Source: Candidatus Thorarchaeota archaeon (GTDB lineage Archaea; Asgardarchaeota; Thorarchaeia; Thorarchaeales; Thorarchaeaceae). Taken from it: 37,333 nt of DNA. The stretch lies in the NCBI GenBank assembly GCA_030669595.1, contig DAOVDG010000005.1:1-37333 (forward strand), written 5' to 3'. The position numbers were made by a program, and so were the translations under genes. Under the pieces are notes generated by a model. That model was not told the DNA's origin and searched no databases. It saw only the letters and a program-made list of their open reading frames with translations. This document shows positions 1-37,333 of this stretch, piece after piece; within the stretch, counting starts at the first letter, position 1; the number at the start of each line of letters is the position of its first letter.

Positions 1-117
1 AGGATTGTACGAGTTTCGGGCAACGGCATGCGTGGTTAACCTCGAACAAGTAGATGCGTATTCACTGCATAAGTCATAGTCGGTAGCTTTTTTTCTATTA
101 CTGTATTCGAGCGGACT

Positions 118-1503
118 GTGAGAAGGATGACAGGAAATCTCTTCGGAACAACAGGTGTGAGAAAGGTCTACGGTACCGAGTTCAAGCTGGATATGGCAAT
201 TGGACTAGGTAAAGCTCTCGGAACATACTTGGGCAGCGGAACGGTCCTTCTCGCTCATGACGCACGAATCACAAGCCCCATGGTGGAGGATGCTCTTGCG
301 GCAGGAATAATGTCAACAGGAGTGAATGTTGTCAGAGCAGGTCTCATCCCCACTCCAACTCTGGCATTCATGACAAAGTACCACGGCTATGACACCGGCG
401 TCATGGTAACAGCGTCTCACAATCCGCCCGAGTATACGGGCTTGAAATTCTGGTCGAGGTCAAGCATGGGCTATACGCAGGCAGAGGAGGCACGCCTTGA
501 GGAGATCTACAACTCCAAGGAATTCCAGATTGCCGAATGGAACGAGCTGGGAACCGACGGGAAATTGGAAACCGCTGTCGACCGTCATATCAATGAGATT
601 CTCGCTGTCTGTGATGTAGACCTCATCAGATCAAGGGAATTCAAGATTATCATTGACCCGGGAAACGGCGCAGGTTGTGTCCTTACACCATATCTGATGA
701 GAGAGCTTGGCCGCAAGATGGTGACAATCAACGGGCAGACAGATGGCCATTTCCCAGGAAGAAGATCTGAGCCCGATGAGGAGTCGCTCGGAAACCTCGT
801 GAGCATGATCAAGAAGACCAGCGCGGACTTTGGCATTGCCCACGATGGGGATGCTGATCGCGTTGTCTTTGTGACCGAGTCCGGGGAGGTTGTAAGGGGT
901 GATAGGGTTATTGCGCTCATTGCACGCTACATTCTCAAGAGCTCCAAGAACAAGATTATCGTTACCACAGTGGACAGTTCCAGAGTCTTGGATGAGACCG
1001 TCAAAGCGGCTGGTGGAGAAACGGTTAGGACGCCAGTAGGGGATATTCAAGTGGCTATCAAGATGCGGGAAACCAATGCCGTCTTTGGTGGTGAAGCCTG
1101 TGGTGTATTCATTCATCCGGAGTTTCACGAAGCTCCCGATCCATTTCTTACATCATGTAGAGTACTCGAACTGATGGCAAAAACAAAACGCAGCTTCGGG
1201 GACTTGATGTCAGAGATTCCAGTCTATCCGCTCCTCAAGGCCAAAGTGGAATGTCCGAACAACAAGAAAGAAGCCGCCATGAAAGAGATCGCCAAGGCGC
1301 TGCCTGAGGCCATGAAGAAGACTGTAGACATTCTCACTGTTGACGGTCTTGGTGTTTTCCTCGAAGAGGGCTGGGTGCTTGTCAGGCCTTCAGGGACAGA
1401 GCCAGTCATTAGGGTGACCTGCGAGGCTCCGACCCAAGAGATTGCTGACTCAATCATGTTGGATGCAAAAGGCACTGTTGAAAACATTGTTGAGTCTTTA
1501 TGA
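118..1503 (+). CDS. glmM: Phosphoglucosamine mutase / phosphomannomutase family (alpha-D-phosphohexomutase)
   Basis: Active-site TASHNPPEYTG, metal-binding HDGDADRVVF, sugar-binding GGEACG and phosphate-binding RPSGTEPVIRV motifs. GTG 118 or ATG 127 start. Mutase subtype not resolvable from motifs alone. Confidence 0.9.
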   Translation: MRRMTGNLFGTTGVRKVYGTEFKLDMAIGLGKALGTYLGSGTVLLAHDARITSPMVEDALAAGIMSTGVNVVRAGLIPTPTLAFMTKYHGYDTGVMVTASHNPPEYTGLKFWSRSSMGYTQAEEARLEEIYNSKEFQIAEWNELGTDGKLETAVDRHINEILAVCDVDLIRSREFKIIIDPGNGAGCVLTPYLMRELGRKMVTINGQTDGHFPGRRSEPDEESLGNLVSMIKKTSADFGIAHDGDADRVVFVTESGEVVRGDRVIALIARYILKSSKNKIIVTTVDSSRVLDETVKAAGGETVRTPVGDIQVAIKMRETNAVFGGEACGVFIHPEFHEAPDPFLTSCRVLELMAKTKRSFGDLMSEIPVYPLLKAKVECPNNKKEAAMKEIAKALPEAMKKTVDILTVDGLGVFLEEGWVLVRPSGTEPVIRVTCEAPTQEIADSIMLDAKGTVENIVESL

Positions 1504-1579
1504 TGCAGTGACGCGTTACTATGCAGGCAATCTTTATAGCGAAAGTGCCAAACTCACACAAGAAAAAGGGGCTTAAGCT

Positions 1580-1972
1580 ATGTCTGGTGACGATGAAGAC
1601 TTCATTGTTGATGAATTTGAATGGGCTCTCAAAGATCCCACCGAAGAGAAGCTTCGAGCCCTCGGGGACGTTGTAAGCACGATTACAAAGAAACTGGTAG
1701 ATGCGATAGGAGACCTAGATAAGCGCCTGTACGATCTTGAAACAAAGCTTAACGGAATCGATTCGAAGGTCAACCAAATCGCTAGCCGCGGAGTTGCACC
1801 CCCGTCAGCAGCCTCAGCTGCCGCTTCTGCTGCCCCTGATATGGCTAGTGCCCCGATAGCCAAGGCGCCCTCAGCACGACCCCCACCAACTGGAGCTGGA
1901 GGCGGGCTCATGGGCGAGTTGAAGACCCTTCTTGCAGCTCGAAGAAGAAAAGCTGACGCTAGCAGCGAGTAG
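1580..1972 (+). CDS. Small protein: N-terminal coiled coil, Ala/Pro-rich linker, C-terminal WH2/VASP-FAB-like motif (GGGLMGELKTLLAARRRKADA)
   Basis: ATG start with clean ORF between two conserved genes; heptad-like DLDKRLYDLETKLNGIDSKVNQIA; Pro/Ala-rich middle; terminal basic motif. Function is inference. Confidence 0.7.
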   Translation: MSGDDEDFIVDEFEWALKDPTEEKLRALGDVVSTITKKLVDAIGDLDKRLYDLETKLNGIDSKVNQIASRGVAPPSAASAAASAAPDMASAPIAKAPSARPPPTGAGGGLMGELKTLLAARRRKADASSE

Positions 1973-1990
1973 AAGAATGACTGCCAAAGA

Positions 1991-2659
1991 CTAGATTAAA
2001 CTTCGGACGCTGTTGGCAGGATAAAATGGGCCTGCATGTCCTAGAGGTGATAGACCAAAGGCTTCGGCTCGGTCACAGGCAGCTTGCACTCCACGAAGGC
2101 GGGTGCGTGCATCGTATAGATTGTGGTAAAAGCCACTCGCTTTGGACATCTGGGATTTGTGCTGCCTAAGAGCTTGCACAGAAGTATCGTAGCAGTCAGA
2201 AATATCGACCATAACGCTTGGACGCGAAAGAAGGGAGTTGATCTCCATATTGTATATGCGCTCAACCGTGTGGGCATCATCAAAGATTGTGACGTGGGAA
2301 GCCCATTCCACTGCTTCCACTACGATTTGCGCACAGAGAATGTGATTGCGGTTGTAGTCCTCAACAGAATGAGTGATTATGATCTTGGGACGGGTCCTGA
2401 GGATTGTCTGCGCAATTTCATGCGAGAGTGACCAGTCGACATCAAAATCACCGCGCATACTGGTGTGCACCTCTGCCACACCAAGCGTTTTGCAGGCTTT
2501 GTTCAGTTCAACATTGCGCTCATTATTCCCAGTGAGACATAGAACACTCACAGGAACCCCGAGCTCCACATGCCTTCTGATTGTACCGCCCGCTCCAAGA
2601 CACTCATCATCAGGATGAGCAACAACAACGAGCATGGAGGCCTCATCCGCATCACTCAT
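1991..2659 (-). CDS. bshB: PIG-L/LmbE family N-acetylglucosaminyl deacetylase (BshB-like); upstream in-frame start at 2689 possible
   Basis: VVVAHPDDECLGAGGTI zinc-binding motif, ITHSVEDYNRNH. Divergent neighbour of a BshA-like gene. Confidence 0.8.
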   Translation of the reverse strand: MSDADEASMLVVVAHPDDECLGAGGTIRRHVELGVPVSVLCLTGNNERNVELNKACKTLGVAEVHTSMRGDFDVDWSLSHEIAQTILRTRPKIIITHSVEDYNRNHILCAQIVVEAVEWASHVTIFDDAHTVERIYNMEINSLLSRPSVMVDISDCYDTSVQALRQHKSQMSKASGFYHNLYDARTRLRGVQAACDRAEAFGLSPLGHAGPFYPANSVRSLI

Positions 2660-2763
2660 ATCCTCGTGTTCAAGTTGGTGTCTAATCAAGCTTTGGCCCG
2701 CTGGTCAGTCGAGGACCGCTCAAACCACAAAGCCCACGGGCATAAGACGACTTTGCTGAAAAG

Positions 2764-3936
2764 GTGACACGCATGCGCATTGGTGTGAATCTATACCCCT
2801 CGATGGGAGGATCCGGATATCTGGCAACCCGTCTTGGACAACATTTGACACATCGAGGCCATGTGATACACTTCATCACCTACGAGCGCCCGTTCTCGTT
2901 GATGTGGGAGCAAACGCGAGGGGTCCACGTGGACCTTGTCGATCGCTTTGACTACCCGTTGTTCAAGGATGTAGGACCACCATATACAATGGCATTGACA
3001 TCAAAGATAGTTAAAGTAGCCAAGGATTCCAATCTAGACCTTATTCACTCGCACTACGCAATACCACACGCGATGTCAGCTTACATGGCCCGGGAGATAT
3101 GTGGCATCCCCTACGTGGTCACTCTACATGGTTCAGATGTGCACTCACTCGGTCAGGACCCTGCCTACAGGCCAGTGGTCGAACATGTCGTTCAAAACGC
3201 CGATGCCGTGACAACAGTATCCAAGTTCCTCAAGAAGAAGATAGTCGAGGAGTTGGGGGTTACACGGGAAGTACATGTTATACCGAACTTTATCGATGTA
3301 AAGAGATTCGCACCCAAGAGCGACTTTAAACTGGTAGTTGAGAGTGGATGTGTCTCTGTAAGGAGCACAGAAGAGGCCCAAGAGATTAGTCCCGGAGAGA
3401 TAGTCCTGCTTCATGCTTCAAACTTCCGCAAGGTGAAACGGGTCGTTGAGCTGGTTGACATCATGCGGATAGTTATCGACCATCATCCGAACACCCGTCT
3501 TCTGATTGCCGGCGACGGTCCAACAAGAATAGAGGTTGAGAGACGAATAGATGCACTTGACCTCTGCAATAATGTTCATCTTCTGGGGATAAAAAGCAAC
3601 ATGCTGGAGATTATGTGCTCTGCGGATGTATTCCTGCTCAACTCGATGCTCGAAGGCATGCCACTCGTTCTCCTAGAGTCTATGTCGTGCGGTCTACCAG
3701 TGGTCACTACTCCTGCAGGAGGTATTCCAGAGCTTGTTCGACCCGGCAAGGATGGGATTGTCACCAAGGGATTCGAGCCTGAGGAGTTTGCGGATGCAGT
3801 CATCGAGCTCTTGGACAAAGAGAAAATGAGGACGCAGATGTCTGCTGCTGGCAGAAAACGAGTGGAAGAACACTTCGCAGCCAAAGCGATCGTTCCCAAG
3901 TACGAAAAAATCTTTGAGGAAGCCATTAACAAGTAG
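2764..3936 (+). CDS. bshA: GT4 glycosyltransferase, BshA-like (N-acetyl-alpha-D-glucosaminyl L-malate synthase)
   Basis: N-terminus MRIGVNLYPSMGGSGYLATRLGQHLTHRGHVIHFITYERPF closely matches the BshA N-terminal pattern; LHGSDVHSLG, HASNFRKVKRV, EGMPLVLLESMSCGLPVV (GT4 EX7E). ATG at 2773 is an alternative start. Confidence 0.82.
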   Translation: MTRMRIGVNLYPSMGGSGYLATRLGQHLTHRGHVIHFITYERPFSLMWEQTRGVHVDLVDRFDYPLFKDVGPPYTMALTSKIVKVAKDSNLDLIHSHYAIPHAMSAYMAREICGIPYVVTLHGSDVHSLGQDPAYRPVVEHVVQNADAVTTVSKFLKKKIVEELGVTREVHVIPNFIDVKRFAPKSDFKLVVESGCVSVRSTEEAQEISPGEIVLLHASNFRKVKRVVELVDIMRIVIDHHPNTRLLIAGDGPTRIEVERRIDALDLCNNVHLLGIKSNMLEIMCSADVFLLNSMLEGMPLVLLESMSCGLPVVTTPAGGIPELVRPGKDGIVTKGFEPEEFADAVIELLDKEKMRTQMSAAGRKRVEEHFAAKAIVPKYEKIFEEAINK

Positions 3937-3953
3937 GAAGGTAGGAGAGCAGC

Positions 3954-5669
3954 TTGAAACCCAGTGTGACGAGTGTTTATCAGGAGTTCATCTGGAGTGG
4001 CACACAGCCAGATCTTGCAGCTGATCTTTATGGTACTCCAATCATCACGATGGGAGAGATCGTGTCAGAGTTTCCGAAGATACTTGCTGAATACAAGGAT
4101 AGACTCTGGCATACCGATGAGCGAATGAAACTGCTCCGAAAGACATTGATTGAGGCCAATCGCGGGCTTGCATGTTTAACCCCCAGTGTGGAGGAGAACA
4201 TCAAACGACTCGGCAATGGAGTTGTCGAGGCGGCTCACCAGAGTGTAGTGATGGGAGGTCCTGCCTACATTCTCAACAAGGCAATCACTGCAGAACGAAT
4301 CAGCAGTTTTGGCGTTCAGCGAGGACTCGATGTCGTTCCGGTCTTCTTTGTTGCAGATTATGATATCGTTCAATCGGAACTGACCAATATCAGAACTCCA
4401 AACATGGGACCCGAAGGCAACCTCCTGAGCCTTCCTGTGCCAAGAGGCTATGAGCACTCGCCTGTCAGCGTTCTCCCTCTGCCTGAGGCCGAATGGTACA
4501 GCGCGATTGAGGAGAGCCTTCAACATAGCTATAGACCCCTTCTCAAGCCCCTCGACAAACCTGTGCGGACACTCTTTGAAGAAAGGCTCGAACAGGCGCT
4601 GGCAATTACGCGCTGGGGATTTGTCAACTCCAAAACCCTTGGCGATTGGGCTCGGAAAATCATTGGTCGACTTCTGAATATCGAGGGGAACTTGGGTATC
4701 CCGATTATCCCGGCATCAGATGAGGTATTCCGAGACCTAATGGTTGAGGGAATGGAATTCCTCTTGGCCAAGAAGCAAAGAGATGTCTTCCTTAAGATCC
4801 ACGAGAGAGCCACAGACCTCATTGTGAAGAGCGGATTCAGACCGGGCGCGGGATCTAGAAAGCCCAATTACGTGCCATTCTACTATGAATGTCCGGAGAA
4901 AGAATGCAATAGGAGTAGGATCGAGCTATTCTACAAGGAGAAGGGCACGGAGGCTGTGTTGACAGGTAGATGCCCATCCTGCGGTCAGAATGGCGAAATC
5001 GAAACATTGGCCAAGGATCCGTTTCTTGGTGAAGTGGGACGTTACCTATCACCTAGAGTTGATTCCAGACAATTAATTGTCGACACGGTCTTGCCCATCG
5101 TTGCCCATGTGGGAGGTGGTGGTGAAACCGCATATTATGCACAGGTCATTCCCATTGCGAAAGCACTGCCTGCGCCCTTCCCCGCATTTCTGAAGTATCC
5201 GCGAGTCTACTTCAATACTCCTTGGAACGAGAGCCTTGCGGGCGTATTGAAGGAGAAAGGGCTACCAACCCTTCACAAGCCAGATATGTTCCGACTGATG
5301 GGGAAAGCTAATCGCTTCAGAAAGAAAGCTAAGCATGATGAGATGAACGAGAGTATTCAATCTCTCTCGAGTATGATACTGGAGAGTCACCAGAAATTGA
5401 ATGCATCACTCGAAGACCTGAGGAAGCAACGCAAGACCACCACCGGAGATGAACTGAAACAGCTCTTGACTGACATTCGAGATATCGAGCGATATCTGAG
5501 CTGGGTGTTTGGCCAATATGCTGAGAACAAGCTTGGCCAGGAGGTATCCTGGTCTTGGGTTGAATGGATGCTCAACTCAGGTGTTCATGATTTATTCGGA
5601 CCCTATCGCCGCGCATATGTACCGAACATGAAGAACGGCGCAACGCTCTTCATTAATTTCTCCTTGTAG
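3954..5669 (+). CDS. bshC: BshC-like putative cysteine-adding enzyme (bacillithiol-type thiol biosynthesis), with Cys4 zinc-ribbon-like insertion
   Basis: TTG start preceded by GGAGAG. AAHQSVVMGGPAYILNKAITAERI..LDVVPVFFVADYD resembles the BshC GQQxGLxTGPLYTIHKAI...VPVFWIAxED region; C-terminal coiled-coil helices; directly follows bshA. Confidence 0.7.
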   Translation: MKPSVTSVYQEFIWSGTQPDLAADLYGTPIITMGEIVSEFPKILAEYKDRLWHTDERMKLLRKTLIEANRGLACLTPSVEENIKRLGNGVVEAAHQSVVMGGPAYILNKAITAERISSFGVQRGLDVVPVFFVADYDIVQSELTNIRTPNMGPEGNLLSLPVPRGYEHSPVSVLPLPEAEWYSAIEESLQHSYRPLLKPLDKPVRTLFEERLEQALAITRWGFVNSKTLGDWARKIIGRLLNIEGNLGIPIIPASDEVFRDLMVEGMEFLLAKKQRDVFLKIHERATDLIVKSGFRPGAGSRKPNYVPFYYECPEKECNRSRIELFYKEKGTEAVLTGRCPSCGQNGEIETLAKDPFLGEVGRYLSPRVDSRQLIVDTVLPIVAHVGGGGETAYYAQVIPIAKALPAPFPAFLKYPRVYFNTPWNESLAGVLKEKGLPTLHKPDMFRLMGKANRFRKKAKHDEMNESIQSLSSMILESHQKLNASLEDLRKQRKTTTGDELKQLLTDIRDIERYLSWVFGQYAENKLGQEVSWSWVEWMLNSGVHDLFGPYRRAYVPNMKNGATLFINFSL

Positions 5670-5677
5670 GCGGGGAT

Positions 5678-6964
5678 CTAAAGCTCTTTTGACAGAAGAT
5701 GGCCCAGTTTTGAAATGCCCTCTGAAATAACTTCGGGCGTCACATAAGAGAAACCTAGACGCATTGTGTTGAGCTCTGGCATACTAGGAATAAGGTCATT
5801 GCCACTATCATTAATTGCGTAGCCAGTGATTGGATAGAATGGTTTCCCAGGAACGTAGAGCAGGTCGTTGGGGATTGCTGTCTTTTCCAAGAATGCGCCG
5901 CTATCAAAACTCTTGCTCTCACTCTGCCACCATATGAAGAACCCGCCCGTTGGATCAGTTCGCTCTCCTGCAGGAAATGATTCGTCGATAGCTGCGGCCA
6001 TCGCCTCGTAGCGCTTCTTGTACCTAGGAATGCCCACGCGCATGGCTTCATCGATGTGCTTTGCGTAGTACTCATTCAATACACGCTGAATCATGGTAGA
6101 TGTGCAGAGGTCTAGGTAGCCCTTGTCCTTCAACACCTCTTCTCTAACGTTTGGTGGCAGGACAGAATACCCAACTCTTAGCACTGCGGCCTCCTTGCTT
6201 GTAGTGCCTAGATACGCAACACGCGAGTTGTCCTTGTCGAGAACCTTTATGGGCTTGGGCGTCTTCTTGAACTGAATCTCAGCGTAGGCTGAATCCTCAA
6301 GCAACAGAATGTTGTGAGTCTCGCAGATATCAAAGAGTTCCTGACGCCTCTTCTGAGGCAGAGTAGTTCCCTTTGGGTTATCCGAGTCGGGGACCACATA
6401 GAGAATGTCAGGAGTCTTACCGAACTTGATTCCAGATAGCTGAACCGCTTTCGTTACGTACTCGGGAATAATTCCATCAAGGTCAGTGGGTACTGTAATG
6501 ACCCGCGCACCAAGTTTTACCGCGGGAACCAGAAAACCCAGATATGCTGGCGAAGGGGTGATTATGACATCACCAGGATTGACCATGGTATCAAGAATGG
6601 CATAGAGAGCTTGCTGTGACCCGCTTGTTATGGATACGCACTCCCACTCTGATTCACAGTCTATGGGGATTTTCCTAACATCGTGGAGCCGTTTCGCCAA
6701 GGTCTTCAAGAACCAAGGTTGTCCACCAGTTGGCCCATAGTTGAAATCGTCCAAAGCCATCTCAGGGTCCTTGCTATATCGCTCACTCAGGTCACCTAGT
6801 ATCTTTGCGAAAATATCAGTTGGAATGATTCCTGGTTTCCCACCAGCAAAGTAGTATTTGACCGTGTACTTCAACAGTGCTCTAATCTGGGACTCCGCAA
6901 TGAAGGAAGTCCATGTTGCGAATTGATACCCGTTCTTGCTATCGGCCATCGGAATAGACTCCAT
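5678..6964 (-). CDS. PLP-dependent class I/II aminotransferase (LysN/ARO8-like)
   Basis: SGSQQALYAILDTMVNPGD, YVVPDSDNPKGTTLPQKRRQEL, LLEDSAYAEI, YLGTTSKEAAVLRVGY (PLP lysine), MRLGFSYVTPE. ATG 6949 is an alternative start. Confidence 0.88.
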   Translation of the reverse strand: MESIPMADSKNGYQFATWTSFIAESQIRALLKYTVKYYFAGGKPGIIPTDIFAKILGDLSERYSKDPEMALDDFNYGPTGGQPWFLKTLAKRLHDVRKIPIDCESEWECVSITSGSQQALYAILDTMVNPGDVIITPSPAYLGFLVPAVKLGARVITVPTDLDGIIPEYVTKAVQLSGIKFGKTPDILYVVPDSDNPKGTTLPQKRRQELFDICETHNILLLEDSAYAEIQFKKTPKPIKVLDKDNSRVAYLGTTSKEAAVLRVGYSVLPPNVREEVLKDKGYLDLCTSTMIQRVLNEYYAKHIDEAMRVGIPRYKKRYEAMAAAIDESFPAGERTDPTGGFFIWWQSESKSFDSGAFLEKTAIPNDLLYVPGKPFYPITGYAINDSGNDLIPSMPELNTMRLGFSYVTPEVISEGISKLGHLLSKEL

Positions 6965-6977
6965 GTCTGTTGATGGT

Positions 6978-7122
6978 CATGTACATCCAGTCCCTGTTGT
7001 TGCGCAGCGTGTACAGAGTTGTACATCACCACTGCAAACAGAGGATACTCGGCCTTTATCTATTTCGAGATTGCTGCAATCTCTGGTGAGCGCTTGGAGG
7101 CCACAGTGTACAACAGTGTACC
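6978..7122. promoter_or_regulatory. Cluster of five TGTAC motifs (candidate operator array) upstream of the aminotransferase
   Basis: TGTAC at 6980, 7010, 7020, 7107 and 7117; four of the five are the full palindrome TGTACA. Two pairs each have exactly 10 bp start-to-start spacing. Confidence 0.5.
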
Positions 7123-7177
7123 TTACTGTGAGGCTCTCGAAGAGGTGGTTCGATGTCTGCGGTGATAGAGTGCTGCT

Positions 7178-7963
7178 CTATTGAGTTTCTGCAGCGATGC
7201 TCGCGGCGACTTCTGCCGGATCGTCAGATTCCACAATCGACCTCGCGGCAATGACGTAGGATGCCCCGGCCTCGATTGCTTGTCGTGCGCCGCCACCCTG
7301 CGTGCCTATGCCTGGACTTATGATTGGGATAGTAGAGCCAAGCACACTCCTAACCTCAGCTATCTTTTCGGGATATGTTGCGCCTACAATAACACCATCG
7401 GTTCGCCAGTCCTTGGCGCGCTGTGCAAAAGTCATGTACAGCGGCTCGCGTGCCTTCTTGTTCCTCTCAGAGGTCACGTACAGTCCGTAGCCCTCATCAG
7501 CAGCTGGATGGGACATGTAGCAGAGCGTGATGACACCTCTATCTTGGCTCTCGGCCATCTCAAAGACTGAGTCGAGCCCGCCCTCCCAGCCGACAAGCGG
7601 ATTCACTATCACAGCATCGAACCCGGCCTCAAAGTAGTAACGAGAAATCCACGAGTTCGTGTTGCCAATATCGTTTATCTTGCAGTCCATTATGGCAGTC
7701 AGGCCTATGTCATGAATGGCGTCAATAATCTTCGGAACTCCGTCGAACACGCCAAGAGGAAGGACCAATTGGCGATTGAACTTGAAAGCAATTGCATGCT
7801 CAGCAGTCAGTGATACGATTCGTAACGCCTCCTTCTCAAGGCGATCTATTTCGGCCCTGCGTTTGATTGCCATATCTGCAGTCAAGTCAAGTCCAACTAT
7901 CAACCGACTCTTCCGAACATAGGACGCTGCAGAGAGCTTCCTTTTGAATGATTGACTAGTCAA
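7178..7963 (-). CDS. pyrF: Orotidine 5'-phosphate decarboxylase
   Basis: LIVGLDLT, AFKFNRQL, IMDCKINDIGNT (catalytic DxKxxDI), VNPLVGWEGGLD, ISPGIGTQGG..ARSIVES. Confidence 0.92.
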   Translation of the reverse strand: MTSQSFKRKLSAASYVRKSRLIVGLDLTADMAIKRRAEIDRLEKEALRIVSLTAEHAIAFKFNRQLVLPLGVFDGVPKIIDAIHDIGLTAIMDCKINDIGNTNSWISRYYFEAGFDAVIVNPLVGWEGGLDSVFEMAESQDRGVITLCYMSHPAADEGYGLYVTSERNKKAREPLYMTFAQRAKDWRTDGVIVGATYPEKIAEVRSVLGSTIPIISPGIGTQGGGARQAIEAGASYVIAARSIVESDDPAEVAASIAAETQ

Positions 7964-8013
7964 CTCTAAAGCACCACGACCAAACTATCTGCCGTGCATA
8001 CTTATAACACATT

Positions 8014-9102
8014 ATGATACCGAGGTTCCGGCGACGAAAAGTGAAATCAGACTGGATGATGACCCGCATCACAATAGTCGCAACGGCATTGATCACTCCA
8101 GTGTACTTCATATTGCTGGTCTTCCTGCTACCGCAGATGACTCCATTCTCAGACCCACTTCTTGATTGGATTTTCCACTACGCCGTTGCGCCAGCGGTCT
8201 TCTCAGTCCCGTGGTTAGCACTCTTGTACTACCAGCGCTATAGGCTAGCAAACACCATCCAACTAATGCAAGACAGTACCACTGCAGTGCCTTTGCGATG
8301 GCGACTCTTCTACGGCACCAACGCAGCATTCGTGCTGATGTTCTTCATCCTCCCAATGGTAACTGCGCCACTGGCAATACTTGGGGGTCTTGCGGTGGCT
8401 GGACATGTCTTCTACGGTATAGGGGTTGGCAGATTTGGAGGAGGGAAACCAGCAGCTGCTCTCGCGGCTGTAGTTGCCATTGTGCTCTGTATCATTCCCA
8501 CCATTGTATTGCTCAATTTCATACCAATGTATCTGCAAGTGTGGGAGGCTATTCTGCTCAATTGGAAGACATTCTGGTTCAATGTCGTCTATGGAGTTGC
8601 ACAGAGCTTGGTGAATGCCTTGAGCTTTGGCGCGCCGGTCTATTTCATTTACTATGCGGCCAGTGAATATGACAAGGGTGTCTATGGGGTATCCTATACC
8701 AAACCCCCGACAAAGTGGATTCGAATTGGTGAACTCCTGCTTTTCTTCATCTTCGTAGCGTTGTGGTTACCGCCGGTTCCCACCCCATTCGGCACAATCC
8801 CCTTCTTCGATATGAGCTGGCTTTTCACCAGCTACATCAACAACATCTCCCTGATTATCGTCGTCATCATGATTCTAGTAAGAAAAGGACTCAAGGTAAA
8901 AGACACAAGTACAATGGGAGGCGCCTTGAACATCATCATCGTAGGCATGTTTCTCGTTGTGGAGGGCCTCTTCAAGGGAAGCTCATTCCTTCAAGCGTAC
9001 GAGGTGCCTGTCAAGACCCTGATTATTTGGCTCGCTTTTCTAATCTTCGCGATAGTCATCATAACCAATTTCTTGCGGGCATCCCCAAGGGAGCTGTATT
9101 GA
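8014..9102 (+). CDS. Multi-spanning membrane protein, unknown function
   Basis: Long ORF with many hydrophobic helices; directly upstream of the Nudix gene (TGA 9100-9102, ATG 9104). Confidence 0.75.
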   Translation: MIPRFRRRKVKSDWMMTRITIVATALITPVYFILLVFLLPQMTPFSDPLLDWIFHYAVAPAVFSVPWLALLYYQRYRLANTIQLMQDSTTAVPLRWRLFYGTNAAFVLMFFILPMVTAPLAILGGLAVAGHVFYGIGVGRFGGGKPAAALAAVVAIVLCIIPTIVLLNFIPMYLQVWEAILLNWKTFWFNVVYGVAQSLVNALSFGAPVYFIYYAASEYDKGVYGVSYTKPPTKWIRIGELLLFFIFVALWLPPVPTPFGTIPFFDMSWLFTSYINNISLIIVVIMILVRKGLKVKDTSTMGGALNIIIVGMFLVVEGLFKGSSFLQAYEVPVKTLIIWLAFLIFAIVIITNFLRASPRELY

Positions 9103-9103
9103 G

Positions 9104-9544
9104 ATGCATCGAAACCCAGCACTGGCTGTTGATGTCGTAGTAGTTAAGGGAAACAAGATACTGTTTGTGGAAAGGGGACAACCCCCGCATCAAGGTGAGT
9201 GGGCATTGCCCGGCGGATTTGTGGAGTATGGCGAAACGTTGGAGGCGGCCGCTAAGAGAGAGGTTCAAGAAGAAACAGGAATAGCGATTGACCTCAGTGC
9301 GATATTGGGGGTCTACAGTGACCCAGAGAGAGACCCTCGCAGCCACACTGTATCAGTAGTCTTCGTTGGGAAAATGATTGGTGGTCAACTGCAGGAAGGG
9401 GACGATGCGGCTGATGCCAGGTGGTATGATATAAATGACCTGTGCGAGGAGCAGCTCGCTTTCGATCATGAGATGATAGTTCAGGATTTCAGACAATGGT
9501 TGAAAAACCGTACGACATTCTGGTCCACGATGGACCGTGACTAG
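9104..9544 (+). CDS. Nudix hydrolase
   Basis: Nudix box GGFVEYGETLEAAAKREVQEETGI. Confidence 0.92.
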   Translation: MHRNPALAVDVVVVKGNKILFVERGQPPHQGEWALPGGFVEYGETLEAAAKREVQEETGIAIDLSAILGVYSDPERDPRSHTVSVVFVGKMIGGQLQEGDDAADARWYDINDLCEEQLAFDHEMIVQDFRQWLKNRTTFWSTMDRD

Positions 9545-9568
9545 GCCCAGAGATCAAGGGAATCGTGC

Positions 9569-9985
9569 CTATATGTCCAGTAGCTCCAGTTTCTCAGCCA
9601 GCTTGATTATCGGAAGGTAAGCCACCCTTGGTTCGGACTCAATAGAGTCAACAAACCCAACAGATTCCTTTGGGCGAGTATTGTATGCCAAGTAATTCCC
9701 GGCAGGAGCGGACTCACCCTCGGTGTAGACCCACAGCGGGATTCCTTGCATCTCATAGTAACCGTGGTTCGATATGAGCGTGCCGTAGATGTGTTTTCCT
9801 TTGTCCTCGAAATACAGCATGCTTGCCGCTCGGTCTCTCTGGGACCAAGACACTAGCATTCGAGCCAGATCAGCCAATGATGCTAACCTAAGATTCACGG
9901 GTGGTCGAAGGTCGGATTTGCTCATGCTCTGCACCAAGCCGGCAAACTGCGGCTGCACCTTATAAGCTAATAGTAATGGCTCCAA
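9569..9985 (-). CDS. Hypothetical protein
   Basis: ORF in a gap between conserved genes with coherent composition; no family recognised. Confidence 0.6.
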   Translation of the reverse strand: MEPLLLAYKVQPQFAGLVQSMSKSDLRPPVNLRLASLADLARMLVSWSQRDRAASMLYFEDKGKHIYGTLISNHGYYEMQGIPLWVYTEGESAPAGNYLAYNTRPKESVGFVDSIESEPRVAYLPIIKLAEKLELLDI

Positions 9986-10025
9986 GCGTGCATTCGTGAA
10001 CAGAGAACTTGTGAGAGTTTTCCGC

Positions 10026-12185
10026 TTAGCTCATCGCCCTTCGAACCTTGTCAACCATCTGAACAACTGAGGCACGGTTATTTCCTACGATTACAACTGG
10101 CGAACATACTATTGAACCACTCACGCCGGTTGCGAAGACACCTCGCAATCCATTCTTGCTGAACATGACGAAAGTAATCTCGTCATCATCCTCAAGTTTC
10201 TCGATTGTTAAGCCAGCTGAAACAAGCCCTGAGGCCAGCCATTCTACCAGGTCGGACGGTGTTATGTTTTGAATCTGCACCGGAATTGTGTCTCTATAGA
10301 AGGGACCCTTAGTGAAGAGATACCTGTGTGACTGCTTGGAGTAGAGTATCTTTCTTGTAATTGCTTTCAAGAGCACTGATGGCGAGAGAGGGGCAAATTG
10401 CCGAACTCGCACCTTTGAACTATCAATCACCTGAGTGGCTACACTGGCCATAGAAGGTTCAATGACATGAGGTGTTGCTTCAGACTCCTGCTCAGTCGTG
10501 GGCTCGGCGGCTCTTGGGGCGGGCTCATCCGTGATTGAGAACTCCTGCCGCTCCCTCTCGAAGAGGACCCGAATATACTCCTGAATCCAGTCATCAAGCG
10601 TATTCCAGTCGTCCTTGCTTAGCTTAAGTGGAGGACGAGGAACCTCTGAAAGCCCTTCAGTCAATTCGCCTGCGGTTTCGTCGGCGATTCCTTCCAAGTC
10701 CCACTGGAGATCTAACTCTTCTGGGGTTCCCTCAGGAATCATCAGCCGGGCTGCTTCAAAGAGACTGGACAGTCGATCCGTGCCTCCGTGCTGTGACAAT
10801 CGAGGGCGAATCTGAGTGATGAATCCGCGCTTATTCTCCGTGCTCTGATCAAAGACCAGCGCCACGCCGCGCGGCAGACTACTGATGAAAATCTTGTCGC
10901 GGAACATATCAGGCATTACTGCTGGAGCTCGTTGCTGAAGAGCGCGAATATCACTATCATGAGAAAGGGAATGTGAGATAATGATGTCAGCCTGAGATAT
11001 CGCCTCGTCAGCCACTGCAGATGGTTGTTGCGTACACAGGACCAAGCTGCATCCGAACCGTCGCCCAAGCTTTGCGTAGCCCACAATAGCAGCCTTCGCG
11101 GGAGTTGCGCTGCCCTTTGGGACCAGTGTATGAGCTTCATCGATGATTAGCCATGTAGGAGGAAGCTCCTCTCGTGCGCTTGTCCCCTCTTCTGTCCATG
11201 CCATTCTATATGTCAGAACCTGCCTGCAGAGCATGTTGGTCAGAATCGCGAGGACAACCTCTGCATCAGACCCAAGTGGTGCTACATCGATTATCGTGGT
11301 TTGGCCTGCTACTGCAAGATCTTGAGCGCTTGTTCCACCATGATGGAAGACTCCTAGTCTTGCAGCCCTCTTGAGCCTTTGAATCATTGCGGTTCTTGTT
11401 GATGCCTTGTAGAGCTCGGTGATGGAAGGATTCGACTCTATGCACTGCATCATATCCCTGATGCTGAAGCTACGTTTCAATGCAACGTGTTCACCGGACT
11501 CCAGAGCGTACCCTCGGCGAATGCTCTCAAGGAGATCTCCTATGAGGTTCTCCATTGCTGTGCTGAGCTGACCCCCCTTCTCAAGCACGTAGCCCCAATC
11601 ACTCACAGTCAGTTCGCGTGGGCTTATTGCTAATGGATGAAGATGGGCTTTCGTCCGGACCTCCTCTGGAAGACTGTTGTACGTTTTTCGCGGGATGAAA
11701 ACAGCTACTGGAAATCCCCTGGACTGCAAGTTCCACTTTTTCAGGAGAGCATCTTGATCCACATTGGGCTCAACCGCTTGCCGGAAGACATCGACAGTAT
11801 CAATCACAACGGTTGCGACCTCAATCTCCTTACGCTCCATCGCAAAGGCAAGCTCCTCAATCAGGATTCCAAGCGTGTAGCTCTTACCTGACCCCCTCTT
11901 CCCTGAAACGAATATGACGTGCGGACTCACCATGTCCAGATTTACTGGCATTCCCAGCAGCGATGTAAGAATGTCATCCGAGGTTTCCGCGATTGCACCA
12001 ATCGTTCCCAGACCCGCATTTCGATATTTCCGGTGAAAGGAGTTGGACCGGCCCAGAACCACGCCAACGCTCAGATCCACAAACAGGTCCGGTGGGTCTC
12101 CGACGCGGGGTCGATACTCAAGGATATTCTTTGGAATAAGCTCTATCGGACGGTCAGATTCCAAGGTGTCGGAATCCAGAGTCAT
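10026..12185 (-). CDS. herA: HerA/DUF87-family ATPase (FtsK/HerA superfamily); annotated start probably ATG 12185 rather than 12347
   Basis: Walker A VSGKRGSGKSYTLG, Walker B TWLIIDEAHTLVP, GRRFGCSLVLCTQQPSAV. Trimming to MTLDSDTLESD removes the overlap with the divergent trmI. Confidence 0.85.
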   Translation of the reverse strand: MTLDSDTLESDRPIELIPKNILEYRPRVGDPPDLFVDLSVGVVLGRSNSFHRKYRNAGLGTIGAIAETSDDILTSLLGMPVNLDMVSPHVIFVSGKRGSGKSYTLGILIEELAFAMERKEIEVATVVIDTVDVFRQAVEPNVDQDALLKKWNLQSRGFPVAVFIPRKTYNSLPEEVRTKAHLHPLAISPRELTVSDWGYVLEKGGQLSTAMENLIGDLLESIRRGYALESGEHVALKRSFSIRDMMQCIESNPSITELYKASTRTAMIQRLKRAARLGVFHHGGTSAQDLAVAGQTTIIDVAPLGSDAEVVLAILTNMLCRQVLTYRMAWTEEGTSAREELPPTWLIIDEAHTLVPKGSATPAKAAIVGYAKLGRRFGCSLVLCTQQPSAVADEAISQADIIISHSLSHDSDIRALQQRAPAVMPDMFRDKIFISSLPRGVALVFDQSTENKRGFITQIRPRLSQHGGTDRLSSLFEAARLMIPEGTPEELDLQWDLEGIADETAGELTEGLSEVPRPPLKLSKDDWNTLDDWIQEYIRVLFERERQEFSITDEPAPRAAEPTTEQESEATPHVIEPSMASVATQVIDSSKVRVRQFAPLSPSVLLKAITRKILYSKQSHRYLFTKGPFYRDTIPVQIQNITPSDLVEWLASGLVSAGLTIEKLEDDDEITFVMFSKNGLRGVFATGVSGSIVCSPVVIVGNNRASVVQMVDKVRRAMS

Positions 12186-12318
12186 CTCCGGGGCGTGCTT
12201 CTTACTGTTATCGTCCAAGGGTCTCACTCTCTTGGCCCAGCAAAGAGTTCTCGGATAAAGCTTTGTAGGTTGGCGCGAGTTGACCTGATGAGAGCAGGAA
12301 CACTCAAAACGACTGCAC

Positions 12319-13116
12319 GTGAGTTGGCTGCTCATGCAGGACCCCATTCAGGATAGCAGTTACATCTACATCTTTCTTGATGCTAAGAGGTACTGGATAA
12401 GGAAGGTCAAGGCAGGAGAAGAATTCCATTCCAACAAGGGCATCATCAAATACGATGATATCATCGGCCGTCCCTTCGGTATCAAGGTGGAGAGCCATTC
12501 AGGTCAGACCTTTCAGATACACAAGCCCAGTCAAACAGACATTCAGATTTCGATGGGTCGAAACACTCAGATTGTCTATCCAAAGGATGCAGGCACCATC
12601 TTGATTGAAGCAGGGATATCTGCGGGATGTAGAGTTGTTGAGGCAGGAACTGGATCCGGTGCGCTCACATACATACTATCCAAAGCTGTGGGTCCGCAAG
12701 GTCATATCTACACATACGAAGCCCGAGAGAATCATTACATCCAAGCCGAGAAAAACTTGAAGCGGCACAACGCGTTGGACAACGTGACTATGCATCTGAA
12801 GGACATCATCGAAGGTATCGAAGAGAAGGCGGTTGACGCCGTGGTCTTGGACTTAGCAACACCCTGGTTGGTAATTGACACGGCTCACAATGCGCTGAAG
12901 CCAAGCCATTATCTTGCGAGCTATAGCCCCACAATCGAACAGGTCATGAAGACCTGCAAGGCCATGGGCGAGAGCAGACAATGGGGCATGATTAGAACTC
13001 TGGAAGTACTTGAGCGAGAAATCATGGTCCGCGAGAACAAGACGCGTCCAACGACGTGGATGATTGCACACACAGGGTACATGACTTTCGCCAGAACCCT
13101 TGCCGAATCCACTTGA
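12319..13116 (+). CDS. trmI: tRNA (adenine-N1)-methyltransferase TrmI (m1A57/58); start uncertain (12319 or 12334)
   Basis: QIVYPKDAGTILIEAGISAGCRVVEAGTGSGALTYILSKAVGPQGHIYTYE, VVLDLATPW. Confidence 0.9.
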   Translation: MSWLLMQDPIQDSSYIYIFLDAKRYWIRKVKAGEEFHSNKGIIKYDDIIGRPFGIKVESHSGQTFQIHKPSQTDIQISMGRNTQIVYPKDAGTILIEAGISAGCRVVEAGTGSGALTYILSKAVGPQGHIYTYEARENHYIQAEKNLKRHNALDNVTMHLKDIIEGIEEKAVDAVVLDLATPWLVIDTAHNALKPSHYLASYSPTIEQVMKTCKAMGESRQWGMIRTLEVLEREIMVRENKTRPTTWMIAHTGYMTFARTLAEST

Positions 13117-13198
13117 GAATGCTACAGGTTCGCATAAATAATCTTATAACAAAATGTTGCTAATTGTTGATTGTTGTTGACGACGCCGGTGGCATACC

Positions 13199-13567
13199 TT
13201 GGTTTACCAACATAAGAGCAAAAAACACGCAAAGAAGACCAAAGACATCTTGGCTGAAGAAGTCGCAGATTCAAAGAAAACAGAATACGACGAGATTGAT
13301 GTGCTAGAATCTGATCAGACCAAGTCTCCGCTACTTGACGTGATTCAGAAGGAGCGCGACCAGAATGTACTTCCAGGAGATAGTGAAGATCTCTCCGCTG
13401 ATGCTGAAGAGGAAGTTGATGCGGCCTCCAGTTCAATGATTGAAGAGGATTGCCCGGACTACTCGTCAACTCAAGAGATTCATTTTGAATCCGAAGAAGC
13501 AAAGGAAATCTTCGAGAAGAAGAAGAAACGCAGCTATCTCGAGTTTCGAGAGGGGCATAATAAGTAG
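13199..13567 (+). CDS. Small, highly charged, acidic hypothetical protein
   Basis: ORF with TTG start, basic N-terminus and acidic middle, closely followed by 13579-13971. Confidence 0.5.
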   Translation: MVYQHKSKKHAKKTKDILAEEVADSKKTEYDEIDVLESDQTKSPLLDVIQKERDQNVLPGDSEDLSADAEEEVDAASSSMIEEDCPDYSSTQEIHFESEEAKEIFEKKKKRSYLEFREGHNK

Positions 13568-13578
13568 AGGGGAATCAA

Positions 13579-13971
13579 GTGTCGAAAAACTATGAAATCG
13601 TAGGGCTTCGGGATGAGATCAAGGAGCTCAGAAAGACTGTAATGATGCTTCATGAAACTATGAACGAATTGGCCTCGAAACTGAAACAGACACCTCCAGG
13701 AAAGACAATGCCCACGGATGCGAATCAATACAACGTTTTCGCGAATCAGGAGAGTTGCATTGCACGAGATGTAGCTTGGGAGAGGTTGATTGACCTGATT
13801 CAACGTACAGATTCAGGGTCTACGGCTGCTGAACTTGCCAGACAATGGGGAAAGTCCAGGTCCAGGACCAGCGAGGTGTTGAACCAGCTGGTCGAAGAGG
13901 GAAGATTAGCCAAGTTCAGAGATGGCCGAAGCATTAGGTTCAAGCCAGCTGAAGAGCTGAATACAATCTAG
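13579..13971 (+). CDS. Coiled-coil plus winged-helix DNA-binding protein
   Basis: GTG start; LRDEIKELRKTVMMLHETMNELASKL coiled coil, then AAELARQWGKSRSRTSEVLNQLVEEGRLAKFRDGRSIRF winged helix. Confidence 0.7.
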   Translation: MSKNYEIVGLRDEIKELRKTVMMLHETMNELASKLKQTPPGKTMPTDANQYNVFANQESCIARDVAWERLIDLIQRTDSGSTAAELARQWGKSRSRTSEVLNQLVEEGRLAKFRDGRSIRFKPAEELNTI

Positions 13972-14067
13972 CAGGTTCCGATTCGACTGAATCGATGCGT
14001 AATCCACTCTTCTGAGTCATATTCTTTGAGTCCTGCCTAGGTACTCTTAATAGATGCAGATATCTTG

Positions 14068-16416
14068 GTGAAATGGAAAGCTGTTCTCCTAAAGGTGCTC
14101 TCCTTGAGTAACACGCGTCCGCAAAAAGAAGACCTGACAGATGATGTGACCGTCCATACTAGCAGATTGTACGAGCTGAATATCCTAGCGCAAGACGGCG
14201 TCAAGGAGTTCGCACTAACTGATATCGATGATAAGGAGACCCTCGAAAGAAAGCGAATCCTCATGCACGATGCATTCACTGAGCTCTATGACGAGATAGC
14301 AACGTTCAGCGAGCAGATGATGAGTGATGATTTCGAAATAACATACCTAAGAGAACGACATCGTACTGCAGAGGGAGAAGCAAAGGAACAAATCAAGGAA
14401 GCACTCGAAGACAGCACATTACAGCACCAAGGCGATCTGGCAGTTGTATGGATGGCAAAGGTCATGGCATGGCTCCACCAGGCTGGTGCTGCAAGTGGCC
14501 CGTTTGTTGAGCAAGAGAGCGAGGAAAAGGGAAAGGAAGCATCGCGCTACTTGGCCGCTGTCTACACAATGCTTGAGAAGCCGTTCTCAGCAATCCCATC
14601 AAAGGTGGACGGCACCCAGAAACTCAGGAGAGTGGCGCTGGGTCACAAGGCGCACAGTCTTGTACGAGAGGCTGGAGATGTAGGAGAGAAGGAGCTTGCA
14701 GAGATCCGTGGTAAGAATAAAGCCGCGGAGGCAGAATTCTATGATGAATTTCTCAACGATTTGATTGGACAAGAGAGTACATTTAGACAAGCTTTCAATC
14801 CGTTCGACGAGCTGATTTGGAGGGACATCCTTAGCTCATTCATCTTCGAGCAGGCTACCGATCTGTACAACGAAGCCATTCCGCTTTTCAGAGAGAGTAA
14901 GGCAGTTAGCAAGCAGAAGTTGTCCGGCCTAGATGTGTGGAAATTTAATACTGCAGGTCTTAGTGAGGTATACCTAGCGATGACCTACAATGACATTGCC
15001 GACGCTCAGATGAGAGCCGGGAATCTCGAAGACGCAGCTAAGCTCTACACTTCCGCGTCAGATGCGTTTGGTCGGGCTGAGAAGTGTTTTGGACGGGTCA
15101 TTTCATTGCAGCCCAATGCAGCACAGTCTCGCAACGATAAGGAGCACAAGAAGGCTCAAGCTCATTTCTGCGAGGCAGAGACCTCATCCATGGAACTATC
15201 ACAATTGCTAGTAGTCAACAACAAGAAAGGAGCGGCAGCAGTTCTCAAGGGGTTACTCAAGGATTTGAAAAAGGCAGAAAAACTTTCGAAGACAAGAGAG
15301 CTTACGGGCGCCATAACCGAGAACCTGAAGACATTCTTATTCGTAAAAGACCTCCTTAAGCAGTCTGATAACATCCGAAGCATCACGAGTCAGATCGATT
15401 TCGCAAAAGACCTGCGTAAGACTGGGCTCATTAAGGATGTGAACAAAGCGCTGGATGAGGCTCTGAAGCACATGGGCACCAACCCTGCGGAATCCTTAGA
15501 GGCGATTCGTGAAGGACTGGCCAGTCTCGGGATACTGTTGAGCGTTGAACCTGAAGATGAAGAAGTGGGTAATCTAAGGAATAAGACCCTCGCAATCCTC
15601 AATAATGTAAAATATGTCATCCAGTTCCAACTGAGCTCGCATCTTCAGCAGGGCGTCAAGTTCATCATGTCGCGAATCCTAGAGAATCTTCACGCTGCGG
15701 AAGCCGCGTCATATTACAAGGTAATCGGAGAGATGGGAACAGCTGAAGAACTGATGGACCTTGGCAGGCTCGCATTGGCTACTGCATTCGCGTCCGAGGC
15801 TCAAGTATTTGCTAAGCAATCTGAGCAGGGGGCATTAAGGGCTCAGATTGAGAGGAATAATGCCTTCGTCAAGCTTGCTGATGAACTTGCTGAGTTCGAG
15901 GACGAAGACGGCCTTGATGAGGTCATTCAAGCTCACGACAACACTCTCCTGAAAATCAAGCAAGCAGTAGTTTCATTTGAGTCCGCTGCAAACGAGCTCG
16001 CCAGTGTGAAGCTAGAATCGATTCGTCAGAAGAACAATGTCGGTGAACAGGTCAAGCAACTCCAAGGTGTTGTAATGAAGTTCAGGGGAGACCTGTTGCG
16101 CATGGAGGGAGCAAAGAGCGACTTCTTGGCTGAGTACCTTTTTAGAAAGGGAGAGAAGACCAAGGCAAAGAAGCACTACTCCAATGCAAGTGACCAGCTC
16201 AGAGAGGCAGTGGGTAATTACAGTTTTGCCGCACAGGTATTCCAGCAGATTGGTGACACTCAAGCGGCACAGAGTGTCGAAACAAAGGCAAAGACCACTG
16301 ATCTTCTGGCGAGGGGTGTATGGGACAATAAGCAAAGGCTCGGCCGGGATCAGGACCCGATGTTCAAGCAAGATGCGGAGCTCGCTGTTTTGTATCTGGG
16401 CGGCGCAGGACAGTAG
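14068..16416 (+). CDS. Large all-helical (TPR-like/coiled-coil) hypothetical protein
   Basis: About 780-codon uninterrupted ORF, strongly helical, with TPR-like patches (ADAQMRAGNLEDAAKLYTSASDAFGRAEKCFGRV). Start GTG 14068 or TTG 14065. Confidence 0.8.
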   Translation: MKWKAVLLKVLSLSNTRPQKEDLTDDVTVHTSRLYELNILAQDGVKEFALTDIDDKETLERKRILMHDAFTELYDEIATFSEQMMSDDFEITYLRERHRTAEGEAKEQIKEALEDSTLQHQGDLAVVWMAKVMAWLHQAGAASGPFVEQESEEKGKEASRYLAAVYTMLEKPFSAIPSKVDGTQKLRRVALGHKAHSLVREAGDVGEKELAEIRGKNKAAEAEFYDEFLNDLIGQESTFRQAFNPFDELIWRDILSSFIFEQATDLYNEAIPLFRESKAVSKQKLSGLDVWKFNTAGLSEVYLAMTYNDIADAQMRAGNLEDAAKLYTSASDAFGRAEKCFGRVISLQPNAAQSRNDKEHKKAQAHFCEAETSSMELSQLLVVNNKKGAAAVLKGLLKDLKKAEKLSKTRELTGAITENLKTFLFVKDLLKQSDNIRSITSQIDFAKDLRKTGLIKDVNKALDEALKHMGTNPAESLEAIREGLASLGILLSVEPEDEEVGNLRNKTLAILNNVKYVIQFQLSSHLQQGVKFIMSRILENLHAAEAASYYKVIGEMGTAEELMDLGRLALATAFASEAQVFAKQSEQGALRAQIERNNAFVKLADELAEFEDEDGLDEVIQAHDNTLLKIKQAVVSFESAANELASVKLESIRQKNNVGEQVKQLQGVVMKFRGDLLRMEGAKSDFLAEYLFRKGEKTKAKKHYSNASDQLREAVGNYSFAAQVFQQIGDTQAAQSVETKAKTTDLLARGVWDNKQRLGRDQDPMFKQDAELAVLYLGGAGQ

Positions 16417-16436
16417 TGGTGGTCCTACCCGTATCG

Positions 16437-18653
16437 TTAGGGTACAGGATAGTTGGATTGAGCGAACCCTGACGTTATAGACACAGTGTGAATTCGTTTG
16501 GTCACAAACGGCTTGAAGGGTATGCCATCGCCATGGTAAAACTTGCTGAACCATTCGACATAGTGAAGCCTTAGCGTATGCATGAAAGCCAATAGACCCT
16601 CAAGCATGCCAACAACAATCGTTCCAACAATCGCACCCACTAGTGGTAGATGAGGCGCAACAGCGTGTCCATCGTGCATGAAGAACTCGGGAATTATCAC
16701 AATTCCGAATATCGTGAATGCTGAGAACGGGATGTCAATGATTCCAGGAATCAGATTGAAGAAGACGCCGCTGAGGATGACGTGAACGGTGTTCAAAGCG
16801 AAGATCCGGGCGTAACTCACAGTGTGGCTAACCATCCCGAGGGAGTACTCCATAAACTCTACCATACCATCAACCCCCGACAACAAGGAGGCCGCGCCCA
16901 TTATGACTAGAGGAAGGAAGAGAGCGACTATGGTGAACATCATAGGAGTGATAGGCAGTGGAGTATAGATTCCGTTGTTTCCTGAGCCGAAGCCTATTCC
17001 GGCAAATGGTATCCAGAGATTTACATGGCCAGTTGAACTGAACCACTGATTGATGTTATTGTAACTCACGGAGAGAAGCAGGTTGATGAATCCGAGATAG
17101 AGCCACAGAAAGGAGAATGGCACAATAGCCCGACGGAAATCGCGGTGATGCAATCTGTTGTATAGATTCAACACGATTCCCAAGGAAATTTGAACAGCAC
17201 CGACCTCAATGGAGAGCTTGAGCATGTGAGCTTGCCGCCATGGATTAGGGTCTCCATTCTCAAGAGTGTGTGCGAAGATAGGCCAAAGTGGCTCGATTAC
17301 AGTATGCGAACCAAAGAAACTCCCAAAGAGGAATCCGCCAAGCATCGAGCAGAAGCCCATCATAATCAGGCCTGTTGCGCCTGCCTGCAGGTACCCGAGT
17401 ATGTCCCCCCATTCCTCGCCCTTCTGTTTGGCCCTCCAAGCCGCCAGCCCTATCAACAGAATCAAGAAGCCCTGGCCCACATCCGCGAAGATGAGCCCAA
17501 ATATCAGAGGAAAGGAGAAGAACAGAATCTTTGTTGGGTCCAAGTCATGCCTAGACGGGGTGCCGTAAGCCTTGACCATCTCTTCTGCAGGTTCCATTAT
17601 TTTGGGGTTGATAAGGCATGTTGGTGACTCCAGTTCCGCGAAGTCAGGTTGCTCGAAGGATATCTGTACGGTTTCATCAGTTCTCTCACGAAGAAGCGCA
17701 ATGAGGCGATCTTCTAAGCCTGCAGGGATCCAGCCCCAAACCTTCACGGATTGTGGGGTATAGACAAGGTAGTTCTTGACATTGATTCTGCTCTTCTCTA
17801 CGTCGAGGGCTTCCCAAGCTGCTGAGATCTTCATTCGCCATTCTTTCGCTATGAACGCATTGCGTTTGCGGAGCTTCTTGAGCTCCGCTTCAAGCTCACC
17901 AATCCTACGAATTGCGTGGGCAGCTATCTCCTCAGGGCGTCCCGACACATCCTCGAAGACATCCACCTCTTCGAAACCCATGGCGGAGAGTATTCTCCGA
18001 ATGGTTCCCTTGTTCTCGATTGCCACACTAACGCTGATTACTGAAACGCCCCTCTCAAGGGGACGTGACCTGAATGCGAAAGCGTTCTCGGTGATTTCTT
18101 TCAGACTCCACTTGAGCAAAGATAATCTTCCCGAAGGGAGTATTCCGGCGGTTGTGAACGTGTACTCTGTGGATCCTAGGAGACTCATGTCAAGACCAAG
18201 TGGTCTGAGTGACTCCGCAACGTTTCTTTTGCTCATATGCCGTTCAATCTCAGCCACATTAGAGGCTGCATGCTCGTCGTATTCCAGAACTTCGGTTTCG
18301 ATTGCGTTCAAGACCCTTAGGGCGAAGTCAAGTGACTTTGCGAGTGTTGAATCGTCAATCTCGATGCGTTGTCCACTCCTCTTCCTCAGGTCTATGCCGA
18401 GCAAAGCAACTACTTTAGAGAGTCTTTCAAGAGCATCAAAAACGTCTTCTTCTATTTGTGATTTTTTTACTTCAATGAACTCAGCTTGAAGCTGCACATC
18501 TATGAATTCGAACTGACTGAACTGTCCCAAAGCTAGAATGACCTGTCTCTCAAGGTCACGATGAGAAACAACCTTGGCAACTACTGTGCTTTCGGGGCGC
18601 ATATTTGACATCACCGTCAGTGAGGGTCGTAGAAGAACGACCAGTTCAGACAC
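16437..18653 (-). CDS. atpI: A/V-type ATP synthase subunit I (subunit a); start may be further downstream (e.g. MRPESTVV)
   Basis: Helical N-domain plus C-terminal TM domain with PTKILFFSFPLIFGLIFADVGQGFLILLIG and FMEYSLGMVSHTVSYARIFALNTVH. Confidence 0.93.
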   Translation of the reverse strand: MSELVVLLRPSLTVMSNMRPESTVVAKVVSHRDLERQVILALGQFSQFEFIDVQLQAEFIEVKKSQIEEDVFDALERLSKVVALLGIDLRKRSGQRIEIDDSTLAKSLDFALRVLNAIETEVLEYDEHAASNVAEIERHMSKRNVAESLRPLGLDMSLLGSTEYTFTTAGILPSGRLSLLKWSLKEITENAFAFRSRPLERGVSVISVSVAIENKGTIRRILSAMGFEEVDVFEDVSGRPEEIAAHAIRRIGELEAELKKLRKRNAFIAKEWRMKISAAWEALDVEKSRINVKNYLVYTPQSVKVWGWIPAGLEDRLIALLRERTDETVQISFEQPDFAELESPTCLINPKIMEPAEEMVKAYGTPSRHDLDPTKILFFSFPLIFGLIFADVGQGFLILLIGLAAWRAKQKGEEWGDILGYLQAGATGLIMMGFCSMLGGFLFGSFFGSHTVIEPLWPIFAHTLENGDPNPWRQAHMLKLSIEVGAVQISLGIVLNLYNRLHHRDFRRAIVPFSFLWLYLGFINLLLSVSYNNINQWFSSTGHVNLWIPFAGIGFGSGNNGIYTPLPITPMMFTIVALFLPLVIMGAASLLSGVDGMVEFMEYSLGMVSHTVSYARIFALNTVHVILSGVFFNLIPGIIDIPFSAFTIFGIVIIPEFFMHDGHAVAPHLPLVGAIVGTIVVGMLEGLLAFMHTLRLHYVEWFSKFYHGDGIPFKPFVTKRIHTVSITSGFAQSNYPVP

Positions 18654-18846
18654 CTTGAGGCTCAGGGCTTGTCCTCCAGAAATAAACGTTGTGACTTATG
18701 GAACCGCTTCAAAGGTAAACCACTCACTATTCACAACCATGACCACGGGAATGAACCGCATACACCATTCATACCGGCTCAGGCTAACGTTTATCTTGAA
18801 TTCCAGTCAGGGATTTCTGACATAGTGCGTCACGAGGAAGGACTGC

Positions 18847-19167
18847 ATGCCCGAAGCTCAAGACATCAATCTGATTCACAAGGCAGAAGAGACAGCGGAG
18901 GACAGAATTCGCGCCGCGGAGGACAGTGCAAGAGAAATTCGGAAACAGACTGAGATTGATATCAAGAAGATAATGAAGGACAGTGAAGCCAAGGGTAAGA
19001 AGGCGGCTGAAGCCCGACTAGACGAGAACGAGGCAAAGAGAGCTGCTAGGGAACGTAAGTACCAGAAGAAGGTTGATAGAATAATCGCTCAGATACAGGA
19101 AGCCTCAAAGGATAGAAAGCCCGCTGCAGTGCATGCGATGGTAGAGATGATACTTGGAGGGGAGTGA
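18847..19167 (+). CDS. ahaH: A-type ATP synthase subunit H (peripheral stalk coiled coil)
   Basis: Coiled coil INLIHKAEETAEDRIRAAEDSAREIRKQTEIDIKKI; immediately upstream of subunit E. Confidence 0.75.
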   Translation: MPEAQDINLIHKAEETAEDRIRAAEDSAREIRKQTEIDIKKIMKDSEAKGKKAAEARLDENEAKRAARERKYQKKVDRIIAQIQEASKDRKPAAVHAMVEMILGGE

Positions 19168-19171
19168 GGAT

Positions 19172-19801
19172 ATGAGCGGTGTTCAATCTATCATTGAGAT
19201 GATTAACAAAAAGGTGACCGAAAAAGAAGACACCATAATTAAAGATGCAAAGAAACTGAGAGAAACAAAGCTGCTCGACGCAAGGAAGAAAGGCAATGCC
19301 AAGAAGGCTGAAATGATGGTTGAAGCTGAGATACAATCTCGAATAGATAGTGTGAAGCGAGATGCCAATGCAAGATTGGCGGCGAGGCATAAAATCCTTG
19401 AAGCCAAAGAAGCCTTGATTACTGAGGTCCTAGAACTGGCGATTGAATCTCTGACGAAAAAACACAAGACAAAGGGCTATGCCAACATGCTGGTTGGCCT
19501 CGCCATTGAAGGCGGCTCAATCCTTGCTGTTGAGGAAGTTGAGTTGATGCTGCCCAAGGGTCAAAGCCCGCAGATGTACCTCACAAAAATAAGCCGGGAG
19601 ATCACAAGGCATACAGGAATTAAGACCAGAGTTTCGCTATCAAAGGAAAAAATCAGCTCCGCTGGAGGAGTCTTGGTCAAAAGCAAAGATGGTACAAAAT
19701 GGGTAGACAATACATTCGAGGGTCGCAGAGATCGAATGATGAGCGAGATGAGGAAGCTAATTTCACATATTCTTTTTGAAAACAATAACACGTCAATCTA
19801 G
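19172..19801 (+). CDS. atpE: A/V-type ATP synthase subunit E
   Basis: Charged N-terminal helix then YANMLVGLAIEGG.., SAGGVLVKSKDGTKWVDNTFEGRRDRMMSEMRKLISHILF typical of subunit E; RBS GGAGTGAGG before ATG 19172. Confidence 0.88.
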   Translation: MSGVQSIIEMINKKVTEKEDTIIKDAKKLRETKLLDARKKGNAKKAEMMVEAEIQSRIDSVKRDANARLAARHKILEAKEALITEVLELAIESLTKKHKTKGYANMLVGLAIEGGSILAVEEVELMLPKGQSPQMYLTKISREITRHTGIKTRVSLSKEKISSAGGVLVKSKDGTKWVDNTFEGRRDRMMSEMRKLISHILFENNNTSI

Positions 19802-19854
19802 TATCCGTGAAGATGTGTGTGACTGCAAGCTGATGACGCATCTTCGGGAGCATC

Positions 19855-20256
19855 TCACCCAACCATTAATGGAATGTAACCGACCAGCATGAAGGCGATG
19901 ACGAAACCGTAGATTGCGACTGCCTCGATGAACACCACATATAGAACAGTCTTGCCGAAAAGCTCCGGCCTCTCAGTGATTGCCCCAAGAGCTGCTGCAG
20001 ATGTCGTCGCCATCCCCAGCGCCGCGCCAACCCCAGCAGTACCCATGGTAATTGCCGCAGCCAACGCAAGACCAATAATCCCCAGAGTAGGATCTGCTAT
20101 TTGCAGCAACCTGAAGTCACGGCCCGGCATGACACTCAATGCGCTGGCAGCATACATCTCCATAACAAGAAACGCAAGTACTGACAAAGATAGAACCAAG
20201 ACTAGTGCACTGGCGACTAGTAGGGCAAGACTGGTTTTCAGGGAATAGATCTTCAT
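19855..20256 (-). CDS. atpK: A/V-type ATP synthase subunit K (proteolipid c subunit) with N-terminal hydrophobic extension
   Basis: GLALAAAITMGTAGVGAALGMATTSAAALGAITERPELFGKTVLYVVFIEAVAIYGFVIAFML with conserved membrane Glu. Confidence 0.92.
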   Translation of the reverse strand: MKIYSLKTSLALLVASALVLVLSLSVLAFLVMEMYAASALSVMPGRDFRLLQIADPTLGIIGLALAAAITMGTAGVGAALGMATTSAAALGAITERPELFGKTVLYVVFIEAVAIYGFVIAFMLVGYIPLMVG

Positions 20257-20275
20257 TGTTGGCTTCCTCCAATTA

Positions 20276-21343
20276 TCACCATATAGTAATCATCCGTCTT
20301 ATGATTGAGGGAGGCTCTCCTTTCTCGAGCCCTACTGCGATAGATAGCAAGTTTCGCACCTCAAGGTACTTGAGGTTGAAGAACCCAATCACAGTACCAA
20401 GATGGAATGGGAAACCAGTAATTTGCTTTTTAATCTGTTGTGCAATGTAATCTTCCACGGCCAGCTCGATCTCTGCCAAGTCTTGGGTATTGGCATATAT
20501 CCGCCTAAGTCTAGTAGCCATCCCGGTATGTTTGGTTTTCCTGAGTTGCATCAACACTCCGCTCCAAGAACCACGTTGGCGTATCGAGTCCCCGAATGCC
20601 TGTGAGTCTTCAGTGAATCGAACCATTGAAGCATTAATTATGCGTTGATTGAGACCCAGAATCAATGCGCGCAACATCATGATAACGTTACGCAAGTCCA
20701 CACGTGCTTCAAGAAGCTGAACTATCCTCTGCTTGTCTTCACTAGAGAATTCTTCCAGTGAGGCCATAATCTTTCGCAGGTACCACTCCTCAAGGGCCAC
20801 CTCAAGCGGTGCTGCGGAATCGAACTCTTCGTATGCGGGGAGTCTAGTGAGAAGTGCGACCTTCAGATCCAGAATCGGGATTTTTTCAATGAGTTTTTCC
20901 ACATTCTCCGTTTCGAGTAACTGCGCAAATATTCTTGACTGTGCGGGGGAGGTCGGTACCACAAATCTGAGTGTCTGGCCCTTCCCAAGCCCCACATGCT
21001 TCCCGCGAATCACAGTTTTCAAGCCCTCTATCAAGAAGACCAAAGAGTATGATTCAGCGAAGCGGCGTACCTTCCCGGACAAAGACCGGGTGAGCCTATG
21101 ACTGACATCAGCGTAGTCAATGGCTAAAACCAGCGCTAGCTCCTCAGGACTCGGCAGCTCCGCCGGGGTAGCAGCGCTTATGACTGGGCCGTAACGGGTT
21201 CCCCTCAATGCTCCGATGAACTTCTTGTAGTCTTTGGAGCATAAGAGTCGTTCAAAGTCAGCAATACTGAGCGAGCGTGCCAGATGTCCTCTAATTCTCG
21301 CATTGACGAATCCGTACTCTTTCGCAGCCTTGTAGGCTTTCAT
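20276..21343 (-). CDS. atpC: A/V-type ATP synthase subunit C
   Basis: YGFVNARIRGHLARSLS, DLRNVIMMLRALILGL, LGTVIGFFNLKYLEVRNLLSIAVGLEKGEP. Confidence 0.92.
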   Translation of the reverse strand: MKAYKAAKEYGFVNARIRGHLARSLSIADFERLLCSKDYKKFIGALRGTRYGPVISAATPAELPSPEELALVLAIDYADVSHRLTRSLSGKVRRFAESYSLVFLIEGLKTVIRGKHVGLGKGQTLRFVVPTSPAQSRIFAQLLETENVEKLIEKIPILDLKVALLTRLPAYEEFDSAAPLEVALEEWYLRKIMASLEEFSSEDKQRIVQLLEARVDLRNVIMMLRALILGLNQRIINASMVRFTEDSQAFGDSIRQRGSWSGVLMQLRKTKHTGMATRLRRIYANTQDLAEIELAVEDYIAQQIKKQITGFPFHLGTVIGFFNLKYLEVRNLLSIAVGLEKGEPPSIIRRMITIW

Positions 21344-21530
21344 GATAGACCCGCTCCGCTATTAGCCCGAAGAGGATTATTTGATTTCACCCACGCGATT
21401 GATATAAAGTTGATGAACAGGCTCAACGAGTTTCATTCTCTGTAATGAATGCTTGAATATGGCGCAGTAGCTGGTACCGGGATAGGAAGTAGTAGAAGGA
21501 TTCAAAACTAGAAGATAACAGTTACCAAGT

Positions 21531-22109
21531 GTGGCCCATATGACGGACGAGGATACAAACGGTCAGTTCGACATTGGAGGAATGTTTAGGAACTCTGCGA
21601 CTATCACTTTCGTGGTGGAGATTCTATCAGTGCTAGTGATGGTGGGTTCTGTGTCAGCCTGGTACATTGGAGGCTTCCTGGACATAATCGCTCCTGAAAT
21701 TCAGATCTTGCTGTTGATGATTGGATGTATCATCACACTTGTTGTCTTTCTGGCTGCCTTTAGCTTCTTTCTCAGATTTTCTAGGAGGCTCAGCAATGCT
21801 GTGGTTGGACCCGGTCTCGAGCAGGTTAGAATGAACGCACCAAGAGTCAAGGGAGTCATCTTCATCTATGCACTCCTTGTAATGACCATGTTCATCACAG
21901 GGGTCTACACTTGGTATCTAACTGATCTGTGGTTCCTACAACCATGGGCTGAGTCTCATACTTCCATTTCTCTTCGGATATTCGGATATGCGCTGGGAGC
22001 ATTCTTCATTTCTTTTCTAGTTCAGGTCATTGTCGCACTGATAGGACGAACCTCCACTAGATTGATAGTTGAAGTACTGGACGCTGATGACTCTGAGTTT
22101 CTGAAATAG
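21531..22109 (+). CDS. Four-TM membrane protein, unknown
   Basis: Hydrophobic segments with charged loops; start ATG at 21540 also possible. Confidence 0.65.
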   Translation: MAHMTDEDTNGQFDIGGMFRNSATITFVVEILSVLVMVGSVSAWYIGGFLDIIAPEIQILLLMIGCIITLVVFLAAFSFFLRFSRRLSNAVVGPGLEQVRMNAPRVKGVIFIYALLVMTMFITGVYTWYLTDLWFLQPWAESHTSISLRIFGYALGAFFISFLVQVIVALIGRTSTRLIVEVLDADDSEFLK

Positions 22110-22433
22110 CTACTCAGTACGTTTCTCGTAATCGGGAAACTCAACGTCCTCGTCAATCTCCTCCTGTGGAGGCTGAAAAGGTCGCATTATTGGACGATCT
22201 TGTTCCAGCTTATCGTAGTATTGAATCGTAATGTAGACACCGTAGAGGCCCAGTAGCAAACCGACAATCGCTCCAATCATGGCACCTGTCATTGCACCCT
22301 GTGGTCCCCACCAAGTCTGACCTAGAAGATGTCCGATAAAAACCATGATAATGACTGAACAAGGGAGTTCGGATGCGACTGCACACCATCGCCCCGCTTC
22401 TGCGAAGGTGCCATCACTATAGCGGCCGCTCAT
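22110..22433 (-). CDS. Small membrane protein, weakly AtpZ/AtpI-like (glycine-rich two-helix)
   Basis: ASELPCSVIIMVFIGHLLGQTWWGPQGAMTGAMIGAIVGLLLGLYGVYI; shape resembles the PF09527-type helix-loop-helix. Weak call. Confidence 0.45.
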   Translation of the reverse strand: MSGRYSDGTFAEAGRWCAVASELPCSVIIMVFIGHLLGQTWWGPQGAMTGAMIGAIVGLLLGLYGVYITIQYYDKLEQDRPIMRPFQPPQEEIDEDVEFPDYEKRTE

Positions 22434-22539
22434 GCTTCGGAGGTAACATCAAGAACGGATATCAGTATTGGTTTATCACTTGTGCAGAATAGTTAATCCT
22501 TTTCAAAGACCGTTCCATCCAACTTGTGAGGCAACTAGA

Positions 22540-23826
22540 ATGAAAGTGACTCTGAATTACGGCGATGGAACTGTTGACTTGCAGATTCCTGAGAAGAACC
22601 TCGCTGGAACAGTCGCGCCGAAGAAAGCCAAGACTGCAGAAAATAGTCTAGAGGAACTCAACAGGGTACTTGCGAATCCATACGGACCCGCCTTGACAGA
22701 TATCGTCAAGGGCAAGAGCGTCTGTGTCTTGGTGGAGGACCATACTAGAGATGAGCCTCGTTGGGCACTCCTCAGCGCCGTTGCCCCGAAACTGAAGGAT
22801 GCACGCAGGGTCCAATACATAATCACAACCGGGTCGCATGAAGTGGAACATCCCGAGAACTTGGAGATCGTGGATATGATAAAACAAGCGTCTGCTGATG
22901 CAGGGCTTGAGAACTACAAAGTGAAGATTCACGATTGCCAAGAACCTGACATGGCTGACTTGGGGACGACAAGCAGAGGTACGCCAGTCATTGTTAACGC
23001 CGCTGCTGTAGGTCACGATGTGTACGTCCCTCTTGCTGATATGAAGGCCCATTACTTTAGTGGATACTCCAACGCTATCAAGGACTTCTTGCCAGGAGTG
23101 TGTGGTTTTGCATCAATCGAGGCCAATCATTCAATGGCACTTGACCCCAAGTCGACCTTCGGAACACATCCATATCACCCAGACCCGGCAAGGCGAACAA
23201 ACCCTCTTGCGGATGACATGAGAGAAGCGGCTGAGATGATAGCCAAGGGTGCTACGGTCTTCACTCTCTCAACCGTATCGAATGGCGATAAAGTAGTATG
23301 GGCTGGCGCCGGTCGTATGGAGCCGGTGATAGCTGATGGTATTAAGGTGCTCGATGAAACTGCAAGCTTCACTGTAACCGCCAGACCACGGATTGTGGTG
23401 TCTCCAGGAGGTTACCCGCAAGACAAGAGTCTGTATCATGCCCAGAGAGCACTTGAACTCACTAAGAATGCAGTATCAGAAGGTGGAGAGATACTGTTTC
23501 TTGCTGAGTGCAGAGATGGCGTAGCACCCAAGAGTGCAATGGAGAATTTCTACAACAGATTGACTGCTCCACTTGACACTGTGATTGAATCGATAAGCGG
23601 GAAATATCATCTCTACGAGCACAAGGCGTACAAGTTCGCTGAGCTCCTGAAAAATCTCTCAAGCATTCAGATGTTCACAGAGCTCGACAAAGAAACCGTA
23701 GAATCAGCTCACTTGGACAAGGCGGAGAATCCACAAGCTGTGATCGATGAGTGGACATCAAATGACCCAGACGTAAAGATACTTGTTTTAGACAAGGGCA
23801 ACAAGCTGGCGATTTACTCGACCTAG
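22540..23826 (+). CDS. larA: LarA-like (lactate racemase family, DUF2088) protein; ORF track extends upstream to 22468
   Basis: NYGDGTVDLQIPEKN, VEDHTRDEPRWALL, ITTGSHEVEHPENLEIV, GTTSRGTPVIVNAAAVGHDVYVPLADMKAHYFSGYSNAIKDFLPGVCGFASIEANHSM. Confidence 0.85.
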   Translation: MKVTLNYGDGTVDLQIPEKNLAGTVAPKKAKTAENSLEELNRVLANPYGPALTDIVKGKSVCVLVEDHTRDEPRWALLSAVAPKLKDARRVQYIITTGSHEVEHPENLEIVDMIKQASADAGLENYKVKIHDCQEPDMADLGTTSRGTPVIVNAAAVGHDVYVPLADMKAHYFSGYSNAIKDFLPGVCGFASIEANHSMALDPKSTFGTHPYHPDPARRTNPLADDMREAAEMIAKGATVFTLSTVSNGDKVVWAGAGRMEPVIADGIKVLDETASFTVTARPRIVVSPGGYPQDKSLYHAQRALELTKNAVSEGGEILFLAECRDGVAPKSAMENFYNRLTAPLDTVIESISGKYHLYEHKAYKFAELLKNLSSIQMFTELDKETVESAHLDKAENPQAVIDEWTSNDPDVKILVLDKGNKLAIYST

Positions 23827-23920
23827 GATTTCTTGGCCGTTTCTTAGTAAAGAGAGTTGGCCCCCCGATGCATTCAAAGCGAAGACGAACGCATCCCACC
23901 GACGACCGTTGTACGTCGGG

Positions 23921-24460
23921 TCAGAAACGATCATCGTTGGGAAGTCTGTGGCGTCTATTACGCCAGTCATGTGCTAGGAAGCCAAGCAACAAAATGGACT
24001 GAAGGGGGATTGGAATGGAGTATTTTATAGTCTGAATGGTTGGGCCCCACACATGGAACATAGGAGCTACAAGTGCAGAGGTCAATTGAACCGCCAGAGC
24101 TATCATACCTAGGACCCATGCATTCTTCGTTGATGATTGTGGAAACTTGTCAAAGCGTAATGCAAGTGAGATTATCAATCCAATACTGACCCAGAGTAGT
24201 GACATCCGCCTGTAAGGTGATGCGTAGAAATCAAGAAAATAGAACTGCTGATTGGAATATTCAAGGGTACCATAGACAAAAACCCAATAAACACTCATCA
24301 CGCTTTGCCATTCATCCACGTACCACACAGGCCTCTCAATACCAACAATGGTCGTGGGAGCTAGCAAGGATAACATGACCAGATATCCAACCAAGACAGA
24401 ATCTCTCATTCTATAACCCTCTGTATCAGATGTCTGATGAAAGCATTGTATACTTACCAA
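23921..24460 (-). CDS. Membrane protein, unknown; start may be ATG MRDSVLVG
   Basis: Several hydrophobic segments; lies between larA and its decayed duplicate. Confidence 0.5.
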   Translation of the reverse strand: MVSIQCFHQTSDTEGYRMRDSVLVGYLVMLSLLAPTTIVGIERPVWYVDEWQSVMSVYWVFVYGTLEYSNQQFYFLDFYASPYRRMSLLWVSIGLIISLALRFDKFPQSSTKNAWVLGMIALAVQLTSALVAPMFHVWGPTIQTIKYSIPIPLQSILLLGFLAHDWRNRRHRLPNDDRF

Positions 24461-24499
24461 TTCTTCAATATAACTATACGTAGGGAACTACCTTTGACC

Positions 24500-24568
24500 T
24501 ACGAGCACTAAGCGGACAAATCCGTTGAGCTTCTAGAAGTCCTCTCAGGCATTAGGATGCTCACAGAG
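24500..24568 (+). pseudogene. Decayed duplicate of the larA 3' region
   Basis: Reads YEH*ADKSVELLEVLSGIRMLTE against larA YEHKAYKFAELLKNLSSIQMFTE; ungapped 69-nt match to 23614-23682, 53/69 identical by hand count, with an in-frame TAA at 24509-24511. Confidence 0.75.
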
Positions 24569-24668
24569 CATGCGGGCAGAAAGAGTACTCTATCCGCTCA
24601 CCCCAAGACGCACGCAGTCAAGGTTCCTTCTGGCGCAAGTCAAGTCATATCCGTCGTGACTCTACTTG

Positions 24669-24938
24669 CTATTCTGACCAAATGTCATCGCGTGCTTTCG
24701 TGTCTGCATCTTCTGGTCTTTCTATCCCATGACAACATATGATCAGCAGAAAAAGGAAAATTCCGCCTAGAAGTGCATGCAAGGCATATCTGGAAATGAT
24801 TTCCTCTAGGGTAAAGAATCCAAGGGCAATCCCTCCAACCAACCCCGCGAGTACCACAAGAATGAAGATGGTGTTTCTGTCAGACATAGGCACCACAACC
24901 AGCAGACATTCGGATATTTGACTTTCCCATACGTCCAA
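24669..24938 (-). CDS. Small two-TM membrane protein, unknown
   Basis: Two hydrophobic helices: TIFILVVLAGLVGGIALGFF and LHALLGGIFLFLLIICC. Confidence 0.45.
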   Translation of the reverse strand: MDVWESQISECLLVVVPMSDRNTIFILVVLAGLVGGIALGFFTLEEIISRYALHALLGGIFLFLLIICCHGIERPEDADTKARDDIWSE

Positions 24939-24956
24939 TGGGGCTGTCTGCTCGAA

Positions 24957-26480
24957 CTAGTCACCAGACCACTTGATGCTGGATATTGAAGCATAGAGCT
25001 GCTTGAATCGCGCAAATCCCTCGGCGTAGACATCGCGATTCACATCTTGAGGCTTCAAGGGCTTCAGTGGTTTCACCATGCTGTCAGCAGCTGCCACCAT
25101 TGAGTCAAACAAACCCACTCCTTTGCAGGCAAGGATTGCGGCTCCTAGAGCGCTAGCCTCTTCCATCTCAGTCCGGATTACAGGCACTCCAAGCACATCT
25201 GCCTGTATCTGCATCCACACTTGACTTCTGGCAGCACCTCCAGTCACACGAATTTCTGAGGCCGGAATCCCAATATCATTCATGACCTCGAGGTTGGTTC
25301 TGATCTCATAGGAAACGCCCTCCAAGATCGACCGCATGAGATGCTTTCTAGTATGGCCAAGGGCAAGACCGGCGAACACCCCACGCGCGTGTGGGTTCCA
25401 GTAGGGTGCACCAGCCCCTGCGAAATGCGGCAGGTGGATGACGCCCTCAGAACCAGCTGGAATCGCGTCTGCCCCTTCCGACATGATCTCGTACGGGTCG
25501 ATGCCCCGCTCTTTGGCAAGATTGCACTCTTCTGCACCCAGATTATCACGGAACCACCTAAGAGCTGAGCCTGTGGTGAACATACTAGCCTCCACAACAA
25601 ACGCGCCCGGGACAACATGGCGGCTGCAGAGCACGCGTATTTTGCGGTCGAATTCGGGAGTGTCAGAGTAGGCAAGCAGGAAAGTACCTGTTCCTGTAGT
25701 TGACTTGATTGAGCCCTCGCGAACCACACCCACTCCTAGTGCCGCACACTGCTGGTCTCCGCCTCCAGCAACCACAGGAGTGCCTTCCTTGAGCCCACAA
25801 TCATTGGCTGCCTTCGCAGTTACCTCTCCTGTGGGGGCACCAGACTGTAGAGGATCAGGGAGCTTCTCCCGCGGGATGTCAAATGAGTTGAGCATCTTTT
25901 CAGACCAACTTGCATCATTGATATCGAAAAGCATCGTTCTGCTTGCATTGGAATAATCAGTAATTGCGTTCCCCGTGAGCTTGAAGACCATGAAATCGTG
26001 AACCAAGAGGAACTTCCAAGCCTCTCTGAAGACTTCAGGCTCGTTCTCCTTGATCCAGAGAATCTTGGGAGCGGTGAAGTATGGATCAATGGTGAGCCCG
26101 GTGATCGAATGGACATCAGCTGGCGACATGACACTTCGAATCCAGTCGCATTGGGGCACGGTTCGACGGTCCTGCCACACAATGGCATTACGCAGTGCAT
26201 TGCCAGCATTGTCGATTGGAACAACCGTTTCACGTTGGTTGGTCACGCTCAGCCCACAGATACGCTCAGCGCTGACACCCGGGGTTTTGAGGCATTGCTT
26301 GGTTGTTACGCAGGCAGTGTCCCACCAGGTTTGTGCATTCTGCTCCACCCAAGAGGGCTTGGGATAGGAACTCTCGAACTCTTTGTAGGCTCGCGCGAGA
26401 ATAGCACCCTCTGTGTCAAAGACCATAGAACGAACTCCGGTAGTTCCGACATCCAACGCCAAGACCAGTTCAGTCATCAC
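24957..26480 (-). CDS. FGGY-family carbohydrate kinase (xylulokinase/glycerol kinase-like)
   Basis: ALDVGTTGVRSMVFD, NQRETVVPID..AIVWQDRRT, VVAGGGDQQCAALG, GVSYEIRTNLEVM, VTGGAARSQVWMQIQADVLGVPV. Substrate not resolvable. Confidence 0.9.
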   Translation of the reverse strand: MMTELVLALDVGTTGVRSMVFDTEGAILARAYKEFESSYPKPSWVEQNAQTWWDTACVTTKQCLKTPGVSAERICGLSVTNQRETVVPIDNAGNALRNAIVWQDRRTVPQCDWIRSVMSPADVHSITGLTIDPYFTAPKILWIKENEPEVFREAWKFLLVHDFMVFKLTGNAITDYSNASRTMLFDINDASWSEKMLNSFDIPREKLPDPLQSGAPTGEVTAKAANDCGLKEGTPVVAGGGDQQCAALGVGVVREGSIKSTTGTGTFLLAYSDTPEFDRKIRVLCSRHVVPGAFVVEASMFTTGSALRWFRDNLGAEECNLAKERGIDPYEIMSEGADAIPAGSEGVIHLPHFAGAGAPYWNPHARGVFAGLALGHTRKHLMRSILEGVSYEIRTNLEVMNDIGIPASEIRVTGGAARSQVWMQIQADVLGVPVIRTEMEEASALGAAILACKGVGLFDSMVAAADSMVKPLKPLKPQDVNRDVYAEGFARFKQLYASISSIKWSGD

Positions 26481-26530
26481 TTCTCACCAGTCATTGGTTG
26501 ACATGCCCCGGATATGAAAACTAATCGGTC

Positions 26531-26818
26531 CTAGGGGGTGGTCTCTGAGCTCACGAGTCCTTGGAGATCTCTTCGGTCACCGACTAGGAATAGCTTAAGT
26601 CGTCGATTTCGTTTAATCTGACGCTCACGGCGAAGAGCACCACCTCTGGTGCTGCATTCTTCCACGTAGACGAGGTATTTGGGTTGGTGCATGTGGAAGT
26701 AAGCAGCTGACTTCGAGTTTCCAGATAGATGTTCGTTCAGTCGTCGCTCTAGATCATTAGTCTGACCAGTGTAGTAGGTGCCAGTTTCCGTTTCGATTAT
26801 GTAGACGTAGTAAGGCAA
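26531..26818 (-). CDS. GIY-YIG domain nuclease-like protein
   Basis: YYVYIIETETGTYYTGQTNDLERRLNEH...GALRRERQIK. Confidence 0.9.
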   Translation of the reverse strand: MPYYVYIIETETGTYYTGQTNDLERRLNEHLSGNSKSAAYFHMHQPKYLVYVEECSTRGGALRRERQIKRNRRLKLFLVGDRRDLQGLVSSETTP

Positions 26819-26914
26819 GTCTGGTCACATTGGAGCGCCCGGCGCGTGATATAGTTCTTTGGACTACATCCCATTCTAGGAAGAGATATCCGCGATACAG
26901 TTCACAGGAAAGGC

Positions 26915-27991
26915 ATGCAAGACTCAGAGAAACCAGCAGACTCAAAGTGGCCCCAGTTGGTGCTTATCGGCTTCCTGTCAATGGTGTTCGCTGAGGCGTT
27001 CTCGGGCGCATCCATTCTATGGTTCATCACCGAGTGGGCCTGGTTTGTCACGCTGCCCCTCTACTGGTCACACACTCTGCTCTTCCTGAACCTTGCCATG
27101 AGGTCCAAGAGAACGTCAGTGGGTCAACTGTACCTCTGGGGGATACTATTCGGACTCTATGAGTCGTGGGTCACAAAGGTACTATGGGTGGGGTACTTCA
27201 CAGAGCCACCTCTTCTTGGCACGGTCTTTGGGTTCGCAATTGCTGAGAGCATCGTGCTGCTCTTGTTCTGGCACCCAATAATGGCATTCGTTTTGCCGAT
27301 TCTGGTATTCCAGATTCTAGCTCAAGCAAGCAACACGTCGAATGAGGGAATGGAAACCGCCTTCCCAACTCACACCTCGTTCCTTCAGAGAAGTCGACGG
27401 AATTCAGTGTTTTACCTGTACGCCTTCATCATAGGATCCTTGTTCATGACGGTCAATTCTGGATACGACTTCATCGCAGCTGGGATTACAGCGCTTGGCA
27501 GCCTCGTCCTGATTCTGATCCCGTACTATATTATCAAAAGGCGCGGAGGAGGGTCGTTCTCGATTCAATCACTGAGATTAGGAAGGAAAGGTCTGGCTGT
27601 GACTGCTGCGTATGTTATCCTCCTGTACGCAATCACATTCCCGATTCTGCTACCTGAGCGCATTCCAGGTATTGAAACAATCATCGCTACACTCTTCATC
27701 TATGCCTTTGTGATCTTGCTCATCTATGCAAGTCCTCCAGTCGATGAATCCGAGTCCATTCCGAGGGGCGACTCCAAGCTGTTAGGAATGAAGGAGCTGA
27801 AGCGATGGTATGGCTTGCTTTTCCTCTTGCTACTAATCTGGGCAATCATCCCCGAAATCACGATTATCATAGGCACTCTTGTCTATCTGTCGTACTTAGT
27901 AATTGGTTCTCTGCTATTCATGTCGATAACGATTCGCGAACTAATTAGACGGGTCCGTTCTCGACCAAACCAGCAAGCAGGAAACCTTTAG
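26915..27991 (+). CDS. Multi-spanning membrane protein, unknown
   Basis: Long ORF with many hydrophobic helices. Confidence 0.75.
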   Translation: MQDSEKPADSKWPQLVLIGFLSMVFAEAFSGASILWFITEWAWFVTLPLYWSHTLLFLNLAMRSKRTSVGQLYLWGILFGLYESWVTKVLWVGYFTEPPLLGTVFGFAIAESIVLLLFWHPIMAFVLPILVFQILAQASNTSNEGMETAFPTHTSFLQRSRRNSVFYLYAFIIGSLFMTVNSGYDFIAAGITALGSLVLILIPYYIIKRRGGGSFSIQSLRLGRKGLAVTAAYVILLYAITFPILLPERIPGIETIIATLFIYAFVILLIYASPPVDESESIPRGDSKLLGMKELKRWYGLLFLLLLIWAIIPEITIIIGTLVYLSYLVIGSLLFMSITIRELIRRVRSRPNQQAGNL

Positions 27992-28007
27992 ATTCACCCT
28001 GCAGTCA

Positions 28008-29195
28008 ATGGAGAACTGGAGTGTCTTGTACATGGGGATTCACGAGGACACACTCCCGGTCCTAGCGATATTGGGTGTGATATTGTCGATGACGGGAGTC
28101 AACCTGTTCATAATTAGAGACCCAATGCGAGCCATTTCAGCAGTGCCACTCTCACTGGTCCACGGGGGCATAAGTAATCGACTCTCAAGCATTCAGGTCA
28201 ATCTTTACGACGAGAACAAGAAGATTGCTGTGAGTCTCGAGATTGGCGACTACTGGGGAGGCGAACAGAAGCAGAGGTTGAGAGCGAGGTATTACCACGA
28301 GGATGGAAGCTATAAGGACCTTCACTCTGCGTACACGAATGGTGACTACTCAGGTGTTGCTCAGATTAGGTATGACCCATTGCAGGGAATAATGGCGAAT
28401 GTACCCGGCAAGTCAGAGAAAATGCTGTTCCTGTACGATCAGGTCAATGGAGAACGCCTGATCAAATATGTCGCGATACAGAGCTACCGGTACAGCGATC
28501 TGGACGAACATGATGAGAGGATTAACAACATCAGGCTGAGCTATGCCGGTTCTGAGTACACTGTCTTCCATGACAATTGCAATGACATGGACGGATTCCA
28601 TAAGGATCTTGACTTCGGATATGGAGTTCCCTCTGAAGGAGAATTCATCGTACCAACTGGAGCCAGCTACATGACTCCAGAAGATATTCCGAACAATCCC
28701 TCAGGATGGCACGGTCCAAACTTCGTTCACGTACTTGATAGGTCCTTCAGGCTATATCAGCTGAGCGAGTTCTCGGTGATAGGTCAACTCATCCAGAGCA
28801 GTTACACTCTAGGGAAGACCTATGTCGCACTTTTCGACGAGAATAAGCAGATTGTGATGCTCATCCACTGGGGTGACGCTTGGTATGGAAGCAAGAAGGC
28901 GTGGTTCAACGTCTACTTCTATCCGCAGAACGGCGGAGGCTACGCTCAGTCGTCAGGTTACATCTACAACAGCGGCTTCACGAAGACTGGCAAGCTCTGG
29001 TGGGGAGGGGGCGCTGGTGGTGACGGTGCCATCTACTCAAGCATTGACGGGTCTGGTGATGCCTATCCCATTGGCGAGTGCGACAAGGCCTCCAGGATCA
29101 TCAAGTACGTGATGCTGCTGGGATACAAACATTCGCACTACAACCTAGTGGATATGAGGATTCACGACATCAACGTCGTCGCGGACCCAGATTAA
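28008..29195 (+). CDS. Predicted exported/anchored protein with two tandem jelly-roll (LamG-like) domains; family copy 1
   Basis: N-terminal hydrophobic segment LPVLAILGVILSMTGVNLFII; two internally similar units (VNLYDENKKIAVSLEIGDYWG / VALFDENKQIVMLIHWGDAWYG). Fold assignment is inference. Confidence 0.75.
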   Translation: MENWSVLYMGIHEDTLPVLAILGVILSMTGVNLFIIRDPMRAISAVPLSLVHGGISNRLSSIQVNLYDENKKIAVSLEIGDYWGGEQKQRLRARYYHEDGSYKDLHSAYTNGDYSGVAQIRYDPLQGIMANVPGKSEKMLFLYDQVNGERLIKYVAIQSYRYSDLDEHDERINNIRLSYAGSEYTVFHDNCNDMDGFHKDLDFGYGVPSEGEFIVPTGASYMTPEDIPNNPSGWHGPNFVHVLDRSFRLYQLSEFSVIGQLIQSSYTLGKTYVALFDENKQIVMLIHWGDAWYGSKKAWFNVYFYPQNGGGYAQSSGYIYNSGFTKTGKLWWGGGAGGDGAIYSSIDGSGDAYPIGECDKASRIIKYVMLLGYKHSHYNLVDMRIHDINVVADPD

Positions 29196-29453
29196 ACCGC
29201 AGCTCCTAGGGGGTTCCAGCAGCCAGAATTGCACTAACAATATCCACGTAGTTGTACAGCGCACTACCTGCAGCTTCGGCAATGCTGTAGATTGGGGCGG
29301 GATACACACCTATGACCAACAGGGCAACCGCGAGAATCCCCATCTCCAGGATGACTGAAGGACTAGCACGATGCGCGCTTCTGACCTTTTCAGACATCAG
29401 CCTAAACCGGGCTACCTTGCTTGCCTATCCTCAGGAAATAGCCAATGTCAAGT
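29164..29453. repeat. Left copy of ~290-bp direct repeat (jelly-roll 3' end plus NuoN-like 3' end)
   Basis: Same order and content as 36996-37290, e.g. shared cacgatgcgcgcttctgaccttttcagacat. Confidence 0.85.
29206..29453 (-). pseudogene. Duplicated 3' fragment of the NuoN/antiporter-like gene found intact at the window's right end
   Basis: MSEKVRSAHRASPSVILEMGILAVALLVIGVYPAPIYSIAEAAGSALYNY is nearly identical to the C-terminus encoded at 37045-37333; no 5' portion present. Confidence 0.85.
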
Positions 29454-29542
29454 GGAAATCGATTTCTCTGGCTGGTTGTTCCACCTCTCTCGAAAAGACT
29501 GGCATCCCAGCTTCCAAGAACCAGAGCCCTAGCTAGGACATG

Positions 29543-29560
29543 ACTCCCGTGACCGGGAGT
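29543..29560. terminator. Perfect 7-bp inverted repeat ACTCCCG-TGAC-CGGGAGT
   Basis: Lies just past the stop of the minus-strand HEPN gene; no clear U-tract. Could be a terminator or another element. Confidence 0.3.
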
Positions 29561-29574
29561 GTTCCATGACGAGG

Positions 29575-30003
29575 TCAACCCGACTCAATCTCTTCTTTGA
29601 AACTGTCAATCAAGGAGAATGCCTTGCTTGCCTGTTGAACGGCTCTCTCGGCATCGACCTCTGTAAACATATCTCCGGCAGGGGTGTCTGTGGTTTCGTC
29701 ACCATACATTGCCATTCCTCTTAGTGAGAACAGCTCATGCGACACAGTTGCCATCTCGTCTATGTTATCGTTAAGCCATTGAGGAAACCGTTCCCTATAC
29801 CTAATGAGAACGTACCCGACATCATGGCTCTTCGGATACTCGATGCCGACGAGTCGAAGTCCGCTCTTCAACGTGAGTTCCACGCATTCCTGTGAATAGC
29901 GAATGGCTTCAGGATACCTACTCTCATCTCTCGCTCTCTCAGCATCGGTCAGCCTTGATTGCGCTCGAAGAAGCAGGTCGAATGCCATCCTGTCCCTCTT
30001 CAT
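29575..30003 (-). CDS. HEPN domain protein (putative RNase toxin), module 1
   Basis: AFDLLLRAQSRLTDAERARDESRYPEAIRYSQECVELTLKSGLRLVGIEYPKSHDVGYVL...SLRGMAMYGDE. ATG 30003 overlaps the MNT TGA (ATGA). Confidence 0.82.
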   Translation of the reverse strand: MKRDRMAFDLLLRAQSRLTDAERARDESRYPEAIRYSQECVELTLKSGLRLVGIEYPKSHDVGYVLIRYRERFPQWLNDNIDEMATVSHELFSLRGMAMYGDETTDTPAGDMFTEVDAERAVQQASKAFSLIDSFKEEIESG

Positions 30004-30740
30004 GCGGCAAACACCTCGCTGAGCGGCATGCCCTTTCTCAACTCCCATAGGTGTCCGCCTTCTGGTAGGGCAATCCGCTTACCCCCAACATCCTGTAGCC
30101 GTGTTCTCAGGCGGCTAAGAATCTCAGCGAAGAAATCGTTTCTGTCGTAGATGATTACCGCGTCCAGCGTCATGTCAAGATAGAGCGGCCTTAGGGTCTC
30201 TGACTCCGTTGTATCCAGTGCATACCACTGGATGCTTGAATAGATTCCAGAATGCTCCCATAGTCGGATTATCATCTCTCCTGTGTGTCGTGTAGTGTCT
30301 ATGAGTGTACTCACCCTTGACGTCATGCGCTCTTTCCAATCTCGGACAATGACAGCTATGTCTATGTCACTAGTTTCATGGTAGTCCCCTCGTGCTACAG
30401 AACCGAATATGGCCACGGTCACGAGTCTGCTCCCAAGGCCATCAAGCAGGCCAGACATCAAAGCATCAAGCACATCCTTGTAGGGACTGTTGGCGAGCTT
30501 ACCCAGATTGACCTCACCTGATACTGAGGCCACGATATGTGCGGGGGACCATAACTGATATTCACCACGCCGCACTCGCGTGCCATAGTCCGACCTCACC
30601 AGCCTGCTCAGAATGTTGAGTAATACACGGCGTTCAACATTGAGCTTAGCTTGCGCCTGATTCAGTGTGATTATGCTTCCTCCAAACTCCTGCCAGAGTT
30701 TTGCATACGCCTTGCCAAGCCACTCAGGAAGCCATCTCAT
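30000..30740 (-). CDS. Minimal nucleotidyltransferase with N-terminal winged-HTH (putative antitoxin), module 1
   Basis: IFGSVARGDYHETSDIDIAVIV (GSX10DXD); N-terminal HTH-like LNQAQAKLNVERRVLLNILSRLVRSDYGTRVRRGEYQLW. Confidence 0.87.
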   Translation of the reverse strand: MRWLPEWLGKAYAKLWQEFGGSIITLNQAQAKLNVERRVLLNILSRLVRSDYGTRVRRGEYQLWSPAHIVASVSGEVNLGKLANSPYKDVLDALMSGLLDGLGSRLVTVAIFGSVARGDYHETSDIDIAVIVRDWKERMTSRVSTLIDTTRHTGEMIIRLWEHSGIYSSIQWYALDTTESETLRPLYLDMTLDAVIIYDRNDFFAEILSRLRTRLQDVGGKRIALPEGGHLWELRKGMPLSEVFAA

Positions 30741-30749
30741 AATAATCTC

Positions 30750-30775
30750 CTATTTGGATATAATATACTATTTGG
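30750..30775 (-). promoter_or_regulatory. Candidate promoter/operator of module 1: CCAAATAG-TATATTATAT-CCAAATAG
   Basis: 8-bp perfect direct repeat flanking a TATA-like core, just upstream of GGAG and ATG 30740 on the minus strand. Confidence 0.55.
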
Positions 30776-30786
30776 GAATAAACTTT

Positions 30787-32202
30787 GTGTTTCTGGTACA
30801 TGACAACTGCAACGACATGGACGGGTTCCACCAGGATCTTGACTTCGGCTACGGAACCTCGTCAGATGGAGAGTTCATAGTGGAATCTGGAAACAGCTAC
30901 ATGACTCCAGAAGACATTCCGAGCAGTCCCTCAGGTTGGCACGGTCCTAACTTCGTTCACGTACTTGACAGGCCCTTCAGGCTCTACCAGCTGAGTGAGT
31001 TCTCGGTGATAGGCCAGCTCATCCAGAGCAGTGGTACCTTGGGGAAGACCTATGTCGCACTCTTCGACGAGAACAAGCAGATCACACTGCTCATAATGTG
31101 GGGTGACTCCTGGCTAAACAGCAAGAAAGGGTACTTCAACGTCTACTTCTACCCGCAGAACGGCGGAAGCCACTCTCAGTCGTCAGGTTACATCTACAAC
31201 AGCGGCTTCACGAAGACCGGCAAGCTCAGGTGGGGCGAGGGCATGCTTAGTGACGGCGCCATCTACTCGAGTATCGACGGATCTAATAGTGTCATCGGCA
31301 GTTGCGATAATGCATCGAGGGTCATCAAGTATGTTGTGCTGCTAGGATACAGGTACTCCCACTACAATCTCGTGAACATGAGGATTCACGACATCAACGT
31401 CGTCGCGGACCTAAACGCTCATGACCCCAATGCCCCAAATCCTGATGAGCCAGTGGAGCATGATGGAACCTATGAGTCGCGGATAAAGAGCGCAAAGACA
31501 GCTGCTGGCCCCTATGTTACCAACGCTGAAAGCTCTGTCACCTTCTACTGGACCGGGTGGTGGCCATGGTGCCATATTACGGTGTATCTTGTTACTTCAC
31601 CGGCGTGTACTCTTGACATGCATGTGAAGGTCGACCTGATTGGTAGCTTTGAAGTCGTGGATACCAGATCGAACTTCTTTGGACTTCAGGCGATGACTGA
31701 GAGTGAACAAGAAACAGCTGAGCATGAAACAATCATCAACACAGACTCTGTATGGGATGACACCTCGAATGTCCTGGCAGTTGCTTTTGCCATAGCCTCT
31801 CTGGCACTTATAGTGACTACTATTGCGTACCAGCTCACAGGTGTATGGCAACCATGGCTGCTTTCCTTGGGTGTATGGTTTGGAATAGGTCTTGCGTTCA
31901 TGCTGGTTATGCACCAAAAGTGGTTAGCAAAAGAATGGACAGGTGAATATGCGGGACTCAAGTACTTTCTGTTGGTCGCGTCACTCCTTGGAACCATTGC
32001 TGGCGCTCTTGGAGGACTGCTTTTGATTGGCTGTCGGAGCGTAACAAGATTGATTCAGTACTGGACCTATGCCAGGTATTTCACTGCAGTTTCCGCGGCT
32101 GGTTGGAAGGGGCGTTCGAATTCCGGAAACCTTGTTTGCGCCCTTATTCTATTCGCCGTGCTAGTTGGACTATCGTTGCACATAGCTTTCGGGAGTAGTT
32201 AG
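30787..32202 (+). CDS. Jelly-roll family copy 2 (5'-truncated) fused to a C-terminal multi-TM region; ORF open from 30667 but homology begins near 30787
   Basis: VHDNCNDMDGFHQDLDFGYG...LFDENKQITLLIMWGDSW...NMRIHDINVVADLN parallels copy 1; then about 250 aa of extra sequence with four or more hydrophobic helices. Confidence 0.6.
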   Translation: MFLVHDNCNDMDGFHQDLDFGYGTSSDGEFIVESGNSYMTPEDIPSSPSGWHGPNFVHVLDRPFRLYQLSEFSVIGQLIQSSGTLGKTYVALFDENKQITLLIMWGDSWLNSKKGYFNVYFYPQNGGSHSQSSGYIYNSGFTKTGKLRWGEGMLSDGAIYSSIDGSNSVIGSCDNASRVIKYVVLLGYRYSHYNLVNMRIHDINVVADLNAHDPNAPNPDEPVEHDGTYESRIKSAKTAAGPYVTNAESSVTFYWTGWWPWCHITVYLVTSPACTLDMHVKVDLIGSFEVVDTRSNFFGLQAMTESEQETAEHETIINTDSVWDDTSNVLAVAFAIASLALIVTTIAYQLTGVWQPWLLSLGVWFGIGLAFMLVMHQKWLAKEWTGEYAGLKYFLLVASLLGTIAGALGGLLLIGCRSVTRLIQYWTYARYFTAVSAAGWKGRSNSGNLVCALILFAVLVGLSLHIAFGSS

Positions 32203-32237
32203 AAAGATTCAACACTCTGCAGGAGCGAGTAATAAAT

Positions 32238-32624
32238 ATGGAAATAATGGAATGGGCTCCTTTGGGCGCTTTGCTTTCAATATGCATATTCCTATTCTTT
32301 GGATACGTTTTCTTCAGGGGTATTGGAATTATCGCTGATTTGAGAGCAGGTAAAGATCGAGAAGTTACTGGCTTAGCGCGGCTATACGTTGGAGCCAAAG
32401 AACGGAGATCAACAGAGGTGGGTTTCTATTTGCTGTTCTTTGTTCTCCCTCTTGTTGGCGTCTTCCTGCCAGGATTGATTCTCGTTCCCGAAGAGGCAAT
32501 AGCCCTAATGATAGACAATTGGTACGTGTTTTTTGGTAGCATTTTGCTGTCCATCTCACTTCCAGTTTGCTATTCCGAAACAGGGGAAGAAGAGGAGGAG
32601 TGGGATTCTGCCAAGGAACCCTGA
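32238..32624 (+). CDS. Small membrane protein, unknown
   Basis: ORF with three hydrophobic segments. Confidence 0.55.
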   Translation: MEIMEWAPLGALLSICIFLFFGYVFFRGIGIIADLRAGKDREVTGLARLYVGAKERRSTEVGFYLLFFVLPLVGVFLPGLILVPEEAIALMIDNWYVFFGSILLSISLPVCYSETGEEEEEWDSAKEP

Positions 32625-32647
32625 TATCTTCAAGAGCGGCATGAAAG

Positions 32648-32804
32648 AGTCATCGAGTACGTGGTGCTGCGGGGGATAAAGTACTCGGGAGACTTTCTGG
32701 TGGACATGAGGATTCACGACATCAACGTCATCATCAGCCTCACTATGGCATCATTGAGTGCTTTGATCTATTGGAATGCAGCAGCGCAGTTTGTTGGACC
32801 GTAA
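32648..32804 (+). pseudogene. Jelly-roll family remnant (C-terminal strands only)
   Basis: RVIEYVVLRGIKYSGDFLVDMRIHDINVI matches the C-terminal segment of the copies, especially copy 3. Confidence 0.75.
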
Positions 32805-32819
32805 TCCATATATATAGTG

Positions 32820-32829
32820 CTACATGTAG
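32820..32829. promoter_or_regulatory. Palindrome CTACATGTAG between TATA-like CATATATATAG and vapB start
   Basis: Perfect 10-bp palindrome, ~22 bp upstream of ATG 32852; candidate antitoxin operator. Confidence 0.4.
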
Positions 32830-32851
32830 TGAATCATGTGGAGATTTTCCA

Positions 32852-33067
32852 ATGGGCCAAAAAAACATCCCCGTCGATGAGAGGACCTACGAGATGCTGA
32901 AATCGATGAAGCATCCCAATGAATCATTTCGTGAGCTCATTATTCGACTTGTTGAGCAACAAAGAGGCCGGATATTGAAGCATTTCGGAAACTGGACGAT
33001 GACCGATGAAGAGGCCAAGATCCTATTTGACTCTCTAGAGGAAGGCTGGGCAGGATGGAGACCTTGA
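32852..33067 (+). CDS. vapB: VapB-like antitoxin (ribbon-helix-helix type)
   Basis: MGQKNIPVDERTYEMLKSMKHPNESFRELIIRLVEQQ; ORF overlaps the downstream PIN gene. Confidence 0.8.
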   Translation: MGQKNIPVDERTYEMLKSMKHPNESFRELIIRLVEQQRGRILKHFGNWTMTDEEAKILFDSLEEGWAGWRP

Positions 33068-33471
33068 GGTATGCCTGTCTTGACACCACAATCCTTGTTG
33101 ATCTAGAACGAGGAAGGCAATCAGCGTACGACCTGATAGAATCGCTTGTTTCGAAGTCGTACAGACTGGTTACGACTGCAGTAAATGTGTTTGAGATGTC
33201 GTATGGCGCCCACAAATCAACAAAGAGTAAAAAGAATCTGGAAGGGCTGATTGCATTAGTAGAAGACCTTGCAATCTGGGATTTCGACGTGGAAAGTGGG
33301 CTACTATCTGGCAAGATTTTGCATGAGGCTGAATTGAAGGGAGAAACAATCGGATTCAGAGATATCTTCATCGCGTCAATTGCGCTTGCTAATGGATGTC
33401 AAAGAGTTGTGACAAGGAACAAGAAGGACTTTGAGAGGATTCCTGGGATTCATGTTATCACCTATGAATAG
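33055..33471 (+). CDS. vapC: PIN-domain toxin VapC
   Basis: CLDTTILVDLERG, TTAVNVFEMSYGA, IGFRDIFIASIALANGCQRVVTRNKKDFERIPGIHVITY. Confidence 0.9.
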   Translation: METLRYACLDTTILVDLERGRQSAYDLIESLVSKSYRLVTTAVNVFEMSYGAHKSTKSKKNLEGLIALVEDLAIWDFDVESGLLSGKILHEAELKGETIGFRDIFIASIALANGCQRVVTRNKKDFERIPGIHVITYE

Positions 33472-33503
33472 TGACTCGCTGTCGACAGCCTTGAGATGGT
33501 GGA

Positions 33504-33927
33504 GTGACAAGTAGTGATAGAGTCAGTTGTATTATTCTGCTCATGTTCTTGGGTTTGGCACCCATGATATTCGCATGGGTGGTTCCGATGACATTCCAGC
33601 AGAAGGTCACCACCTATCTCTCTAGTTCGGTCGAGGAACCGACCAGTAATGGACATGTTGGGCTAAACGCAAGGTGCGCTGCAATCTACACTAGTAAGCA
33701 GCCGGGCATTAGCATTCTGCTTGATGTAACTGTCTTGCCAACTCCTGTCCTTGCACTCCTTTGGAGGGAACTCTGGTTTCAACCTCTTCTCGTATCGATG
33801 GGGGGGTGTCTATAGTCGCGGATTTATCTTCGCACTTGTCTTGTTTGTACTTCTTGTGGCCATTGCCTTTATTCGCGATGAATATATCCTCAAGACTCGG
33901 CTGGCCGAAGAAGGCCATTTGCCATAA
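33504..33927 (+). pseudogene. Membrane protein ORF interrupted at a 7-G tract (33800-33806)
   Basis: Frame 33504-33815 ends just past the G tract; removing one G joins it to VYSRGFIFALVLFVLLVAIAFIRDEYILKTRLAEEGHLP* ending 33927. Confidence 0.5.
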
Positions 33928-33935
33928 AGAAATGT

Positions 33936-34020
33936 GCTCGGACAACGCCGTTCATATCGATACAACTAATCCATTGGCGGTCATCAAGTACGTGGTGCTG
34001 CTGGGATGTGGGTCCAGCAG
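33936..34020 (+). pseudogene. Jelly-roll family remnant (VIKYVVLLG segment)
   Basis: DNAVHIDTTNPLAVIKYVVLLG compared with CDNASRVIKYVVLLG in copy 2. Confidence 0.65.
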
Positions 34021-34197
34021 CTGCATGCTCTATGAGCACAATAATCTAATTCATCTGGGGATGTGCAGTATTCGTGTTCCTAGTTGTAACAAGGTTAAAG
34101 GGCCTAGTGGACAAATACCTAGCCGCCGTTGGTCAGACGCGACAAGGTGTGTGACACTATTCCCGCTATCTCAGAAACAAGAACTAAGCGATATCTC

Positions 34198-34590
34198 ATG
34201 AAGATCGAGCACGGCAGGAATAGAATTGCTCTCATAAGGAGTTGGCTGGGGGAGGAAGACCCACAGCGTGACATAAAGACCGTCTTGGCCATCAGCAAGG
34301 CGTTCCAAGAGGTCGCGGAAGTCTCGGTTGACCTGATTGCCATGCTCTTGAAGGACAACTCCTTGCTACCACTTGATGACTATACGAACATCGACCGAGT
34401 ATTGGAGATAGGAGTTTTATCCGCTGATCAAGGCCCAATGCTGCGTGAGACCAATGGACTTCGGAACAGGCTCATTCACGTGCACAATGGTCTTAGCGTC
34501 GATGTCCTTCTTGAGAGTATCAAGCGTCTTCTTCCTGGGCTTGGGTCGTATCTGGAGGTGATTGAGGGATGGTCGAAACAGACATCTTAA
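34198..34590 (+). CDS. HEPN/DUF86 (HepT-like) putative toxin, module 2; ORF track extends to 34129
   Basis: IALIRSW...FQEVAEVSVDLIAMLL...RETNGLRNRLIHVHNGLS (RX4H). Overlaps downstream MNT. Confidence 0.82.
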   Translation: MKIEHGRNRIALIRSWLGEEDPQRDIKTVLAISKAFQEVAEVSVDLIAMLLKDNSLLPLDDYTNIDRVLEIGVLSADQGPMLRETNGLRNRLIHVHNGLSVDVLLESIKRLLPGLGSYLEVIEGWSKQTS

Positions 34591-34958
34591 GGCTAAAGGA
34601 CAATCTCCAAGGATTAATGTCAATTCCAGAGGTGGATGCAGTTCTCCTCTTTGGTTCTCATGCAAAAGGGGAGGCATCAGAACGCAGTGACACAGACATC
34701 TGCATTGTTGCCCCAAGTGCTACCACAGTTGTGCAAAAAGCTAAGTTGCTGGGCTTGATCTGGCAGCGGATCAACGCAAGCCTGTTCGATGTCTGGCTCT
34801 TCGAAGAACTCCCACTCTATATGCAGATCGATATCATTGAGTGTCATATCATAGTCCATTGCCGTGATGCTCCTTCGCTCTATGAGTACTTCTATAGATT
34901 CAGAAGGTGTTGGAGTAGCCAATCACTTCGTCATGAACAAGCTTTGGAGACCAAGTGA
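34569..34958 (+). CDS. Minimal nucleotidyltransferase (MntA-like) putative antitoxin, module 2
   Basis: LLFGSHAKGEASERSDTDICIV (GSX10DXD). Confidence 0.88.
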   Translation: MVETDILRLKDNLQGLMSIPEVDAVLLFGSHAKGEASERSDTDICIVAPSATTVVQKAKLLGLIWQRINASLFDVWLFEELPLYMQIDIIECHIIVHCRDAPSLYEYFYRFRRCWSSQSLRHEQALETK

Positions 34959-34976
34959 TTCACTCTCTCCTCATGG

Positions 34977-35798
34977 ATGTTCTGCTGGATATCTTGTAAC
35001 GTGGCGATGCAAAGATCAGACATTCACCAGAGAGTATTCGAGGGATTATGGAGTCTCGATATCGCCCCTAACCTTAGCGGCTCCGAGTACACAGTTTCTC
35101 ACGACAACTGCAACGACATGGACGGGTTCCACAAGGACCTTGACTTCGGCTACGGAGCTTCGTCAGATGGAGAGTTCATCGTGCCATCTGGGGCCGGCTA
35201 CATGACTCCAGCAGACATTCCGAGCAGTCCCTCGGGATGGCACGGTCCCAACTTTGTTCACGTACTTGATAGGCCCTTCAGGCTATACCAGCTGAGTGAG
35301 TTCTCGGTGATAGGTAAGCTCATCCAGAGCAGTAGTACCATGGGGAAGACGTACGTTGCACTCTTCGATGAGAACAAGCAGATTGTGATGCTCATCCACT
35401 GGGGTGACGCTTGGGAAGGAAGCAAGAAGGGCTGGTTCAACGTGTATTTCTATCCACAGAATGGTGGCAGTAACTACCAAGCGTCGGGCTACATCTACAA
35501 CAGCGGCTTCACGAAGACCGGCAAGCTCTGGTGGGGAGAGGGCTTTGGTGGTGACGGCGCCATCTACTCGAGCATCGACAAGTCTGGCAGTGCATATCCG
35601 ATAGGAGAGTGCGACAATGCCTCCAGTGTCATCGAGTACGTGGTCTTGCGGGGAATCAGGTACTCGGGAAACGTCCCGGTGAACATGAGGGGCTGTGACA
35701 TCAAGAACTTTGGTAAACCCGAAGTGGTTCGCCCAGGTAAATTCCATGGGTGTTGCAACACCATCAGAGTCTATCATGTAAGTGGTTATGATGAGTAG
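34977..35798 (+). CDS. Jelly-roll family copy 3 (5'-truncated; homology starts about 35080)
   Basis: GSEYTVSHDNCNDMDGFHKDLDFGYGASSDGEFIVPSGAGYMTPADIPSSPSGWHGPNFVHVLDRPFRLYQLSEFSVIGKLIQ... parallels copies 1 and 2; diverges after RYSGNVPVNMRG. Confidence 0.65.
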   Translation: MFCWISCNVAMQRSDIHQRVFEGLWSLDIAPNLSGSEYTVSHDNCNDMDGFHKDLDFGYGASSDGEFIVPSGAGYMTPADIPSSPSGWHGPNFVHVLDRPFRLYQLSEFSVIGKLIQSSSTMGKTYVALFDENKQIVMLIHWGDAWEGSKKGWFNVYFYPQNGGSNYQASGYIYNSGFTKTGKLWWGEGFGGDGAIYSSIDKSGSAYPIGECDNASSVIEYVVLRGIRYSGNVPVNMRGCDIKNFGKPEVVRPGKFHGCCNTIRVYHVSGYDE

Positions 35799-35885
35799 AG
35801 CGCTCTTGACTCCGATCAGGTTCAACGAGCTTGTTATCAATCAATCTTATATCTTAACATTGGGACATAGGAGAGTGTGGAACAG

Positions 35886-36329
35886 ATGAAGCAATCTCAA
35901 GAGCTTGTCGAGTCGATTCGTGAGGCGGTGAACAGAGTCGCTGCTAGGCTGGTGAACGAGTTCTCTGTGAGATTCTTGGTACTGTTCGGGTCTGCAGCCA
36001 CAGGAGAAACTGGGCCTATGAGTGATATCGACTTGGCAGTCTATATTGACCCTGATCATCACAAGTCAGGTAACATCGAGGCTGTCCTTGAGATTGGCCT
36101 TGTACTTGAGAGAGCCATCGGCGAAGGGAACGTAGATGTGGTGATTCTTAATGACGCTACACCAGCAATCAAGTTCAATGTGATCAGGACTGGCATTCAG
36201 ATTATATCGACTGAACAGGGAGATTATGAGGACTTCTATGTCAGAACGCTCGCGGAGTACTACGATTTCATCCCATTTCTCAACAGGCAGTATGAGAGCG
36301 CCAAGGCATCTCTGAGAGGAGGCATGTGA
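35886..36329 (+). CDS. Minimal nucleotidyltransferase (MntA-like) putative antitoxin, module 3
   Basis: LVLFGSAATGETGPMSDIDLAVYI (GSX10DXD). Confidence 0.88.
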   Translation: MKQSQELVESIREAVNRVAARLVNEFSVRFLVLFGSAATGETGPMSDIDLAVYIDPDHHKSGNIEAVLEIGLVLERAIGEGNVDVVILNDATPAIKFNVIRTGIQIISTEQGDYEDFYVRTLAEYYDFIPFLNRQYESAKASLRGGM

Positions 36330-36330
36330 A

Positions 36331-36750
36331 GTGAGTGATGCTGAGCTTAAATCAAGAGTTGTTTCTCTGCACGAGTCTCTGAGGAAACTGAGAGAACTTA
36401 GAAAGACTAGTCAGAAGAAGTTCCTGAATAGCTATGTCATTAGTGATGCAGTACTGCACAATCTGCAACTCACTATTGAAGCCCTAACCGATATAGGAAA
36501 TTATGCCCTGAGAAGAGGAGGACACAGGATTCCTGAAACAAGGGCAAGCGTGTTTGAGCTGCTCTGTTCGGAGGGTTATCTTGCAGAAGAGTCGCGTGAT
36601 GAGCTTGTCAAGATGGCTCGATTCAGGAACCTTGTGGTACATGGATACGCAGAGTTGAATCTAGAAATGGTATTCGATATTCTCCAAAGACAAGCGTCCT
36701 TTTTGCAGGAAGTAGCGAGTAGACTCGTTCAGAGCATTGAGAACAGATAG
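36331..36750 (+). CDS. HEPN/DUF86 HepT-like putative toxin, module 3
   Basis: Helical protein with MARFRNLVVHGYAELN (RX4HXY); GTG start 1 bp after the MNT stop. Confidence 0.87.
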   Translation: MSDAELKSRVVSLHESLRKLRELRKTSQKKFLNSYVISDAVLHNLQLTIEALTDIGNYALRRGGHRIPETRASVFELLCSEGYLAEESRDELVKMARFRNLVVHGYAELNLEMVFDILQRQASFLQEVASRLVQSIENR

Positions 36751-36844
36751 AGAGAAAGGAGTCGTCAGGCCAAGTAGGCCAGACACAGCAAGCGTGCCCA
36801 GATTCGGAATTGGGAGGTCGTAGAGAACACGGTCTTCAGTGCTA

Positions 36845-36892
36845 CGGACTGGCTTGGCCCCAACTTCGTGCATGTTCTGGATGGCCCGGTGC
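36845..36892 (+). pseudogene. Jelly-roll family remnant (GPNFVHVLD segment)
   Basis: DWLGPNFVHVLDGP compared with GWHGPNFVHVLDRP in copies 2 and 3. Confidence 0.7.
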
Positions 36893-36989
36893 CGGAAACT
36901 TGTACAATCCTGGACACCAATGTGCAAATTCTTGATAGCTGTTGCATACTCCTGCATATTTGACATGCCTCTGTATGACCGCAAAAGGT

Positions 36990-37032
36990 GGAATGAGGGT
37001 TCACGACATCAACGTCGTCGCGGACCTAGGAT
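36990..37032 (+). pseudogene. Jelly-roll family remnant (extreme 3' end)
   Basis: ggttcacgacatcaacgtcgtcgcggacc is shared with the 3' ends of copies 1 and 2. Confidence 0.8.
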
Positions 37033-37290
37033 GGACCACATCTCCTAGGGAGTTCCAGCAACCGTAATTGCAAGCACAAGGCGCCCGTAGTTGCATAGCG
37101 CACTGCCCGCAATCTCAGCAATGCTATAGATTGGAGCGGGATACACACCTATGACCAGTAGGGCGACAGCAAGAATCCCCATCCCCAGGATAACTGAAGG
37201 ACTGGCACGATGCGCGCTTCTGACCTTTTCAGACATTGGCTCAAACCAGACAGTCTTGATCATCCTGAGGTAGTAGCCAAGGCCAAGCAA
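36996..37290. repeat. Right copy of the ~290-bp direct repeat
   Basis: See left copy; here the NuoN-like frame continues past the repeat to the window edge. Confidence 0.85.
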
Positions 37291-37333
37291 CGCGTTGAAC
37301 AGGGCAACGACTGTGAACAGCAGGTAGTAGCCA
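37045..37333 (-). CDS. Complex I / antiporter-like proton-translocating subunit (NuoN/FpoN-type), C-terminus, partial at window edge
   Basis: Frame open to edge: GYYLLFTVVALFNALLGLGYYLRMIKTVWFEPMSEKV...GILAVALLVIGVYPAPIYSIAE. Exact subunit/complex not resolvable. Confidence 0.75.
   Translation of the reverse strand, partial: GYYLLFTVVALFNALLGLGYYLRMIKTVWFEPMSEKVRSAHRASPSVILGMGILAVALLVIGVYPAPIYSIAEIAGSALCNYGRLVLAITVAGTP

Follow-up and report, generated by a model that had tools for sequence, protein, structure and literature searches.

Asgard archaea are the closest relatives of eukaryotes, and cultured Lokiarchaeota build protrusions that are filled with actin. Eukaryotic factors for actin assembly are built with polyproline beside an actin-binding helix, on a protein that is oligomeric or linked to a GTPase, and WASP reportedly possesses polymerase activity. 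Profilins and gelsolins are the only Asgard proteins that the reviews and papers found by us list as binding actin; Heimdall and Thor profilins were shown to bind the polyproline of VASP weakly (Survery et al., PMC8410842). In the Ena/VASP proteins (VASP, Mena and EVL), filament binding involves an F-actin-binding motif (FAB) that was mapped in human VASP to residues 259-278 (PMC10340426), and the basic stretch R273-K276 (that is, RRRK) was found to be needed for that activity (PMC4543927). The crenarchaeal protein arcadin-2 ends in a helix of 17 residues, which binds the groove of crenactin at nM affinity, and the protein depolymerises crenactin (PMC5173319).

The window analysed here is a stretch of 37,333 nucleotides from a thorarchaeal genome (a MAG of 2.17 Mb, 84.6% complete). 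Near its beginning, on the plus strand, an open reading frame with an ATG start (1580..1972) encodes a protein of 130 aa, predicted to consist of a coiled coil, an Ala/Pro linker and a FAB-like C-terminal helix; its coordinates and length are those given in a preliminary description of this DNA. Its sequence suggests an oligomeric protein that may bind actin filaments, and the evidence leans somewhat towards its representing, in Thorarchaeota, a family of small oligomeric actin-assembly factors that is widespread in Asgard archaea. Comparison with orthologues from the same genus gave dN/dS values of 0.09-0.13, with differences piling up at third codon positions, which together identify the reading frame as a real gene; it is under purifying selection. 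Upstream, on the same strand, a TATA-like box (TTTATA, 1533..1538, found by eye) lies 42-47 nt 5' of the ATG and may act as a promoter element, and a GGGG run resembling a Shine-Dalgarno sequence can be read directly at 1568-1571. An antisense open reading frame (1573-1911) overlaps the gene. The gene comes after a sugar-phosphate mutase gene, and its conserved neighbourhood in Thorarchaeota holds no actin gene, consisting of a block of sugar-phosphate mutase, PIG-L deacetylase and glycosyltransferase. Many thorarchaeal genomes (among loci L033-L070) have a gene for a Ras/Rab-like GTPase two genes 5' of the mutase gene, and a reading frame of the same cluster is the next gene at two loci (L098, L099) of another Asgard family, f26 (f2, f3, f5, f25, f26 and f27 are labels for such families, and L-numbers denote loci).

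The predicted architecture of the protein, a coiled coil joined by a linker to a C-terminal helix, rests on an AlphaFold2 model with a mean pLDDT of 76. A first helix (aa 3-18; 1586..1633, plus strand as for all parts of the gene), at the end of which lies an invariant FEWALxDP block (aa 13-20), is followed by a long helix (aa 22-70; 1643..1789; block pLDDT 85-97) that is presumed to form the coiled coil and oligomerisation domain. A low-confidence, apparently disordered and fast-evolving Ala/Pro-rich linker (aa 71-108; 1790..1903) then leads to a terminal helix (aa 109-127), which is overlapped by the FAB-like motif GAGGGLMGELKTLLAARRRKA (aa 105-125; 1892..1954). The N-terminal coiled coil, the PPP within the linker (aa 101-103; 1880-1888) and the C-terminal tail GAGGGLMGELKTLLAARRRKADASSE that were reported in the preliminary description are all recovered in this picture. 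Across 25 thorarchaeal sequences, residues F13, E14, W15, A16, L17, D19, P20, R26, G29 and T36 near the N-terminus and E113, L114, K115, L118, A120, R121 and K124 near the C-terminus are invariant; orthologues are thus near fixed at both ends, while the linker varies freely. Compared with sequences from four other genera, the C-terminal motif is 67-81% identical and the linker 29-51%, and the pattern LMxELxxLLAxRRRK, whose loss among orthologues the preliminary description would have counted against its proposal, is conserved. Among homologues more broadly, the helix follows the consensus I/L-M-G-E-L-K-x-L-F/L-A-K/R-R-K. Searches of Pfam, NCBIfam and the PDB with the whole protein returned only coiled-coil noise, and no description of its family was found in Pfam, in NCBIfam or in the papers located by a literature search to which most subscription papers and preprints were external.

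The preliminary description had aligned the tail almost residue for residue with a VASP FAB; the VASP letters given there agree with the published motif (PMC10340426), and the alignment withstands quantitative comparison. When the VASP FAB peptide was searched against all six frames of the host genome, its single match at E<=10 was the tail of this protein (E=0.034, 57% identity), in which the RRRK of VASP filament binding is conserved. A profile built from the vertebrate FABs of VASP, Mena and EVL, applied to 231 whole Asgard genomes, gave matches in 28 at E<=0.05, and in 27 of these the match was the tail of the same family (best E-value 8.2e-7; 1.5e-5 in the host itself); a decoy profile from the reversed FABs gave five scattered matches, the best at 0.0024, and none in the family. 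Ungapped substitution scores with shuffles were also used, a default-weight HMM on 22 columns being too sharp for FABs. Of the sequences entered in the profile and shuffle comparisons (the FABs of VASP, Mena and EVL, and those for WH2, GAB and the C helix), the VASP FAB and the core of the GAB were checked against print (PMC10340426). By the shuffle measure the VASP, Mena and EVL FABs were equalled by none of 3000 shuffles against either the thorarchaeal or the Loki-like motif, a level that the WH2s of N-WASP, WIP and WAVE, thymosin and the VASP GAB did not reach. Searching the PDB with the motif alone gave no information, since no FAB-bearing chain was found there, and a match to twinfilin-2 (E=0.93) was treated as chance. 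Taken together, the resemblance of the tail to FAB is statistically real and specific.

The additional label of WH2 given in the preliminary description did not hold: 20 tails gave no match to PF02205 at E<=10 (HMMER, filters on) and the LKKT/V element is missing, so that the tail is not a canonical WH2. The peptide, profile, decoy and shuffle tests instead lead to its designation as FAB-like; in some lineages the helix also shows a face of WH2 type. The closest likeness to FAB (GGGGLM) is found in Thorarchaeota and is not family-wide, other lineages being less FAB-like (2-10 of 3000 shuffles for the group scored as 'others'); the thorarchaeal match to FAB could therefore be partly convergent, and the two may quite possibly have converged on a WH2-derived helix. 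When the upstream arginine is included, the helix of Loki-like members lines up, without a shift in register, with LLxxI in the helix of the WASP WH2 (6 of 2000 shuffles). This register is also what might be expected if the C-terminal helix entered the hydrophobic groove of actin monomers, so as to sequester or depolymerise actin instead of assembling it, in the manner of arcadin-2, which is likewise archaeal and provided with a short conserved helix of similar size at its extreme C-terminus, joined to a larger part that is dispensable for actin binding (PMC5173319). That reading is nevertheless improbable: the arcadin-2 tail relies on tryptophan for its groove binding (PMC5173319), whereas family tails mostly lack this residue; the tail matches a filament-binding motif, and not WH2, best and most specifically; and polyproline is a usual feature of assembly factors. 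The points likened to arcadin-2 are the position and size of its helix, and arcadin-2 acts to depolymerise crenactin.

A similar comparison bears on the WASP/WAVE/WASH proteins, organised as polyproline-WH2-C-A, with which the family shares a helical N-terminus, polyproline, a proposed actin-binding C-terminus and, in Loki-like members, the WH2 helix register. The C helices of WASP and N-WASP gave intermediate scores (0-2 of 3000 shuffles against the thorarchaeal and Loki-like motifs), one f3 protein carries a KRKSKSEDDDEDD tail, and one f5 homologue scores 23.5 bits against the WASH subunit CCDC53 (PF10152; cut-off 24.6), all of which would suit a nucleation-promoting factor whose helix acts as a connector on Asgard actin-related proteins. 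We regard this as very improbable indeed, however, because the match is weaker than that to FAB, most members are without an acidic tail, and the CCDC53 likeness is sub-cut-off, confined to the coiled coil and linker, and seen in few members (the 130-aa protein gives no such match); canonical WH2 LKKV is also absent, and no WASP-family N-terminal domain was detected. Of the two proteins in question, the related-looking f3 product (L120:4458-5240, 261 aa) has two candidate C-terminal helices, the first of which is followed by KRKSKSEDDDEDD and recalls WASP connector-acidic regions, and the CCDC53 match of the f5 product (L111:4998-5414) spans its coiled coil and linker and may be coiled-coil noise.

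Returning to the preferred reading of an actin-assembly factor, the likeness to Ena/VASP comprises a putative FAB, of the form LM-x-E-L/M-x-x-L/M-L-A-R-R-R-K and ungapped in its core, together with a polyproline region, a predicted coiled-coil oligomeriser and an actin in the host. The differences are equally clear. No EVH1 domain was matched in Pfam, the 130 aa consisting entirely of helix and linker; no GAB/WH2 site for G-actin precedes the FAB, there being no second motif in the linker and no match of the VASP GAB to the tail; and the C-terminal right-handed coiled-coil tetramerisation domain (PF08776) gave no Pfam match. The order of parts is reversed, with the coiled coil N-terminal and the FAB-like helix C-terminal, and the length is 130 aa as compared with about 380. 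On present evidence the protein would work like Ena/VASP, but because these three parts are absent and the order reversed, it is not a member.

The host encodes further actin machinery that the preliminary description had proposed to look for. A true actin, whose lack the preliminary description would have counted against its proposal, is present (E=1.8e-132); actin occurs in 220 of the 231 Asgard genomes and is thus so nearly universal in the phylum that its co-occurrence with the family discriminates little. A two-domain gelsolin was likewise found, while the profilin candidate (135 aa) stayed below threshold, scoring 18.6 bits where 25 is the cut-off. That candidate is the second of two adjacent look-alike reading frames on the minus strand of host contig C29 (L138:1018-1392 and 1492-1899). 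Asgard profilins and 2DGel gelsolins (Akil and Robinson; Survery et al.) are, like the proposed function of this family, actin regulators of the same cells, and some of the profilins bind VASP polyproline; unlike the family, they are folded domains with Pfam homology. The suggestion that the polyproline of the 130-aa protein serves as a profilin ligand is weak for this protein, because its linker holds only PPP and the host profilin candidate is sub-cut-off, and many thorarchaeal orthologues have fewer prolines still, although the orthologues of other Asgard families carry PPPPP repeats. Such runs occur in the linkers of families f2, f25, f26 and f27 (for example, PPPPPGAPPPPPG), and are followed by C-terminal tails such as NPVSLRGAIMGELKELFAKRK. 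A TEKIR_14 protein with PPPAPP (Survery et al.) appears not to belong to the family, since the TEKIR_14 orthologue (L066/L026) is without PPPAPP.

Orthologues of the protein are distributed throughout the Thorarchaeota, in nearly every genome of the Thor family, and most Asgard families have homologues. Searched with a Thor-family profile at E<=0.01, 178 of the 231 Asgard genomes gave matches, of which the weakest include coiled-coil noise, and a profile of the tail alone matched 156 of them at E<=0.001. Both the three-part plan and the C-terminal helix are retained in the homologues that were retrieved from a dozen further Asgard families. A GTDB-wide scan, with patterns taken from Thor sequences, recovered Asgard loci only, most of them from Thorarchaeota.

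The C-terminal helix is, as far as sequence comparison can tell, a portable module that has been reused on Asgard small GTPases. Matches to the tail profile include four reading frames outside the family: two Arf/Rag-like small GTPases (PF00025, 8.6e-26; PF04670, 2.7e-23), each with a C-terminal extension that contains polyproline and has the helix at or near its C-terminus; a 705-aa product (L146:2902-5016) with polyproline, the helix, an apparent C-terminal membrane segment and no Pfam match; and a 338-aa coiled-coil protein. One of the GTPases, used as a query, has relatives at E<=1e-40 in 69 of 231 Asgard genomes, and a version of the helix stands at or close to the end of all 23 GTPase tails that could be read in the stretches retrieved (counted by eye), as in PPPPPPK...RSLVISELKEMFVKK and ...RSQVLNELKQLFDKKRKL. 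Arf/Rag-like GTPases of this kind (L148:1879-3420, L149:1695-3080 and L158-L183) have C-terminal extensions with a coiled coil and, in many cases, polyproline, and end in an LxELKxLFxKKR helix like that of the 130-aa protein.

Arf/Rag-like GTPases act at membranes in eukaryotes, and the occurrence of the helix on such proteins, some of them without polyproline, together with its basic and amphipathic character, would also fit a helix that docks to membranes or to other proteins, unrelated to actin and common to the family and the GTPases. This explanation is unlikely, however, given a modest hydrophobic moment (0.33, versus 0.34 for the VASP FAB), an ELK core that is near invariant beyond the needs of a generic membrane helix, the specificity of the FAB search (27 of 28 genomes, and no decoy match in the family) and the recurrent pairing of the helix with polyproline.

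If the protein is indeed an actin-assembly factor, its N-terminal helices are predicted to bring several chains together as a coiled coil, and its disordered proline-rich linker would serve as a flexible tether that, in lineages with PPPPP, may recruit profilin-actin. The amphipathic C-terminal helix and its basic RRRK end would then bind the actin filament as the FAB of Ena/VASP does, and an oligomer bearing several such helices could bundle filaments, hold barbed ends, and feed or protect their growth. On Arf/Rag-like GTPases, where it often directly follows polyproline, the same helix might place the binding of filaments under a GTP switch or link it to a membrane. The broader proposition, that Asgard-wide Ena/VASP-like polymerases or bundlers and their GTPase-fused branch represent an ancestral module of polyproline plus actin helix behind the eukaryotic Ena/VASP- or WASP-type polymerases, is one that we consider doubtful. 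Should the family bind filaments, Asgard archaea would own an oligomeric, polyproline-bearing actin-assembly factor, of the class by which eukaryotes shape their filopodia and lamellipodia, and the fusions of helix and GTPase in some lineages would constitute a direct link from GTP switch to actin that predates eukaryotes. The family may thus be an undescribed actin-assembly factor, and could show how eukaryotic control of actin began.

Elsewhere in the window, three open reading frames on the plus strand (28008-29195, 30667-32202 and 34977-35798) share a repeated domain, HDNCNDMDGFHxDLDFGYG..., and are apparently recent paralogues, and a cluster at 16437-21343 resembles, by eye, subunits of an archaeal A/V-type ATPase (a, E and C-like reading frames).
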